From the NCBI RefSeq assembly GCF_016916835.1, contig NZ_JAFFIX010000011.1:1-64000 (forward strand): a stretch of DNA of 64,000 nt, written 5' to 3'. Origin of the DNA: Actinacidiphila bryophytorum. GTDB lineage: Bacteria > Actinomycetota > Actinomycetes > Streptomycetales > Streptomycetaceae. Positions within the stretch are counted from its first letter, which is position 1. The number at the start of each line of letters is the position of its first letter. Below the pieces are notes generated by a model that worked only from the letters and a program-made list of their open reading frames with translations, was not told the origin of the DNA and did no database searches. Positions 1-64,000 of the stretch are shown here, piece after piece. The position numbers were made by a program, and so were the translations under genes.

Positions 1-10
1 AAAACACGGA

Positions 11-3000
11 CTAGGCCTTTTCGGTGACTCCCGCCGCGTCGAACGTGGCGACCTCGTGCATGACGCGAGCCGCGCTCTGGACGAGCGGGAGCGCAAGGAG
101 CGCTCCCGTCCCTTCGCCGAGGCGGAGGTCGAGGTCGACCAGGGGCCGCAGGCCGAGGGTGGTGAGGGCCGCGACGTGGCCGGGCTCGGCACTGCGGTGC
201 CCGGCGATGCACGCGGCCAGCACCTCCGGCGCGATCGCCCGGGCGACGAGCGCCGCCGCCCCGGCGCTGACCCCGTCGAGGATCACCGGTGTGCGCAGCG
301 CCGACGCACCGAGCAGCAGGCCGACCATCGCGGCGTGTTCGAGGCCGCCGATGGCGGTGAGGACCGCGATCGGGTCGGCCGGATCGGGCCGGTGCAGGTC
401 GAGTGCGCGCCGGACGACGTCCACCTTCCTGGCGTGCATCTCGTCGTTGATGCCGGTGCCGCGTCCGGTGACCTCCGCGGGGTCGACCCCCGTGAAGACG
501 GCGATGAGCGCCGCGGACGTCGTGGTGTTGGCGATGCCCATCTCCCCGGTGAGCAGCGCCTTGTTGCCGGCGGCGACCAGGTCGCGGGCGGTCTCGATGC
601 CGACCTCGATGGCGCGCAGCGCCTCTTCGCGGGTCATGGCGGGGCCGGTGGTGAAGTCCGCGGTGCCGGGCCGTACCTTGCGCGGCAGCAGCCCTGGTGT
701 GCCGGGCAGTTCCGAGGCGACGCCGACGTCGATGACGCAGACCTCGGCGCCGACCTGGTTGGCGAAGGCGTTGCAGACGGCGCCGCCGCCGAGGAAGTTG
801 GCGACCATCTGGCCGGTGACCTCCTGGGGCCACGCGGTGACGCCCTGGGCGTGAACCCCGTGGTCGCCGGCGAAGATCGCGACGGCCGCGGGCTCGGGGA
901 TGGGCGGCGGGCACTGCCGGGACAGGCCGCTGAGCTGCGCGGAGATGATCTCCAGCATGCCCAGTGCCCCGGCCGGCTTCGTCATCCGCTTCTGCCGCTC
1001 CCAGGCCTCGCCGAGCGCCTTGGCGTCCAGCGGGCGGATGCCGCGCAGCGTCTCCTCCAGCAGGTCGTGCGGCTCCTCGCCGGGCAGCGCCCGGTTGCCG
1101 TACTCCTCGTCGTGGACGACCCAGGACAGCGGCCGGCGCTGCGACCAGCCGGCCTGCATCAGCTCGGGTTCCTCGGGGAATTCGTCGACGTACCCGACGC
1201 ACAGGTAGGCGACGACCTCCAGGTGCTCGGGCAGGCCGAGTTCGGCGACCATCTGGCGCTCGTCGAAGAAGCTGACCCAGCCGACGCCGAGTCCTTCGGC
1301 GCGGGCGGCGAGCCACAGGTTCTCGACGGCGAGCGCGGAGGAGTAGGGCGCCATCTGCGGCTGGGTGTGCCGGCCGAGGGTGTGCCGGCCGCCGCGGGTG
1401 GGGTCGGCGGTGACCACGATGTTGACGGGGGTGTCGAGGATCGCCTCGATCTTCAGTTCGCGGAACTGCCGTGCGCGGCCCTTGGGGAGCGACTTGGCGT
1501 AGGCCTCGCGCTGGGCCATGGCCAGTTCGTGCATCTTCTCGCGGGTCTTCTCCGAGCGGATGACGACGAAGTCCCACGGCTGGGAGTGCCCGACGCTGGG
1601 CGCGGTGTGCGCGGCCTCCAGGACGCGCAGCAGCACGTCGTGCGGGATCGGGTCGGAGCGGAAGCCGTTGCGGATGTCGCGGCGCTCCCGGATGACCCGG
1701 TGGACGGCGTCGCGGACGGCGGGCTCGTACGCCTCGGCGGGCTCCGGTGCCTCGGCCTCCGCGGCCCTGGCCTCGGCCCGGCGGGCGGCCCTGCGGCCCT
1801 TGGGGGCGGCCGGTTCCGTACCGCTCTCCGCTTCCGCCTCGGTCTGCGCCGGCTGCTCGCCCTGCTCGGTGTGGGCGGGTGCCTCGGCCGCGTGCGCGCG
1901 GCTTGCGCGCCTGACCGTACGGCCCTTGGGTACAGCGACGGCCTCGGCGGTCTCCTCGGCGGCCGCTGCGGGAGCGGGCACGGCGGCCTCGGGCGCCACG
2001 GCGGGGGCGGCGTCCGCGGCGACGACCGCCTCGGGGGCGGCCTGCTCGGGGGCCGCTTGCTCGGGGGCGGCTTCGGCGGCGGGCACGGCGGCCTCCGCCA
2101 TCTGGACGGCCTCGGGCGCGGTGGGCGAACCGGCGTCGCCCGCGGGGGTGTTGCCCGCCGACGCGACGAGCGCCGCGAGGTTGGCGGTGCCGGTCGCCGA
2201 GACGAAGGCGCTGCCGCCCGCGGCGGGCTGGTCACCGAAGGCCGGTCCCGACGGCGGGGCCGACAGGTCGAGGCCGATCGGCGGGGTCGGCGCGACCTCC
2301 TGGAGCGCACCGGACAGCGCGGCTGCCGGGCCCGACAGGACGGGGCCTGCCTCGGCCACCTCGGCGGGAGGAACGGGCGTACCGCCGGACGGCGTCCGCG
2401 CGGCCGTACCCTGCTCGGCGGCGGGCACCGGCACCTGCGCCTGCGGCGGCACGGGCACGGCGCTCTCGGCCTGCTCGCCCTGCGGCGCGACGGGTCCTGC
2501 GGAGACCCCACCGGCCGGCTCGGCCGCGGTGGCCGCGGGTCCCGCTGCCAGGGGCGGTACGCCGGCCGGCTCGGCCGCGACCGGTGCTGCGGGAACGTCC
2601 GCGGTCATGTGCGGTACGGCGGTCTGCTCGGCGACGGCAGCCGCGGGAGCCGGACGGGCCTGCCCGGTCCCTGCCGCCACCGGCTCTGCTGCCGCCGGGG
2701 TGACGGCGGCAGGTCCTGCCGGCTGCTCCTCGGCCGGGGCCGGCGCCGCGTCGTACGCCACCTGCTCGCCGCCTGCGGGCGGCGTCGGCGCGGCTTCCGC
2801 CGGGGGGAAGGCGCGGATCGGCTCGGGGGCCTGCTGGGTGGGGATCACGCTGTCGGCGTGCGGGATCAGCGACTGCTGCGACGGGGTCTGCGCGGCGGGC
2901 CATGCGCTGCCCGGGGACAGGGCAGCCGGGTCGGCGGAGTCGCCGGTCTGCTGGGCGGGGATGCCGTGGCCGTCGTCCTGGGGGACGTCGAGGTATTCGG

Positions 3001-3499
3001 GTCCCGAGGTGGGCGGGCCGCTCTGCAGCCTGGCCGGGGGCGGCAGCTGGCCGCCCTGGGCGGGGCCGCGGTCGGCGAGGGAGCGTACGGAGACGCCGCC
3101 GCTGGGGGTGTCGTGGACCGGCGGGCCCATGTGCAGCGGGCGGCGGGGTGCTGCGGGGGCGGGTGACGGGGTGTCAACCGCCTGCGGGGTGCCGTAGTCG
3201 GGCGCGGGCGTCTCCGCGACCGGGGACGGCTGCGGCGGCACCGGCTGCGGGTCGCTCCAGGTGCCCTGCGGTCCCGGCATGAGCAGGACGTCGTCGTCAT
3301 CGTCGAGCCCGGCGCCGGGGGCGGCGGGCTGGTCGAGGTAGGTGTAGGCGGGAGCGCCGGGTTCTGCGGGCTGCTCCGTGCCCCAGCCGGGGGCGGTGGC
3401 CTGCGGTGCGCCGAGTGCGTCGGTGTGCGGCTGCGGAGCCGCTTCACCGACCGCGTTCTCCGGCAGCCCCTCGCCGGGGATCTGACCGGTGTCCGTCAT
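11..3499 (-). CDS. cobT: BluB-CobT fusion: DMB synthase / nicotinate-nucleotide-DMB phosphoribosyltransferase
   Basis: This 1162-residue protein joins two steps of lower-ligand assembly for cobalamin. Residues about 590-810 are a nitroreductase-fold BluB-like domain (starts near VHRVIRERRDIRNGF; PSVGHSQPWDF), which in BluB makes 5,6-dimethylbenzimidazole from FMNH2. Residues about 815-1162 are CobT (FAGDHGVHAQGV, GEMGIANTTT), which transfers phosphoribose from nicotinate mononucleotide to the base. Residues 1 to about 585 are low-complexity Ala/Pro/Glu sequence with no recognisable domain. The ATG at 3497-3499 was chosen because GAGGGG lies about 8 bases upstream and the frame further upstream is not protein-like. 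BluB-CobT fusions are known in Streptomyces; the length of the disordered part is the oddity. cobL lies upstream on the same strand after a 293-base gap in which I see no B12 riboswitch. Confidence 0.93.
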   Translation of the reverse strand: MTDTGQIPGEGLPENAVGEAAPQPHTDALGAPQATAPGWGTEQPAEPGAPAYTYLDQPAAPGAGLDDDDDVLLMPGPQGTWSDPQPVPPQPSPVAETPAPDYGTPQAVDTPSPAPAAPRRPLHMGPPVHDTPSGGVSVRSLADRGPAQGGQLPPPARLQSGPPTSGPEYLDVPQDDGHGIPAQQTGDSADPAALSPGSAWPAAQTPSQQSLIPHADSVIPTQQAPEPIRAFPPAEAAPTPPAGGEQVAYDAAPAPAEEQPAGPAAVTPAAAEPVAAGTGQARPAPAAAVAEQTAVPHMTADVPAAPVAAEPAGVPPLAAGPAATAAEPAGGVSAGPVAPQGEQAESAVPVPPQAQVPVPAAEQGTAARTPSGGTPVPPAEVAEAGPVLSGPAAALSGALQEVAPTPPIGLDLSAPPSGPAFGDQPAAGGSAFVSATGTANLAALVASAGNTPAGDAGSPTAPEAVQMAEAAVPAAEAAPEQAAPEQAAPEAVVAADAAPAVAPEAAVPAPAAAAEETAEAVAVPKGRTVRRASRAHAAEAPAHTEQGEQPAQTEAEAESGTEPAAPKGRRAARRAEARAAEAEAPEPAEAYEPAVRDAVHRVIRERRDIRNGFRSDPIPHDVLLRVLEAAHTAPSVGHSQPWDFVVIRSEKTREKMHELAMAQREAYAKSLPKGRARQFRELKIEAILDTPVNIVVTADPTRGGRHTLGRHTQPQMAPYSSALAVENLWLAARAEGLGVGWVSFFDERQMVAELGLPEHLEVVAYLCVGYVDEFPEEPELMQAGWSQRRPLSWVVHDEEYGNRALPGEEPHDLLEETLRGIRPLDAKALGEAWERQKRMTKPAGALGMLEIISAQLSGLSRQCPPPIPEPAAVAIFAGDHGVHAQGVTAWPQEVTGQMVANFLGGGAVCNAFANQVGAEVCVIDVGVASELPGTPGLLPRKVRPGTADFTTGPAMTREEALRAIEVGIETARDLVAAGNKALLTGEMGIANTTTSAALIAVFTGVDPAEVTGRGTGINDEMHARKVDVVRRALDLHRPDPADPIAVLTAIGGLEHAAMVGLLLGASALRTPVILDGVSAGAAALVARAIAPEVLAACIAGHRSAEPGHVAALTTLGLRPLVDLDLRLGEGTGALLALPLVQSAARVMHEVATFDAAGVTEKA

Positions 3500-3792
3500 G
3501 CGTGCCCCTCGCCCATCGGTTTCGCTCCTTCCAGCCGCTGCACCGCGCACAACCCACCCCCCACGGACTCCAACGAGCGTGCATGGGATGCGGCACGTCG
3601 GCCGCCGGGGCGCCGGAAGTCTCGACGCCCCGTCAACGCACGACGACGGCACAACGATCCGTCAGCCTACCCTCCGGGACACCGCCGCCCGTGCCGAAGT
3701 CCGCACCTCGGGACGTATCTCACAATGGCCGTACCGGCAGCGCTCCGACCGGCGCAAACACCGCGGGCGGCGACTGTTTGATCATGGACAGG

Positions 3793-5043
3793 TCAGCGCC
3801 GGGTGCCGCACAGCACGAAGTCCGCGGAGCGGCCCCGCTCGTCCCAGCCCGAGCCCAGCTCGACCGACTGCAGCAACATGCGTTCGACGGTGTAACCGCC
3901 TTCGCCGAGCGCCCTGTCGACGGCCTCCGCGGTGTCCCGGGTGGTCGCGGCGGCGACGATCCGCTCGGGGCGGCGGGCGGCGCAGGCGGCGACGACGACG
4001 GGGTCGGCGCAGCCGATCCTGACCACGTCGGGCTCCGGCAGGTCCTCCAGCACCTGCGGTGCGCTGCCGTGGACGACCTGGACCTGGACGCCGCTGCGGC
4101 GGGCGGTGGCGGCGATCCAGTCGCAGGCGTCGGAGTTGCTGTCGACGGCGATGACGGCGGCGCCGAAGCGGGCGGCCTCCACGGCGACGGCTCCGTCGGC
4201 GGCGCCGATGTCCCACACCAGGTCGCCGGTTCGCGGGCCGAGCCTGGCCAGTTGGAGGGCGCGCACATGGGCGGGCACGTCGCCGCCGTACTCGGCGGCG
4301 GGCAGCGCCCAGCCGCGCACGGGGCCGGGGAAGCCGGGGTCACGGCCGGCGATCCAGCCGCCGGCGCCGGGGCGTGCGGCGGGCGAGCCGGGGGCGGGCA
4401 GCGGGGCGGCGCCCAGGGCGGCGATGCCGGGGGCGGTGGTGCTGCCGCCGACGACGAGGACGACGTTGGGGTCGCGCCAGATGTGGTCGGCGACCTTGTC
4501 CGAGGTCAGGACGGAGATCTGCTCCTGCTCGGTGCCCAGGGCCTCGCAGATGACGAAGGTGCGGTGCACCCCGGTGAGCAGCAGGGCGACTTCGGCGGGT
4601 CCCGCGCCGGGTGCGGTCAGGACGGCGACCTTGGGGTAGGAGCGGCAGACGTTGACCGCGCGGCGCAGGGTGCGGCTGGTGGCGACGACGACCCGGGCGT
4701 CGTCCCATGGCATGCCGGCGCGGGCGAAGGCCCGGGCGACGGCGGAGACGCCGGGGATGACCTCGATCTCCAGCCCGTGCTCCGGGTCGCGCAGGGCGCG
4801 GACCACGCCGAAGAAGCCGGGGTCGCCGTCGGCGAGGACGACCGCGGTGCCGCGGTGTCCCGCGATGCGGCGGGCGGCGATGTCGATGCTGCCGAGCACG
4901 ATGTGCTCGGCCTGGGCGGGGACGTAGGGCAGGGCCAGGTGATGACGGGTGCCGGCCACGAGGGTCGCGGCGTCCAGCGCGGCGCGGGCGGCCTCGGACG
5001 GGGGTGAGCCGTCCCATCCGATCACGGTGACCCGGTCGGCCAT
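3793..5043 (-). CDS. cobL: CobL, precorrin-6Y C5,15-methyltransferase (decarboxylating), CbiE-CbiT fusion
   Basis: 416 residues, the normal length for the fused enzyme. The N-terminal half is a CbiE-type tetrapyrrole methylase (VTVIGWDGSPPSEAARAAL at residues 5-23; LADGDPGFFGVVRAL), which methylates C5. The C-terminal part, from about residue 240, is CbiT-like with a Rossmann SAM site (LVWDIGAADGAVAVEAARFG) and catalyses C15 methylation and decarboxylation of the acetate side chain in corrin-ring synthesis. It is cytoplasmic. The ATG at 5041-5043 follows GGAGGCAGACGACG. A -10-like TAGGGT lies about 75 bases upstream. It stands before cobT on the same strand but 293 bases away, so separate transcription is possible. 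Confidence 0.95.
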   Translation of the reverse strand: MADRVTVIGWDGSPPSEAARAALDAATLVAGTRHHLALPYVPAQAEHIVLGSIDIAARRIAGHRGTAVVLADGDPGFFGVVRALRDPEHGLEIEVIPGVSAVARAFARAGMPWDDARVVVATSRTLRRAVNVCRSYPKVAVLTAPGAGPAEVALLLTGVHRTFVICEALGTEQEQISVLTSDKVADHIWRDPNVVLVVGGSTTAPGIAALGAAPLPAPGSPAARPGAGGWIAGRDPGFPGPVRGWALPAAEYGGDVPAHVRALQLARLGPRTGDLVWDIGAADGAVAVEAARFGAAVIAVDSNSDACDWIAATARRSGVQVQVVHGSAPQVLEDLPEPDVVRIGCADPVVVAACAARRPERIVAAATTRDTAEAVDRALGEGGYTVERMLLQSVELGSGWDERGRSADFVLCGTRR

Positions 5044-5206
5044 CGTCGTCTGCCTCCATGCCGTGGGTCGCGGGGGTGCCGGTGGAGCCCTCTCGGCGGG
5101 GCGGAGGGAAGGCCCGGGTGAGAACCCTAACCCGGCAGCGTGTGCGGCGGTGTGCCGAGTGCGGTGCGTGTGTGCGCACCCGGCCCGCTGCGGCTGCGGG
5201 CGCAGG

Positions 5207-5920
5207 TCAGCGGCGGTGGGCGGCGGCGCTGTAGCCGGCGTGCCCGCGGTGTCCGCCGTCGTAGTCGGACCCGTAGTCGGACCCGTAGTCGGACCCGTAG
5301 GCGCCGGCGCGGGCGGCGGCCTCGTCGGCGTCGTCGACGTCCTCCGGGAGCAGGCTCCACACCAGCAGGTCGGTGCGGGTCTCGGCCCAGGGTCCCTGCG
5401 GGTCGTCGTGGGGCCTGCTGCGGATGATCCCGGCGTTGCGCAGGACGCCCTCGCTGATGCAGCCGATCTTCTGCGCGACCTGCTGCGAGGCGGTGTTGTC
5501 CGCGGCGGTGCGCAGTTCGACCCGCTCGAAGCCCTGGCTGCCGAACAGCCAGCGCACGACGGCGAGCACGGACTCGCCGGCGTATCCCTCGCCGCGCGCC
5601 CAGGAAGCGGTCAGGTAGCCGATCTCGGTGCCGCGGATGCGCCAGTCGGTGTTCTGCAGCTGGACGGTGCCCACGAGCCGCTGGGTGAGCATCTCGGTCA
5701 CGGCGAGCACCAGGCCGCGGCCGCTGCGCCTTTCCGCGGGTCCCGCGCCGGTGACGAAGGCGCGGGCGGTCGCCTCGGTGTACGGCCACGGCACACCGGT
5801 CCAGGCGGTCACCAGCTCGTCGTTCATCATCTCCACGAGCTCGGGGATGTCGGCCTCGTCGTACGGGCGCAGCACCAGCCGCTCCGTACTGAGTGAGATG
5901 TCCGGAAAGGTGGAGGTCAT
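5207..5920 (-). CDS. GNAT N-acetyltransferase, RimJ/RimL type
   Basis: A 237-residue GNAT-fold acetyltransferase. It begins STERLVLRPYDEADIPELVEMMND, typical of the RimJ/RimL/MarB subgroup that acetylates protein N-termini or small amines from acetyl-CoA. The region IGYLTASWARGEGYAGESVLAV fits the acetyl-CoA-binding segment and GFERVELRTAADNTASQQVAQKIG is the conserved C-terminal strand and helix. The substrate cannot be read from the sequence. The last 40 residues are not part of the domain: an acidic linker (EDVDDADEAAARAGA) followed by tandem GSDY units and a His/Gly/Ala tail. The ATG at 5918-5920 has GGAGCAG upstream. It is divergent from the methyltransferase at 6108. Confidence 0.85.
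   Translation of the reverse strand: MTSTFPDISLSTERLVLRPYDEADIPELVEMMNDELVTAWTGVPWPYTEATARAFVTGAGPAERRSGRGLVLAVTEMLTQRLVGTVQLQNTDWRIRGTEIGYLTASWARGEGYAGESVLAVVRWLFGSQGFERVELRTAADNTASQQVAQKIGCISEGVLRNAGIIRSRPHDDPQGPWAETRTDLLVWSLLPEDVDDADEAAARAGAYGSDYGSDYGSDYDGGHRGHAGYSAAAHRR
5261..5299 (-). repeat. 12-bp tandem repeat encoding GSDY units
   Basis: Three consecutive perfect copies of a 12-bp unit (gtagtcggaccc on the plus strand, 5261-5296) plus a partial fourth. In the acetyltransferase frame they encode GSDYGSDYGSDY. Because the unit is a multiple of three, copy-number change would lengthen or shorten the C-terminal tail without a frameshift. Confidence 0.9.
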
Positions 5921-6107
5921 TCACTGCTCCGTAACCAGGGCATAGGTGGATTGCACAGCATGCAGCATCGTGCGCGGCATCCGCCGGGCAGGGTCGCCGC
6001 GGGCGGCCGGCGGCGGACCGAGCGGCGAACGCCCTTCCAGAGTAGGGCGGATGCCGGTCAGGGCGGGTATCCGTGGACGTCATCCGATCCTGCTACCGTC
6101 AGCCCGC

Positions 6108-6908
6108 GTGACGGTGCACCACGCAGCAGGAGTCGGTTACCAGCGGGCCGCGGGGGTCTACGAGCGCTCCCGGCCCTCCTATCCGCTCGCCGCGCTCGCC
6201 GCGCTCGCCGACGCGCTGCCCCTGGAGGCGGGCCGTACGGTGGTCGATCTGGGCGCGGGGACCGGCAAGTTCACCCGGTTGCTGGCGCTGACCGGCGCCG
6301 AGGTGCTGGCGGTGGAGCCGGTCAAGGAGATGCGCGAGACGCTGGCGGAGCTGCTGCCCGGGGTGGCGGTGACGGCGGGCACGGCGGAGGCGACCGGGCT
6401 GCCCGACGGGTGTGCGGACGCGGTGGTGGCCGCGCAGTCCTGGCACTGGTTCGACGAGCGGGCGGCGCTGGCCGAGGTGGAGCGGCTGCTGCGGCCGGAC
6501 GGTGCGCTGGCGCTGGTGTGGAACACCTACGACACGTCGGTGCCGTGGGTGCGGGACTTCCAGGACATCTACTTCCGGCTGGCGCCACGCGACCTGCCCA
6601 GTCCTCCGCTGACGTCGGCGCTGGGCGACGCGGGTCCTGGCGGCGGGTGGCGCAAGGCCTTCGAGGCGGGCGCCGCGGGCTGGGGCGAGATGTCGGAGCG
6701 GCACTGGCCGAACCCGTACTCGACGACGGTGGACGACGTGGTGGAGCGGATGATGTCCTCCAGCCACATCGCGGTGCTGGACGCCGACGCGCAGGCGCGG
6801 GTGCGTGCGGAGGTCGAGGCGGTGCTCGGCGCGCACGACGCGACGCGGGTCAGCGGCGCGATAGAGATGCCGTACACCACGGACGTCTACTGGGTGCGGC
6901 GGGCCTGA
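6108..6908 (+). CDS. Class I SAM-dependent methyltransferase (type 11)
   Basis: A 266-residue small-molecule-type methyltransferase. Motif I is VVDLGAGTGKFTRLLALTGA, followed by the acidic strand end VLAVEPV and a post-II segment AAQSWHWFDERAALAEVERLL, as in the UbiE/type 11 family. The acceptor is unknown. GTG at 6108-6110 is preferred: the conserved part (YQRAAGVYERSRPSYP) begins right after it, and TACCGT about 8 bases upstream looks like a -10 hexamer, which implies a leaderless transcript. The frame is open further upstream but the extra 54 residues are not protein-like. The methyltransferase at 25018-25830 is a family relative (AGQAWHWIDP). It converges on metQ across a strong terminator. 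Confidence 0.86.
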   Translation: MTVHHAAGVGYQRAAGVYERSRPSYPLAALAALADALPLEAGRTVVDLGAGTGKFTRLLALTGAEVLAVEPVKEMRETLAELLPGVAVTAGTAEATGLPDGCADAVVAAQSWHWFDERAALAEVERLLRPDGALALVWNTYDTSVPWVRDFQDIYFRLAPRDLPSPPLTSALGDAGPGGGWRKAFEAGAAGWGEMSERHWPNPYSTTVDDVVERMMSSSHIAVLDADAQARVRAEVEAVLGAHDATRVSGAIEMPYTTDVYWVRRA

Positions 6909-6922
6909 GCGGACACCGCGGT

Positions 6923-6969
6923 ACGCACACGGGTCCGCGGCCGGCGTGCGGCCGCGGACCCGTGTGCGT
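6923..6969. terminator. Bidirectional terminator, 20-bp perfect stem
   Basis: Perfect inverted repeat with arms 6923-6942 and 6950-6969 and a 7-base loop (ggcgtgc). It sits between the convergent methyltransferase (stop 6908) and metQ, and its right end touches the first base of the metQ stop codon. There is no U-tract, which is common for Streptomyces terminators. Confidence 0.85.
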
Positions 6970-7838
6970 CAGGCGGCGGGGGTGCCGAAGGCGGGGATGA
7001 CCGCGCCCTTGAAGGTGTCCTTGATGTACTGCTCGACCTGGGGCGAGTTGAGCAGCCTGACCAGCTTCTGCACCCGCGGGTCGCTCTCCCGGCCCTGCTT
7101 GACGACCAGGATGTTGGCGTAGGGGTTGCCCTGCGCCTTCTCGATGACCAGGGCGTCCTTGGCGGGGTTGAGGCCGCCTTCGATGGCGTAGTTGCCGTTG
7201 ATGACGCCTGCGTCGACGTCGCCCAGCGAGCGGGGCAGCTGCGCGGCCTCCAGCTCCTTGAACTTCAGGTGCCTGGTGTTGGCCGTGACGTCGGCGGGGG
7301 TCGCGGTCTGGCCGGTGCCGGGCTTGAGGGTGATCAGCCCGTTGGCGGCGAGCAGGTCCAGGGCGCGGGCCTCGTTGGTGGTGTCGTTGGGCACGGCGAC
7401 GGTGGCGCCGTCCTTGAGCGCGGACAGCGCGGTGACCTTGTGCGAGTACAGGCCCAGCGGTTCGAGTTCGACGTCGGCGACGGACACGAGGTGGGTGCCG
7501 TTCTTCTTGTTGAAGTCGTCCAGGTAGGGCTGGTGCTGGAAGAAGTTGGCGTCGACCTGGCCCTGCTCGGTCGCGGTGTCGGGCAGGACGTAGTCGGAGA
7601 ACTCCTTGACCTGCAGGTCGAGTCCGGCGCTCTTGGCCAGGTGGTCGCGGACGTAGTCCAGGATCTGGGCGTGCGGGGTGGGGCTGGCGGCGACGACCAG
7701 CGGGGCGGACGCGTCCTTGGCGGCCTTCCCGTCGTCCTTGCTCGATGTGCCGGAGCCGGAGGAGCCGCAGGCGGACAGGCCGAGCGCGAGCGCTCCGGTG
7801 ACGAGGGCGGCGGCGGTGATCTTGGTGGTGCTACGCAC
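6969..7838 (-). CDS. metQ: MetQ, D-methionine-binding lipoprotein of the MetNIQ importer
   Basis: 289 residues, NlpA/MetQ family. The signal peptide ends in the lipobox LGLSAC with the lipidated Cys at residue 24, so the protein is anchored outside the membrane. The mature part shows the family signature: VAASPTPHAQILDYV, then VDANFFQHQPYLDDFNK, then AVPNDTTNEARALDLL and PYANILVVK. It should bind methionine (or a related sulfur compound) and pass it to MetI/MetN. The GTG start at 7836-7838 gives VRSTTKITAAAL and has GGAAAGAGG upstream. It is third in metN-metI-metQ with a 62-base gap after metI. Substrate choice within the NlpA family is inferred from the neighbours. Confidence 0.93.
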   Translation of the reverse strand: MRSTTKITAAALVTGALALGLSACGSSGSGTSSKDDGKAAKDASAPLVVAASPTPHAQILDYVRDHLAKSAGLDLQVKEFSDYVLPDTATEQGQVDANFFQHQPYLDDFNKKNGTHLVSVADVELEPLGLYSHKVTALSALKDGATVAVPNDTTNEARALDLLAANGLITLKPGTGQTATPADVTANTRHLKFKELEAAQLPRSLGDVDAGVINGNYAIEGGLNPAKDALVIEKAQGNPYANILVVKQGRESDPRVQKLVRLLNSPQVEQYIKDTFKGAVIPAFGTPAA

Positions 7839-7900
7839 GAAAAGTGCCTCTTTCCTGTGTTCTGGTGGTGCGGTGCGGCCGGGCGGCCGCGGGAGGGAGG

Positions 7901-8626
7901 TCAGGGGGAGGTGGGTGCGGCGGGCGGCGCGGGCCGCAGCAGCCGCAGCCGGGGCAGCGGACCGCGGCCGCCGCGGCGGGCGGCGGTCCTGGCGGCGAGG
8001 TCGCCGGCCAGCTGGACGAGGGTGACCAGCACGGCGAGGACGGCGACGATCACCCACATGAAGCCGGTCTCGAAGCGCTGGTAGCCGTAGCGCAGTGCCA
8101 GGTCGCCCAGTCCCCCGCCGCCGACCACGCCGGCCATCGCCGAGTAGCCGATGAGCGCGACGACGGTGGTGGTGGCGCCGGCGATGAGCGAGGGCAGCGA
8201 CTCGGGCAGCAGCACCTTGCGGACCACCGTCCAGGTGCTGCCGCCCATCGACTGGACGGCCTCGACCAGGCCGCCGTCGACCTCGCGCAGCGAGGTCTCC
8301 ACGAGCCGGGCGAAGAAGGGGATGGCGCCGACCGACAGCGGTACGACGGCGGCCTGCCAGCCGATGGTGGTGCCGACGACCGCGCGGGTGAAGGACAGCA
8401 GCGCGATCATCAGGATCACGAACGGCAGCGACCTGCCGAGGTTCACCACGAAGCCGAGTGCGCGGTTGACCGCGAGGTTGCGCAGCAGGCCGCCGCGGTC
8501 GGTGAGGACCAGCAGCACGCCGAGCGGCAGGCCCGCGGCGACGGTCACGGCGGTGGACCAGCCGACCATCTTGAGGGTGTCGGTACACGCCTGGGTGAGC
8601 AGCGGGTGCATCTCGGACCAGGTCAC
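7901..8626 (-). CDS. metI: MetI, methionine ABC transporter permease
   Basis: A 241-residue inner-membrane permease with five or six hydrophobic segments. The EAA-type coupling loop is seen at VEAVQSMGGSTWTVVRKVLL, the contact point for the ATPase MetN. The GTG start (8624-8626) overlaps the metN TGA in a GTGA arrangement, indicating translational coupling. The C-terminus carries a short Arg/Pro-rich tail beyond the last membrane segment. Confidence 0.93.
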   Translation of the reverse strand: MTWSEMHPLLTQACTDTLKMVGWSTAVTVAAGLPLGVLLVLTDRGGLLRNLAVNRALGFVVNLGRSLPFVILMIALLSFTRAVVGTTIGWQAAVVPLSVGAIPFFARLVETSLREVDGGLVEAVQSMGGSTWTVVRKVLLPESLPSLIAGATTTVVALIGYSAMAGVVGGGGLGDLALRYGYQRFETGFMWVIVAVLAVLVTLVQLAGDLAARTAARRGGRGPLPRLRLLRPAPPAAPTSP

Positions 8627-9699
8627 TTGGCCACCGCCCGGGTCCTGGCGGGCTCGGGCGCGGCGATGCCGACGTCCGCGATGCCGGCCTCGGCGACGTC
8701 GACCTGCAGGCCCTGCTCGCGCAGGAAGCCGATGGGCACGACGTTGTCCTCGAAGCGGCCGGGCAGTTCGATCCGCATCCGGCCGATCTGCCGCCCGTCG
8801 TAGGTCTCCATGGCGGCGCCCAGGATGGACACGTCGACGTTGTAGGTGCGGGCCAGCTGGGAGATCACCGGGCGGGTCGCGCTCTCGCCGTGGAAGGTGA
8901 GGTCGACGACCGTGCGGTCGGGTCCCGAGGCCTGACCGCCGACCGGGAAGAGTTCGTCGGCCAGTTCCGAGCCGGGGGTGGCGAGCAGTTCCGCCACGGT
9001 GCCGGATTCCACCACGCGTCCGCCTTTCATGAGGGCCGCCGAGTCGCAGACCGCCTTGACGACGTCCATTTCGTGGGTGATGAGCAGCACGGTCAGGCCG
9101 AGCTGCCGGTTGAGGTCGCGCAGCAGCTGCAGGACCGAGCGGGTGGTCTCCGGGTCGAGCGCGGAGGTGGCCTCGTCGGAGAGCAGCACCTTGGGCTCGC
9201 CGGCCAGGGCGCGGGCGATGCCGACGCGCTGCTTCTGGCCGCCGGACAGCTGCGCGGGGTAGGTGCGGGCCTTGTCGGACAGGCCCACCAGGTCGAGGAG
9301 TTCCGCTGCCTTGCGGGCGCGCTCGCGCCGCGGGACGCCGAGGATCTCCAGCGGGAGTTCGACGTTGTCCTGGACGGTGCGCGAGGACAGCAGGTTGAAG
9401 TGCTGGAAGACCATGCCGATGCCGGCCCTGGCCGCCCGCAATGCCGCGGGTGCCCGGTCGGAGCGGCCGGCCAGCGCTGTCAGGTCGCGGCCGTCCACCT
9501 CGACGGTGCCTGAGGTGGGGCGTTCCAGCAGGTTGACGCAGCGGATCAGGGTGCTCTTGCCGGCGCCGCTGCGGCCGACGACGCCGTAGACCTCGCCTTC
9601 GCGCACGGTGAGGTCGACCCCGTCCAGTGCGGTGACCTCGCGGTCGCGTGAGCGGTAGACCTTGCGCAGGTCGGTGGTGGTGATCACAGGAGTGTCCAT
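8623..9699 (-). CDS. metN: MetN, methionine ABC transporter ATP-binding protein
   Basis: A 358-residue ATPase that powers MetI/MetQ uptake. Walker A is GRSGAGKST at residues 42-50, the ABC signature LSGGQKQRVGIARAL and Walker B KVLLSDEATSALD. After about residue 260 comes the C-terminal NIL/ACT-like domain (VVDLTFHGESATRPVISQLARTYNVDVSILGA), which in E. coli MetN binds methionine and shuts the pump when the cell is full. ATG at 9697-9699 is chosen because the ABC domain starts at once. There is no good ribosome-binding site before it, unlike most genes here, which fits coupling to an upstream leader. First gene of the operon. Confidence 0.95.
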   Translation of the reverse strand: MDTPVITTTDLRKVYRSRDREVTALDGVDLTVREGEVYGVVGRSGAGKSTLIRCVNLLERPTSGTVEVDGRDLTALAGRSDRAPAALRAARAGIGMVFQHFNLLSSRTVQDNVELPLEILGVPRRERARKAAELLDLVGLSDKARTYPAQLSGGQKQRVGIARALAGEPKVLLSDEATSALDPETTRSVLQLLRDLNRQLGLTVLLITHEMDVVKAVCDSAALMKGGRVVESGTVAELLATPGSELADELFPVGGQASGPDRTVVDLTFHGESATRPVISQLARTYNVDVSILGAAMETYDGRQIGRMRIELPGRFEDNVVPIGFLREQGLQVDVAEAGIADVGIAAPEPARTRAVAK

Positions 9700-9871
9700 C
9701 GTGGTCGGGCGCGCGGCGGGACGAACCACCGCACAAGGGGTGTGTGCTGCTGGAGCGCGGCGCGGGTCTGCCCGCACGGAGCTTCGGTTTCCGGCGGCGC
9801 GGCGCGGCGCTGCACCGGGGGGTGACGCGGGGCGCGGCGGTCGGGGGCGACGCGCCGCTCAGGGCCTCAGG
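9700..9871 (-). promoter_or_regulatory. Leader between the small Cys peptide and metN
   Basis: 172 bases between the stop of the putative leader peptide and metN, extremely GC-rich with many overlapping GC arms (for example the run of cgccgcgcc motifs at 9798-9810 and 9833-9858). These can form mutually exclusive hairpins, as an attenuator would need. I see no SAM riboswitch core. The idea of a terminator/anti-terminator switch is inference; no exact fold was computed. Confidence 0.4.
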
Positions 9872-9952
9872 TCAGGCACACATTCGACACAGACGACGGA
9901 CACCGGGCGTGGTCGCCTCGGTCGCGCGGATGCGGCGGTTCGTCGTGGTCAT
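9872..9952 (-). CDS. Putative 26-residue Cys-containing leader peptide of metNIQ
   Basis: A short frame ATG (9950-9952) to TGA (9872-9874). It starts MTTTNRR, is Arg-rich and ends RLCRMCA just before the stop. Both Cys codons are TGT and the Arg between them is CGA, all rare in this genome, where TGC and CGC dominate. It lies on the operon strand about 170 bases before metN, which itself lacks a clear ribosome-binding site. Actinobacteria are known to place tiny Cys-rich upstream frames before sulfur-metabolism genes as ribosome-stalling attenuators. That placement and codon choice support a Cys (or Met) sensing role; the function is inferred. Confidence 0.6.
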   Translation of the reverse strand: MTTTNRRIRATEATTPGVRRLCRMCA

Positions 9953-10100
9953 GCGGCCCAGTAAACCAGACATCCCGCCCGGTTCCGAAATCCGGGCAAC
10001 CTGTTCACTATGCGGACACACTGTGCCGTGGGAGCGGGGCCGGAGCGGGCGGGGAGGGGTACCGGATCGGCGGCCGGACGGTCCGTAATAAAGTCGGCGC

Positions 10101-10469
10101 ATGCTCGACGCGGTCACCATCACGGTCACGGTCACGGCACTGCTGCTCGCGGTGTGGTGCGCCTATGCCGCCTACCGCGACGAGCCGACCAACGACTGGC
10201 ACTTCATCGGCATGGCGGTGGTCACACTCGCCGCGCTGGTCCAGCTGGTGGTGGGGCTGGTGCAGCTCGGGCAGGGCGACCGGCCCGACCACGGCACCGC
10301 CACCTTCGTCGGCTACCTGGTCGGCGCGGCCTGCACGGTCCCGCTGGCGGCCATCATGTCGCTGACCGAGCGCAGCCGCTGGGGCTCGGCGATCGTGGCG
10401 GCGGGCGGTGTGGTCCTGGCCGTGCTGGAGCTGCGGCTGCACGAGATCTGGGGAGCCGGCAATGGCTGA
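10101..10469 (+). CDS. Small four-helix membrane protein, unknown function
   Basis: 122 residues with about four hydrophobic helices (residues 3-24, 35-56, 68-87 and 96-111) and short polar loops; no enzyme motif. It looks like an integral membrane protein of unknown role. The ATG at 10101 has TAATAA about 10 bases upstream and no Shine-Dalgarno sequence, so a leaderless transcript is likely. Its stop overlaps the start of the next membrane protein by 8 bp, so the two are translationally coupled and probably act together. Confidence 0.75.
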   Translation: MLDAVTITVTVTALLLAVWCAYAAYRDEPTNDWHFIGMAVVTLAALVQLVVGLVQLGQGDRPDHGTATFVGYLVGAACTVPLAAIMSLTERSRWGSAIVAAGGVVLAVLELRLHEIWGAGNG

Positions 10470-10992
10470 GGAGAGCACCGCGGACGGCACGGAGGACACG
10501 GCGATGGCCCGGCAGCAGACACCACCCCAGGCACCCGCGGCAGCGGAAGCGGCGGCGCCCGCCCCCGCGGCGCAGAGCGGCGGTGCGCGCATCGGGCAGG
10601 GTCCCGGGCGGCTGCTGCTGTGGTTCTACGGCGTCTTCACCGTGGCCGCGCTGTCCCGCTCGATCGTGCAGATCAGCACCAAGTTCTCGGACGCGCGCCT
10701 GGCCTACCTGCTCTCGCTCGCGGCCGGCATCGTCTACGCGGTGATCACCGTGGCCCTGTGGCGGGGCGGCGGCCAGGCCCGCAAGGTCGCGCTTGTGGCG
10801 TGCTCGGCGGAGCTGCTGGGCGTGATCGGGGTGGGCGTGCTGACCCTGGCGGACTCCTCGGCCTTCCCCGACCAGACGGTGTGGTCCGACTTCGGGTACG
10901 GCTATGTCTTCCTGCCGGTGATCCTGCCCGTCATGGGCCTGCTGTGGCTGCGCAAGGCGGGCGCCGAGCTCAGGGGCGCGGAGGCGGCCTGA
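10462..10992 (+). CDS. Integral membrane protein with Ala/Pro-rich N-terminus, unknown function
   Basis: 176 residues. The first 50 are a polar Ala/Pro/Glu tail (MAEESTADGTEDTAMARQQ), followed by four hydrophobic segments starting at LLLWFYGVFTVAAL and ending at VFLPVILPVMGLLWL. No catalytic motif is seen. The ATG at 10462 overlaps the preceding gene by 8 bp. The pair lies divergent from the metNIQ leader; any functional link is not evident. Confidence 0.75.
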   Translation: MAEESTADGTEDTAMARQQTPPQAPAAAEAAAPAPAAQSGGARIGQGPGRLLLWFYGVFTVAALSRSIVQISTKFSDARLAYLLSLAAGIVYAVITVALWRGGGQARKVALVACSAELLGVIGVGVLTLADSSAFPDQTVWSDFGYGYVFLPVILPVMGLLWLRKAGAELRGAEAA

Positions 10993-11061
10993 GCGCGGCC
11001 TCCGCACCGGGACCCGATACCGCCGCACGACGGTTCCGGGCCCCGGGCGGGGCACGTGGGA

Positions 11062-11568
11062 TCAGGCGGTGGCGGCGTATCCCGCCGTCTCCGCGGACTT
11101 CTCCATCGTCACCAGGCTCAGCCGGCGGGTGACCGGCTCGGCCGCACCCACCTGCTCGTAGCCCAGCTTGCGGTACATCCGCAGGTTGACCTCGCTGCGG
11201 TGCCCGGTGAACAGCCGGTACCGCTTGGCCTCCGCCTCGGCCGCGAGCCGGTCCTCGACGGCGTGCAGCAGCCGCCCGCCCAGGCCGTGCCGCTGCAGTC
11301 GCGGATGCACGATCAGCTTGCCGATCCTTGCGGTGCCGTCGTCGTCGACGGCCCCCCGGACGGACCCGACGACCTCTTCCCCGAGGCGTGCCACCAGCAC
11401 GCAGCCCCCGGACAGTTCCGCACGCAGGTCGTCCAGGGTCTGGGTCAGCGGTTCGATGCTGTAGTCGCCGTACAGCTCGGCTTCACTCTGGTAGCAGAGG
11501 TACTGGAGTTTCAGGATCTTCTCGGCGTCGCTCGACTCCGCCGTAGAGATGGTCACGCTCATGCCCAT
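11062..11568 (-). CDS. GNAT N-acetyltransferase
   Basis: A 168-residue GNAT enzyme. The acetyl-CoA-binding core is IGKLIVHPRLQRHGLGGRLL (the R/Q-x-x-G-x-G/A type loop is QRHGLGG), preceded by VGSVRGAVDDDGTARIG and followed by YRLFTGHRSEVNLRMYRKLGY. The acceptor is unknown. ATG at 11566-11568 (MGMSVTIS) was picked for AGGGGAGG about 9 bases upstream; a second ATG two codons in is possible. A single gene with 204 bases of non-coding sequence upstream. Confidence 0.85.
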   Translation of the reverse strand: MGMSVTISTAESSDAEKILKLQYLCYQSEAELYGDYSIEPLTQTLDDLRAELSGGCVLVARLGEEVVGSVRGAVDDDGTARIGKLIVHPRLQRHGLGGRLLHAVEDRLAAEAEAKRYRLFTGHRSEVNLRMYRKLGYEQVGAAEPVTRRLSLVTMEKSAETAGYAATA

Positions 11569-11772
11569 GCGCGCAGGCCTCCCCTTCGAATCCGTCCGGG
11601 CAGTTTGAGGGTGAGGTGTGGCCCGGGACGTGTGCCTGACCGGAGTTGGTGCGGGTGTGCGCCGTCTCCGTGGCGCCGATGATCGCACAAACACTCCGCC
11701 GGGGTACCGCCTGCGCGCTACCCCTTCCAGGCTCGTCCAGGCGTGCCGGAGGTGCCCACTGCCGCTGACTGT

Positions 11773-12357
11773 TTACCGTGCATTACCCCGTCCCACCGGG
11801 GATCCAACCCTCGAATTCAGGATGGATCGCAGACACCCCGCGCACCGCGAGCGCAGCGGCCCCAGGCTCCCCTGTGAGATTCCCAACTCCCGGGAGATTT
11901 CCCGGTATGTGGGGTCAGAACCGGACATCAGGGCGTGCAGCAGCTGCGGGCAGCGCCCCGGCAGGGTGCGCACCGCCGCGAGGACCGCGCGCAGCGCGTC
12001 CGCGGCGATCACCCGCTCCTCGACGCCGCCGCCGCGGTGCGCCGACCGCGGCGGCGGTCCGGCGTCCTGGTCGGCGTACGGCCGCTCGCAGCGCCGCCGT
12101 ACGTCGAAAGCCAGCGCCTCTGCGCGGACCGCGGCCCTCGTCCACTCGGCGGGGTCGGCAGGCGGCCCGTCGCCTTCGAGCAGCCGCAGCCAGACCGCCT
12201 GTTCGAGGTCGGCGGCCTCGATGCCGGTCCCCGGCAGCGCGTAGGCGGCGGCCTCGGCGGCCAGCAGCGCGGCGAAGGCGGCCGGCGGTGCCGGGTATCC
12301 GGCGGGCAGTTGTTCCGCGACGGCGGCGGCGAGGGCGGTGTCCATGGCCATGTGCAT
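11773..12357 (-). CDS. Small sigma-70-like protein with a region-4-type helix-turn-helix
   Basis: 194 residues. The C-terminal segment YREISRELGISQGSLGPLRSRCAGCLRSIL (about residues 151-180) is a sigma region-4-type HTH, and the middle (ADLEQAVWLRLLEGDGPPADPAEWTRAAVRAEALAFDVRRRCER) resembles region 2 of ECF sigma factors but is shorter. It may be an ECF-like sigma factor or a regulator derived from one. No anti-sigma gene lies beside it. Three in-frame ATGs (12357, 12351, 12345) are possible starts; AGAGGCGG precedes the first. A strong hairpin lies 18 bases upstream. Confidence 0.7.
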   Translation of the reverse strand: MHMAMDTALAAAVAEQLPAGYPAPPAAFAALLAAEAAAYALPGTGIEAADLEQAVWLRLLEGDGPPADPAEWTRAAVRAEALAFDVRRRCERPYADQDAGPPPRSAHRGGGVEERVIAADALRAVLAAVRTLPGRCPQLLHALMSGSDPTYREISRELGISQGSLGPLRSRCAGCLRSILNSRVGSPVGRGNAR

Positions 12358-12374
12358 ATCCGCCTCTACGCGCG

Positions 12375-12404
12375 GGCCGCGCCGGGCGGTTGCCCGGCGC
12401 GGCC
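12375..12404 (-). terminator. 13-bp perfect hairpin after the glycerophosphodiesterase gene
   Basis: Arms 12375-12387 and 12392-12404 with a 4-base loop, 47 bases past the stop of the glycerophosphodiesterase gene and just before the sigma-like gene on the same strand. It most likely terminates the former, but its closeness to the next start means it could also sit in that gene's leader. Confidence 0.7.
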
Positions 12405-12451
12405 GCTTTCACCTCATGGAGTGCACGCGCCCCTCACGAGGCGGGCGCCCC

Positions 12452-13621
12452 TCACGAGGCCCAGTAGTCCTCGCGGGCCAGCACCGCGGTGTCGGCGTTG
12501 TCGGTGAACAGGCCGTCGATGCCGGTGGCGAACCAGGTCCTGAACGCGGCGATCGGGTCGCCGTAGGCGTTCGGGTCGGTGCCGACCTGGAAGTCGGCCG
12601 GCAGGAACTGGTTCTCGTTGCGCGCGGTGAAGGGGTGCAGGACCAGGCCGGCCCGGTGCGCGTCCCTGACCACGGCGGTGGGCTCCAGGAGCCTGCCGGA
12701 GGAGTCGCGCGGGATGATCACGTCGGTGGTCGGGCCGATGCCCTGGGCGAAGCCGGCGATCCAGGCCAGCCCCTCGGGGGTGACCAGGTCGGCGACCGTG
12801 CGCTTGTCGCCTGCCACCACGAAGTCCCAGGGCTGCGAGGTCAGGCCGTTGAGCAGGAAGACCTTGGTCGCCGCCGCGCCCAGCCGGCCGAGCCGCTGCA
12901 GGCTCTGCGCCTCGAAGGACTGCAGGAACTGCGGGGCGTCGGCGCGGTGCCTGCCGTAGGGCTTGAGCTGCGCGACCAGCCGCTCCTCCAGGGGCAGGCC
13001 GATGCCGCGGAAGTAGGTGGGGTGCTTGGTCTCGGTGTGCAGCCAGACCGGCTTGCCGCGCTTGCGGCCCTCCTCGTCCGCCCACTCCAGCACCTCGGCG
13101 AAGGTGGGGATGTCCCAGCGGCCGTTGTAGATCGCGTTGTGCGGCCGGACCGCGGGCAGCCGCTCCACCGCACGCAGCCGCTTGAGCTCGGCGAGGGTGA
13201 AGTCCTGGGTGAACCAGCCGGTGGTGGCGGTGCCGTCGATGGTCCTGGTGGTCCTGCGGCCGGCGAACTCGGGGTGGTCGGCGACGTCGGTGGTGCCGCC
13301 GATCTCCGGTTCGTGCCGGCACACCAGGTGCCCGTCCCTGGTGGGTACGACGTCCTGCTCGACGACGTCCGCACCGATCGCCAGCGCGTACTCGTACGAT
13401 CCGAAGGTGTGCTCGGGACGGTAGCCCGCGCTGCCGCGGTGGCCGACGATGGCGGGCACCGGCAGCTTCGGGGCGCGGCCGTGCCCCCTGCCCGCGCTGC
13501 CGCCACCGGACTGGGCCTGTGCCGCGCCGGCGGTGCCGAGGACCGCGCCGCCCGCGCCGAGGGCGGCAGCGGACAGCAGGGCGCGCCTGCCGGGGCCTGT
13601 CGTGTGCTGGTCATCCGTCAT
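12452..13621 (-). CDS. Secreted glycerophosphodiester phosphodiesterase
   Basis: A 389-residue exported GDPD-family enzyme that hydrolyses deacylated phospholipids to glycerol-3-phosphate and an alcohol, giving phosphate and glycerol. A Tat-like signal is seen at GRRALLSAAALGAGGAVLG (twin Arg, residues 11-12). The TIM-barrel active site follows: IVGHRGSAGYRPEHTFGSYE, ADVVEQDVVPTRDGHLVCRHEPEI with the E-x-D metal ligands, and later HTETKHPTYF. It is of the GlpQ type found in phosphate-regulated sets. ATG at 13619-13621 gives MTDDQHTTG right before the signal. Divergent from the acyltransferase at 13810. Confidence 0.92.
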   Translation of the reverse strand: MTDDQHTTGPGRRALLSAAALGAGGAVLGTAGAAQAQSGGGSAGRGHGRAPKLPVPAIVGHRGSAGYRPEHTFGSYEYALAIGADVVEQDVVPTRDGHLVCRHEPEIGGTTDVADHPEFAGRRTTRTIDGTATTGWFTQDFTLAELKRLRAVERLPAVRPHNAIYNGRWDIPTFAEVLEWADEEGRKRGKPVWLHTETKHPTYFRGIGLPLEERLVAQLKPYGRHRADAPQFLQSFEAQSLQRLGRLGAAATKVFLLNGLTSQPWDFVVAGDKRTVADLVTPEGLAWIAGFAQGIGPTTDVIIPRDSSGRLLEPTAVVRDAHRAGLVLHPFTARNENQFLPADFQVGTDPNAYGDPIAAFRTWFATGIDGLFTDNADTAVLAREDYWAS

Positions 13622-13809
13622 GCCCGCATCGTGCCAAGGGCAGCTTGACTGCGCCCGACGCCGACCGGAACACATCCGTAACTCAGGTCAACACCGTGTG
13701 GCATCTCCGTGAACCCGACGTGCGGGGGCGGCCCTCCCAGAAGTATCGTCCTCGTGTACGTACGGGCCGGTAGGTCCGGCCGCCCCCCTGCGCGAACCGG
13801 AGGAATGCG

Positions 13810-14478
13810 TTGTCCCGCAGCGTGCTCAAGGCGATTCTCGGACTGCTGATGCGGGTCCTGTACCGCCCCCGGGTCGAGGGTGTGGAGAACATCCCGGGCG
13901 ACGGCCCGGTGATCCTGGCGGGCAACCACGTGACCTTCGTCGACTCGCTGTTCCTGTCCCTGGTGGTGGAGCGGCAGGTCTACTTCATCGGCAAGGACGA
14001 GTACGTCACGGGCAAGGGCGTCAAGGGCCGGCTGATGGCCTGGTTCTTCACCACCTGCGGCATGATCCCGGTGGACCGGGACGGCGGGCACGGCGGTGTG
14101 GCGGCCCTGATGACCGGGCGCCGGGTGCTGGAGGAGGGCCGGATCTTCGGCATCTACCCCGAGGGCACCCGCTCCCCCGACGGGCGGCTCTACCGCGGCC
14201 GCACCGGTGTCGCCAGGCTCGCCCTGATGACCGGCGCCCCCGTGGTGCCCTTCGCGATGGTCGGCACCGACAAGGTGCAGCCCGGCGGCTCCGGCATGCT
14301 GCGGATCGCCCCGGTCACCATCCGCTTCGGCGACGCCCTGGAGTTCGCCCGCTACGAGGGCATGGACCGCGACCGCTACGTCCTGCGGGCGGTCACCGAC
14401 GAGGTCATGAGCGAGGTCATGCGGCTCGGCGGCCAGGAGTACGTGGACATCTACGCCACCAAGGCCAAGGCCGCCTGA
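13810..14478 (+). CDS. 1-acylglycerol-3-phosphate acyltransferase (PlsC family)
   Basis: A 222-residue lysophospholipid acyltransferase. The catalytic H-x4-D motif is NHVTFVD, and the glycerol-phosphate-binding block is IYPEGTRSPDG; PVVPFAMVGTD is a further family motif. It should acylate lysophosphatidic acid at the membrane during phospholipid synthesis. The start is TTG (13810-13812) with GGAGGA about 6 bases upstream; the nearby ATG at 13805 is in another frame. This is the only clear TTG start in the window. Confidence 0.9.
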   Translation: MSRSVLKAILGLLMRVLYRPRVEGVENIPGDGPVILAGNHVTFVDSLFLSLVVERQVYFIGKDEYVTGKGVKGRLMAWFFTTCGMIPVDRDGGHGGVAALMTGRRVLEEGRIFGIYPEGTRSPDGRLYRGRTGVARLALMTGAPVVPFAMVGTDKVQPGGSGMLRIAPVTIRFGDALEFARYEGMDRDRYVLRAVTDEVMSEVMRLGGQEYVDIYATKAKAA

Positions 14479-14590
14479 CGGCAGCCGCGGCAGCCGCCCG
14501 CACCGGGCACGGTTCACCGGCAGGAACCGCGGGAAGATCACCGGCGTCGTGGTTTGCACACGACCAGACCCGGTGTCAGGGGGACCTGCG

Positions 14591-15574
14591 GTGCGCGGTG
14601 GTTTACGGTACGGGACGGTGGCGGCGGCCCTGGCGGCACTGCTGCTGACGGGCTGCTCCTCGGGCGGCGCGTCCGGCGGCGGCACACCGCGGCCGGGACA
14701 CCACGGTGCCGCCGCGGCGGCACCGTCGGCCTCCGCCCGCCCGGCCGACGACACCACGTGCGGGAAGACCCCGGACAGCTACCGGCCCGCGGGGACGCAG
14801 CCGCAGCCCGGGCACATGCCCGCGGGCTCCACGATGGCGGCGATCGCGGCCCGCGGGCGGCTGATCGCGGGCGTGGACCAGAACTCGTACCTCTTCGGCT
14901 ACCGCAACCCGCTGACCGGGCAGCTCGACGGCTACGAGATCGAGCTGCTCAAGCGGATATCGACGGCGCTCTTCGGCAGCCCCGACCGCATCCAGTTCCG
15001 CACCATCACCTCGGCCCAGCGCATCCCGGTGCTGCTGCAGAAGCAGGACCCGGTGGACATCGTCATCGACTCGATGACGGTCAACTGCGAGCGCTGGAAG
15101 AGCGTGGCCTTCTCCAGCGACTACATGGACGCAGGCCAGCGGGTGCTGGTGCCCAAGGACTCGGCGGCCACGTCGATCGACGACCTGGGCGGCAAGAAGG
15201 TGTGCGCGGCCTCCGGCACGACCTCCATCGACACCCTCACGGGGCTCAAGGACCACCCGGTGGTCCCGGTGGGCGTCAAGGACTGGACGGACTGCCTGAT
15301 GCTCATGCAGCTGGGGCAGGTCGACGCGGTCTCCACCGACGACACCATCCTGATCGGCCTGCAGCGGCAGGATCCGAACACCAAGCTGATCGGCCCGCGC
15401 TTCACCGCCGAGCCGCACGGCATCGCCATGCAGCCGCAGCAGGTGGACTTCGTGCGCTTCGTCAACGGCGTGCTGGAGCAGATGCGGCAGGACGGCTCGC
15501 TGAAGAAGCTGGCCCAGGACTGGCTGGGAGACGGCGCCACCTTCGGGCCGCCTCCCGCCGTCTACCGGGACTGA
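14591..15574 (+). CDS. Glutamate-type ABC solute-binding lipoprotein with a TTA codon
   Basis: A 327-residue periplasmic-type binding protein (SBP_bac_3 family), lipid-anchored: signal AALAALLLTGC with the lipobox Cys. The binding domain starts at MAAIAARGRLIAGVDQNSYLFGYRNP, and DIVIDSMTVNCERWKSVAFS and GIAMQPQQVDFVRFVNGVL fit glutamate/glutamine binders. No permease or ATPase is adjacent, so it may be a sensor or serve a distant transporter. GTG at 14591 was chosen because it gives a compact signal peptide with GGGGGA upstream; in-frame GTGs at 14549 and 14573 are alternatives. Codon 5 is TTA (14603-14605), so translation should need the bldA tRNA. Confidence 0.88.
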   Translation: MRGGLRYGTVAAALAALLLTGCSSGGASGGGTPRPGHHGAAAAAPSASARPADDTTCGKTPDSYRPAGTQPQPGHMPAGSTMAAIAARGRLIAGVDQNSYLFGYRNPLTGQLDGYEIELLKRISTALFGSPDRIQFRTITSAQRIPVLLQKQDPVDIVIDSMTVNCERWKSVAFSSDYMDAGQRVLVPKDSAATSIDDLGGKKVCAASGTTSIDTLTGLKDHPVVPVGVKDWTDCLMLMQLGQVDAVSTDDTILIGLQRQDPNTKLIGPRFTAEPHGIAMQPQQVDFVRFVNGVLEQMRQDGSLKKLAQDWLGDGATFGPPPAVYRD

Positions 15575-15599
15575 CTCCCGGCTCCGTCCGCCGTGCCGC

Positions 15600-18400
<2,801 letters not shown>

Positions 18401-18414
18401 GGGTGTCTCCTTAC

Positions 18415-18444
18415 GTGCATACACTGACTGGTATAAGTATGCAC
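18415..18444 (-). promoter_or_regulatory. ARG-box operator before argG
   Basis: An 8-bp perfect inverted repeat GTGCATAC / GTATGCAC (18415-18422 and 18437-18444). Read on the gene strand, GTGCATACTTATACCA matches the ArgR consensus TGNATWWWWATNCA with two mismatches. It lies 15-44 bases before the argG start, a position that would block transcription or RNA polymerase entry when ArgR binds arginine. Confidence 0.75.
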
Positions 18445-18530
18445 TCCACCGTATGGTTAGTCCAATTCCCAGGTCAGCGTGTCCCGGGAACCGAGTGGAG
18501 TACGGGGCCGGTGGTGCGGGGCCCGCGGGC

Positions 18531-18599
18531 CTAGGCCGTGTTTTGGAAGTCCCGCCTGCCCCGTGGGGCGGACGGCGCTACTTCCAAAACACGGCCTAG
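18531..18599 (-). mobile_element. MITE-like element copy B (69 bp) at the argR stop codon
   Basis: Perfect 20-bp terminal inverted repeats (18531-18550 and 18580-18599) ending in CTAG on both sides, with a 29-bp centre that is itself able to fold. Reverse-complemented, its centre equals the left subterminal 13-14 bases and the right subterminal 13 bases of copy A, so B looks like copy A with about 110 bp deleted. Its right CTAG supplies the argR TAG stop. The whole unit would fold into one long hairpin and may terminate argCJBDR transcripts. Confidence 0.8.
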
Positions 18600-19129
18600 A
18601 CCTCGCCCTGGGCCAGGCGCAGCAGGTGGTCGGCGAGCTTCTGGCCGCCGGTGGGGTCGCGGCTGATCAGCACGACCGTGTCGTCGCCGGCGATCGTGCC
18701 GAGGATGTCGTAGACCTCCGCGGTGTCGATGGCCGAGGCCAGGAACTGGGCGGCGCCCGGCGGGGTGCGCACCACCACCAGGTTGGCCGAGGCCTCGGCG
18801 GAGATCAGCAGCTCACCCGCCAGCCGCCGCATCCGCTCCTCCTTGACCGACTCGCCCAGCGGAGCCTGGGGGGTGCGGAAGCCGCCCTCGGAGGGGACGG
18901 CGTAGATCAGCTCCCCGTCGTTGGTGCGGATCTTGACCGCGCCCAGTTCGTCCAGGTCCCGGCTGAGCGTCGCCTGGGTGACGCTCAGCCCGTCGTCGGC
19001 CAGCAGCTTGGCCAGCTGGCTCTGGGACCGCACCGGCTGCCGGCCGAGGATGTCCACGATCCTGCGGTGCCTGGCCGTGCGGGTCTGCGGTACGGCCTGG
19101 CCGCCGCCGTGCTGCTGCGCCTCGCTCAT
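18596..19129 (-). CDS. argR: Arginine repressor ArgR
   Basis: A 177-residue transcription regulator that binds ARG boxes as a hexamer when arginine is high. The N-terminal winged helix is [24 protein letters not shown] with the recognition region [20 protein letters not shown]; the C-terminal arginine-binding core has [18 protein letters not shown] and [18 protein letters not shown] at 19127-19129 starts 7 bases after the argD stop. The stop codon is made by the end of MITE copy B; the last sense codon is GTC at 18599-18601. Expected targets here are the argC and argG operators. Confidence 0.96.
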
Positions 19130-19136
19130 CGTCGCG

Positions 19137-20393
19137 TCATTCTCCGTCCGTCCCGCGGCTGTGCCGGTCGGCCTGCCACACCTGGTCGAGCACACCGGGC
19201 AGCACCCGGAGGAACGCGTCCGTGTCGTCGTCGCCGACGACGAGCGGCGGCGCGAGCCGCACCGTGTCGGGCACGGCGGCGTTCACCAGGAGTCCGGCGT
19301 CCTGAGCCGCCTGCTGGACCGGTGCGGACAGCGGCTCGGTGAGCACGATACCGATGAGCAGGCCCGCGCCGCGCACATGATCGACCAGCGGGTGGCCGAG
19401 TGCCTCGATGCCGGCCCGCAGCTTCTCGCCCTGCCGCTTGACGTGGTCGAGCAGCCCGTCGGCCGCGATGGTGTCGAGGACGGCCAGCGCCGCAGCGCAC
19501 GCCACCGGATTGCCGCCGAAGGTCGAGCCGTGCGCGCCGGGCGTGAACAGCTCGGCCGCGGCGCCGAAGGCCACGGTCGCGCCGATCGGCAGACCGCCGC
19601 CCAGGCCCTTGGCCAGCGTCACCACGTCGGGCTCGACACCCTGGGCCAGGCACTCGAACCAGTGGCCCGTCCTGCCGATGCCGGTCTGCACCTCGTCGAG
19701 CACCAGCAGGGTGCCGGTGGCCGCGGTGATCTCCCGGGCCGCCTGCAGATAGCCGGGCGGCGGGATGACCACGCCGTTCTCGCCCTGGATCGGCTCGATG
19801 ACCACCAGTGCGGTGTCGGTGTCCACCACCGCCCGCAGCGCTTCCGCGTCGCCGAACGGCACATGCGTGACGTCGCCGGGCAGCGGAGCGAAGGCGGCCT
19901 TCTTCTTCGGCTGGCCGGTCAGCGCGAGGGCGCCCATGGTGCGGCCGTGGAAGGCGCCGTCGGTGGCGACCATCTTGCTGCGCCCGGTGAGCCGGCCGAG
20001 TTTGAAGGCGGCCTCGTTGGCCTCGGCGCCGGAGTTGCTGAAGTAGACCCGCCCTGACCGCCCGAACAGCTGCAGCAGCCGCTCGGCCAGCGCGACCGGC
20101 GGTTCGGCCACGAAGAGGTTGGAGACATGGCCCAGCGAGCCGATCTGCCGGGTCACCGCCTCGACCACCGCGGGGTGCGCGGTGCCCAGCGAGTTGACCG
20201 CGATGCCGCCGAGGAAGTCCAGGTAGACCTTGCCGTCGGCGTCCCAGAACCGCGCGCCCGCACCGCGGACCAGCGGCACCCGGGGCAGGCCGTAGTTGTC
20301 CATCAGCGCGCCCTGCCAGCGCGTCGCAAGCGCCTCGTTGCCCGTGACCCCGGTCGCGCCGGTGCTGGTGGTGTCCGTGGTGGTGCTGGTCAC
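19137..20393 (-). CDS. argD: Acetylornithine aminotransferase
   Basis: A 418-residue class-III PLP aminotransferase that converts N-acetylglutamate semialdehyde to N-acetylornithine. [16 protein letters not shown] holds the PLP-contacting Asp and [14 protein letters not shown] the Schiff-base Lys; [16 protein letters not shown] binds the phosphate. The first 20 residues (Thr/Ser/Gly-rich) are an unstructured extension. GTG at 20391-20393 overlaps the argB stop (GTGA). Confidence 0.96.
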
Positions 20394-21346
20394 CGTACTC
20401 CCCCTTCTGCTGCCTGTTCCGGTACGTGTTCCGCCGCGTGCTGGGCAGCGGGCGGCGGCGCGTCGTCGGGGACGACCATCGTGCCGATACCCTCGTCGGT
20501 GAAGATCTCCAGCAGGATCGAGTGCTGCACCCGGCCGTCGATGACCCGGGCGGTGCGCACGCCGTTACGTACCGCGTGCAGGCAGCCGCGCATCTTCGGG
20601 ACCATGCCGCTGGACAGGTCCGGCAGCAGCTTCTCCAGCTCGGTCGCGGTGAGCCGGCTGATCACCTCGTCGCTGTTGGGCCAGTCCTCGTACAGCCCCT
20701 CGACGTCGGTGAGCACCATCAGCGTCTCGGCGCCCAGGGCCGCGGCGAGGGCGGCGGCCGCGGTGTCGGCGTTGACGTTGTAGATGTGCCCGTCGTCCGC
20801 GGCGCGGGCGATCGAGGAGACCACCGGGATGCGGCCGTCGGCCAGCAGCGCCTCGATCGCACCGGTGTCGATGGCGGTGATCTCGCCGACCCGCCCGATG
20901 TCGACGGACTCGCCGTCGATCGTCGGCAGGTGCTTGACCGCGGTGATGGTGTGCGCGTCCTCGCCGGTCAGGCCGACCGCGAGCGGGCCGTGCCCGTTGA
21001 GCAGCCCGACCAGTTCCCGCTGCACCTGACCGGCCAGCACCATGCGCACGACGTCCATCGCCTCGGGCGTGGTGACCCGCAGCCCCGCCTTGAACTCGCT
21101 GACCAGGCCGTGCCGGTCGAGCTGCGCGTTGATCTGCGGGCCGCCGCCGTGCACGACGACCGGCTTGAGGCCGGCCTGCCGCAGGAAGACCACGTCCTGT
21201 GCGAAGGCGGCCTTCAGCCCGTCGTCGACCATGGCGTTGCCGCCGAACTTGATCACCACGACCCGGCCGTTGTGCCGGGTCAGCCAGGGCAGCGCCTCGA
21301 TGAGGACCTGCGCCTTGGGCAGGGCGGCGTTCTTGCGGGCCCTCAT
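20390..21346 (-). CDS. argB: Acetylglutamate kinase
   Basis: A 318-residue kinase of the amino-acid kinase fold that phosphorylates N-acetylglutamate, usually the arginine-inhibited step. [21 protein letters not shown] and [15 protein letters not shown] form the nucleotide and substrate loops; [19 protein letters not shown] is the family signature. The N-terminal helix [12 protein letters not shown] is the kind linked to arginine feedback inhibition. The last 25 residues are an Ala/Glu/Pro tail. ATG at 21344-21346 overlaps the argJ stop (ATGA). Confidence 0.97.
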
Positions 21347-22494
21347 GAGCTGTACGCGCTGTTCTCGTGGACGTAGTCGGCGGTGAGGTCGTTGGTCCAG
21401 ATGACCGCGGACGCGTCGCCGGCCGCCAGGTCGGCGGTGATCACGACCTCACGGAAGCGCATGTCGACCAGGTCGCGGTCGTCGCCGACCGCACCGTTCC
21501 TGCACACCCACACACCGTTGATGGCCACGCTCAGCCGGTCCGGCTCGAAGGCGGCGGAGGTGGTGCCGATCGCGGACAGCACCCGCCCCCAGTTGGGGTC
21601 CTCGCCGTGGATCGCGCACTTGAGCAGGTTGCTGCGGGAGATGGTGCGGCCGACGTCCACCGCCTCGTCCTCGGTCGCCGCGTTGACGACCTCGATCCTG
21701 ATGTCCTTGCTCGCGCCCTCGGCGTCACCGATCAGCTGCCGGGCGAGGTCCGCGCAGACCGTGCGGACCGCGTCGGCGAACTCGTCGTAGCCGGGGGTGG
21801 TGCCGGAGGCGCCGGAGGCCAGCAGCAGCACGGTGTCGTTGGTCGACATGCAGCCGTCGGAGTCGGCCCGGTCGAAGGTCACCCGGGTGGCCTCCCGCAG
21901 CGCCTTGTCCAGGGTCGGGGTGTCCACGTCGGCGTCGGTGGTGAGCACGACCAGCATGGTGGCAAGCCCCGGCGCGAGCATGCCCGCGCCCTTGGCCATG
22001 CCGCCGACGGTCCAGCCGGGTCCCTGCGCGACGGCCGTCTTGTGGACGGTGTCGGTGGTCTTGATGGCGATCGCCGCCTTCTCGCCGCCGTGCTCCGACA
22101 GTTCGGCCGCGGCCTGCCCGATGCCCGGCAGCAGCTTGTCCATCGGCAGCAGCACGCCGATCAGCCCGGTGGAGGCCACCGCGATCTCGCCCGCGCTGTG
22201 GCCCAGCACCTCGGCGGCCCGCTCGGCGGTGGCGTGGGTGTCCTGGAAGCCCTGCGGTCCGGTGCAGGCGTTGGCGCCGCCGGAGTTGAGGACGACCGCG
22301 GTGACCGCACCGCCCTTGAGCACCTGCTCCGACCAGAGCACGGGCGCGGCCTTCACCCGGTTGGAGGTGAAGACGCCCGCGGCGGCGCGGCGCGGGCCGG
22401 AGTTGACCACCAGGGCCAGGTCTGGGTTGCCGTTCGCCTTGATCCCTGCGGCGATACCCGCCGCCCGGAATCCCTTCGCTGCCGTCACGCTCAT
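21343..22494 (-). CDS. argJ: Ornithine/glutamate N-acetyltransferase ArgJ
   Basis: A 383-residue ArgJ. It recycles the acetyl group from acetylornithine to glutamate, and in bifunctional forms also uses acetyl-CoA. The precursor cuts itself before the nucleophile Thr at residue 179 in [15 protein letters not shown], the expected ATML site. C-terminal [16 protein letters not shown] is also a family motif. ATG at 22492-22494 (MSVTAAKGF) was chosen; upstream in-frame sequence is repeat-derived. Separated from argC by 145 bases that hold two R2 palindromes. Confidence 0.97.
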
Positions 22495-22508
22495 TTGGTG
22501 CTCCTTTT

Positions 22509-22541
22509 CTCCCCCAGGGCTACCGCCTGGGCGGTACCCCC
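22509..22541. repeat. R2 palindromic repeat, copy 1 (argC-argJ gap)
   Basis: Begins ctcccccagggctaccgcct and ends with a ggcggtaccccc arm; it folds as CCCAGG/CCTGGG. The same unit recurs at 22607-22638 and 43763-43793. It sits within the polycistronic arg transcript, where a hairpin could affect mRNA stability between argC and argJ. Confidence 0.7.
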
Positions 22542-22606
22542 GTCTCCGCCCGCTCGGCACAAACCCGCGGGCATCGTCGTCATCTGCTGCCCGGAGGCCT
22601 CGCGGT

Positions 22607-22638
22607 CTCCCCCAGCTACCGCTGGGAGGTGCCCCCAG
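22607..22638. repeat. R2 palindromic repeat, copy 2 (argC-argJ gap)
   Basis: Starts ctcccccagctaccgctggg and ends aggtgcccccag; stem CCCAGC/GCTGGG. It ends one base before the argC stop codon at 22640. The unit is more similar to copy 3 at 43763 (shared aggtgccccc arm) than to copy 1. Confidence 0.75.
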
Positions 22639-22639
22639 C

Positions 22640-23722
<1,083 letters not shown>

Positions 23723-23817
23723 GAGCGGAACGCGCCGGGCTGCCCCGTGGACCGGCCGCCCGTGGGCGACAATCGCCTCCGACGGCCCACCCGGCGGCGA
23801 AGGAGAGCGGCACCCCC

Positions 23818-25005
23818 ATGGACGAGAGCACCCCGACGGGAGCAGGGCACGGCCGGGCGGTCGCCACGCGGGTGCGGATAAGGGCACGCAGCAGGACCGA
23901 GCCGCACCGCGCCTCGACACCGCTGGAGCTGCTGTTCGACCTGTGCTTCGTGGTGGCGGTCGCGCAGGCCGGCAGCAAGCTGGTGCACGCGCTCGCGGCC
24001 GGCCACCCGGGGCACGGGATCACCGGCTACCTGCTGGTCTTCTTCGCCATCTGGTGGGCCTGGATGAACTTCACCTGGTTCGCCTCCGCCTACGACACCG
24101 ACGACGTCCTCTACCGGCTCGTCACCCTGGTGCAGATGTCCGGGGTGCTGGTGCTGGCCGCCGGTGTGCCGCGGGCCTTCGACGACGCCGACTACACGGT
24201 CGCGGTCCTCGGCTACCTCATCATGCGGGCCGCGCTGACCTTCCAGTGGCTGCAGGCCGCGTCCGGCGAGAGCGGGGCGGCGCGCACCGTCGCGCTGCGC
24301 TACGCCGCCGGGCTCGTCGTGGTGCAGATCGCCTGGGTGGTGCTGCTCCTGCTGCCCGGCTCCTGGTGGACCGGCGGCTTCCTGGTCCTGGTCGTTGCCG
24401 AGCTGTCCGTGCCCGCCTACACAGAGCACGACCACCGCACCTCCTGGCACCCGCACCACATCGCCGAGCGCTACGGGCTGTTCACCCTCATCGTGCTGGG
24501 CGAGTCGATCTCGGCGGCCACGGTCGCGGTGCAGTCGGCGCTGGACGAGTCCGCCGCGCTCGACCTGCTGCTGCCCATCGCGGCCGGCGGCCTGGTGATC
24601 GTCTTCGCGGCCTTCTGGAGCTACTTCGCCGTGCCCATCCACGAGCACCTCAGCTCCAACCGGCAGGCCTTCCTGTGGGGCTACGGCCACTACGCGGTGC
24701 TGGGCTCGGCAGCCGCGATCGGCGCGGGCATCGAGGTGGCGGTGGAGCAGGTCACCCACCACGCGGAGATCTCGGCGCGGGCCGCGGCCAGTTGTGTGAC
24801 AGTGCCGACGGCCGTCTTCCTGCTCATGGTGTGGGCGGTGCACACCCGGCACTTCAAGAGCGGCCTGGCCCAGCACATGGTGCTGCCCGCAGGTGCGGTG
24901 GCGGTCCTGGCCTGCACCCTGGCGGGCCATCTGGCGGTGCCCCTTGCGGGCCTTGCCTGCGCCTGCACGGTCGCCGCCGGGGTGTGGCCGGCCAGGGTGC
25001 GCTGA
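23818..25005 (+). CDS. LtrA family (low temperature requirement A) membrane protein
   Basis: A 395-residue multi-pass membrane protein. The family start motif is TPLELLFDLCFVVAVAQ (about residues 39-55), followed by FFAIWWAWMNFTWFASAYDTDD and later HHIAERYGLFTLIVLGESI, both diagnostic of LtrA. There are about ten hydrophobic segments. LtrA was named from a Listeria cold-growth mutant; its molecular role is not established. ATG at 23818 lies after AAGGAGAG. It ends 12 bases before the convergent methyltransferase. Confidence 0.9.
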   Translation: MDESTPTGAGHGRAVATRVRIRARSRTEPHRASTPLELLFDLCFVVAVAQAGSKLVHALAAGHPGHGITGYLLVFFAIWWAWMNFTWFASAYDTDDVLYRLVTLVQMSGVLVLAAGVPRAFDDADYTVAVLGYLIMRAALTFQWLQAASGESGAARTVALRYAAGLVVVQIAWVVLLLLPGSWWTGGFLVLVVAELSVPAYTEHDHRTSWHPHHIAERYGLFTLIVLGESISAATVAVQSALDESAALDLLLPIAAGGLVIVFAAFWSYFAVPIHEHLSSNRQAFLWGYGHYAVLGSAAAIGAGIEVAVEQVTHHAEISARAAASCVTVPTAVFLLMVWAVHTRHFKSGLAQHMVLPAGAVAVLACTLAGHLAVPLAGLACACTVAAGVWPARVR

Positions 25006-25017
25006 TTCCTACGCTTC

Positions 25018-25830
25018 CTACGCCGCCGGGAGGCGGGTCGCCGCGAGTGCGACGGCCGCGTAGTCGACGGTGAAGCCGCCACCCGCCGCGTCGACCGCCT
25101 CGCCGATGCCGGACAGCAGCGCCGCGAGGACGCCCGGCGGGAAGCCGCTGTGGCCGCCGAAGGTGGGGACCTGGTCGAGCCACTCGTCGCGCGTGTAGGC
25201 GCGCTGCCAGTCGAAACGCCACCGCTCGGGCTCGGTGAAGGCGCCCGCCCGCCGGATGCCGTCGGCGGCCGTGTCCAGGATCGGCACGTAGGCGTCGAGC
25301 CCCGGCTGCACCCGGCGGTAGACGGGCGCGTCGGGCAGCACCCGGGCGTAGACCGCGCGTACGGCCTCCGCCAGGTCCTGCGGCAGGCGGGCCACGTTCC
25401 AGAACGGGGCGAGCAGGCCGCCGGGCCGCAGCGCCAGCGCCGCCCGCTCCGCGCCTGCTGCGGGGTCGATCCAGTGCCAGGCCTGGCCTGCGACGACCGC
25501 GTCGAATCGGCGGCCCGCCGGGTCCCAGCTCTCGAAGGCGGCGACCTCGGCGTCGAGCCCGTCGGCCGCGGCGGCCCTGACCATCCGCGGGTCGGGGTCC
25601 ACACCGAGCACCCGGCAGCCGGCCGCGCGGAACTGCCGGGCCGCGATGCCGGTGCCGCAGCCGACGTCGAGCAGGTCGGGGCCGGGGGCGGCGGCCGTGA
25701 CAGCGGCGATCAGGGCGTCGGGGTAGCCGGGGCGGGTGCGCTCGTAGCGTTCGGTGTCCGCGCCGAAGGACTCGGCCGCGCCGCGCTCGCGGTGCGGCGG
25801 CCGGTTGCCGGAGAACGGTACAGTGGGCAT
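25018..25830 (-). CDS. SAM-dependent methyltransferase, probably TetR-controlled
   Basis: A 270-residue class I methyltransferase. Motif I is LLDVGCGTGIAARQFRAAGC, then VLGVDPDPRM and VAGQAWHWIDPAAGAERAAL. The acceptor is unknown. The ATG at 25828-25830 (MPTVPFSGN) lies inside the first half of a palindromic operator, so there is no room for a Shine-Dalgarno sequence and the mRNA is probably leaderless. The divergent TetR gene 86 bases away is the likely repressor. Confidence 0.88.
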   Translation of the reverse strand: MPTVPFSGNRPPHRERGAAESFGADTERYERTRPGYPDALIAAVTAAAPGPDLLDVGCGTGIAARQFRAAGCRVLGVDPDPRMVRAAAADGLDAEVAAFESWDPAGRRFDAVVAGQAWHWIDPAAGAERAALALRPGGLLAPFWNVARLPQDLAEAVRAVYARVLPDAPVYRRVQPGLDAYVPILDTAADGIRRAGAFTEPERWRFDWQRAYTRDEWLDQVPTFGGHSGFPPGVLAALLSGIGEAVDAAGGGFTVDYAAVALAATRLPAA

Positions 25831-25860
25831 GCGCCCACTATGAGTGGGCGCATGCCCACT
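25822..25860. promoter_or_regulatory. Duplicated TetR-type operator between methyltransferase and regulator genes
   Basis: An 18-bp perfect inverted repeat: left 25822-25839 AGTGGGCATGCGCCCACT, spacer atg, right 25843-25860. Each 18-mer is itself a palindrome of AGTGGGC and GCCCACT around four bases. Two tandem operator sites in this form are typical for TetR dimers. The left site includes the methyltransferase start codon. Confidence 0.85.
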
Positions 25861-25915
25861 CGTCAACCGGCGGCCGGGCGCGAAGACGTACCCACCGGCG
25901 AGAGGCGGACCCGCG

Positions 25916-26506
25916 GTGCCGACAGGAGTGGCCCTGCGCGACGTGCGCGAGCAGCTGTTCGACGCCGCGGAGCGCATCCTGCTGAGGGAGGGCCAGCAGG
26001 CACTGACCAGCCGCTCGGTCACCGCGGAGGCGGGCGTCGCCAAGGGGGTGCTGCACCGGCACTTCGCCGACTTCGACGCCTTCCTCGCCGACCTGGTGAC
26101 CGACCGCATCGGCCGCGTCGAACAGCAGGCGGCCGCCCTGCGCGAGGCCGCGGGCAGCGGCACCGTCGAGGGCAACCTCGCCGGGGCGCTCACCGAGGTC
26201 TTCAGTTCGGTCGCCGTCGCGGTCGTCGCCCTGGTCACCGCACGCGACGGCCTGCGCGCCCGGCTGCGCGAGGAAGGGCACGGCGGTATTCCGCTGCTGG
26301 CCGAGGCGACGGACATGCTCGCCGGCTACCTCGGCGCGGAACGCGGCCTCGGCCGCCTCGCACCGGACGCCGACACCGCCACGCTGGCGATGATGCTGGT
26401 CGGGACCGGCCATCTGCTCTTCGCCGGGCGGCGGACCGGCACCGCACCGGAGGCCGCGGAGGTCGGCACGGTGGTGCGGACGGTACTGGCGGGAGTGGCG
26501 CCCTAG
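25916..26506 (+). CDS. TetR-family transcriptional regulator
   Basis: A 196-residue regulator. The N-terminal HTH is REQLFDAAERILLREGQQALTSRSVTAEAGVAKGVLHRHFADFDAFLADL, standard for TetR. The C-terminal ligand domain has no recognised ligand signature. GTG at 25916 (VPTGVALRDV) was chosen for the upstream GAGAGGCGG; in-frame GTGs at 25844 and 25928 are alternatives. It faces away from the methyltransferase gene across a double palindromic operator, so autoregulation and control of that gene are expected. Confidence 0.9.
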   Translation: MPTGVALRDVREQLFDAAERILLREGQQALTSRSVTAEAGVAKGVLHRHFADFDAFLADLVTDRIGRVEQQAAALREAAGSGTVEGNLAGALTEVFSSVAVAVVALVTARDGLRARLREEGHGGIPLLAEATDMLAGYLGAERGLGRLAPDADTATLAMMLVGTGHLLFAGRRTGTAPEAAEVGTVVRTVLAGVAP

Positions 26507-26630
26507 CCTCCTCACGGCACGTGCCACCCGGTCGGAGTTCCCGCGCGCGAGCCTGCCACCGGCACCCCGGGCCTTCTGCGACGATGCCCGCACCCCGGCA
26601 GCCGGGGCGCGCGCCCGTACAGGAGGAACC

Positions 26631-27080
26631 ATGGCCGGCAGGTTCGAGGCAGCAGCCGAGATCGACCGCCCCATCGAGGAGGTTTTCGCCTTCCTCGCCG
26701 ACGGCACCAACGACCCGAAGTTCAGCCCCAGGGTCCAGGAGATCACCAAGACCACGGAGGGCCCCGTCGGGGTCGGCACCGTCTTCGCCAGCACCGTCAA
26801 GGACGCCGGGATGACGACCAGGCGCGAGTTCCGGATCAGCGAGTTCGTCGAGCCCGTCACGATCCGCTGGACCGAGCTGTCCAGGAACTCCATCACCGCC
26901 AAGGAGGGCGGCTACGACCTGGAGCGGCTGCCCGGCGGCGGCACCCGGGTGACCATCTTCAACGTCCTGGAGGGCCACGGGACCGGCAAGCTGCTGGTCG
27001 GCCTCGCCCTGCTGGCGGCCCGCAGGGACGCAGGCGCCTTCGCCGGCCGGATCAAGGCGGCGGTCGAGGCGGCCGTCTAG
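26631..27080 (+). CDS. SRPBCC (polyketide cyclase/START-like) family protein
   Basis: 149 residues with the helix-grip fold: RFEAAAEIDRPIEEVFAFLADGTNDPKFSP is the typical N-terminus, and the long C-terminal helix is LLVGLALLAARRDAGAFAGRIKAAVEA. Such proteins bind small hydrophobic ligands; no substrate can be assigned. ATG follows AGGAGGAACC. Single gene, 124 bases after the TetR gene. Its stop codon is followed by CTAGGGCGTGTT, which resembles one end of the MITE elements at the arg genes. Confidence 0.85.
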   Translation: MAGRFEAAAEIDRPIEEVFAFLADGTNDPKFSPRVQEITKTTEGPVGVGTVFASTVKDAGMTTRREFRISEFVEPVTIRWTELSRNSITAKEGGYDLERLPGGGTRVTIFNVLEGHGTGKLLVGLALLAARRDAGAFAGRIKAAVEAAV

Positions 27081-27110
27081 GGCGTGTTCACCACCGGGGC
27101 CGCACAGGTC

Positions 27111-28280
27111 TCAGCGCGCCCGGGGCGCCTGCCGTACCGCGCGCAGCACCACGAACTTCGGGTCGGACGCCACCACCTCGCAGTTCCCGAACAGCCGCCG
27201 CAGCCGTACGTGGTAGCCCAGGTGGCGGTTGCCGACCACCCACAGCTCGCCGCCCGGGCGCAGCGCCGCCCGGGCGGTGGCGAACATCCGGCGGGCGCTG
27301 CTGTCGCTGGTGGCCCGGTGCGAATGGAAGGGCGGGTTGTTCAGTACGAGGTCGGCGCTGCCCGCGGGCACGCCCGCAGCCGCGTCGGCGACCAAGAACT
27401 CCGCGGCCGTCGCCGGGTCCGCGTTGTCCCGGAAGGTGGCCTCCGCCGAGGCCACGGCCTGGTGCGACTCGTCGGTGAACAGCACGTCGGAGGCCGGGTT
27501 CGCCAGCGCGGCGGCGGTGCCGACCACGCCGTTGCCGCAGCCGAGGTCGATCACCCGGTCGGGTCCCTGCCGCCGCGGCAGGTTCCCGAGCAGCAGCCGG
27601 GTGCCGACGTCGAGCCGGTCGGCGCAGAAGACGCCGGCGTGGTTGGTGACCGTACGCCCCGACATCGGGCCGATGCCGTCCGGCAGGGCGTAGCGCAGCG
27701 GCCAGGGGTTGGCGCCGCGGGACAGGTCCGGGTCGGGCGTGCAGAAGATCAACCGGGCCTTGCGGACCGCGAGCGAGGTGACGGTCGGACCGAGGATGCG
27801 TTCGAAGAGGGCCAGCGTCGAGGTGTGGATCTCGGTGACCATGCCCGTACCCACCACGACGGTGTCCCGGTGGACGGCGGGGGCGAGCGCGTGCAGCTGG
27901 TCCTCCAGCAGCGCCAGGCTCTTGGGCACCCGCACCAGCAGCAGGTCGATGCGCTCCGGCGCCTTGCCGCCCCGGCTCTCCCGGGTGGACAGCAGCCGCA
28001 CCCGGTCCTGGGCGCCGATCCTGCGCAGATTATCCCGGGTCGCCTGCTGGCCGAGGTAGGAGTCCGAGACCTGCACCGGCTCCCGCCCGGCCAGCGCCGT
28101 GACCAGCGCACCCCACCGGTCCCCCAGCACCACGGTCGTCCCGCCCGCCGCCGGCGCCTTCTCGTCCAGGTGCCGCAGCAGGTAGTCGTCCGCGGCGTCC
28201 CACGCCCGCAGCTGCTCCCGCGGCTCCTGCGGATAGCGCGTCAGGTCGAGGTCGCCCCAGGGGGTGCTGAATCGGTACAT
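27111..28280 (-). CDS. RlmG/RsmC-type rRNA guanine-N2 methyltransferase
   Basis: A 389-residue two-domain methyltransferase. The C-terminal catalytic half has VIDLGCGNGVVGTAAALANP (SAM loop) and DLVLNNPPFHSH, where NPPF is the amino-methylase motif of enzymes that methylate guanine N2 in rRNA. The N-terminal half is a degenerate copy of the fold (TTVVLGDRWGALVTALAG), as in RlmG/RsmC. ATG at 28278-28280 (MYRFSTPWGD) lies after GAGAGGATC. Which rRNA position it modifies is not shown by the sequence alone. Confidence 0.88.
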   Translation of the reverse strand: MYRFSTPWGDLDLTRYPQEPREQLRAWDAADDYLLRHLDEKAPAAGGTTVVLGDRWGALVTALAGREPVQVSDSYLGQQATRDNLRRIGAQDRVRLLSTRESRGGKAPERIDLLLVRVPKSLALLEDQLHALAPAVHRDTVVVGTGMVTEIHTSTLALFERILGPTVTSLAVRKARLIFCTPDPDLSRGANPWPLRYALPDGIGPMSGRTVTNHAGVFCADRLDVGTRLLLGNLPRRQGPDRVIDLGCGNGVVGTAAALANPASDVLFTDESHQAVASAEATFRDNADPATAAEFLVADAAAGVPAGSADLVLNNPPFHSHRATSDSSARRMFATARAALRPGGELWVVGNRHLGYHVRLRRLFGNCEVVASDPKFVVLRAVRQAPRAR

Positions 28281-28287
28281 GATCCTC

Positions 28288-29166
28288 TCAGCGTAGGCCC
28301 TGCCCGCCCGCCTGCTGACCGACCGCTTCCCTGACGGCGACACGCGCCAGGTCGGCGTCCGCCGGTCCCGGGTGCGAGGTGAGCCGGTCGAGCACCGCGC
28401 GCGCCAGCGGCAGGTCGGCCGCGGCGGCCGCGAGCCGTACGTCCTTGGCCGCGTGCTCCAGCGGGAAGTGCGCGGTGGTGGTCAGCACCCGCTGCAGCAG
28501 CGGCCCCATGGGGCTCGCGGCCAGGGCGGTGGTGACCAGCTCGCCGTCCAGCCCGAGCACCCGGCCGAGGTCCAGGGCCTCGGCCGTCAGCACGACACCG
28601 CCGATCACCGCGTTGATGAGCACCAGCTTGAGCGCCGCGCCCGAGCCGACGCCGCCGCACTCGCGGACCATGCCGAGATGTGCGAGCAGCTCCCGCACCG
28701 GCCGGGTGTCGCCGCCTGCCAGGATCAGCAGTTCTCCTGCCGCCGCCCGGTCGACGCTGCCCATGACGGGCGCGTCCACGTAGGCCACCCCCGCCGGCAG
28801 GCGGGCGGCCGCCGCCCTGGCCGCGTCCGGGCCGATGCTCGACGTGTCGACCAGGACACTGCCGGGCCGCATGGCCCCGGCGACCTGGCCGACCACGGAC
28901 GCCACGGCCGCCGGGTCGGCCAGCATCGTCACCACGACGTCGGCGCCCGCGACGGCCTCGGCCGCGCTGCCGGCGACGGTGGCGCCGCGCTCGGCGAAAG
29001 GCTCCGCCTTGGCGGCGGTGCGGTTCCACACGGTCAGCGGCAGACCGGCGTCGAGCAGCCGGTGCGCCATCGGGGTGCCCATCAGCCCGAGGCCGAGGAA
29101 AGCGGTCCTGGGAGAGGCGGTCCTGGCAAGCGCCATGGATTCGGATACGGCGGTGTGCGATGTCAT
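28288..29166 (-). CDS. NAD(P)-dependent beta-hydroxyacid dehydrogenase (3-hydroxyisobutyrate dehydrogenase family)
   Basis: 292 residues. The dinucleotide-binding site is TAFLGLGLMGTPMAHRLLDAG; VDAPVMGSVDRAAAGELLILAGG is the substrate-binding motif and GSGAALKLVLINAVIGGVV carries the catalytic Lys. The family covers 3-hydroxyisobutyrate, tartronate semialdehyde and imine reductases; the substrate is undetermined. ATG at 29164-29166 is used; an ATG at 29134-29136, closer to the Rossmann motif, is an alternative. It is divergent from the LysR gene 58 bases away, which probably controls it. Confidence 0.88.
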   Translation of the reverse strand: MTSHTAVSESMALARTASPRTAFLGLGLMGTPMAHRLLDAGLPLTVWNRTAAKAEPFAERGATVAGSAAEAVAGADVVVTMLADPAAVASVVGQVAGAMRPGSVLVDTSSIGPDAARAAAARLPAGVAYVDAPVMGSVDRAAAGELLILAGGDTRPVRELLAHLGMVRECGGVGSGAALKLVLINAVIGGVVLTAEALDLGRVLGLDGELVTTALAASPMGPLLQRVLTTTAHFPLEHAAKDVRLAAAAADLPLARAVLDRLTSHPGPADADLARVAVREAVGQQAGGQGLR

Positions 29167-29224
29167 GCCGCCGACGCTAGGCCCGACCGCGGCATGCAAC
29201 AAGCGAATGTCTAGCATGCATGGC

Positions 29225-30139
29225 ATGAGTGACACGCATACCTCTGCGGTCGACATGCCCGCTGCCGCGCTGCGTGTCTTCACCCACGTGGCGCGGCTCG
29301 GCTCCTTCACCGCGGCCGCACGGGCGCTCGGCTACACGCAGTCGGCCGTCTCCCGGCAGATCGCCGCACTGGAGACGGCCGCCGGAGGGCCGCTGGTCGA
29401 CCGGCTGCCGCGCGGGGTACGGCTCACCGCCGCAGGTCAGGCCCTGTTGCCGCACGCGGAGGCCGTGCTCGGGCGGCTGGCGGCGGCGCGGCGCGACCTG
29501 GCCGCGCTGCGCGAGGTGACCGCGGGCCGGGTCAGGGTCGGCGCCTTCGCCACCGCCCAGGCCTGGCTGCTGCCCCGCGCCTACGCGGCCTTCCGCGGCC
29601 GCCACCCGGGGGTGGCGGTCACCGTGCAGGAAGGGCCGTCGCACCGGCTCGCCGCCCGGGTGCTGGCCGGCGACCTCGACGTGGCGGTGGTCAGCACGAC
29701 CGGCAGCCCCGACTTCGCGGGCCTCGACCTGGTCCGGCTGCTCGACGACCCGATGCTGCTCGCGCTCCCCTCGGGGCACCGGCTGGCCGGGCGGGCGCAG
29801 GTGGCGCTCGCGGACGTCGCCGACGAGGCGTGGGTGGCCAGCAGCCCCAGGGCCGAGGACACCCTGCTGGCGCCCGCCCTCGGCAGCGGCTTCCGGCCGC
29901 GGGTCAGCGTGGTGGTCGCCGACTGGCTGGCCAAGCTCGGCTTCGTGGCGCAGGGCCTCGGCGTCACCCTGCTGCCCTCGCTCGCGGTGGGAGCGGTACG
30001 CCCCGACGTGGCGCTCGTACCGCTCCGTCCAGACGAACTGCCGGTCCGCACGGTCTACGCGGCCACCTGCCGCGACCTCCACAGGACGGCTGCCGCCGCG
30101 GCCTTCCTCGACGTGCTCGCCGGCAGCGCGGCGCCCTGA
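29225..30139 (+). CDS. LysR-family transcriptional regulator
   Basis: A 304-residue LysR regulator. The HTH is FTHVARLGSFTAAARALGYTQSAVSRQIAALE at about residues 17-48, and the C-terminal effector domain begins RVRVGAFATAQAWLLPRAYAAF. The divergent 58-base gap with the dehydrogenase contains GCATGC arms (29190-29195 and 29213-29218), a possible site. ATG at 29225 has no strong Shine-Dalgarno. It meets the glycosidase gene end-to-end with one base between stops. Confidence 0.9.
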   Translation: MSDTHTSAVDMPAAALRVFTHVARLGSFTAAARALGYTQSAVSRQIAALETAAGGPLVDRLPRGVRLTAAGQALLPHAEAVLGRLAAARRDLAALREVTAGRVRVGAFATAQAWLLPRAYAAFRGRHPGVAVTVQEGPSHRLAARVLAGDLDVAVVSTTGSPDFAGLDLVRLLDDPMLLALPSGHRLAGRAQVALADVADEAWVASSPRAEDTLLAPALGSGFRPRVSVVVADWLAKLGFVAQGLGVTLLPSLAVGAVRPDVALVPLRPDELPVRTVYAATCRDLHRTAAAAAFLDVLAGSAAP

Positions 30140-30140
30140 G

Positions 30141-31379
30141 TCACCCGCCCTGCCGGACCCACTGCCCGCCCCGCTGTGCATAGCGGTCCTGGACGAGCGT
30201 CATGGCCCCCAGCGGGTCGGACGCGACCTGGGTGGCGGAGAAGTAGACGTTGCCCCGGACCTCGCGGTGGTCGGCGCAGAAGTCGAGGTGGCGGGTCAGC
30301 TCCGCGGGATCCTGCCAGGCGGCGGGCTGGCCCGCGACACCGACCTTGTACAGGGCCTCGCCGATGTAGAGCTGCACCCGGGTGCCGGAGACGACATCGG
30401 ACCACCAGGGGACGAGGACCGCGTAGTCGGCCGCGGTGAAGCCGATGTTCCAGTAGACCTGGGGAACGATGTAGTCGATCCATTCGCGCCGCACCCAGCC
30501 GCGGGTGTCCGCGTGCAGGTCGTCGTAGGTCTGCACACCCGCGGTGGTGGCCGAGCCCAGCGGGTCGGAGGCCGCGTTGCGCCACACCCCGAAGGGGCTG
30601 ATGCCGAACCGGGTCCGCGGGCGGATCGCCTTGATGCGGGCGGCCGTCTCGCGGACCAGCTGGTCGGTGTTGTGGCGGCGCCACGCGTCGCGGTCGGGGA
30701 AGCCGGCACCGTACGCGGCATAGGCCGCGTCGTCGTCGAAGACCTGGCCCGCGACCGGGTAGGGGTAGAAGTAGTCGTCCCAGTGGACCGCGTCCACCGG
30801 GTAGCGGCGGACCGCGTCCAGCATCGCGTCCTGCACGAAGCGGCGTACTTCCGGCAGGCCGGGGTTGTAGTAGAGCTTGCCGCCGTAGGCGACCGTCCAC
30901 TCGGGGTGCAGCCGCGCCGGGTGCTCGGGCGACAGCAGGGCCGGGTCCGCGCTGTTGGCCACCCGGTAGGGGTTGAACCAGGCGTGCAGCTCAAGCCCCC
31001 TGCGGTGCGCTTCGCGCACGGCGGTGCCCAGCGGGTCCCAGCCGGGGTCGAGCCCCTGCGTCCCCGTCAGATACGCCGACCAGGGCTCGTACGGCGAAGG
31101 CCAGAACGCGTCCGCGGTGGGCCGCACCTGGAACATGACGGCGTTCAGCCGGCGTTCGACCGCCAGGTCGAGCAGGTCGAGCAGCTCGCTGCGCTGGGCC
31201 TGCGGGGACAGGCCGGGGGCCGACGGCCAGTCCGTGTTCGCGACGGTCGCGATCCACATCCCCCGCAATTCCCTGCGGGGCGGGTGGGGGTGCGTTGCCG
31301 CCCTCGCGGGCGGCGCCACCGCTGCTGCGGCTGCGGCTGCCGCCGCGAGGGTGAGCGTTCTGCGTGAGACCTTGCCCAT
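30141..31379 (-). CDS. Exported glycoside hydrolase-like protein (GHL10/YngK family)
   Basis: A 412-residue secreted TIM-barrel protein. A Tat-type signal SRRTLTLAAAAAAAA is followed by the family start RRELRGMWIATVANTDWPSAPGL. Conserved blocks include LNAVMFQVRPTADAFWPS, LELHAWFNPYRVA, VDAVHWDDYFYPYPV, and FGISPFGVWRN, all typical of PF02638-type proteins. These are thought to act on cell-wall or exopolysaccharide glycans; the exact bond is unknown. ATG at 31377-31379 is behind AGGAGGCAGC. Confidence 0.88.
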   Translation of the reverse strand: MGKVSRRTLTLAAAAAAAAAVAPPARAATHPHPPRRELRGMWIATVANTDWPSAPGLSPQAQRSELLDLLDLAVERRLNAVMFQVRPTADAFWPSPYEPWSAYLTGTQGLDPGWDPLGTAVREAHRRGLELHAWFNPYRVANSADPALLSPEHPARLHPEWTVAYGGKLYYNPGLPEVRRFVQDAMLDAVRRYPVDAVHWDDYFYPYPVAGQVFDDDAAYAAYGAGFPDRDAWRRHNTDQLVRETAARIKAIRPRTRFGISPFGVWRNAASDPLGSATTAGVQTYDDLHADTRGWVRREWIDYIVPQVYWNIGFTAADYAVLVPWWSDVVSGTRVQLYIGEALYKVGVAGQPAAWQDPAELTRHLDFCADHREVRGNVYFSATQVASDPLGAMTLVQDRYAQRGGQWVRQGG

Positions 31380-31518
31380 GCTGCCTCCTGACCTTCCGTC
31401 ACCGGCCCATCCTTCCCCACCCTCTTCCCGGACCCCAGGCCTTTCCACCCCGTGCGGCTCGCCACCGCCCCAAAGGACCTCCTCGGTCCGCCCCCGGACC
31501 ACCCCCCGGCGGTGGGTT

Positions 31519-31846
31519 GCGCGCGCAGTTCCCCGCGCCCCTCAGTGGGTGCCCCTTGCACGAGGGCCGGCGTCTTTCAGGGCGGTGCCCTCTGCGCGAG
31601 AGGGCCGGCGTTTTTCAGGGGCGGGTGCCCTCTGCGTGAGAGGGCGAGCGTTTTTCAGGGGCGCGGGGAACTGCGCGACCAGCCCCCACCGGGCGCGCGG
31701 GTCGTCACCGGCCCCGAAGGGGCAATTCCTGTCGAAGACGGACCACCCGCCGGTGGCCGGCTGAGCGCGCAGACGGGACGCAGCCCCGCACCCCGGCAGG
31801 GGTCGCCGCTGCCCGGGAGGGTAAGCGTTTTCAGGGGTGCCCTGGC
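31519..31846. repeat. R1 repeat cluster, locus 1 (between divergent glycosidase genes)
   Basis: Two opposed copies of the core GGGGCGCGGGGAACTGCGCG (complement near 31520-31542, direct near 31658-31677) with, between them, two near-identical units GGTGCCCTCTGCGNGAGAGG and three GCGT(C/T)TTTCAGGG joins (31569-31660), plus a stray GCGTTTTCAGGGG at 31825-31837. The 580 bases between the genes at 31379 and 31960 hold only these repeats and the CebR site. Confidence 0.8.
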
Positions 31847-31901
31847 CACCGATGGCAACCTCTTCTCGGGTCCGCGCGTGAGCGCTAGCATCGGATCTCT
31901 C

Positions 31902-31917
31902 GTGGGAGCGCTCCCAC
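31902..31917. promoter_or_regulatory. CebR-type operator upstream of the GH74 gene
   Basis: Perfect 16-bp palindrome gtgggagcgctcccac. TGGGAGCGCTCCCA is the established binding site of the LacI-family repressor CebR, which leaves DNA when cellobiose or cellotriose is present. It lies 43 bases before the xyloglucanase start, where it would cover the promoter. Confidence 0.92.
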
Positions 31918-31959
31918 ACCTCCCACCGTTCGTCCGCCCCCCACACCAAGGACGTACCG

Positions 31960-34701
31960 ATGCTTCGCAGACCCCTCGCCGCGCTCGTCGCGGCGCTCTC
32001 CCTCATCGGCGGCGCCGTCACCGTGGCCTCGGCCACGGCTGCCGCGTCCGGTTCGGGCGCGGCGGCGCCCGCCGCCGTCTCGGACACCTACAGCTGGAAG
32101 AACGTGCAGATCGAGGGCGGCGGCTTCGTCCCCGGCATCGTCTTCAACCAGTCGGAGAAGAACCTCGCCTACGCCCGTACCGACATCGGCGGCGCCTACC
32201 GCTGGAACGAGTCGACCAAGTCGTGGATACCGCTGCTGGACTCGGCGGGCTGGACCGACTGGAACAAGAACGGCGTGGTGAGCCTGGCCACCGACGCGCT
32301 GGCGCCTGACAAGGTGTACGCGGCGGTCGGGATGTACACCAACTCCTGGGACCCGAACAACGGTTCCATCCTGCGGTCCTCCGACCGCGGTGCGACCTGG
32401 TCGGCGACGACGCTGCCGTTCAAGCTGGGCGGCAACATGCCGGGCCGCGGCATGGGCGAACGGCTGGCCATCGACCCGAACAAGGACAGCGTCCTGTATT
32501 TCGCCGCGCCCAGCGGCAACGGCCTGTGGCGCAGCACGGACTCGGGCGTGACCTGGGCGAAGGTCACCTCCTTCCCCAACGTGGGCAACTACGTCGCGGA
32601 CCCCTCCGACAGCACCGGCTACCAGAGCGACAACCAGGGCGACGTGTGGGTGACGTTCGACCCGCGCAGCGGCACCAAGGGCTCGACCACGCAGACGATC
32701 TACGTGGGCGTGGCGGACAAGGCCAACACCGTCTACCGCTCGACCGACGGCGGCGCCACCTGGTCGAGGCTGGCCGGCCAGCCCACCGGCTACATCGCGC
32801 ACAAGGGCGTACTGGACGCGGTCAACGGCTACCTCTACATCGCCACCAGCGACACCGGCGGGCCGTACGACGGCGCGAAGGGCCAGGTCTGGCGGTACGC
32901 CACCGCGACCGGCACGTGGACCAACATCAGCCCGATGTCGGACGCGGACACCTACTTCGGCTACAGCGGCCTGACGGTGGACCGGCAGCACCCGGGCACG
33001 GTGATGGTCACCGGGTACAGCTCCTGGTGGGCGGACACGCAGGTCTTCCGCAGCACCGACAGCGGGGCGACCTGGACGCGGGCCTGGGACACCCCCAGCT
33101 ACCCGACCCGCAGCGACCGCTACACGATGGACGTGTCCGCGTCCCCGTGGCTGAGCTGGGGTGCGAACCCGGCGCCGCCGGAGGAGACGCCCAAGCTCGG
33201 CTGGATGACGGAGTCACTGGAGATCGACCCGTTCAACTCCAACCGCATGTGGTACGGGACCGGTGCCACCCTCTACGGCACCGACAACCTCACCAACTGG
33301 GACACCGGCGCGAAGTTCACCGTCAAGCCGAACGCCAAGGGCCTTGAGGAGACCTCGGTCCAGGACCTGATCAGCCCGCCCACCGGCGCCCCGCTGATCA
33401 GCGCGCTCGGCGACATCGGCGGCTTCCGGCACACCGACCTGGACACCGTGCCGTCGATGATGTTCACCCAGCCGAACTTCACCACGACCACCAGCCTGGA
33501 CTTCGCCGCCGCCAACCCGAGCGTCATGGTCAGGGTCGGCAACGAGGACACCGGCGCGCATGTGGCCTTCTCCACCGACGACGGCGCCAACTGGTTCGCG
33601 GGCACCGACCCGTCGGGCGCCACCGGCGGTACGGTCGCGGCGGCGGCCGACGGCAGCGGGTTCGTGTGGAGCACCGCGGGCGTGGGCGTGCAGCACACGA
33701 CCGGCTTCGGCAACTCCTGGTCCGCCGCCAGCGGCCTGCCGACCGGGGCGGCGATCGGCTCTGACCGGGTCAACCCGAAGAAGTTCTACGGCCTGTACGC
33801 CGGGAAGTTCTACGTGAGCACCGACGGCGGCGCGAGCTTCACCGCCACCGCGGCCACCGGGCTGCCGAACGACAGCGGGAAGCTCAAGGCGCTGCCCGGC
33901 GCCGAGGGCGACGTGTGGGTCGTGGGAGGCAGCGGCAGCACGTACGGGATGTGGCACTCCACCAACTCGGGTGCGTCCTTCACCAAGCTGTCGAACGTGC
34001 AGGAGGCCGACACCATCGGCTTCGGCAAGGCCGCTCCCGGCACGTCCTACCAGGCGCTGTACACCAGCGCGAAGATCGGCGGCATCCGCGGCATCTTCCG
34101 CTCGACCGACGCGGGCGCGAACTGGGTGCGGATCAACGACGACAAGCACCAGTACGGGGTGACCAACACCGCGATCACCGGCGACCCGCGGGTCTTCGGG
34201 CGGGTGTACGTGGCGACCAACGGCCGCGGCATCATCTACGGCGACACCTCGGACAGCACGGGCGGGACGACACCTCCGACCACTCCCCCCACCACACCGC
34301 CGACGACACCTCCGACCACTCCCCCGACGACGCCGCCCACCACGCCTCCGACCACTCCCCCGACCACGGGGCCGTCGACCGGGTCGTGCACGGTCGGCTA
34401 CGCGATCACCAACCAGTGGCCCGGCGGCTTCCAGGTGGCCGTCACGATCAACAACACCGGCAGTTCCGCGGTGGCCGACTGGAAGCTCGGCTGGTCCTTC
34501 ACCGCGGGTGAGACGATCAGCTCGCTGTGGAGCGCCGACTACACGCAGAGCGGGGCGGCCGTCTCGGTGACCGCGCCGAGCTGGGCGACCTCCATACCGG
34601 CGGGCGGCAACGCGAGCTTCGGCTTCGGCGGCGCCGTCACCGGGACCGCGGCGGTGCCAGGCGCGTTCACGCTGAACGGCACGGCCTGCACCAAGGTCTG
34701 A
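31960..34701 (+). CDS. Secreted GH74 xyloglucanase with a C-terminal CBM2
   Basis: A 913-residue exported enzyme that cuts the glucan backbone of xyloglucan in plant cell walls. Signal peptide 1 to about 36; GH74 beta-propellers about 45-760, with Asp-box-like repeats (STDGGATW, STDSGATW) and the two catalytic aspartates expected in YARTDIGGAY (Asp75) and SALGDIGGF (Asp485). A repetitive PPTTPPTT linker of about 35 residues leads to a CBM2 (CTVGYAITNQWPGGFQVAV... to the end) that binds crystalline cellulose, with bounding cysteines. ATG after AAGGACGTACCG. A CebR operator sits upstream. Confidence 0.95.
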   Translation: MLRRPLAALVAALSLIGGAVTVASATAAASGSGAAAPAAVSDTYSWKNVQIEGGGFVPGIVFNQSEKNLAYARTDIGGAYRWNESTKSWIPLLDSAGWTDWNKNGVVSLATDALAPDKVYAAVGMYTNSWDPNNGSILRSSDRGATWSATTLPFKLGGNMPGRGMGERLAIDPNKDSVLYFAAPSGNGLWRSTDSGVTWAKVTSFPNVGNYVADPSDSTGYQSDNQGDVWVTFDPRSGTKGSTTQTIYVGVADKANTVYRSTDGGATWSRLAGQPTGYIAHKGVLDAVNGYLYIATSDTGGPYDGAKGQVWRYATATGTWTNISPMSDADTYFGYSGLTVDRQHPGTVMVTGYSSWWADTQVFRSTDSGATWTRAWDTPSYPTRSDRYTMDVSASPWLSWGANPAPPEETPKLGWMTESLEIDPFNSNRMWYGTGATLYGTDNLTNWDTGAKFTVKPNAKGLEETSVQDLISPPTGAPLISALGDIGGFRHTDLDTVPSMMFTQPNFTTTTSLDFAAANPSVMVRVGNEDTGAHVAFSTDDGANWFAGTDPSGATGGTVAAAADGSGFVWSTAGVGVQHTTGFGNSWSAASGLPTGAAIGSDRVNPKKFYGLYAGKFYVSTDGGASFTATAATGLPNDSGKLKALPGAEGDVWVVGGSGSTYGMWHSTNSGASFTKLSNVQEADTIGFGKAAPGTSYQALYTSAKIGGIRGIFRSTDAGANWVRINDDKHQYGVTNTAITGDPRVFGRVYVATNGRGIIYGDTSDSTGGTTPPTTPPTTPPTTPPTTPPTTPPTTPPTTPPTTGPSTGSCTVGYAITNQWPGGFQVAVTINNTGSSAVADWKLGWSFTAGETISSLWSADYTQSGAAVSVTAPSWATSIPAGGNASFGFGGAVTGTAAVPGAFTLNGTACTKV

Positions 34702-34736
34702 GCCCGGCCGCGGCCGGCCGCCTTCGACCAGGGGCA

Positions 34737-34775
34737 CCGCGGGTGGGGACGGCACAGCGCCGGTCCCACCCGCGG
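34737..34775. terminator. Terminator after the xyloglucanase gene
   Basis: Stem ccgcgggtggg against cccacccgcgg, continued by an imperfect inner stem, 35 bases past the stop codon at 34701. No U-tract. Confidence 0.75.
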
Positions 34776-34839
34776 CGCCCGCTCCGTACACCGGTAACGT
34801 CTGTCCGGTAAACGTGAAGCTGCGCGAAGGGCTGGTCGA

Positions 34840-35697
34840 GTGAGTGACATCGAGCGTGTCGGAGTGGTCGGCGCGGGCCAGATGGGTTCCGGGATCGCCG
34901 AGGTGTGCGCGAAGGCCGGGCTCGACGTCCGGGTCGCGGAGACCACGGGCGAGGCGCTGGAGCTGGGCCGGGCCAGGCTCACCGGGTCGCTCGACAAGGC
35001 GGCGGAGCGCGGCAAGATCACCGCCGGCCAGCGGGACGAGGCGCTCGGCCGGCTGAGCTTCACCACGGATCTGGGCGAGTTCGCCGACCGCGACCTGGTG
35101 ATCGAGGCCGTGGTGGAGGACGAGCAGGTCAAGACGGACATCTTCCGGGTGCTGGACCAGGTGGTCACCCGCGAGGACGCGATCCTGGCGTCCAACACCT
35201 CCTCGATCCCGCTGGTCCGGCTGGCGGTGGCCACCTCCCGCCCGGACCATGTGCTGGGCATCCACTTCTTCAACCCGGCGCCCGTGCAGGCGCTGGTCGA
35301 GCTGATCCCGGCGCTGACCACCGGCAGTGACACCCTCAAGCGGGCGGAACACCTTGTCACGGAGGTGCTGGGCAAGCACGCGATCCGCGCGCAGGACCGC
35401 TCGGGCTTCGTGGTGAACGCGCTGCTGGTGCCGTATCTGCTGTCCGCGATCCGGATGTTCGAGTCCGGCATCGCGACCCGCGAGGACATCGACAACGGCA
35501 TGGAGATGGGCTGTGCCCACCCGATGGGGCCGCTCAAGCTGTCCGACCTGATCGGCCTGGACACCGTCGCCGCCATCGCCGACTCGATGTATACCGAGTA
35601 CAAGGAGCCGCTGTACGCGGCCCCGCCGATCCTGCAGCGGATGGTGGACGCCGGGCGCCTCGGCCGTAAGTCCGGCGCGGGCTTCTACCCGTACTGA
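34840..35697 (+). CDS. 3-hydroxybutyryl-CoA dehydrogenase
   Basis: A 285-residue NAD(P)-dependent 3-hydroxyacyl-CoA dehydrogenase (FadB2/Hbd type). The coenzyme motif is VGVVGAGQMGSGIAEVCAKAG at residues 7-27; the catalytic His lies in VLGIHFFNPAPVQALVELI, and the C-terminal domain has GMEMGCAHPMGPLKLSDLIG. It oxidises 3-hydroxybutyryl-CoA to acetoacetyl-CoA or the reverse, in fatty-acid or PHB-type metabolism and in supply of C4 units. The GTG start at 34840 overlaps an upstream TGA-like context; no other gene is in the unit. Confidence 0.93.
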   Translation: MSDIERVGVVGAGQMGSGIAEVCAKAGLDVRVAETTGEALELGRARLTGSLDKAAERGKITAGQRDEALGRLSFTTDLGEFADRDLVIEAVVEDEQVKTDIFRVLDQVVTREDAILASNTSSIPLVRLAVATSRPDHVLGIHFFNPAPVQALVELIPALTTGSDTLKRAEHLVTEVLGKHAIRAQDRSGFVVNALLVPYLLSAIRMFESGIATREDIDNGMEMGCAHPMGPLKLSDLIGLDTVAAIADSMYTEYKEPLYAAPPILQRMVDAGRLGRKSGAGFYPY

Positions 35698-35702
35698 CCG
35701 TA

Positions 35703-35728
35703 CTGACCGCTCCCCCGGCTGCGGTCAG
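35703..35728. terminator. Bidirectional hairpin between dehydrogenase and ABC genes
   Basis: Stem ctgaccgc / gcggtcag (8 bp, 35703-35710 and 35721-35728) around a 10-base loop, located between the two convergent stops; its right arm overlaps the ABC gene's stop codon. Confidence 0.6.
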
Positions 35729-36639
35729 CCGCCGGCGGTGTGGTCCTCGTAGGCCTTGATCACCGTGTCGGTGGGGCCGTCCATCAGCAGCTCGCCCTTC
35801 TCCAGCCACAGCACCCGGTCGCAGGTGTCGCGGATCGAGGTGTTGTTGTGGCTGACCAGGAAGACCGTGCCGGCCTCCTTGCGCAGCTCGCGGATGCGTT
35901 CCTCCGAGCGGCGCTGGAAGGCCCGGTCGCCGGTGGCCAGGGCCTCGTCGATCATCAGCACGTCGTGGTTCTTGGCCGCCGCGATGGAGAAGCGCAGCCG
36001 GGCGGCCATGCCCGAGGAGTAGGTGCGCATCGGCAGCGAGATGAAGTCGTCCTTCTCGTTGATGCCGGAGAAGTCCACGATGCCCTGGTAGCGCTCACGC
36101 ACCTCCTCCTGCGTCATGCCCATCGCCAGGCCGCCCAGGACCACGTTGGTGGCCCCGGTCAGGTCGTTCATCAGCGCCGCGTTCACGCCCAGCAGGGACG
36201 GCTGGCCGTCGGTGTAGACCCGCCCGCGGTCCGGTGGGAGCAGGCCCGCGATGGCCTTGAGCAGGGTGGACTTGCCCGAGCCGTTGGAGCCGATGATGCC
36301 GATCGCCTCGCCGCGGTAGGCGGTGAAGCTCACCCCGCGCACCGCGTGCACGAGGGTCACGCTGGGCGAGCCCTGGCGCAGCAGCATGCGGCGCAGGGCG
36401 GCGGTGGCGCTGCCCTTGCCCGCGCCGGCCCCGTAGATCCGGTAGACGATGTGCAGGCCGTCGACCACGACGGTCGGCACTCCCGGCGGCCCCGCGGGCC
36501 GCGGTTCCGTCGCGGGGGCGGGTCCCGCCGCGGGCCCGGCCCGACCCGCCTGCCCTGCCCGTCGTGCCTGCCCTGCCTTGTCGGCCGGCCGCTCGGGCTG
36601 CGGCTGCTCTGCGGCCTCGCCTGCGGTCTGTTCAGCCAC
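35725..36639 (-). CDS. Polysaccharide/teichoic-acid-type ABC exporter ATPase (TagH-like)
   Basis: 304 residues. A 50-residue Ala/Gly/Pro-rich N-terminal tail precedes the ATPase: Walker A GSNGSGKST at residues 117-125, signature YSSGMAARLRFSIA (SSGM instead of LSGG, characteristic of the TagH/RfbE/Wzt group), Walker B VLMIDEALATGD, and VFLVSHNNTSIRDTCDRVLWLEKG. It should drive export of a lipid-linked glycan. The GTG start at 36637-36639 overlaps the 3' end of the permease frame by 8 bases. Its partner permease carries a frameshift. Confidence 0.9.
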   Translation of the reverse strand: MAEQTAGEAAEQPQPERPADKAGQARRAGQAGRAGPAAGPAPATEPRPAGPPGVPTVVVDGLHIVYRIYGAGAGKGSATAALRRMLLRQGSPSVTLVHAVRGVSFTAYRGEAIGIIGSNGSGKSTLLKAIAGLLPPDRGRVYTDGQPSLLGVNAALMNDLTGATNVVLGGLAMGMTQEEVRERYQGIVDFSGINEKDDFISLPMRTYSSGMAARLRFSIAAAKNHDVLMIDEALATGDRAFQRRSEERIRELRKEAGTVFLVSHNNTSIRDTCDRVLWLEKGELLMDGPTDTVIKAYEDHTAGG

Positions 36640-37505
36640 GTCCGTACTCCTCCTCGGACGACCAGAAGAAGGCGTATCCCGCGCACCCCGCCACACTCGC
36701 CCAGATCAGCGCGAGCGGCCACACGTGGGGCGGCAGCCGGCCGGCGGTGACGCTGTCGATCAGGGCGTAGCGCATCAGCGCGACGTAGACCTGCGCCGGG
36801 TTGGCGTCCAGCGCCAGCGCCACGGCGCGGGGGGCGTGCGCGGTGATCCGGGAGAGGTCGTAGAAGATCCCGGACACGTACATCCAGCTGCGGACCACGA
36901 AGGGCAGCAGCTGGGCGAAGTCGGTGGTGCGGGCGCCGATCCGGGCCACGGCCAGGGCCAGTCCCGCGGTGAAGACGGTCTGCAGCGCCAAGCGCGGGCA
37001 CCGCGAGCAGCCAGCGTGCGGTGACCGGCACCCCGCTGGCCACGACGATCACGGCGAGCACGCCGAGCGAGAGCAGCAGCTGCTGCAACTGCGCGAGGGT
37101 GACCGCGAGCGGCAGCCCGGCGCGCGGGAAGTGCAGGGCTCTGACCAGCCCCATGTTGTCGGTCAGCGAGCGCGCACCGGCCAGCACCGCCGACTGGGTG
37201 AAGGTGAAGTCGAAGATCCCGGTACAGAGGAAGGGGATGTAGTCCGGCACACCGCGGCCCGAGCCGAGCAGGCTGCCGAAGACCAGGAAGTAGACCGCCG
37301 CGTTGAGCAGCGGTGTCCCGACCTGCCACAGCTGGCCGAGCCTGGCCTGGGTGTACGGGGTGCTGGCGCGTGCCGTGGCGAAGGCGCGGATGAAGTGCCG
37401 GCGGCTCCACAGCTGCCGGGTGTACTCGGCCAGCGGGGGCCGTGCGCCGCTGACGCCGAGCCCGTGGGCTGCGGCCAGGGCGGCGAGCGGGGTGGGTTCC
37501 GGCAT
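36632..37505 (-). pseudogene. ABC-2 exporter permease (TagG-like) broken by a one-base frameshift
   Basis: The N-terminal part from ATG 37503-37505 reads well (VYFLVFGSLLGSGRGVPDYIPFLCTGIFDFTFTQ) to VTARWLLAVPALG; the family continuation LQTVFTAGLALAVARIGARTTDFAQLLPF is in another frame starting near 36990 and runs to the stop at 36632. Removing one base in 36989-36992 (ccaagcg against an expected ccagcg) restores a 290-residue ABC-2 permease with about six membrane helices and an 8-base overlap with the ATPase gene. It is either a real recent mutation or a sequencing error. Confidence 0.8.
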
Positions 37506-37574
37506 GGGCTGTCTCCGGTGGCACTTACGTTGGAACGGGGCCGTATCGTCGTGACGACGTTACGACTCCTGACC

Positions 37575-37596
37575 GTCGGAACGCAACCGTTCCGAC
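37575..37596. promoter_or_regulatory. Palindromic operator between the exporter and TetR genes
   Basis: Perfect 9-bp inverted repeat GTCGGAACG / CGTTCCGAC with 4-base spacer (caac), 17 bases before the TetR ATG and 70 bases before the permease start. A -10-like TAGGCT follows at 37601-37606. It is the expected binding site of the TetR protein encoded alongside. Confidence 0.75.
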
Positions 37597-37612
37597 GCGA
37601 TAGGCTCGACGT

Positions 37613-38275
37613 ATGACCGCCGACTCCGCCCCGCCCCCGCCTGCGCCCGTACCCGCATCCGCGCCCCGCAGGCCCCCCGCCGGCGCCGCGGTCCTGCGCA
37701 CCGAGGTCACCGAGGCGATCAGGGGTGCGGTCTTCGCCGAGCTGGCGGAGGTCGGCTACGCGCGGATGTCCATGGAGGGCATCGCCCGGCGGGCGGGCGT
37801 CGGCAAGGCCGCGGTCTACCGGCGGTGGCAGTCCAAACTGCCGCTCGTCCTCGACGTCGTGCCCGCGGTCACCGCACAGGGGCTGCCGGTGCCGGACACC
37901 GGGTCGCTGCGCGGGGACGTCACGGCACTGCTGGACGTCAGCGCCCGGGCGCTGCGCCACCCGGCGGTCGCGCAGATCCTCCCCGACCTGCTCGCCGAGG
38001 CCGCCCGCAGCCCGCAACTGGCCCAGGCGCTGCACGGCGCCCTGCGGGACGCGCACGGCGGCATCGTCGCCGCCGTCCTCGCCCAGGCCGCCGCCCGCGG
38101 CGAGGTCCCGCCCGGCACACCCGCCGACCTCGCCGTCGACCTGCTGGCCGGCCCCCTCTACTGGCGCCAGGCCGTCCTGGGCGCGGCATACGGCCCCGCC
38201 GAACTCGACGGCCTCGCCTCGGCGGTCGTCGCCGCGCTCACCTCGGCGGAGCAGGCGGCGCCAGACGCCGGATGA
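37613..38275 (+). CDS. TetR-family transcriptional regulator
   Basis: 220 residues. A 25-residue Pro/Ala-rich tail precedes the HTH TEAIRGAVFAELAEVGYARMSMEGIARRAGVGKAAVYRRWQSKLPLVLDVV, and the rest is a TetR_C-type ligand domain (LYWRQAVLGAAYGPAELDGL). It is divergent from the polysaccharide exporter genes and probably represses them and itself. ATG at 37613-37615 has no Shine-Dalgarno but a -10 element close upstream, so it may be leaderless. Confidence 0.9.
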   Translation: MTADSAPPPPAPVPASAPRRPPAGAAVLRTEVTEAIRGAVFAELAEVGYARMSMEGIARRAGVGKAAVYRRWQSKLPLVLDVVPAVTAQGLPVPDTGSLRGDVTALLDVSARALRHPAVAQILPDLLAEAARSPQLAQALHGALRDAHGGIVAAVLAQAAARGEVPPGTPADLAVDLLAGPLYWRQAVLGAAYGPAELDGLASAVVAALTSAEQAAPDAG

Positions 38276-38314
38276 CCCGCCGGCCCACCCGTCCGGGTGG
38301 TCGTTCGCAGGCGG

Positions 38315-39463
38315 TCAGCAGTTGCGCACCGGGTGCCCCAGCCGGGGAGCCCGGGGCGGCTCAGGCAGCGCGGGCGGCGTGGTGAGGACCAGCAAGGCCA
38401 TGTCGTCCGCACGGTGCCCGCCGGTGTGCAGCACGATCTCCGCGCGTAGCAGGGAGGCCACATCGGCGTCACGCACGCGGGTCGCCGCCAGCGCGGCCAG
38501 CGTGTCGGGCAGCGGGAAGAAGCGGCCGGTACGGTCGCGCGCGTCCGGGACGCCGTCGGTGTACAGCAGCAGCCCCTCCCCCGGTGCCAGCCGGCCCCGG
38601 CACACCGTGACGTCGGTGCGGACCGGGTCGAACAGCCCGAGCGGCGGCAGCGGCTCGCCCAGCGCCAACGGCGCCGTCCGCGGCCCCAGCCGATACGGCG
38701 GCGGGTGCCCGCAGTTGACCGCCTGCAAGGCGCCGTCCTCGGCCAGCTGCACCAGCTGGACGGTCGCGAACTCCTCGTCGTCCACGTCCTCCCCAGGGGT
38801 GCGCTCACTCAGGTGCCGGTGCATCGCGCCGTCGAGGCGGTGCACGACACCCGCCAGGTCCTGCTCGTGGTGCGCGGCCTCGCGGAAACTGCCCAGCAGC
38901 GCCGCGACCAGGCCGATCGCGGGCAGGCCGTGCCCGCGGGCATCCCCGATCAGGGCGCGCACGCCGTACGGGGTGGCCAGCACCTCGTAGAAGTCGCCGC
39001 CGATCCGGGCGCCGTGGCTGGCCGACAGGTACTCGCCGCTCACCTCCACACCGCCGACGGTGCGCGGCAGCGGGCGCAGCAGGACGTGCTGGGCCGCGGC
39101 TGCGATCTCCCGGGTTCTGGCCAGCTCCGCCGACAGGTGGCTGCGGTGGCCCGCGGTCCACATGCCCGCGGCTATCACGGCCAGGACCGCGCAAGCGGCT
39201 CCTGCCGCCGGGCCTGACATGCCGACGGAGTCGTCGGCGAGGTCCGTGCCGAGGGCTGCCAGGGCGAGCGTGCCGCTGGCGAGGACCGCGCGGCGGCGCG
39301 CGCCCGTCGCCGCGCTGAGCGCGGGGGTCACCGCAAGGGCGGGCAGCACGTCGGTGCCCTGGGGCACCTGCCAGGCCAGGATGCCCATGGCGGCGACCCA
39401 GGCCGCCGACAGCGGTGCCCAGGGTTTGCGGCGCAGGCCGCGGATGGTTCGCGTCAGGCTCAT
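38315..39463 (-). CDS. Membrane-bound PP2C-type serine phosphatase (SpoIIE/RsbU domain)
   Basis: A 382-residue protein with three or four N-terminal membrane helices (residues about 15-115) and a cytoplasmic SpoIIE phosphatase domain. Metal-binding aspartates are visible in ARIGGDFYEVL, IGDARGHGLPAIG, LYTDGVPDARD and HRADDMALLVL. Such enzymes dephosphorylate anti-sigma-factor antagonists; Streptomyces has dozens. There is no PAS/GAF domain and no anti-sigma or antagonist gene next door. ATG at 39461-39463 with GGGGGAG upstream. Confidence 0.92.
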   Translation of the reverse strand: MSLTRTIRGLRRKPWAPLSAAWVAAMGILAWQVPQGTDVLPALAVTPALSAATGARRRAVLASGTLALAALGTDLADDSVGMSGPAAGAACAVLAVIAAGMWTAGHRSHLSAELARTREIAAAAQHVLLRPLPRTVGGVEVSGEYLSASHGARIGGDFYEVLATPYGVRALIGDARGHGLPAIGLVAALLGSFREAAHHEQDLAGVVHRLDGAMHRHLSERTPGEDVDDEEFATVQLVQLAEDGALQAVNCGHPPPYRLGPRTAPLALGEPLPPLGLFDPVRTDVTVCRGRLAPGEGLLLYTDGVPDARDRTGRFFPLPDTLAALAATRVRDADVASLLRAEIVLHTGGHRADDMALLVLTTPPALPEPPRAPRLGHPVRNC

Positions 39464-39600
39464 ACGGCCGGCTCCCCCTTGCGGCTCTTCGCGTCCCCCG
39501 AATTCTCCCGGCCGCTCCGCCCCCGCGCCCCCTCCCTCCCCTCCACTCACCCGATCGAGGTACCCCCCGCCCCGGGCTGACTGCCCACGCGGTGCGCGGT

Positions 39601-39916
39601 GGCTGGCCGCGCAGTTCCCCGCGCCCCTGGGTGATTGCCACTTGCCGTGGCTCGCACCTCTCGGTGCGTGGGTGACCGGGCGCGCAGTTCCCCGCGCCCC
39701 TGGAAACGCTCACCCTCGCAGGCAGACGGCACCCCCTGAAAAACGCCCACCCTGCGCGAGGAGGGCACCACCCAGGGGCGCGGGGAACTGCGCGACAAGC
39801 CCCCACCGGGGCAAAGAAGCAACGCCGCCGCAAGTGGCACACACCAGGGGCGCGGGGAACTGCGCGACAAGGCGCCACCGGGGGAAAGAAGCAACGCCAC
39901 GGCACGTGGCGAGCAC
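39601..39916. repeat. R1 repeat cluster, locus 2 (between pheT and the phosphatase gene)
   Basis: Four core copies: two in complement orientation (near 39609-39628 and 39680-39699) and two direct (near 39774-39795 and 39848-39869). The direct ones are joined to a second repeated block, ccaccgggg-aaagaagcaacgcc followed by gcacgtggc-type sequence, also present at locus 3. The whole 498-base gap 39464-39961 holds only these repeats. Confidence 0.85.
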
Positions 39917-39961
39917 CGGCGGGGTGCGGGGGGAGGGGGTGGTGGCCCCTCCCCCCGGGGG

Positions 39962-42445
39962 TCAGGCGCCGCGGAGGGTGGCGTGGGTACGGCCCGCCGC
40001 CGAGGCGACGGCCGAGTCCCGCGCCGCCGAGGCCTCCTCGGCGGTGAGCGTGCGGTCCGCCGCCCGGAAGCGCAGCGCATAGGCCAGGGACTTGCGGCCC
40101 TCGCCGATCTGCGGCCCGGTGAAGATGTCGAAGAGGCGTACCGATTCGAGCAGTTCGCCGGCCCCGGCGCGCAGCGCCGCCTCGACGTCGGCGGCGGGCA
40201 CGTCCGCGTCGACCACGAGGGCGACGTCCTGCGTGGCGACAGGGAAGGTCGACACGCGCGGCCCTTCGGCGCGCGCACCGCCGGCCGCTTCGACCAGGTC
40301 GAGGTCGATCTCCATGGCGCAGGTCCGCTCGGGCACCCCGAAGGCCTTGGTGACCCGGGGGTGGAGTTCGCCGGCGTGGCCGACGACCTGCTCGCCTGCG
40401 GACAGGACCGCGCACCGCCCGGGGTGGAAGGGCGCGTACTGCCCGGCCCGTACGGTGAGGTCGACGCCCGCCTCGCGGGCGACGGTCCGTGCGGCCTCGA
40501 CCGCGTCGGCCCAGCTCGCGGTGTGGCCCGCGCCCCACCAGCCGGGGAGTTCGCGCGCTCCGGCGAGCACCGCGCCGACCCGCCGGGGCTGGTCGGGCAG
40601 GGCGGCCTCCAGGGCGGCGATCTCCTCGTCGGTGGGCCGCCGGTCGACGGGCAGCCGCGGCGGGGCGGTCTGCTCGGCGGCGGGCAGGAAGACCAGGCCG
40701 GTCTCGAAGAGCGCCAGGTCGTGGGCGCCGCGGCCGCTGTTGCGGCGCAGGGTGCCGAGCAGCCCGGGCAGCAGGGTGGTGCGCAGCGCCGGCTCGGTGT
40801 CGTCGAGCGGGTTGGCGAGCCGCACCGTGCGGCGCCGCTCGTCGCCCTCGTCGAGGCCGAGCTGGTCGAAGGCCTCGGCGCCGACGAAGGGGTAGCTGGG
40901 CGCCTCGACGTATCCGGCGCCGGCCAGTGCGCGGCCGACGCGGCGGCGCAGCAGCTGGGACTCGGTCAGGCCGCGGCCGGCGGGCGGCTGCGGGAGGGTC
41001 GAGGGCAGGTTCTCGTAGCCTTCGAGCCTGATGACCTCTTCCGCCAGGTCGTTGGGGTACGACAGGTCGGGGCGCCAGGACGGCACGGTGACGGTCAGGT
41101 CGTCGCTGCCGGCGACGTCGCAGCCGATCTCCTGCAGGCGCCGTACGACGGTCTCCCGGCCGTATTCGGTGCCGGCGACCCGGTCGGGGTGGTCGGCGGG
41201 CATGGCGATGGTGCGCGGCCCTGCCGGGGAGGCGATCTCGGTGACGCCGGGCTCCGCGGTGCCGCCGGCGAGGCCGACGAGGAGGTCGACGGTGCGCTGG
41301 GCGGCGGCGGAGGTGGTGAGCGGGTCGGTGCCGCGCTCGAAGCGGCGGGAGGCCTCGGAGCCGAGCTTGTGCCTGCGCGAGGTGCGGGCGATCGGGATCG
41401 GCGCGAAGTGCGCGGCCTCGATGACGACGTCGGTGGAGCCGCCGTCGGTGATCTCGGTGTGGGCGCCGCCCATGACGCCGGCGAGCCCGATGGGTCCCTT
41501 GTCGTCGGTGATGACGAGGTCCTCGGCGTCCAGGACCCGCTCGGCGCCGTCGAGGGTGGTGAGCTTCTCGCCGGGCTGTGCGCGGCGCACCCCGATCGCG
41601 CCGGCGATGCGGGTGCGGTCGTAGGTGTGCAGCGGCTGGCCCAGTTCGAACATCACGTAGTTGGCGATGTCGACGGTGAGCGAGATCGGGCGCATGCCGA
41701 CCTTCTGCAGCCGGCGCTGGAGCCAGATCGGCGAGGTCGCCTCGGGGTCGAGGCCGGTGACGGTGCGGGCGGTGAAGCGGTCGCAGCCTTCCGGGTCGGC
41801 GATCCGCACCGGGTAGCCCTCGCCGTTGTGCGCGGGCACGTCGAGCAGTGCGGGGTCGCGCAGCGGCACCCCGTAGGCGATGGCGGCCTCGCGGGCGATG
41901 CCGCGCAGCGACAGGCAGTAGCCGCGGTCGGGCGTGACGGCGATGTCGAGGACCTCGTCGACGAGTTCGAGCAGCCCGATCGCGTCGGCGCCGGGCTCGG
42001 AGCCGGGCGGCAGCACGATGATGCCGTCGTGGTCGTCGCCCATGCCCAGTTCGCGGGCGGAGCAGATCATGCCGTGCGAGGTGTGGCCGTAGGTCTTGCG
42101 GGCGGCGATCTGGAAGTCGCCGGGCAGCACACCGCCGGGCAGCACGACCACGACGAGGTCGCCGACGGCGAAGTTGCGGGCGCCGCAGACGATCTCCTGC
42201 GGCTCACCTGTGCTGTTGGCGTCGCCGACGTCGACGGTGCAGAAGCGGATGGGCTTCTTGAAGCCCTCCAGCTCCTCGATGGTCAGGACGCGGCCGACGA
42301 CCAGCGGGCCCTTGAGGCCGGCGCCGAGCTGCTCGACGGTCTCGACCTCCAGGCCGGCGGAAATGAGCTTGGCCTGGACGTCGCGGCCGGTGACTCCGGC
42401 GGGCAGGTCGACGTACTCCCGCAGCCAAGAAAGCGGGACCCGCAT
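39962..42445 (-). CDS. pheT: Phenylalanine-tRNA ligase beta subunit
   Basis: 827 residues, standard full length. N-terminal OB-fold tRNA-binding domain ([28 protein letters not shown]), B3/B4 editing domain in the middle ([31 protein letters not shown]), B5, and the C-terminal anticodon-binding FDX-ACB domain ([25 protein letters not shown]). Forms the (alpha-beta)2 enzyme with PheS to charge tRNA-Phe. ATG at 42443-42445 shares one base with the pheS stop (ATGA arrangement is TGATG here), so the subunits are translationally coupled. Confidence 0.98.
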
Positions 42446-43566
42446 CAGATCTCCATCCCGAACGGGAGGGTGAAGCGCACGTCACCCTCGACGATGTCTC
42501 GCATGTCCTCGACGTTGTGCCGGAACATCAGCATCCGCTCGATGCCGAAGCCGAACGCGAAGCCGCTGTACTTCTCCGGGTCGACACCGCAGGCGGTGAG
42601 CACCCGGGGGTTGACGACACCGCAGCCGCCCAGTTCGATCCAGCCCTCGGAGGAGCAGGTGCGGCAGGGGCGGTCGGGGTTGCCGACGGAGTCGCCGCGG
42701 CACACGTAGCAGAGCATGTCCATCTCTGCGGACGGCTCGGTGAAGGGGAAGTGGTTGGGCCGCAGCCGGGTCGTCATGCCCTCGCCGAACAGCGAGACCA
42801 CCATGTGGTCGAGGGTGCCCTTGAGGTCGGCCATGGTCAGGCCCTCGTCCACGGCGAGCAGTTCGACCTGCGCGAAGACCGGGGTGTGGGTGGCGTCCAG
42901 CTCGTCGGAGCGGTAGACGCGGCCCGGCGCGATCACGTACACCGGCAGCTCGCGCTCCAGCAGGGCGCGGATCTGCACCGGCGAGGTGTGGGTGCGCAGC
43001 ACGACGCCGGACTCGCCACTGCCGCCCCGGCCCTCGACGAAGAAGGTGTCCTGGGTCTCGCGGGCCGGGTGGTCGGGCGGGAAGTTCAGCGCGTCGAAGT
43101 TGAACCACTCGGCCTCGACCTCGGGGCCTTCCGCGACCTCGTAGCCCATGGCCGTGAAGATGTCCTCGATCCGCTCGGACAGCGTGGTGAGCGGGTGCCG
43201 GGCGCCGGCCGGGCGGCGGTCGTAGGGCAGGGTGACGTCGACGGCCTCCTCGACCAGCACCCGCGCGTCGCGCTCGGCCTCCAGTTCCGCCTGCCGGGCG
43301 GCCAGCGCCTGGTTGACCGCGCCGCGGGCCTGGCCCACCCGCTTGCCCGCCTCGGCCTTGGCCTGCGGCGGCAGAGCGCCGATCTCGCGGTTGGCGAGCG
43401 CCAGCGGCGAGCCGCCGCCGGTGTGCGCGGTCTTCACATGGGTGAGCGCTTCGAGGTCGCCGGCGGCCGCGATGGCGGCGAGTGCGTCGGTGCGCATCCG
43501 CTCGATCGCGTCGGGCTTGAGCGCCTCGACCTCGACAGGGTCGTACGACTTATTCGGTGCCGACAT
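42445..43566 (-). CDS. pheS: Phenylalanine-tRNA ligase alpha subunit
   Basis: 373 residues. N-terminal coiled-coil tRNA arm (about residues 25-105), then the class II catalytic core: motif 2 [23 protein letters not shown] and motif 3 [22 protein letters not shown] at 43564-43566 is behind GGGAAGAG. No T-box or Phe-rich leader peptide is seen in the about 90 bases between the putative -10 (TAGACT, near 43660) and the start. Confidence 0.98.
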
Positions 43567-43701
43567 CTCTTCCCGTTCCGAAATGGATGATGTTGGGGGC
43601 GCCTCGCGTGCCGACCTTCCGGTGGAGGCTCTGCCCGACCGGACACATGCCAGGGCACGAGTCTACTGGCGCGAAAAGGGGGGGCTGTTTTTCGCCCGTC
43701 T

Positions 43702-43811
43702 AGGAGGGCTGACGCGCGAGCTTCCGGAGTGGTCGGCCGAGGAACGAGGCCGCCCGCGCAGGAAGGGGGCACCTCCCGCCGAAGGTAGGGGGAGAGCAGG
43801 AAGACCGACCA
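43702..43811 (-). repeat. R3 repeat, copy 2, interrupted by an R2 palindrome
   Basis: Read on the minus strand from 43811, TGGTCGGTCTTCCTGCTC is followed by a 31-base R2 unit and then CCTGCGCGGGCGGCCTCGT, CCTCGGCCGACCACT and GCGTCAGCCCTCCT. The flanking parts match copy 1 at 48236-48318 almost base for base, but copy 1 lacks the R2 unit. It begins about 45 bases past the stop of the histidine kinase gene. Confidence 0.8.
43763..43793. repeat. R2 palindromic repeat, copy 3, inside R3
   Basis: Plus strand aagggggcacctcccgccga then aggtaggggga. The outer arms (gggggcacctccc and tagggggag type ends) match the reverse complement of the R2 copy at 22607-22638. Confidence 0.75.
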
Positions 43812-43855
43812 AGTACAAGCGCTTCCCGGTGGGTGGCCTCCGGCGGCGGTGCCGC

Positions 43856-45052
43856 TCAGGCCATGAACGCGGGTGCCCCGACGGGCAGCGTAAATCGGAA
43901 CTCGGCGCCGCCGCCGGCGGCCCTGCCGACCGAGATGGTGCCGCCGTGCGCCTCGACGATGCCCTTGACGATGTAGAGGCCCAGGCCCGTGCCGCCGCGC
44001 TTGCTGCCCCGCCAGAAGCGGGTGAACACGCGGCTCATGGACTCCTCCGGGATGCCTGGACCCTCGTCGCTGACGGTGACCACTGTACCGGTGGACCACC
44101 GCTCGCCGACCATGTACGACGCGCCGGCGTAGGAGGGCGCCACTTCGATGGTGACAGTTCCCTCGCCGTGCCGCACCGCGTTTTCCAGCAGATTGCCAAG
44201 CACCTGGTCGATCTTGTCGGGGTCCGCCCACAGCTCGGGCAGCGGCTGCCCGACCCGTACGCCGAAGCGGTCCGGCGGCTGGCCTGCGGCGACGTGCGCG
44301 TCGACGTGCCGCTGGACGGCGGCGGCCAGGTCGACCGGCTGGCGGCGCACTTCGAGCCGCCCGGAGTCGATGCGGGAGATGTCGAGGAGTTCGGCGATCA
44401 GCCGGGTGACGCGGTTGGCGTCGGCGTCGACGGTCTCCAGCATCAGCTTCTTCTGGTCGTCGGTGAAGCGCTCCCATTTGGCCAGCAGCGTCGCGGTGAA
44501 GCCCTTGACGGAGGTCAGCGGGGAGCGCAGCTCGTGTGCGACGGTGGCGATCAGCTCGGCGTGGCTGCGTTCCGTGCGCCGCCTGGCGTCGGTGCCGCGC
44601 AGCGTGACCACCAGCCGGCGGACCGGGCCTGTGGGCCGCTCGCGCACGTAGCGGGCGGCGACCAGCACCTCGCGGCCGCCGGGCAGCAGCAGGTTGCGCT
44701 CGGGCTGGCCCGCCCTGATGGCCAGGCCGCCGTAGGGGTCGGTGAGCGGCCACCAGCGGCGGCCTTCCAGGTCCTCGAGCGGCAGCGCCTGGTCGACGGG
44801 CCGCCCCAGGACGTCCTGCGGGCGCAGTGCGGTGATCTTGGCGGCGGCGGCGTTGAAGCACACGACGCGCCCGGTGTGGTCGGCGACCAGCAGCCCGTCG
44901 GGCAGGTCGTCGGGGTGCAGGCCGTAGGCACCTGCGGCGCCCGGGTACGGGTCCGCCGCCTGGTCGTGTTCGGCCGCAGGCGGCTGCCGCGAGTCCGCGG
45001 GCAGGACCGTCAGGCCGTTGTGCGCGCCGTTCCTTCGCGCCGTGACACCCAT
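43856..45052 (-). CDS. PAS-domain sensor histidine kinase (orphan)
   Basis: A 398-residue soluble kinase without membrane helices. PAS domain about residues 45-140 (LPDGLLVADHTGRVVCFNAAAAKITAL), HisKA with phospho-acceptor His173 in ATVAHELRSPLTSVKG, and an ATPase domain with N box NLLENAVRHG, G1 DEGPGIP and G2 GGTGLGLYIVKGIVEAHGG. No response regulator is adjacent, though this kinase conventionally sits next to pheST in Streptomyces. The ATG at 45050-45052 is better spaced from AAAGGGGGG than the GTG at 45061. Cytoplasmic PAS suggests an internal (redox, ligand) signal. Confidence 0.93.
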   Translation of the reverse strand: MGVTARRNGAHNGLTVLPADSRQPPAAEHDQAADPYPGAAGAYGLHPDDLPDGLLVADHTGRVVCFNAAAAKITALRPQDVLGRPVDQALPLEDLEGRRWWPLTDPYGGLAIRAGQPERNLLLPGGREVLVAARYVRERPTGPVRRLVVTLRGTDARRRTERSHAELIATVAHELRSPLTSVKGFTATLLAKWERFTDDQKKLMLETVDADANRVTRLIAELLDISRIDSGRLEVRRQPVDLAAAVQRHVDAHVAAGQPPDRFGVRVGQPLPELWADPDKIDQVLGNLLENAVRHGEGTVTIEVAPSYAGASYMVGERWSTGTVVTVSDEGPGIPEESMSRVFTRFWRGSKRGGTGLGLYIVKGIVEAHGGTISVGRAAGGGAEFRFTLPVGAPAFMA

Positions 45053-45094
45053 GCGCGCCACCCCCCTTTCAGGGTCCCCCGGGCCGCCACCCTA

Positions 45095-45955
45095 CTAGCT
45101 GGAGGTCACGCTGCGGCACCCTGCGGGCGCACGCTGCTCACGAGCGGATGCGTAGAGGCACACGGCGGCGGCCGTGGCGAGGTTGAGGCTCTCCGCACGC
45201 CCGTGGATGGGGACGCGCACCACCTCGTCGGCGAGCGCCCTGGTCTCCTCGGGCAGGCCCCAGGCCTCGTTGCCGAAGATCCAGGCGGTGGGCCCCTGCA
45301 TGGTGCGCTCGTCCAGCTCAGCGTCCAGGTCGCGCTGCCCCGCCCCGTCGGCGGCCAGGACGCGTACGCCCGCGGCGCGCAGCCCGGCGACGGCGTCGGC
45401 GACCGGCACCCCGACCGCGACCGGCAGGTGGAAGAGGCTGCCGGCGGAGGCGCGTACCGCCTTGGGGTTGTACAGGTCGACCGAGGCGTCGGTGAGGACG
45501 ACCGCGTCGGCGCCCGCCGCGTCCGCGCAGCGCAGCACGGTGCCTGCGTTGCCGGGGTCGCGGACGTGGGCCAGGACGGCGACCAGCCGGGGCCGGGAGC
45601 GCAGCACCTCGGCGAAGGGCGTGTCGAGGAAGCGGCACAGCCCGACGACGCCCTGCGGGGTGACGGTGTCGGAGATCTCCGCCATCACCTCGGGCGTGGC
45701 GGTCAGCACCGGCGCCCCGGCCTCCCGGGCCGCGGCGACCAGGTCGGCGTGCCGCTCGGCGGCCTCGGGCGTGGCGTACAGCTCGACCAGGGTGCGCCCG
45801 GCCGGTCCCCCGGGGTGCGCGACGGCCTCCCGTACGGCCTGCGGTCCCTCGGCGAGGAAGCGCCGCTCCTTGCCGCGGAAGCTGCGCCGGGCCAGCCGGT
45901 GCGCGGCGGTGACCCGCGCGGAACGCAGCGAGGTCAGTTCCGGTGTGGTGCCCAT
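45095..45955 (-). CDS. TrmH/SpoU-family rRNA/tRNA 2'-O-methyltransferase
   Basis: 286 residues. The SPOUT knot motifs are all visible: motif 1 AHVRDPGNAGTVLRCADAAGADAVVL, motif 2 WIFGNEAWGLPEET and motif 3 AESLNLATAAAVCLYAS. The N-terminal L30e-like substrate domain begins RRSFRGKERRFLAEGPQAVREA. It methylates a ribose 2'-OH in rRNA or tRNA; the site is not determined. ATG at 45953-45955 follows AGGAG. Downstream of the rplT terminator. Confidence 0.92.
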   Translation of the reverse strand: MGTTPELTSLRSARVTAAHRLARRSFRGKERRFLAEGPQAVREAVAHPGGPAGRTLVELYATPEAAERHADLVAAAREAGAPVLTATPEVMAEISDTVTPQGVVGLCRFLDTPFAEVLRSRPRLVAVLAHVRDPGNAGTVLRCADAAGADAVVLTDASVDLYNPKAVRASAGSLFHLPVAVGVPVADAVAGLRAAGVRVLAADGAGQRDLDAELDERTMQGPTAWIFGNEAWGLPEETRALADEVVRVPIHGRAESLNLATAAAVCLYASAREQRAPAGCRSVTSS

Positions 45956-46015
45956 CGGGGTGCCTGCTCCTGGGTCGGTGCGCCCGCGGCCCTGCCGGGC
46001 AGCGGGGGACAGCGA

Positions 46016-46050
46016 AGGACCCGCGGGCGTCACGACCACCCGCGGGTCCT
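46016..46050 (-). terminator. Terminator of the infC-rpmI-rplT operon
   Basis: 12-bp perfect stem, arms 46016-46027 (aggacccgcggg) and 46039-46050, 11-base loop, 30 bases past the rplT stop on the same strand. It separates the ribosomal operon from the rRNA methylase gene. Confidence 0.85.
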
Positions 46051-46079
46051 GAGAACCGCACTGCGCCTTGCGCGCAGCC

Positions 46080-46463
46080 TCACGCCGCCTTCGGGGCGTT
46101 CACATCCGCGGGCAGCGCCTTCTGCGCGACCTCGACCAGCGCCGCGAAGGCGTTTGCGTCGTTGACAGCAAGCTCGGCGAGGATCTTGCGGTCCACCTCG
46201 ACGTTGGCGGCCTTCAGGCCCTGGATGAAGCGGTTGTAGGTGATGCCGTTGGCGCGGGCAGCGGCGTTGATGCGCTGGATCCACAGCTGACGGAAGTCGC
46301 CCTTGCGCTTCTTGCGGTCGTTGTAGTTGTAGACCAGGGAGTGGGTGACCTGCTCCTTGGCCTTGCGGTACAGGCGCGAACGCTGACCGCGGTAACCGCT
46401 GGCCTGCTCCAGGATCGCCCGGCGCTTCTTCTGGGCGTTGACTGCCCGCTTGACGCGTGCCAC
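46080..46463 (-). CDS. rplT: 50S ribosomal protein L20
   Basis: 127 residues, full-length L20, a basic protein that binds 23S rRNA early in 50S assembly. [20 protein letters not shown] and [37 protein letters not shown] are the hallmark segments. In many bacteria L20 represses its own operon; no L20-binding leader could be recognised here. ATG after GAAGGAG. 98 bases after rpmI. Confidence 0.99.
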
Positions 46464-46561
46464 TTGATAACTCCTTCTAGGGGACCGCGGTAGGACTCAC
46501 GCGGCCCGAAAGCGAATGGACTCCCGGCCCGGGACGGTGCGCCCCGGCGGGGGCACGGCCG

Positions 46562-46756
46562 TCACTTGCCGAGCAGCTTCTTGATCTTCTTGGCGTCGGG
46601 CTTGGCGACCTCGACCGTGCCGGTCAGGGCGCGGGTCTTGCTGGACGGCTTGTGCTCCAGCAGGTGGCGCTTGCCGGCGCGCTCGCGCAGCACCTTGCCG
46701 GAGCCGGTGATCTTGAAGCGCTTGCTCGCACCGCTGTGCGTCTTGTTCTTCGGCAT
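46562..46756 (-). CDS. rpmI: 50S ribosomal protein L35
   Basis: 64 residues. [20 protein letters not shown] and the basic block [20 protein letters not shown] are standard L35. The gene lies between infC and rplT in the usual operon, 110 bases after infC. ATG after GAGGAGAC. Confidence 0.99.
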
Positions 46757-46866
46757 GGCGCCGTAGTCTCCTCGTCGCTGGCCCTCCCGTCCGCCCGAAG
46801 GCGCACGGAGAGCGTCAGTTCTGCTTTACCCGACCCGGAGCCGGGCGCTCCGGGATGTTCTTCGTC

Positions 46867-47502
46867 TCAGCCGGCGTCGGCCGGGGCCTCGACCTGCGCG
46901 TCCGCGTCCGCATCGGCCGACGCGTCGCCCTGGCGGCTGCTCGCCTTGCGGGCGGCCTGCGCCTCACGGGCCTCGGCCATGGCCTCGGTCTTCTTCTTGT
47001 GCGGACCGAGGACCATGATCATGTTCCGGCCGTCCTGCTTCGGGTTCGACTCGATGAAGCCGAGGTCCTGGACGTCCTCCGCGAGGCGCTGCAGCAGCCG
47101 GTAGCCGAGCTCCGGCCGGGACTGCTCGCGTCCGCGGAACATGATCGTGATCTTGACCTTGTCGCCCTGCTTGAGGAACCGGACGACGTGACCCTTTTTG
47201 GTGTCGTAGTCGTGCGGGTCGATCTTCGGCCGGAGCTTCATCTCCTTGATGACCGTGTGCGCCTGGTTCTTGCGCGCCTCACGGGCCTTCATGGCCGACT
47301 CGTACTTGAACTTCCCGTAGTCCATGAGCTTGCACACGGGCGGACGTGCGTTCGCCGCTACCTCGACCAGGTCGAGGTCGTACTCCTGCGCAAGCTCCAG
47401 GGCCTTGGCAAGCGGCACGATGCCGACCTGCTCGCCGCTGGGACCGACAAGTCGCACCTCGGGAACGCGAATCCGGTCGTTGATGCGGGGCTCGGCGCTG
47501 AT
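46867..47502 (-). CDS. infC: Translation initiation factor IF-3, AUC start
   Basis: IF-3 prevents premature 50S joining and checks the start codon on the 30S subunit. N-domain [23 protein letters not shown], linker helix KPPVCK-type segment [19 protein letters not shown], and C-domain [27 protein letters not shown] are present. A 30-residue acidic tail ([16 protein letters not shown]) follows. The start is taken as ATC (47500-47502), four bases after a perfect AGGAGG; a GTG at 47524-47526 is an alternative but has no ribosome-binding site. Rare start codons on infC are a known autoregulation device. Confidence 0.93.
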
Positions 47503-47803
47503 GGGGCCTCCTCGGTTGCACCACACGGCTGACTGGCCGACAGCCGTGCTCGGGTCTGCTGTCCTCCGACCGACCCGTACCCAAGGCGCAGAAAACGCCC
47601 CGTACGGGACACAGGCGGGGCTCCTCACAACCGGGAGCACCGCCGCGTTATTCCGCGGGGCGCATCGGACGGTGTCCACCGGCATGCTGCCGGTGCTCGC
47701 CGTCTGACCGGGACCCGTCGGCCTTGTGGCCGAGCAGGTGGGAGATCGGAGCCTCCACTTGGTGGTCGGACACACTGGTGCCCGACCGGTCGTTCACCCA
47801 GCA
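47503..47803 (-). promoter_or_regulatory. Long leader of infC with a candidate attenuator
   Basis: A -10-like TATGCT lies at 47803-47798 on the gene strand, implying a leader near 290 bases. Within it, GCCCCG (47621-47616) pairs with CGGGGC (47602-47597) around a 13-base loop and is followed by GTTTTC, an unusual run of T in this genome, which resembles an intrinsic terminator. This fits transcription attenuation ahead of the translation-factor operon. The 332 bases between infC and the DUF1844 gene hold no protein gene. Confidence 0.45.
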
Positions 47804-47858
47804 TACCAGCGCAGGGCCGAGGGTCGTAATCGGCCGGACGGGGCATATCGTGTCGGGC

Positions 47859-48209
47859 ATGAGCGACGCACCAGCCCCCGGCTTCGACGATATGACCCGC
47901 GACATCGCGGACGTGCCCGCGGTCGAGGTGATCACCACGGTGGCCGTGCACCTGATGAGCGCCGCCGCGGTGAACCTCGGCCTGGCCGAGGAGGGCGAGG
48001 CGCACAAGGACCTCGACGAGGCCCGCAAGCTCATCCAGGCGCTGGCCGGCCTGGTCACCGCGAGCGCCGGCGAGATCAGCACCTTCCACGCGGCGCCGCT
48101 GCGGGACGGGCTCAAGTCGCTGCAGCTGGCCTTCCGCGAGGCGTCGGTGGTCCCGGACGAGCCGGGCAAGGGCCCGGGCGAGAAGCTCACGGGACCCGTC
48201 TTCGGCTGA
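47859..48209 (+). CDS. DUF1844 family protein
   Basis: A 116-residue acidic helical protein, conserved beside infC in Streptomyces. Key segment: VEVITTVAVHLMSAAAVNLGLAEEG followed by HKDLDEARKLIQALAGLVTA, typical of DUF1844. No biochemical role is established. ATG at 47859-47861 has TATCGT about 7 bases upstream, so the transcript may be leaderless. It is divergent from infC. Confidence 0.9.
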   Translation: MSDAPAPGFDDMTRDIADVPAVEVITTVAVHLMSAAAVNLGLAEEGEAHKDLDEARKLIQALAGLVTASAGEISTFHAAPLRDGLKSLQLAFREASVVPDEPGKGPGEKLTGPVFG

Positions 48210-48235
48210 CCGCCGGCTCATCCCGCCCCTTTGCC

Positions 48236-48318
48236 TGGTCGGTCCTCCTGCTCGGTCCCTGCGCGGGCGGCCTCGTACCTCGGCCGACCACTACGGGACC
48301 TCGGGCGTCAGCCCTCCT
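48236..48318 (+). repeat. R3 repeat, copy 1 (after DUF1844)
   Basis: Runs from tggtcggtcctcctgctc to gcgtcagccctcct and matches copy 2 at 43702-43811 except for the R2 insertion there. Its ends TGGTCGG and CCGACCA can pair. It starts 26 bases past the DUF1844 stop, on the same strand, and its last bases overlap the final codons of the convergent aquaporin gene. Confidence 0.8.
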
Positions 48319-49096
48319 CTCCCGCAGCCCTGGCCGCCGTCTCGGCTTCTGCTGCCGCCGCCCTTGCCGCGCGGACCGCGGCCAGGGCCGGGTGGGTGAC
48401 CTCGTGCGCCAGGGCGGCGAGAATCGCGCCGATCGGTGGGGCCACCAGGAAGAGCCACACCTGCGTCAGCGCCGGGCTGCCCGCGAAGAGCGCGGGGGCC
48501 AGGCTGCGGGCCGGGTTCACACCCGTGCCGGTGAGCGGGATGCCGATCAGGTGGACCACGGCGAGCGCCATGCCGATCGGCAGCCCGTCGAAGCCGACCA
48601 CCGCGATCCGGTGGGTGACCGCGAGGACGACGAATACCAGCAGGAAGGTCAGGATCACCTCGGCCACGAAGGCGCCGAAGATGTTGATGCCGACCGCCGA
48701 GCGGTAGCCGTAGCCGTTGGTGCCGAAGGCGCCGTGCGTCTGCAGGCCCGGCACCTGTTTGGCGACCAGCAGCAGCAGCGCGGCGCCCACGATGGCGCCG
48801 AGGAACTGCGCGATCCAGTACTCGACGGCGGTACGCAGGGTGATCCGCCGCGCGAACAGCATCCCCAGGGTGACCGCCGGGTTGACATGGCTGCCGGAGA
48901 TCGGGCCGACGGCGTAGGCGATGGCCAGCAGGACCAGGCCGAACGCGAGCGCGATGCCCAGAGTGCCGATGTACTCGCCGGAGAGCACGGCCGCGCCGAC
49001 GGCGAAGAAGACCAGGGCCATGGTGCCCAGGAACTCGCAGACGAACGCCCGCTGGTCGTCGGGCGTCCGGTTCTCGGTGATCGTTCGCATGTCCAT
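48308..49096 (-). CDS. Aquaporin / MIP-family channel
   Basis: A 262-residue six-helix channel. Both NPA boxes are present: GSHVNPAVTLGML and TGTGVNPARSLAPAL. Following NPAR, LAPALF and the small residues of the constriction region resemble water-selective (AqpZ-type) rather than glycerol channels, but selectivity is not certain. A 25-residue Ala/Arg/Glu tail ends the protein. ATG at 49094-49096 (MDMRTITENR) after GGAGGTCCGC. The last three codons overlap repeat R3. Confidence 0.93.
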   Translation of the reverse strand: MDMRTITENRTPDDQRAFVCEFLGTMALVFFAVGAAVLSGEYIGTLGIALAFGLVLLAIAYAVGPISGSHVNPAVTLGMLFARRITLRTAVEYWIAQFLGAIVGAALLLLVAKQVPGLQTHGAFGTNGYGYRSAVGINIFGAFVAEVILTFLLVFVVLAVTHRIAVVGFDGLPIGMALAVVHLIGIPLTGTGVNPARSLAPALFAGSPALTQVWLFLVAPPIGAILAALAHEVTHPALAAVRAARAAAAEAETAARAAGEEG

Positions 49097-49218
49097 GCGG
49101 ACCTCCACGACGGTGATCGCTGTGCCTGCTTTGGCATTGTCGGCTTTTCGGGTGAAACCCACATCTCGGACGAAAGCCGTCTGCCATGCCACAAGAGCGC
49201 ACCTGCCGGGCGGGGCGG

Positions 49219-49953
49219 TCAGCGGGTGAAGAGCGGTTCCCCGGGCAGGACGGCGTCCGGCGGCAGCAGGGCCAGGTCGATGCCCTGGCGCAGGCCCGCC
49301 CGCAGCGTGTCGTCCGCGGCCAGCGCCGCGGCCAGCGCCCGACCCGTGCGGGCCACGTCCGCGCCCGGCGCGAGCACCAGGCCGAGGGTGCCGTCGCTGT
49401 CCGTGCCGGGCGTCAGGTGGGCGCGCACCACACCGGGCTCCGCGGCCACCGCGGCCCGCAGCGCGGCCCGCACCCCGGGGTCGTCCAGCGGCTCCCCGCG
49501 CCCGGGGCCGCGGGCGGCGGTACGCAGCGCGGCGCCGGTCAGCTCGTACGTGACCGGCCCCGCCAGATCGATCAGCAGCGTGTCGGCCTGCTCGTGGGCC
49601 AGCGCCTGCAGCGCCTGGTGCAGCGGTACGGCGACCGGCCGCGCGTCGGGGCGCCAGCGCGCCAGCGCCGCCGTGGAGGTGAAGGCGGGCAGGGCACGCC
49701 TTCCGCCGGGTGCCTGGATGGTGGGCACCGCCATGTCGCTGCTCTTCTCCCGGCGCAGCCCGTCCGGGCCGGTCTCCGCCTCGCCCAGCACCGCGACCAC
49801 CGGCACCAGCAGCCTGGCGCCGTGCAGCGCCTCGATCAGCTCCGGCTCCCTGCCGCGGTCCGCGGCCCATGCGGCCAGGGCCGCGGCCAGGGCGGGGTCC
49901 GCGGAGCCGTCGTCGTCGGCGTAACCGGGGTCGGGGATGTTCTTCAGCGCCAC
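49219..49953 (-). CDS. SseB family protein in the mycosin locus
   Basis: 244 residues with two SseB-type domains: LIEALHGARLLVPVVAVLG then KSSDMAVPTIQAPGGRRALPAFTSTAALARWRPDARPV, and a C-terminal half with GPVTYELTGAALRTA. SseB domains are named for a Salmonella secretion protein but in actinobacteria are mostly of unknown function. GTG at 49951-49953 overlaps the 3' end of the mycosin gene by 10 bases, so it is the last gene of a three-gene operon. No signal peptide. Confidence 0.85.
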   Translation of the reverse strand: MALKNIPDPGYADDDGSADPALAAALAAWAADRGREPELIEALHGARLLVPVVAVLGEAETGPDGLRREKSSDMAVPTIQAPGGRRALPAFTSTAALARWRPDARPVAVPLHQALQALAHEQADTLLIDLAGPVTYELTGAALRTAARGPGRGEPLDDPGVRAALRAAVAAEPGVVRAHLTPGTDSDGTLGLVLAPGADVARTGRALAAALAADDTLRAGLRQGIDLALLPPDAVLPGEPLFTR

Positions 49954-51425
49954 TCCGGCAGCCTATCCGGCGGCGGTACGTCGCCCGTGCCCGCGGGGGC
50001 GGGCCGCCGCGGGCGGAACCACAGCAGCGCGGCCAGCGCGACCAGCACCGCGCCGACGGCGCCGAAGGCGGCGGCGACGCCGTTGCCCAGGACGCTGGAA
50101 GCGGCCTCGGGCGCCGGCGCCGGGTCGGGGCCCGTGCCGAAGTAGCGGTGCGGGTAGGCGGCGGCGACCGGCGCGAGCGGTGCCGGCTTGAGCTTCGCCG
50201 CCGCGGCCAGCGCCGCGGCCGGGTCGATCTCGCCGGTGCCCATCTCGTCGCTCCTGCCGCCCTTCGGCTTGTGCCGGGTGGTGTCCTGGAGCACCTGCTT
50301 GATCTGCAGCGGGCTGAGCTCGGGGTAGGCCGACCTGAGCAGGGCGGCGGCGCCTGAGACGTACGCGGAGGCGGCGCTCGTGCCCAGGCCGTCGTAGTAC
50401 TTGCGGTCCGGGTCGGCGATGACGACGTCCTCGCCGGGTGCGGCCACCGAGGCGTACCAGCGGTGGGTGGAGAAGGAGGGGTGGCGCCCGCTCTGGTCGA
50501 CCGCGGCCACCGCGATGACCCCCGGGTAGGCGGCCGGGTAGGAGGAACGGTCCGCCTTGTCCCCGCTGTTGCCCGCGGAGGCCACCACGACGACGCCCTT
50601 GCCCAGCGCGTACTGGATCGCGTCCGCCTCGGCGGCCACCGGGGCGGCGGTCGCGCTGTCGTCGCCCAGTGAGAGGTTGATGACGCCGGCGCCGTGGTCC
50701 GCGGCCCACCTGATGCCCTCGGGCAGCGCCCCGCCCCGGCTCTTCCTCGCCTGGTCGCGCTTGGGGTCCTTCTCCTCCAGGATCACCCGCACGGGCAGGA
50801 TCCTGGCCTCGGGCGCGATGCCCAGCACTCCGCTGCCGCCGCCGGGGCCGTGGCCGTGCCCGGCGATGATCGCGGCCATGCCGGTGCCGTGGTTGGCCCA
50901 CGTCTTGTCGCCGCGGGAGGCGCCGAATCCCACCAGGTCCTTGCCGGCCAGGACCTGGCCGGTCAGGTCGGGGTGGGTGGCGTCGACACCGGTGTCGAGC
51001 ACGGCGACCGTCACGCCCGCGCCCTTGCTGGTCTCCCACGCCGTCTGCGCATGCAGCGCCGCCAGCGCCCACTCCCGGTCCCTGACGGTGTCAGCGGCAG
51101 CCGGCTCGCCGCCGGCGGCGAGCAGCGCGGCGGCGGCGGTGAGGACGGCTGCGGCCTTGCCCGCGAGAACCCTGCGGCGGCGCGCGGCGGGTATGCCCCC
51201 GGGGCCGGGGGGCGTGCGGCCGACGGTCCGTACGCCGTCCGGGCCGAGGGCCGCGTTACGGCCGGTGGTCGGTACGCCTCCGAGGCCGGGGGCCAGCCGG
51301 CGGGTGGTCCGTACGCCCTCCGGGCCGGGGGTCGCGCCGGGGCCGGTCGGCCGTATGCGTTCCGGGCCGGGGGCCAAGCGGGGTGTGGGTACGCCCCCGG
51401 GGCCGGGGGGCGTGCGGGGGGTCAT
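49944..51425 (-). CDS. Mycosin-like S8 serine protease
   Basis: 493 residues. Catalytic triad Asp144 (VAVLDTGVDATHPDL), His179 (WANHGTGMAAIIAG) and Ser351 (GLGTSAASAYVSG), with oxyanion Asn in VVASAGNSGD. A membrane segment or signal lies about residues 88-110 and a second anchor near the C-terminus, as in type VII-associated mycosins. Residues 1-80 are degenerate repeats of PGP-GVRT-type sequence, odd ahead of an export signal. ATG at 51423-51425 overlaps the upstream gene's stop. No ESX core genes are in the window. Confidence 0.9.
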   Translation of the reverse strand: MTPRTPPGPGGVPTPRLAPGPERIRPTGPGATPGPEGVRTTRRLAPGLGGVPTTGRNAALGPDGVRTVGRTPPGPGGIPAARRRRVLAGKAAAVLTAAAALLAAGGEPAAADTVRDREWALAALHAQTAWETSKGAGVTVAVLDTGVDATHPDLTGQVLAGKDLVGFGASRGDKTWANHGTGMAAIIAGHGHGPGGGSGVLGIAPEARILPVRVILEEKDPKRDQARKSRGGALPEGIRWAADHGAGVINLSLGDDSATAAPVAAEADAIQYALGKGVVVVASAGNSGDKADRSSYPAAYPGVIAVAAVDQSGRHPSFSTHRWYASVAAPGEDVVIADPDRKYYDGLGTSAASAYVSGAAALLRSAYPELSPLQIKQVLQDTTRHKPKGGRSDEMGTGEIDPAAALAAAAKLKPAPLAPVAAAYPHRYFGTGPDPAPAPEAASSVLGNGVAAAFGAVGAVLVALAALLWFRPRRPAPAGTGDVPPPDRLPEWR

Positions 51426-52906
51426 CGGGGCTCCGTTCGCGCGGTGGGGGTCGGGTGCAGTTCCGCGGTCACGGTCGCGGTCAGGCGGGCGTCGATGGCC
51501 TTGGCCAGGCCGGTGGCGTCGTGGCCGAGGCCCGCCTGCGCCGGGGCGGTGGTCGCGCCGGCGGCCAGGGCGGCGGACGCGGGCTGCGGGCCGGGGACGG
51601 CGCGGCCGTCGGCGAAACCGCTGACCGCGTAGACGACGAAGGGCAGGTTCGCGGAGACCCGTACGTCCCAGCTGCCGCGCTGCTTCACGCCGAACGCGGC
51701 CGCGGGCGTACCGGGGAAGGCGACGGGGCGCGGTATCAGGTCGGTGCGGTCGCCGAGGTGCTCGCCGGACCAGCGGCTGCCGAGCGCCTGCATGCCGGCG
51801 GCGTCCGCCGTGGTGACGAGCAGGCCCACCGTGGTGACCGTGGTCGACGTGCTGTCCACGTACGTGGCCCGCAGCAGCTTCAGGCACCCGGTGGGTGCCA
51901 GGACCTGGCCGAGCAGCGGGTCGAAGGCGCCGGTGCAGGTGCTGGGCGCGGCGACCCCGACCCGGGTCCACGTCCGGTCGGCGCCGCCGGGACCCGCGCC
52001 CTTGCCCGCCACGGTCGGCGGGAAGAGCGTGCCGACCGGTGCGCTGTGCCACACGTCCCGCGCCTGCGCGAACTCCGCCGGGCTGCCGGGTGCGGCCTGA
52101 GGTGCCGCGTGCGGGCCGCGGTCGATCACGGCACCGGCGACCGCCCCGCCGATCAGCCCGAGCCCGACGACGACGGACACGGCCGCGGCTCCCCTGACCG
52201 CCCGGCTCCTCCGCGGCGGGTAGGCCGGGGGCGCGGGCGCCGCGTGCGGCGGCGGGGGCACGGCCGCGGGCGGCGGTGTGACGGTCACCGGCTGCGGCGC
52301 GTGCGCGGGCGGCGGCGGTACGGCCGGCCCGGGCGGCGCCTCCGGGGCGGCAGCCGGGGCCTCGGCCTGCGGCGGGGGCGGCACGGGCGTACGTGCAGGC
52401 GGTGGCGGCGCGGCCGGCCGCGGCGGCACCCGCGTGGCGTCGGGCGCGGCGGTCGGCGCGGGCACGTACGGCCTCGGCGGCGCGGCGGGCGGGGGCGTAC
52501 CCGCGTCCTGCGTGGACGAGGCGGGCGCCCGGGGCGGAGCGACCGGCGCGGCAGGCGCAGCCGGGAAAGCCCCACCCGCGTCCGGCGCCGGAGGCGGCAC
52601 AGCAGCACCCGGCAAGACCCCGCCCGCATCCGGCGCCGCGGACGACGCATGCGCCCGGGGCGGAGCGACCGGCGCGGCAGGCGCAGCCGGGAGGACGCCA
52701 CCGCCGTCTGCCGCCGCCGGCGCGGCCGGGGAGGCGGCACCGTGCGCGGGCGGCGGGTCGGTCAGGCGGGTGGCGGGGTTGGGGGGCGGCGGGACCGGGC
52801 GGTGGCGGGGCGGGGGCGGGGGGCCGTCGGCGGGCTCGGGGGTGCGGGGGTGGAGGGTGGGGAACGGAGTCGCCGGGGGTTCTCCGTTGTCCACTCCGGT
52901 GCTCAC
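51422..52906 (-). CDS. Proline-rich single-pass membrane protein, unknown
   Basis: 494 residues. The first 230 are Pro/Ala-rich with near-duplicated blocks (DAGGVLPGAAVPPPAP and related units); a membrane helix AAAVSVVVGLGLIGGAVAGAVI follows at about 240-262, then an external domain of about 230 residues with a conserved-looking core (TGAFDPLLGQVLAPTGCLKLLRATYVD). The external domain resembles no family I can name. GTG at 52904-52906. It starts the operon with mycosin and SseB, suggesting a membrane complex or substrate for the protease. Confidence 0.8.
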   Translation of the reverse strand: MSTGVDNGEPPATPFPTLHPRTPEPADGPPPPPRHRPVPPPPNPATRLTDPPPAHGAASPAAPAAADGGGVLPAAPAAPVAPPRAHASSAAPDAGGVLPGAAVPPPAPDAGGAFPAAPAAPVAPPRAPASSTQDAGTPPPAAPPRPYVPAPTAAPDATRVPPRPAAPPPPARTPVPPPPQAEAPAAAPEAPPGPAVPPPPAHAPQPVTVTPPPAAVPPPPHAAPAPPAYPPRRSRAVRGAAAVSVVVGLGLIGGAVAGAVIDRGPHAAPQAAPGSPAEFAQARDVWHSAPVGTLFPPTVAGKGAGPGGADRTWTRVGVAAPSTCTGAFDPLLGQVLAPTGCLKLLRATYVDSTSTTVTTVGLLVTTADAAGMQALGSRWSGEHLGDRTDLIPRPVAFPGTPAAAFGVKQRGSWDVRVSANLPFVVYAVSGFADGRAVPGPQPASAALAAGATTAPAQAGLGHDATGLAKAIDARLTATVTAELHPTPTARTEPR

Positions 52907-53042
52907 CCGGCGCCCCCTCGTATGACCTGTACCTGCGCGGCTTGCGCGTCACTCTACGGGGTTGCTGGGGCCTACGGTTCCCGCGGGCCCGGGGCAGCGC
53001 GGCCCTACCGCCCGGTAGGGCCGGTCTGGCAAGCTGCGGCAC

Positions 53043-54245
53043 ATGTCAGAGCACGCAGCCGACCGCGCCCGGTACGACCGGGCCACCGCCCATCTCGACG
53101 CCCCGCTCGCGGTCGTGGACCTGGCGGCGTTCGACGCCAACGCCGCCGACCTGGCGCGGCGGGCCGGCGGCAAGCCGATCCGTGTCGCCACCAAGTCGGT
53201 ACGCTGCCGTGCCCTGCTGGAGCGCGCCCTGGAGCACGACGGCTTCTCGGGCCTGATGTCGTTCACGCTCGCCGAGTCGCTGTGGCTGGCGAGGGCCGGC
53301 TTCACCGATGTGCTGCTGGCCTACCCCTCGGCGGACCGCGCCGCCTATGCCGAGCTGGCCGCCGACCCCAAGCTCGCCGCCGCGGTGACCGTGATGGTGG
53401 ACGACGTGGCGCAGCTCGACCTGATCGACGCGGCCCGCGGCTCCGGCACGCAGACGGTCAGGGTGTGCCTCGAACTGGACACCAGCCTGCGCAAATTGGC
53501 GGGCCGGCTGCGGATCGGGGCGCTGCGCTCGTCGCTGCACGACCCGGAGGCGCTGGCGGCGGTGGCCCGTACGGTCACCGAGCGCCGCGGCTTCCGGCTG
53601 GTCGGCGTCATGGGCTACGAGGGGCATGTCGCCGGTGTCGGCGACGCGCTGCGGGGGCGGCCGGTGCGCTCGATGGCGATACGCCTGATGCAGTCCGCGG
53701 CCCGCAAGGAGCTGGCGGCGCGCAGGGCCGAGGCCGTACGGGCGGTGCGCGCGGTCGAGCCGGGCCTTGAGTTCGTCAACGGCGGCGGCACCGGCAGCGT
53801 GCAGCACACGGCGGCGGAGGCCGCGGTCACCGAGATCGCGGCGGGCTCCGGGCTCTATGTGCCGCGGCTCTTCGACAACTACACGTCCTTCCGGGGCCGC
53901 CCGGCCGCGCTGTTCGGGCTGCCGGTGGTGCGCCGCCCCGGCGTCGGCGTGGTCACCGTGCTCGGCGGCGGCTACCCGGCGTCCGGCGCGCCGGGCGGCG
54001 ACCGGCTGCCGGTGCCGTACCTGCCCGAGGGGCTGCGCTACGACCCGCAGGAGGGCGCGGGCGAGGTGCAGACCCCGCTGCTGGGGTCTGCGGCCGACGA
54101 CCTGCTGATCGGCGACAAGGTGTGGTTCCGGCACGCGAAGGCCGGCGAGCTGTGCGAGCGGTTCGCCGAACTGCACCTGATCGACGGCGACGAGGTGGCA
54201 GCGGTGGTGCCGACCTACCGCGGCGAGGGCAAGACCTTCCTCTGA
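53043..54245 (+). CDS. Alanine racemase-type (fold III) PLP enzyme, amino acid deaminase/aldolase
   Basis: A 400-residue PLP enzyme of the D-threonine aldolase/D-serine dehydratase-like group. The Schiff-base Lys is Lys51 in PIRVATKSVRCRALLER; GYEGHVAGVGD and FVNGGGTGSVQHTAAEAAVTEIAAGSGLY are the diagnostic segments, and VTVLGGGYPASG precedes metal-binding His and Cys candidates (VWFRHAKAGELCERF). The substrate is probably a beta-hydroxy D-amino acid, but this is inference. ATG at 53043, divergent from the proline-rich gene. Confidence 0.87.
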   Translation: MSEHAADRARYDRATAHLDAPLAVVDLAAFDANAADLARRAGGKPIRVATKSVRCRALLERALEHDGFSGLMSFTLAESLWLARAGFTDVLLAYPSADRAAYAELAADPKLAAAVTVMVDDVAQLDLIDAARGSGTQTVRVCLELDTSLRKLAGRLRIGALRSSLHDPEALAAVARTVTERRGFRLVGVMGYEGHVAGVGDALRGRPVRSMAIRLMQSAARKELAARRAEAVRAVRAVEPGLEFVNGGGTGSVQHTAAEAAVTEIAAGSGLYVPRLFDNYTSFRGRPAALFGLPVVRRPGVGVVTVLGGGYPASGAPGGDRLPVPYLPEGLRYDPQEGAGEVQTPLLGSAADDLLIGDKVWFRHAKAGELCERFAELHLIDGDEVAAVVPTYRGEGKTFL

Positions 54246-54305
54246 GCTGTGCCAGAGGGCCGGCCGGGTCCGCCGCCGCCGCGGTGGGAGGGGTGACGGC
54301 GGGTC

Positions 54306-55319
54306 TCAGACCCCGGTTCCTGTGCCGCCGGCGGTGCCGCTGCCGAGGCTGGTGTCGGACTTGATGCCCTGGACGATCTGGTCGATCACGTCCGCGCCCG
54401 GCGCTTTGGCGGTGATGTCGAAGCCGAAGCGGACCAGCACCAGCTGCTTGGTGGACGGCGAGGGGAAGACCAGCGACTGGACGTAGCCCTTGGTGCCGGA
54501 GGCGGTGGTGACCTTCCAGCGCACGTAGTAGCCCTTCTGGCCCGCGACGGTCACCGCGCCGGCCTTGAGCTGCTGGTGCGAGGTGGTGGCGCCGTAGGTG
54601 TCCTGGTTGTAGGAGGCCGCCGCGTTCTTGGCGATGTCCTCCTTGGCTGCGCCCTCCGCGGTGGTGGCGGTGATCTCCTCCTGGGCCGCGGGCTCCGCGT
54701 TGGCGCCGGCCAGCGAGCAGGTGCCGCCCGAGGTGCCGGGGCAGGTGTAGGGGCCGTAGGAGACGCTGGAGCCCTTCAGGCCGGACTGGCCGGTCCAGCC
54801 GTCGAGCACCGGCAGGCTGACCGCGTCGGCGGCGTCGACGGCAGACTTGCCGTCGTTGGGCGGCAGGTTGCCCGAGCCGCCGCTGTCGCCCCCGGTGCCT
54901 CCGTCGTCACCGCCGCTGCCGCCGTCGGACGGCTGGGGCGCGGGTCCGGGTATGCGGCCGCCGGTGTGGGTGGGCGTCGGCGAGGTCTTCGCGTCGTCGT
55001 TCTTGTTGTCGTCCTTGCCCAGGACGAGGACGCCGGCGACGATCGCGCCGATCAGGACCAGCGAGGCGACCAGGGCGATCACCACCGTCCCGGTGCGCCG
55101 GCCGCCGGGGCCGCCCGTGCCGCCGCCGGGGTATCCGATGTAGTCGGGTCCCGACGGGTAGCCGGGGTACGCCTGCTGGGCCGCGTCGGGCACGGGGGCG
55201 GTCCTGGTGTACTCCGTCCACGCGGAGCCGTCCCACCAGCGTTCCATCGCCGGGCCGTTGCCTGTGTGCCCGGGTTCTGGATACCAGCCGGGCGGGGTCG
55301 TCGTCGTCACGGCGGTCAC
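54306..55319 (-). CDS. DUF2510 single-pass membrane protein
   Basis: 337 residues. N-terminal DUF2510 tryptophan motif GWYPEPGHTGNGPAMERWWDGSAWTEYTR (about residues 11-39), a Pro/Gly/Tyr linker, one membrane helix VVIALVASLVLIGAIVAGVLVLG at about 79-101, a Ser/Gly/Asp-rich spacer, and an extracellular domain with two Cys (TCPGTSGGTCSLAG). DUF2510 proteins are common in actinobacteria and uncharacterised. GTG start at 55317-55319. Stands alone. Confidence 0.88.
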   Translation of the reverse strand: MTAVTTTTPPGWYPEPGHTGNGPAMERWWDGSAWTEYTRTAPVPDAAQQAYPGYPSGPDYIGYPGGGTGGPGGRRTGTVVIALVASLVLIGAIVAGVLVLGKDDNKNDDAKTSPTPTHTGGRIPGPAPQPSDGGSGGDDGGTGGDSGGSGNLPPNDGKSAVDAADAVSLPVLDGWTGQSGLKGSSVSYGPYTCPGTSGGTCSLAGANAEPAAQEEITATTAEGAAKEDIAKNAAASYNQDTYGATTSHQQLKAGAVTVAGQKGYYVRWKVTTASGTKGYVQSLVFPSPSTKQLVLVRFGFDITAKAPGADVIDQIVQGIKSDTSLGSGTAGGTGTGV

Positions 55320-55386
55320 CCTATGGCCCTCGCATGAGAATCCCGTAAGGAGGGCGGCCCGGCCTGGTGCTCGGGGCCGCCCTGGG

Positions 55387-56355
55387 CTATCTGCGAGGTG
55401 CGGCGCGGCGGGTGAGGCCGAGCAGGTCGCGGGCCGGGCCTGCCGGGCGGTGCCCCGCGGGCCACACCGCGCGCAGCGCCCTGCGCAGGTCGAGTCCTGC
55501 GACGGGGACGTCGACCAGCCGGTGCGCGGACAGCTCGTCGGCGACGGCGAGTTCGCTCAGCACGGCGGGACCTGCGCCGCCGACGGCCGCGGTCTTCACG
55601 GCGGTGGTGGAGGCGAGTTCCAGCAGGGGTACGGCCGGGCCGCCGTGCGGGGCGAGGCTCGCGTCGAGCACCTGCCGGGTGCCGGAGCCCTCCTCGCGCA
55701 GCAGCAGCGGGGTGGTCGCCACCTCGGCGGCGGGCAGCGGCCTGCGGCGGGCGGCCCACGGGTGGGCGGGGGCGACCACGACCAGCAGCCGGTCCTGACC
55801 GATGACGACCGCGTCGAGGCCCGCGGGCACGTCGAGGCCCTCGACGAAGCCGAGGTCGGCCGCGCCCGAGGCGACCTGCGCGGCGACCGCGACGGAGTTG
55901 CCCGCGGCCAGCGAGACGGCGGTGCCGGGGTGGCGTACGTGCAGGGCGGTGAGCCAGCCGGGCAGCAGGTACTCGGCGACGGTCATGCTCGCCGCGACCC
56001 GCAGCCGGGAGTCGCGCTGCCCGCGCAGCGCCCGCGCCCCTGCGTCGAAGTCCGCCGCGGCCTCCAGCACCTTGCGCGCCCACTCGGTGACCAGCGCGCC
56101 GGACTCCGTCAGCCGCGACCCGCCGGGCGACCGCCGTACCAGCGCCACCCCGAGCTGCCGTTCCAGTGCGCGCATCCGCCCGCTGGCGGCCGGCTGGCTG
56201 ATCCCCAGCTCCCGCGCGGCCCGCCCCAGGCTCCCCAGCCGGGCGACGGCGACGAGCAGTTCCATCCCGCCGAGGTCCGGCACCCTCCCGGCAAGCCCGG
56301 CTGCGGGCCGGTCACCTGCGGGCCGGTCACCTGTGGACGAGTCGCCTGAGGTCAT
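55387..56355 (-). CDS. LysR-family regulator of the adjacent TDT transporter
   Basis: 322 residues. The HTH is MELLVAVARLGSLGRAARELGISQPAASGRMRALERQLG at about residues 31-69; the effector domain begins RLRVAASMTVAEYLLPGWLTAL, closest in type to CbbR/CysB-like regulators. A 30-residue Gly/Pro/Ala tail precedes the HTH. ATG at 56353-56355. The divergent transporter gene starts 71 bases away, a layout in which the LysR protein usually controls its neighbour. Confidence 0.9.
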   Translation of the reverse strand: MTSGDSSTGDRPAGDRPAAGLAGRVPDLGGMELLVAVARLGSLGRAARELGISQPAASGRMRALERQLGVALVRRSPGGSRLTESGALVTEWARKVLEAAADFDAGARALRGQRDSRLRVAASMTVAEYLLPGWLTALHVRHPGTAVSLAAGNSVAVAAQVASGAADLGFVEGLDVPAGLDAVVIGQDRLLVVVAPAHPWAARRRPLPAAEVATTPLLLREEGSGTRQVLDASLAPHGGPAVPLLELASTTAVKTAAVGGAGPAVLSELAVADELSAHRLVDVPVAGLDLRRALRAVWPAGHRPAGPARDLLGLTRRAAPRR

Positions 56356-56426
56356 AACCCCAGCTTATGAGGTGATCGCCGGGAGGGTGCTACCGGGCGG
56401 CCCCGTTCCCGGTGATCGTGGAGGAC

Positions 56427-57548
56427 ATGGTCACCGTCGTCTCCGCCCCCGCCGCCGTACGCACCACCGGCCTCCGCCTCAGATACGTCGGCCCGAACTG
56501 GTACGCGGCCGTCATGGGCACCGCGATCGTCGGGAACGCGGGGGCCGCGCTGCCCGGCAGCCCCGGGTGGCTGCGGGACGCGTGCACCGGGGTGTGGGTG
56601 CTGGCCGCCGGGCTGCTCTGCCTGGTGCTCGCCGCACGGGCCGGGCACTGGGCCAGGCACCCGGACGCGGCGCGGGCGCACCTGCGCGACCCGGCCGTCG
56701 CACCCTTCTACGGCTGCCTGCCGATGGCGCTGCTCTCGGTCGGCGGGGGCGCGCTCGCCCTGGGGCCGCGGGTGGTCGGCGAGCGCGCCGCCGTCACGCT
56801 GGACGCCGCGCTGTGGACGGCGGGCACCGCGAGCGGGCTGCTGGTCGCGGCGGCGGTCCCGTACCTGATGGTGACCCGGCACCGGATCGGCGCTGACGAC
56901 GCCTCGCCGGTGTGGCTGCTTCCGGTGGTGGCGCCGATGGTCGCCGCCGCACTCGGCCCCGCCCTGGTACCGCACCTGCCGCCCGGCGCGGTGCAGGCCC
57001 GCGAGGCGCTGCTGCTCGGCTGCTACGCGATGTTCGGCCTGAGCCTGCTGGCCACGCTGATGCTGCTGCCGCTGGTGTGGGGGCGGCTGCTGCGGTACGG
57101 GCCGCTGCCGGTGGCGCTGACGCCCGCGCTCTTCCTGGTGCTCGGGCCGCTCGGCCAGTCCACGACGGCGACCGGTGCGCTGGCCGACGCGGCGCCCGGC
57201 GCGGTCGCGGCGCCGTACGCGGGCGCGCTGCGGGACTTCTCGGTGCTCTACGGGGTGCCGGTCATGGGCTTCGCCCTGCTGTGGCTGGCGGTGGCCGCGG
57301 CCATGGTGGTGCGGGCGGCCCGCGGCGGCCTGCGCTTCTCGATGACCTGGTGGTCCTTCACCTTCCCCGTCGGCACCTGCGCGACCGGCGCCGCAGCCCT
57401 GGCCCGGCACACCGGCCTCGACGCGGCCACCTGGCTGGCGGTCGCGCTCTACGCCCTGCTGGTCGCGGCCTGGGCCGCGGCGGCGTCCGGCACCCTGCGC
57501 GGGCTGCTGACCGGCGCGCTCCCCGTACGCCCCGCCCCGCTCAACTGA
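56427..57548 (+). CDS. TDT/TehA-family transporter
   Basis: A 373-residue ten-helix membrane protein of the tellurite-resistance/dicarboxylate/SLAC1 family: RYVGPNWYAAVMGTAIVGNAG at the N-terminus, with FSMTWWSFTFPVGTCATGAAAL near the C-terminus, both diagnostic. Substrates in the family include C4-dicarboxylates, sulfite and anions. ATG at 56427 follows GTGGAGGAC (short spacing); GTG at 56412 is an alternative. Its 3' end overlaps the convergent metal-receptor gene by 8 bases. Confidence 0.88.
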   Translation: MVTVVSAPAAVRTTGLRLRYVGPNWYAAVMGTAIVGNAGAALPGSPGWLRDACTGVWVLAAGLLCLVLAARAGHWARHPDAARAHLRDPAVAPFYGCLPMALLSVGGGALALGPRVVGERAAVTLDAALWTAGTASGLLVAAAVPYLMVTRHRIGADDASPVWLLPVVAPMVAAALGPALVPHLPPGAVQAREALLLGCYAMFGLSLLATLMLLPLVWGRLLRYGPLPVALTPALFLVLGPLGQSTTATGALADAAPGAVAAPYAGALRDFSVLYGVPVMGFALLWLAVAAAMVVRAARGGLRFSMTWWSFTFPVGTCATGAAALARHTGLDAATWLAVALYALLVAAWAAAASGTLRGLLTGALPVRPAPLN

Positions 57549-58290
57549 CGGCGAGCGCCTGCGCCAGCACCTGCGGCGCGTCCGCCAGCGACGGCCCGTA
57601 CCAGGTCAGGTGGCGCCCGCTCACCAGGGCCGCGGGGATGCCGGGGAAGGCCTCGGGGCCGTCGTCGGCGGTGAAGCGGTAGGGCTCGTCGGGCAGCACG
57701 ACCAGGTCGGGGCGGGCCGCGAGCAGTTCCGGCAGCGGGATGCGCGGGTAGCGCTCCGCGTGGCCGGCGTGGACCGGGGTCACACCGAGGCGGGCGAGCA
57801 GGTCGCCCGCGAAGGTGTCGCGGCCCAGCACCATCCAGGGGCGGCGCCAGATCGGCACGACCGCGCGCAGCGGGCGGGGCAGGACGGGGACGTCGCGCCA
57901 GGCGTCCTCGGCCGCGTCGAGCCAGCCGGGGCGCGGCAGGCCGCAGGCCCCGGTCAGCAGCCGGTCCAGCTCGGTGAACGCCTGCGCCAGCGACCGCACT
58001 TCGGTGACCAGCACGTCAAGGCCCGCCGCCCGCAGCGCGGCCAGGTCGGCGGGGCGGTTCTCCTCCTCGTTGGCGACCACCAGGTCCGGCGCTAGCGCGG
58101 CGACCGCCGCCACGTCGGGGTTCTTGGTGCCGCCGATCCTGGGCACGGCCAGGTCTGCCGGGTGGGTACACCAGTCGGTGGCGCCGGCGAGCAGGCCGGG
58201 TGCGGTCGCGGCGACCGCCTCGGTGAGGGAGGGCACGAGCGAGACGACGCGCCGTACGGCGGAGCCGCGCCCCCGGTTCAGGTGAGCCAT
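57541..58290 (-). CDS. BtuF-like helical backbone metal receptor lacking a signal peptide
   Basis: 249 residues with the class III solute-binding fold: VVSLVPSLTEAVAATAPGLLAGATDWCTHP, GGTKNPDVAAVAALAPDLVVANEEENRP, and RVIPLPELLAARPDLVVLPDEPYRF-type C-domain. BtuF-like proteins bind cobalamin or iron chelates. There is no signal peptide or lipobox and no transporter genes alongside, so it may be cytoplasmic and act differently from a transport receptor. ATG at 58288-58290. Confidence 0.85.
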   Translation of the reverse strand: MAHLNRGRGSAVRRVVSLVPSLTEAVAATAPGLLAGATDWCTHPADLAVPRIGGTKNPDVAAVAALAPDLVVANEEENRPADLAALRAAGLDVLVTEVRSLAQAFTELDRLLTGACGLPRPGWLDAAEDAWRDVPVLPRPLRAVVPIWRRPWMVLGRDTFAGDLLARLGVTPVHAGHAERYPRIPLPELLAARPDLVVLPDEPYRFTADDGPEAFPGIPAALVSGRHLTWYGPSLADAPQVLAQALAVS

Positions 58291-58338
58291 CGGGCCACCG
58301 TACGGGCCGCTGTCGGCGGTGCATGCCATGCTGTCGCG

Positions 58339-59280
58339 GTGACCGACCAGAAAACAGGCGGCAAGCTGCTGCTGCTCGACACGGCGAGTCTGTACTTCCG
58401 CGCCTACTTCGGGGTGCCCGAATCGGTGAAGGCGCCCGACGGCACCCCGGTCAACGCGGTGCGCGGGCTGCTGGACTTCATCGCCCGGCTGGTCGCCGAC
58501 CACTCCCCCACCGACCTGGTGGCCTGCATGGACGCCGACTGGCGCCCGCAGTGGCGGGTGGACCTGATCCCCTCCTACAAGGCGCACCGCGTCGCCGAGG
58601 AGGTCGAGGACGGCGGGGACATCGAGGAGGTGCCCGACACGCTCTCGCCCCAGGTGCCGGTGATCGAGGCGGTGCTCGACGCGGTCGGCATCGCCCGGGT
58701 CGGGGTGCCCGGCTACGAGGCGGACGACGTGATCGGCACCCTCGCCTCCGCCGCCACCCGTCCTGTCGCGATCGTCACCGGCGACCGCGACCTCTTCCAG
58801 CTGGTGGACGACGCCCGCGGGGTGCGGGTGCTGTACCCGCGCAAGGGCGTCGGGGACTGCGACCTCATCGACGAGGCCGCGATCCAGGAGCGCTACGGCG
58901 TACGGGCCGCGCAGTACGCCGACTTCGCCGCCCTGCGGGGCGACCCCAGCGACGGACTGCCCGGCGTGAAGGGCATCGGCGAGAAGACCGCGGCGCAGCT
59001 GGTCACGGAGTACGGCGACCTGGCCGGAGTGCGGGCGGCAGCCGGTGAGACCTTCTCCCGGCTGACCCCGGCGCGGCGGCGCAACATCATCGCGGCGGCC
59101 GACTACCTCGACGTCGCCCCGAAGGTCGTCGCCGTCGCAAAGGACGTCCCGCTGCCGTACTTCCGCTCGGCACTCCCCCGCGCTGCGGCGTCCCCCGCGG
59201 AGCTGGACGCCCTCGCCGCCCGCTGGGGCCTGGGCGGGTCGCTGACCCGGCTGCTGGAGGTGCTCGCCCTCAGGGCGTGA
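58339..59280 (+). CDS. 5'-3' exonuclease (FEN/Pol I N-domain type)
   Basis: A 313-residue structure-specific nuclease. Acidic metal ligands are seen in LLLLDTASLYFRAYFG, VACMDADWRPQWR, VPGYEADDVIGTLA and VTGDRDLFQLV; the helix-3-turn-helix DNA-binding motif is DGLPGVKGIGEKTAAQLV. It removes RNA primers and flaps in repair, standing alone from Pol I. GTG at 58339 (VTDQKTGGK); CATGCT lies 8 bases upstream, so the mRNA may be leaderless. Confidence 0.93.
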   Translation: MTDQKTGGKLLLLDTASLYFRAYFGVPESVKAPDGTPVNAVRGLLDFIARLVADHSPTDLVACMDADWRPQWRVDLIPSYKAHRVAEEVEDGGDIEEVPDTLSPQVPVIEAVLDAVGIARVGVPGYEADDVIGTLASAATRPVAIVTGDRDLFQLVDDARGVRVLYPRKGVGDCDLIDEAAIQERYGVRAAQYADFAALRGDPSDGLPGVKGIGEKTAAQLVTEYGDLAGVRAAAGETFSRLTPARRRNIIAAADYLDVAPKVVAVAKDVPLPYFRSALPRAAASPAELDALAARWGLGGSLTRLLEVLALRA

Positions 59281-59314
59281 CCCCAACACCGAAGGTGCGC
59301 ATGGCGGTGCAGGT

Positions 59315-59345
59315 CACCCGCTATACGCGGCATGTATAGCGGGTG
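59315..59345. promoter_or_regulatory. 12-bp perfect inverted repeat in the deacetylase promoter
   Basis: Arms cacccgctatac (59315-59326) and gtatagcgggtg (59334-59345) around gcggcat. It is A/T-rich at its core and is followed at once by a -10-like TAGAGT (59348-59353). The position over the -35 region suits a repressor. The GntR protein encoded downstream is one candidate binder; this is inference. Confidence 0.65.
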
Positions 59346-59420
59346 TGTAGAGTGGCCCAGCCGCACCCCAGGGCGCACAGCTCTCGCACAGCCAAGGCAC
59401 CGACATCCGGAGGATCCGCC

Positions 59421-60227
59421 ATGCCGAAAACACCCCGTCCCCTCCGGCGGACCGCGCTGACCGCCGTGCTCGCCGCCGCGGCCATGGCCTTCTCCCTGAC
59501 CGGGTGCGCGACCTACGACGCCCAGTCGCCGAAGAGCGCGCGGGAGGCCGCGTACAAGGCGGCGGACGACGGCAAGGCGGGCGCCGGGAGCCATGCGGCG
59601 CTGCCGGCAGGGGCAGTGGACTGCCGCAAGGCCAAGTGCATAGCGCTGACCTTCGACGCGGGGCCGAGCGAGCACACCCCGGCGCTGCTGAAGATCCTGG
59701 CCGAGAAGAAGGTACGGGTGACCTTCTTCCTGCTCGGCCACAACCACGTCGACAAATACCCCGACCTGGTGCGGCAGATGGGCCAGAACGGCAACGTGCT
59801 GGGCAACCACACCTGGACCCACCGCCGGCTGACCGACCTCAAGCCGGAGGAGATACGCACCGAGCTGAACCACCTGGACGACCAGGTGGAGAAGCTGACC
59901 GGCAAGCGGCCCACCCTCATGCGGCCGCCGCAGGGCCGCACCGACAAGAAGGTCTCCAAGGTCTGCAAGGAACTGGGCCTGGCGCAGGTGCTGTGGAACG
60001 ACACCGCGAGCGACTACGCCACCACCGACTCGGCGCTGATACACCAGCGGATACTCAAGGACGCCGAGCGGGACGGGATCATCCTGCTGCACGACCTCTA
60101 CAAGGGGACCGTGCCGGCCGTCCCCGGCATCATCGACGCGCTGCGCGCACAGGGCTACACCTTCGTGACGGTGCCGGAACTGCTCGCGCCGGCGGCGCCC
60201 GAGCCGGGCAAGGTCTACCGGCCCTGA
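59421..60227 (+). CDS. Polysaccharide deacetylase lipoprotein (CE4/NodB fold)
   Basis: A 268-residue lipoprotein: signal FSLTGC with lipidated Cys29. NodB motifs: motif 1 ALTFDAGPS (Asp79 as base; the usual second Asp is Ala80), motif 2 HTWTH (His130, His134), motif 3 RPPQGRTD, motif 5 IILLHDLYKGT. CE4 enzymes remove acetyl groups from peptidoglycan or other glycans. Loss of the second motif-1 Asp removes one metal ligand in classical members. ATG at 59421 after CCGGAGGATCC. Confidence 0.9.
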   Translation: MPKTPRPLRRTALTAVLAAAAMAFSLTGCATYDAQSPKSAREAAYKAADDGKAGAGSHAALPAGAVDCRKAKCIALTFDAGPSEHTPALLKILAEKKVRVTFFLLGHNHVDKYPDLVRQMGQNGNVLGNHTWTHRRLTDLKPEEIRTELNHLDDQVEKLTGKRPTLMRPPQGRTDKKVSKVCKELGLAQVLWNDTASDYATTDSALIHQRILKDAERDGIILLHDLYKGTVPAVPGIIDALRAQGYTFVTVPELLAPAAPEPGKVYRP

Positions 60228-60272
60228 ACCTCACAAAAGGGACACCGCGGGTAAACTGGGCAGGAGCGAGTC

Positions 60273-60287
60273 CTCAGACAACCTGAG
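60273..60287 (+). promoter_or_regulatory. Short inverted repeat before the GntR gene
   Basis: ctcag-acaac-ctgag, 13 bases before the GntR start and just after a -10-like TAAACT (60252-60257). Short dyads of this kind are typical FadR-subfamily autoregulatory sites. Confidence 0.4.
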
Positions 60288-60299
60288 AGGTGAGCGTCG

Positions 60300-60971
60300 A
60301 TGCCGCTGGGTTCCCTGCGGCCGAGTCCGCTGGTCGAGCAGGCCACCGAGCATCTGCGCGAGCAGATCCTCGGCGGGCGGTGGCCGGTCGGTACGCGGCT
60401 GCCCGGTGAGACCGCGCTCGCCGCGTCCCTCGGCGTCGGGCGCTCCACCGTGCGCGAGGCCGTACGGGCGCTCGCCGAAGCCGGCCTGGTCAAGTCCCGG
60501 CAGGGCGCCGGGGTCTTCGTGATCTCCACCGAGCCGCAGGAGGACTTCCGGGCCGGTTTGCGGCGGGCCGCCGTCGCCGAGGTCTACGAGGCGCGGGCCG
60601 TGCTGGAGGTCCAGGCGGCGCGGCTTGCCGCACGGCGGCGCACGGACGAGGACGTCGCGGGCATGGTCGCTGCGCTTGCTGCGCGGCGGCTGGCTTCCGC
60701 GCGGGGCGATGCCGCGTTCGTGGACGCGGACATGGCGTTGCACGCGGCTATGGTGGCCGGGGCGCGCAATTCCGTCCTGACGGACCTTTTCGCGGAGTTC
60801 GCGCCCGTCCTGCGGGAGGCGCTGGCCTCCCTCACCGGTGTCCTCGGCCTGCGCGAGGCCGATCCCGCGGCGGTCGTCTCCGCCATCGCCTCCGGCGACG
60901 GCCCCGAGGCGGCCGCGCTCCTCAACGCCGAGTTCTCCGCGACCCTCACCCGTCTCAAGGGCGCCCCCTGA
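60300..60971 (+). CDS. GntR-family (FadR/FCD) transcriptional regulator
   Basis: A 223-residue regulator. The winged HTH is EHLREQILGGRWPVGTRLPGETALAASLGVGRSTVREAVRALAEAGLV; the C-terminal FCD domain follows (VYEARAVLEVQAARLAARR, FVDADMALHAAMVAGARN with its metal/ligand-binding Asp and His). FCD regulators sense small acids or sugars acids. ATG at 60300 after GAGAGGTGAG. It lies 72 bases after the deacetylase on the same strand. Confidence 0.93.
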   Translation: MPLGSLRPSPLVEQATEHLREQILGGRWPVGTRLPGETALAASLGVGRSTVREAVRALAEAGLVKSRQGAGVFVISTEPQEDFRAGLRRAAVAEVYEARAVLEVQAARLAARRRTDEDVAGMVAALAARRLASARGDAAFVDADMALHAAMVAGARNSVLTDLFAEFAPVLREALASLTGVLGLREADPAAVVSAIASGDGPEAAALLNAEFSATLTRLKGAP

Positions 60972-61002
60972 CTGCCCCTCGCGGTACCCCGCACGCCCTT
61001 CC

Positions 61003-61222
61003 CTTCGGTGGGGGCTGGGCGCGCAGTTCCCCGCGCCCCTGGGTGGTTGCCACTTGCTGTGAGCTTGCACCTTCCGGTGCGTCGTGATTGGGCGCGCAGT
61101 TCCTCGCGCCCCTGGGGGGTGCCCTCTTCCCGCTGGGTGAGCGTTTTTCAGGGGCGCGGGGAACTGCGCGCCCAGCCCACATGGGCGGAAAGAAGCACCG
61201 CCACAGCACGTGGCAATCACCT
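61003..61222. repeat. R1 repeat cluster, locus 3 (between GntR and Kelch protein genes)
   Basis: Three core copies: complement near 61019-61040 and 61092-61111 (one base changed), direct near 61154-61173. The same gene-end block as locus 2 follows (gcggaaagaagcaccgcc, then gcacgtggc). The 314-base gap 60972-61285 contains nothing else recognisable. Confidence 0.85.
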
Positions 61223-61285
61223 GTGCGCCCCCGCCCAGGGAAGGACAGGGGCGCAGGTTGAGGGGCGGCCTCTCCCCGGAGGGGG

Positions 61286-64000
61286 CTAGTCCTTCAGGAG
61301 GGTGAAGTCGGCCGTGGTCGTCGCGGCCTTGACGATGCGGATCGTCGTGACCGTCGGCTGGAAGCCGTCCTTCGCGACGATCACCGTCAGGGGGTTGTTA
61401 CGGACGTCGAGCCACAGCGCGTACGTACCGTCCTTGGCGGTCTTGAGGGTGTAGTGGGTGGCCCACGTGTTGATCTGGACCGTGGCGCCGCTCAGCGGCG
61501 CACCGCCGCCGGTGACCGTACCGGTGATCTTGCCCCACGTGGCGGGGGGCTTGACGGTGAGGGAGACGTTCACCGGCGCGAGCGGGTAGGGCGTGTCGGA
61601 GCCGAGCCCGAGCGTGGCGGTGAACGTACCGGGCTGGCTGATGTCCGGCGCGGCGGCGTCGAGCGTGACGGTCACGCTCGCGCTGGCACCCGGTGCGAGG
61701 GTGACCGTGTCGGTGCTTTCACTCAGCCAGCTGACGTCGGCGGTGTCGGTCTGGTCGTATCCGGGCAGGACTTCCGCGGTCTTCGCGGGGACCTGGCCCG
61801 CGAGGCCGCCGACGGCGTAGAAGCCGGCGGCGCCGCCGCCGCGGTACAGGGAGGCGGTGGCGTTGGGCAGCGCGGTCCAGGTGTTGTCGTCGGGCTGGTA
61901 GGCCCAGGTCTGGTTGGTGAGTGCGGCGCCTCCGTTGACGGCACCGCCCTTGACCAGGAGCAGGCCGTTGGCGGAGGTGTAGGCGGCGCCCCACGCGTCG
62001 GTGGGCTGGTCGGCGATCGGCGACCAGCTGTCGGCTGCCGGGTCGTAGACGTAGCCGTGCGTGAGGGTGCCGGCGTCGATGGTGCCGCCGGCACAGTAGA
62101 GCTTGCCGCTGATGGCGCCGCAGGACTCCCAGGCGACGTCCTCGGGGTAGGAGGCTGCGGTGGACCAGGTGTTGGTGGCCGGGTCGTACGCCGTGACGTC
62201 GGTGGTGCCGCAGGCGTCGGCGGTGCAGCCGCCGACGGAGTAGAGCTTGCCGCCGAGCACCGCGGTGCCCGCGCCGGCGTAGGGCTTGGGTGAACTGGCC
62301 CCGCTGCTCCAGGTGTCGGTGGCGATGTCGTAGATCTCCAGCTTGGCGTCGGGGTTGCCGTTGGCGCCCCAGCCGCCGGATGCGTAGAACTTGCCGTTGA
62401 TGATGCCGTGGGCGGGTGCCTCGCGGGTGTCGGCGGCGGAGGCGAGCTTGGTCCAGGTGCCGCTGTCGGCGCTGTAGGCGTACATGTCGCTGGTGTCGTC
62501 GAGCCCGGTGTAGCCGAACGCCGAGTAGACGGTGCCCTGGTAGCCGGCGACGGCGTTGTCGCCGACGGTGACCGGCAGGTCGGGCACCGGCTGCCAGGCG
62601 TCGCCCGCGGCGGTGCCGGCGGCGGCGGTGGCGGCCTTGGCGCCCGCGGTGGCACCGGACTTGGCGCTGTGCGCGGCGAGCGAGAGCGGCGAGTAGTCGC
62701 CCTTGACGAGGTTGAGCGGGGCGCCGGCCTTGGCGACGACGACTCCGCCCGGGTTCTCGCCCAGGGTCAGGGTGGCCGGTGCGGTGCCGGTGTTCTTGAC
62801 CGTGACGTTCTGGGTGGTGCTCCTGCCCCAGGCGACGGTCTTGTCGATCGCGGCCGGGGTGACCTTCAGCCGCCCCGCCTTGAGGGTGAGGTTGCGCCGG
62901 ACGGTGCCGTCGGGCGGGATGTTGGCGGTGGCGGAGGCGGTGGTGTAGTGCGAGGCCGCCGCGCTGACCGGGTGCTTGCCCGTGAGGTGCGAGAAGGTCC
63001 AGTAGAAGCCGTCGGGCTCGTTGGGGTCGGCGGGCGTGGCGGTGCTGGTGGTGTGGTCGGCGGGCTGGTCGGTGCTGGTGACGGTCGCACCGTTGACGCC
63101 GGCCTTGGTGTTGGCGTCGGTCACGGTGCCGACGACGAGGCCGCCGGGCACCGGGTCGTAGCTGCGCTTGCCGACGAAGACGTTGTCCAGCTGCCACCAG
63201 TACGCCCAGGTGCCGGTGTAGTGGAAGCGCAGCCGTACGTCGCTCTTGCCCGCGTAGTCGGTCAGCGGGATCTCGACGTGCGCGGGTCCGGCCACCGAGG
63301 TGGTGGTCTTCTCCCACACCGTGGACCAGGTCGTGCCGCCGTCGGCGGAGACGTCCACGTCCGCGGTGGAGTTGGAGAACTCCTTGTAGTCGGTGTCGAA
63401 GCCGAGGATCGGCGCGCTCTGGCCGGTCAGGTCGTAGGACGGGGACAGCAGCGAGGTGTCCTGGTCCAGGCCCTGGCCGATGTCGTCGCTGTCGATGACG
63501 GCGAAGCCGCCGCTGCCGCCGGTGCGGTTGCCGCGCTTGCCCGGGTCGTCGAAGGTCCAGCCGCCGCTGGTGCCCTCGGCGTTGGCGACGCTCCAGCCGG
63601 CGGGGGCCGCGGTGGTGGCGGTGAACGGCTCGGTGGTGCCGTCCAGATGCACCGCGTAGCCGGGCGCCTCGGTGGACGAACCGTCCACGGGCACGGCCAC
63701 GTTGAGCGTCCGGTCGGCGGCGGCGAGCTGCACCGTCTTGCTGACGGCCTGGTAGCCGGGGTAGTTGGCGGTGACGTGCAGCGTGTAGCTCGCGTTCTGC
63801 GGCAGCGTCAGGGTGTACGCGCCGGTCGCCGGGTCGGTGAAGACCGGGCCGCCGGGGACGCCGTCGGCGGTGATCGAGGCGTACAGCGGCCAGCCGTGCC
63901 CCGAGCCGTCGGCGACCTTGCCCGACACCGTCCTGGTCGGGACCGCGTCGAGGGCGAAGGACTCGGTGACGGTGGCGCCGTCGGCGAGGTCGACGGCGGT
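61286..64000 (-). CDS. Large secreted Kelch-repeat protein, 3' part only
   Basis: The frame is open to the right edge, so the N-terminus is missing; at least 904 residues are seen. Order: carboxypeptidase-regulatory-like domain (SGKVADGSGHGWPLYASI... YTLTLPQNASYTLHV), a MAM/jelly-roll-like domain (GGFAVIDSDDIGQGLDQDTSLLSP), a second beta-sandwich, Kelch propeller repeats (LGGKLYSVGGCTADACGTTDVTAYDP and others), and a final carboxypeptidase-regulatory-like domain (GGAPLSGATVQINTWATHYTL). Such C-terminal modules usually follow a secreted S8 protease in Streptomyces, which I infer but cannot see. Stop is TAG at 61286. Confidence 0.85.
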   Translation of the reverse strand, partial: TAVDLADGATVTESFALDAVPTRTVSGKVADGSGHGWPLYASITADGVPGGPVFTDPATGAYTLTLPQNASYTLHVTANYPGYQAVSKTVQLAAADRTLNVAVPVDGSSTEAPGYAVHLDGTTEPFTATTAAPAGWSVANAEGTSGGWTFDDPGKRGNRTGGSGGFAVIDSDDIGQGLDQDTSLLSPSYDLTGQSAPILGFDTDYKEFSNSTADVDVSADGGTTWSTVWEKTTTSVAGPAHVEIPLTDYAGKSDVRLRFHYTGTWAYWWQLDNVFVGKRSYDPVPGGLVVGTVTDANTKAGVNGATVTSTDQPADHTTSTATPADPNEPDGFYWTFSHLTGKHPVSAAASHYTTASATANIPPDGTVRRNLTLKAGRLKVTPAAIDKTVAWGRSTTQNVTVKNTGTAPATLTLGENPGGVVVAKAGAPLNLVKGDYSPLSLAAHSAKSGATAGAKAATAAAGTAAGDAWQPVPDLPVTVGDNAVAGYQGTVYSAFGYTGLDDTSDMYAYSADSGTWTKLASAADTREAPAHGIINGKFYASGGWGANGNPDAKLEIYDIATDTWSSGASSPKPYAGAGTAVLGGKLYSVGGCTADACGTTDVTAYDPATNTWSTAASYPEDVAWESCGAISGKLYCAGGTIDAGTLTHGYVYDPAADSWSPIADQPTDAWGAAYTSANGLLLVKGGAVNGGAALTNQTWAYQPDDNTWTALPNATASLYRGGGAAGFYAVGGLAGQVPAKTAEVLPGYDQTDTADVSWLSESTDTVTLAPGASASVTVTLDAAAPDISQPGTFTATLGLGSDTPYPLAPVNVSLTVKPPATWGKITGTVTGGGAPLSGATVQINTWATHYTLKTAKDGTYALWLDVRNNPLTVIVAKDGFQPTVTTIRIVKAATTTADFTLLKD

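Follow-up and report, generated by a model that had tools for sequence, protein, structure and literature searches.

A leader frame with cysteine and methionine codons upstream of metNIQ in Streptomycetaceae, and a predicted RNA junction within its coding sequence

The metNIQ locus and the region upstream

The window (the whole 64,000-nucleotide stretch of Actinacidiphila bryophytorum DNA analysed here) encodes metN, metI and a metQ-like gene, preceded by a small open reading frame that we refer to as metL. The features of the locus are as follows.

6969..7838, minus strand: metQ-like lipoprotein, 289 aa, assigned from the lipoprotein signal and gene order as read from the sequence
7901..8626, minus strand: metI permease; the best NCBIfam match is the MetI subfamily NF008049 (205.9 bits, cut-off 212)
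8623..9687, minus strand: metN, 354 aa, with a revised GTG start at 9687; the frame upstream of GTGATCACC is not conserved
9710..9735, minus strand: P3 hairpin, TGTGCGGTGG/CCGCCGCGCG, found across relatives and preceding the metN start
9831..9858, minus strand: hairpin downstream of the leader stop, at the P2 position, where Streptomyces has a GCCCCGAA loop
9872..9952, minus strand: leader ORF metL, MTTTNRRIRATEATTPGVRRLCRMCA, with the frame kept under indels (174 loci) and conserved family-wide
9960..9965, minus strand: -10 element TTTACT, at a distance of 7 nt from the leader ATG; conserved, with C at -1 invariant in 136 loci
10002..10018, minus strand: inverted repeat TGTCC-N7-GAACA, preceding the leader start by ~50-66 nt, a likely operator

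The leader runs from 9952 to 9872 as an ATG..TGA frame of 26 codons, in which both Cys codons are TGT and CGA ATG lies between them. A first-pass annotation had described this frame, its TGT codons and the CGA between them, followed by about 170 GC-rich bases before metN. The sequence and coordinates are confirmed, and we counted about 172 bases from the leader to the ATG at 9699.

The best match of metN is the MetN model TIGR02314 (E 6.6e-112, below the curated cut-off). The sequence GTGATCACC at window position 9687 is kept in relatives, and its distance from the preceding conserved block or upstream start candidate varies by single bases, in lengths that are not multiples of three. Thus, metN probably starts at GTG 9687 rather than at ATG 9699. 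This start, 12 nt further in, has a weak GGA 7-8 nt upstream, so the earlier view that metN lacks a ribosome-binding site is not upheld. At locus L006 (genome G031), the sequence following the leader enters the middle of metN, as though the 5′ part of the gene had been deleted.

Between the leader and metN, the P2 loop motif was detected in 121 of 136 loci with few compensatory changes, and the possible hairpin of the window differs from it in sequence. For P3, folding is more favourable with cognate arms (-16.0 kcal/mol) than with swapped arms (about -14 kcal/mol). An intrinsic terminator was looked for in the window and not found.

The spacing of the -10 element suits a leaderless start of the window leader, the transcription start site having been mapped in S. 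lividans only. Further upstream, the strict inverted repeat pattern matched 78 of 136 loci, mostly starting at -57 to -69. Its Streptomyces version is TGTCCG-N5-CGGACA and the window copy is degenerate. From its sequence and position, this repeat is likely an operator. Ten Streptomyces genomes contained zero to three exact operator sites each, only some of them at metL, and a clear regulon was not found among them.

Distribution of the leader among relatives

A DNA search with the region matched 46 of 61 relatives (E ≤ 0.001). The matches in 22 genomes, the window's own counted, were long and covered the leader and its surroundings, and the remaining matches were short. With a peptide profile, 275 of the 294 genomes searched in the order gave a match at E ≤ 0.1; the large majority of these matches had E values well under 1e-4 and came from Streptomycetaceae. 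When 247 genomes of the class were sampled, matches at E ≤ 0.001 occurred in two Streptomycetaceae genera only. Among 119 genomes of the order, 109 had a covariance-model match (E ≤ 1). All of the strong matches are from Streptomycetaceae, and those from other families (E 0.3 or weaker) were left uncounted. By these searches, the leader precedes metN in nearly all Streptomyces genomes searched, and none was seen outside Streptomycetaceae. Not every genome of the window's own genus has a clear leader match.

The leader occurs once in its own genome. Given this, and its conservation upstream of metN in most of the Streptomycetaceae searched, the comparisons indicate that the small frame is genuine, strongly selected and beyond chance. 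The frame and its Cys codons are both conserved among the relatives compared, so the sequence-based refutation that the first-pass annotation had allowed for (loss of either in relatives) fails. We found no NCBIfam family for the leader peptide. As in the case of Streptomyces metL, the window leader is a short ORF directly upstream of metNIQ. It is tied by both the peptide profile and the covariance model to loci L323 and L324, whose peptide is identical to the published metL peptide, MSTTSDRTPATEATTTPGARCMCRRMCAF.

At locus L010 (genome G015), also upstream of metN, the promoter and the part of the leader corresponding to the RNA junction described below are unrecognisable, and the sequence from ATG TGT CGA ATG TGT GCC TGA onward remains.

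Translation of the leader

Across 174 loci, the distances measured from one conserved block to another within the leader are all multiples of three (two diverged leaders lacking a conserved block were excluded from these counts). The control region alone, which holds the Cys and Met codons, has eight length classes, all in steps of three. The lengths from leader stop to metN start, in contrast, are spread over the three phases (51/45/38). Because the leader changes length in steps of three and the gap to metN does not, the comparative evidence indicates that the leader is selected as a translated frame.

The constraint falls on the bases rather than on the peptide, as in 28-codon leaders pS (0.079) is about equal to pN (0.095), whereas metN has a pS of 0.29 and a pN of 0.11. 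The same values bear on the possibility that the leader is an arrest peptide, with the nascent chain sensing a metabolite in the exit tunnel. The recurring C-R-M-C at the peptide end would fit such a peptide, but nonsynonymous changes are as frequent as synonymous ones and the residues outside positions imposed by RNA helices vary. We therefore regard an arrest peptide as highly improbable.

A three-way junction within the coding sequence

The mean fold over 134 species is a three-way junction comprising P0 (nt 7-15/55-63), Pa (19-22/27-30) and Pb (31-39/47-54). Its elements in the window are listed below.

9938..9946, minus strand: 5′ strand of helix P0, ACGACGAAC; mean pair probability 0.6-0.93 over relatives, with covariation
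9923..9934, minus strand: Pa hairpin, from the mean fold and covariation
9902..9922, minus strand: Pb hairpin, ACCGaGGCG-ACCA-CGCCCGGT, from the mean fold and covariation; the closing pair changes from G-C to A-U in five relatives
9893..9901, minus strand: 3′ strand of helix P0, GTCCGTCGT, pairing with 9946-9938; the window has a single A-C mismatch here and its sister L002 has none

Where Streptomyces carries G-C (Ser/Ala codons), A-U (Asn/Val codons) is found in the window's genus. In a structure-free alignment, pairing holds in 96.9% of cells and double changes occur in 18 cells, compared with 4.6 in shuffles; the count of double-change pairs did not exceed that of shuffles in this alignment. 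When diverged members were aligned to the model, double changes occurred in 12 of 21 pairs versus 4.0 in shuffles, and in 10 of 21 versus 3.8 after removal of L284 and L286 (covariance-model matches that do not adjoin metN), with the proviso that a model-guided alignment leans towards the structure and that pair-change statistics ignore relatedness. For the window itself, the junction is only marginally more stable than shuffled sequences (z -1.6 for the 63 nt and -0.07 for the whole leader). The fold is strong in the sister L002 (z -3.7) and in the Streptomyces-type leader L162 (z -4.2). Taken across the family, the coding bases of the leader are thus predicted to fold also into a covarying three-way junction.

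No Rfam covariance model, SAM riboswitches included, matched the leader region. No known riboswitch was found by this search, and the junction appears to be a structured RNA absent from Rfam. A metabolite riboswitch of another kind would bind SAM, Met, Cys or a similar sulfur metabolite, with the overlapping frame merely reporting it. A compact, covarying junction in front of a methionine import gene would fit such a reading. On the other hand, there is no Rfam match, the loops and junction bases vary freely, and the only unpaired conserved core is the UGUCGAAUG segment. Moreover, an RNA acting alone would need no frame, yet the frame is kept. We consider a riboswitch improbable.

Cysteine and methionine control codons

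The segment that follows the junction contains the codons most likely to be read as a signal.

9878..9892, minus strand: control codons CTG TGT CGA ATG TGT (L C R M C); CGA ATG invariant in 104/104 distinct leaders, Cys and Met enriched

Cys makes up 33% and Met 21% of the control region, compared with 1.3% and 2.3% in the remainder of the leader. Thus, codons of the regulated amino acids (Met and Cys) are enriched in the leader, as in amino-acid leader-peptide attenuators. The codon table was anchored on CGA ATG, although none of the 104 distinct leader DNAs lacked this dicodon. Of these leaders, 101 retain the Cys that precedes it, 94 retain the Cys that follows it, and every one has the last Met. 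At least one Cys and at least one Met occur in each of the 134 distinct peptides, so Met is part of the signal as much as Cys. The leader had been proposed as a Cys-codon leader. Conserved Cys codons do precede metNIQ, but with Met equally constant (104/104) the element is better described as Cys plus Met. This suggests one attenuator reading two sulfur amino acids at once.

The first-pass annotation had also stressed the rare codons. TGT is indeed rare, accounting for 0.5% of the Cys codons in the metN genes of relatives, but T-ending codons lie in the 3′ strands of the helices (GGT, GTC/GCT, CGT and YGT) and pairing explains part of their usage. The first Cys site switches with Arg, and this TGT/CGT alternation keeps the pair. 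Once helix pairing is taken into account, only the constancy of TGT CGA ATG seems to be left over from the codon-usage pattern. As a caution, rare codons in leaders may stem from RNA pairing rather than from slow decoding.

Proposed mechanism

From the sequence comparisons, we consider it likely that metL is a leaderless, ribosome-sensing attenuator that reads Cys and Met supply and controls metNIQ. More tentatively, and with somewhat less than even confidence, we propose that the attenuator is dual-coded, the same 60 bases serving as the Cys/Met-sensing leader and as a three-way junction that a stalled ribosome would open, so that a single element would integrate both supplies. The junction ends one codon before the control codons, whose segment directly follows P0. 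A shortage of Cys-tRNA or Met-tRNA would stall the ribosome on the C-R-M-C codons, where it would cover the P0 3′ strand; the junction would be held open, and metNIQ expression would rise. With Cys and Met plentiful, the ribosome would reach the stop and leave, the junction would refold, and metNIQ would be turned down. The effect of stalling and release on the junction is inferred from this geometry, and sulfur-dependent attenuation of metNIQ, as the first-pass annotation suggested, is what we infer from the leader.

As no intrinsic terminator was found, the likeliest output step is either termination by Rho downstream of the leader, which is plausible, or regulation at the level of metN translation. 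Masking the control codons shifts the predicted opening energy by only ~0.5 kcal/mol on average. Leader codons in Streptomyces can mislead: changing the candidate control codons of S. coelicolor ilvB had no effect, according to work cited in PMC1262725.

One specific form of the output step would be a translational switch. The control-codon segment UGUCGAAUGUGC, when free of a stalled ribosome, would pair with the conserved GCAC-UCGACA before the metN start and block translation, and stalling would free the element. UGUCGA and UCGACA are perfectly complementary in 121 of 169 loci, and no other part of the leader pairs as well with the metN start region as the control codons do (-19.6 kcal/mol, compared with -10 to -16.5 for windows elsewhere). 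Masking them raises the predicted accessibility of the UCGACA element from 0.36 to 0.57. However, changes on one side are not matched by changes on the other (63% paired versus 64% in shuffles), and swapping the leader and metN-start partners among species carries no energy cost. Given the absence of covariation, we dropped this pairing as a proven switch, and we consider it unlikely.

Relation to known systems

Canestrari et al. (2020) reportedly described leaderless poly-cysteine short ORFs in mycobacteria, with Cys codons near the end, upstream of sulfur genes. Like these, metL is a short, probably leaderless frame whose Cys codons lie towards its end. Unlike the mycobacterial leaders, it alternates Cys with Met, targets methionine import and overlaps a covarying RNA structure. 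Mycobacterial cys operons are known to carry poly-Cys leaders (PMC1262725). The actinobacterial trp and ilv attenuators resemble metL in having leader codons of the regulated amino acid beside an RNA structure (PMC1262725). They differ in that no intrinsic terminator was found for metL and its best-supported structure lies within the ORF.

The closest counterpart is metL (SLIV_29928) of S. lividans TK24, which was reported in a reannotation as a leader upstream of metNIQ, leaderless by RNA-seq and of unclear termination (PMC8079986). Like the window leader, it lies directly upstream of metNIQ and has no clear terminator. Thus, the leader that the first-pass annotation placed upstream of metNIQ is real, and it had already been described; this core finding is not new. 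In the passages of PMC8079986 considered here, metL is called methionine-dependent and only Met and Thr are mentioned. The Cys codons, the family-wide conservation, the selection on the frame and the three-way junction are additions beyond those passages. In the open literature searched, we found no paper describing the three-way junction, the part played by Met together with Cys, or the comparative evidence, and we regard these as new. With these, a one-line entry for a single species becomes a family-wide, testable regulatory element.
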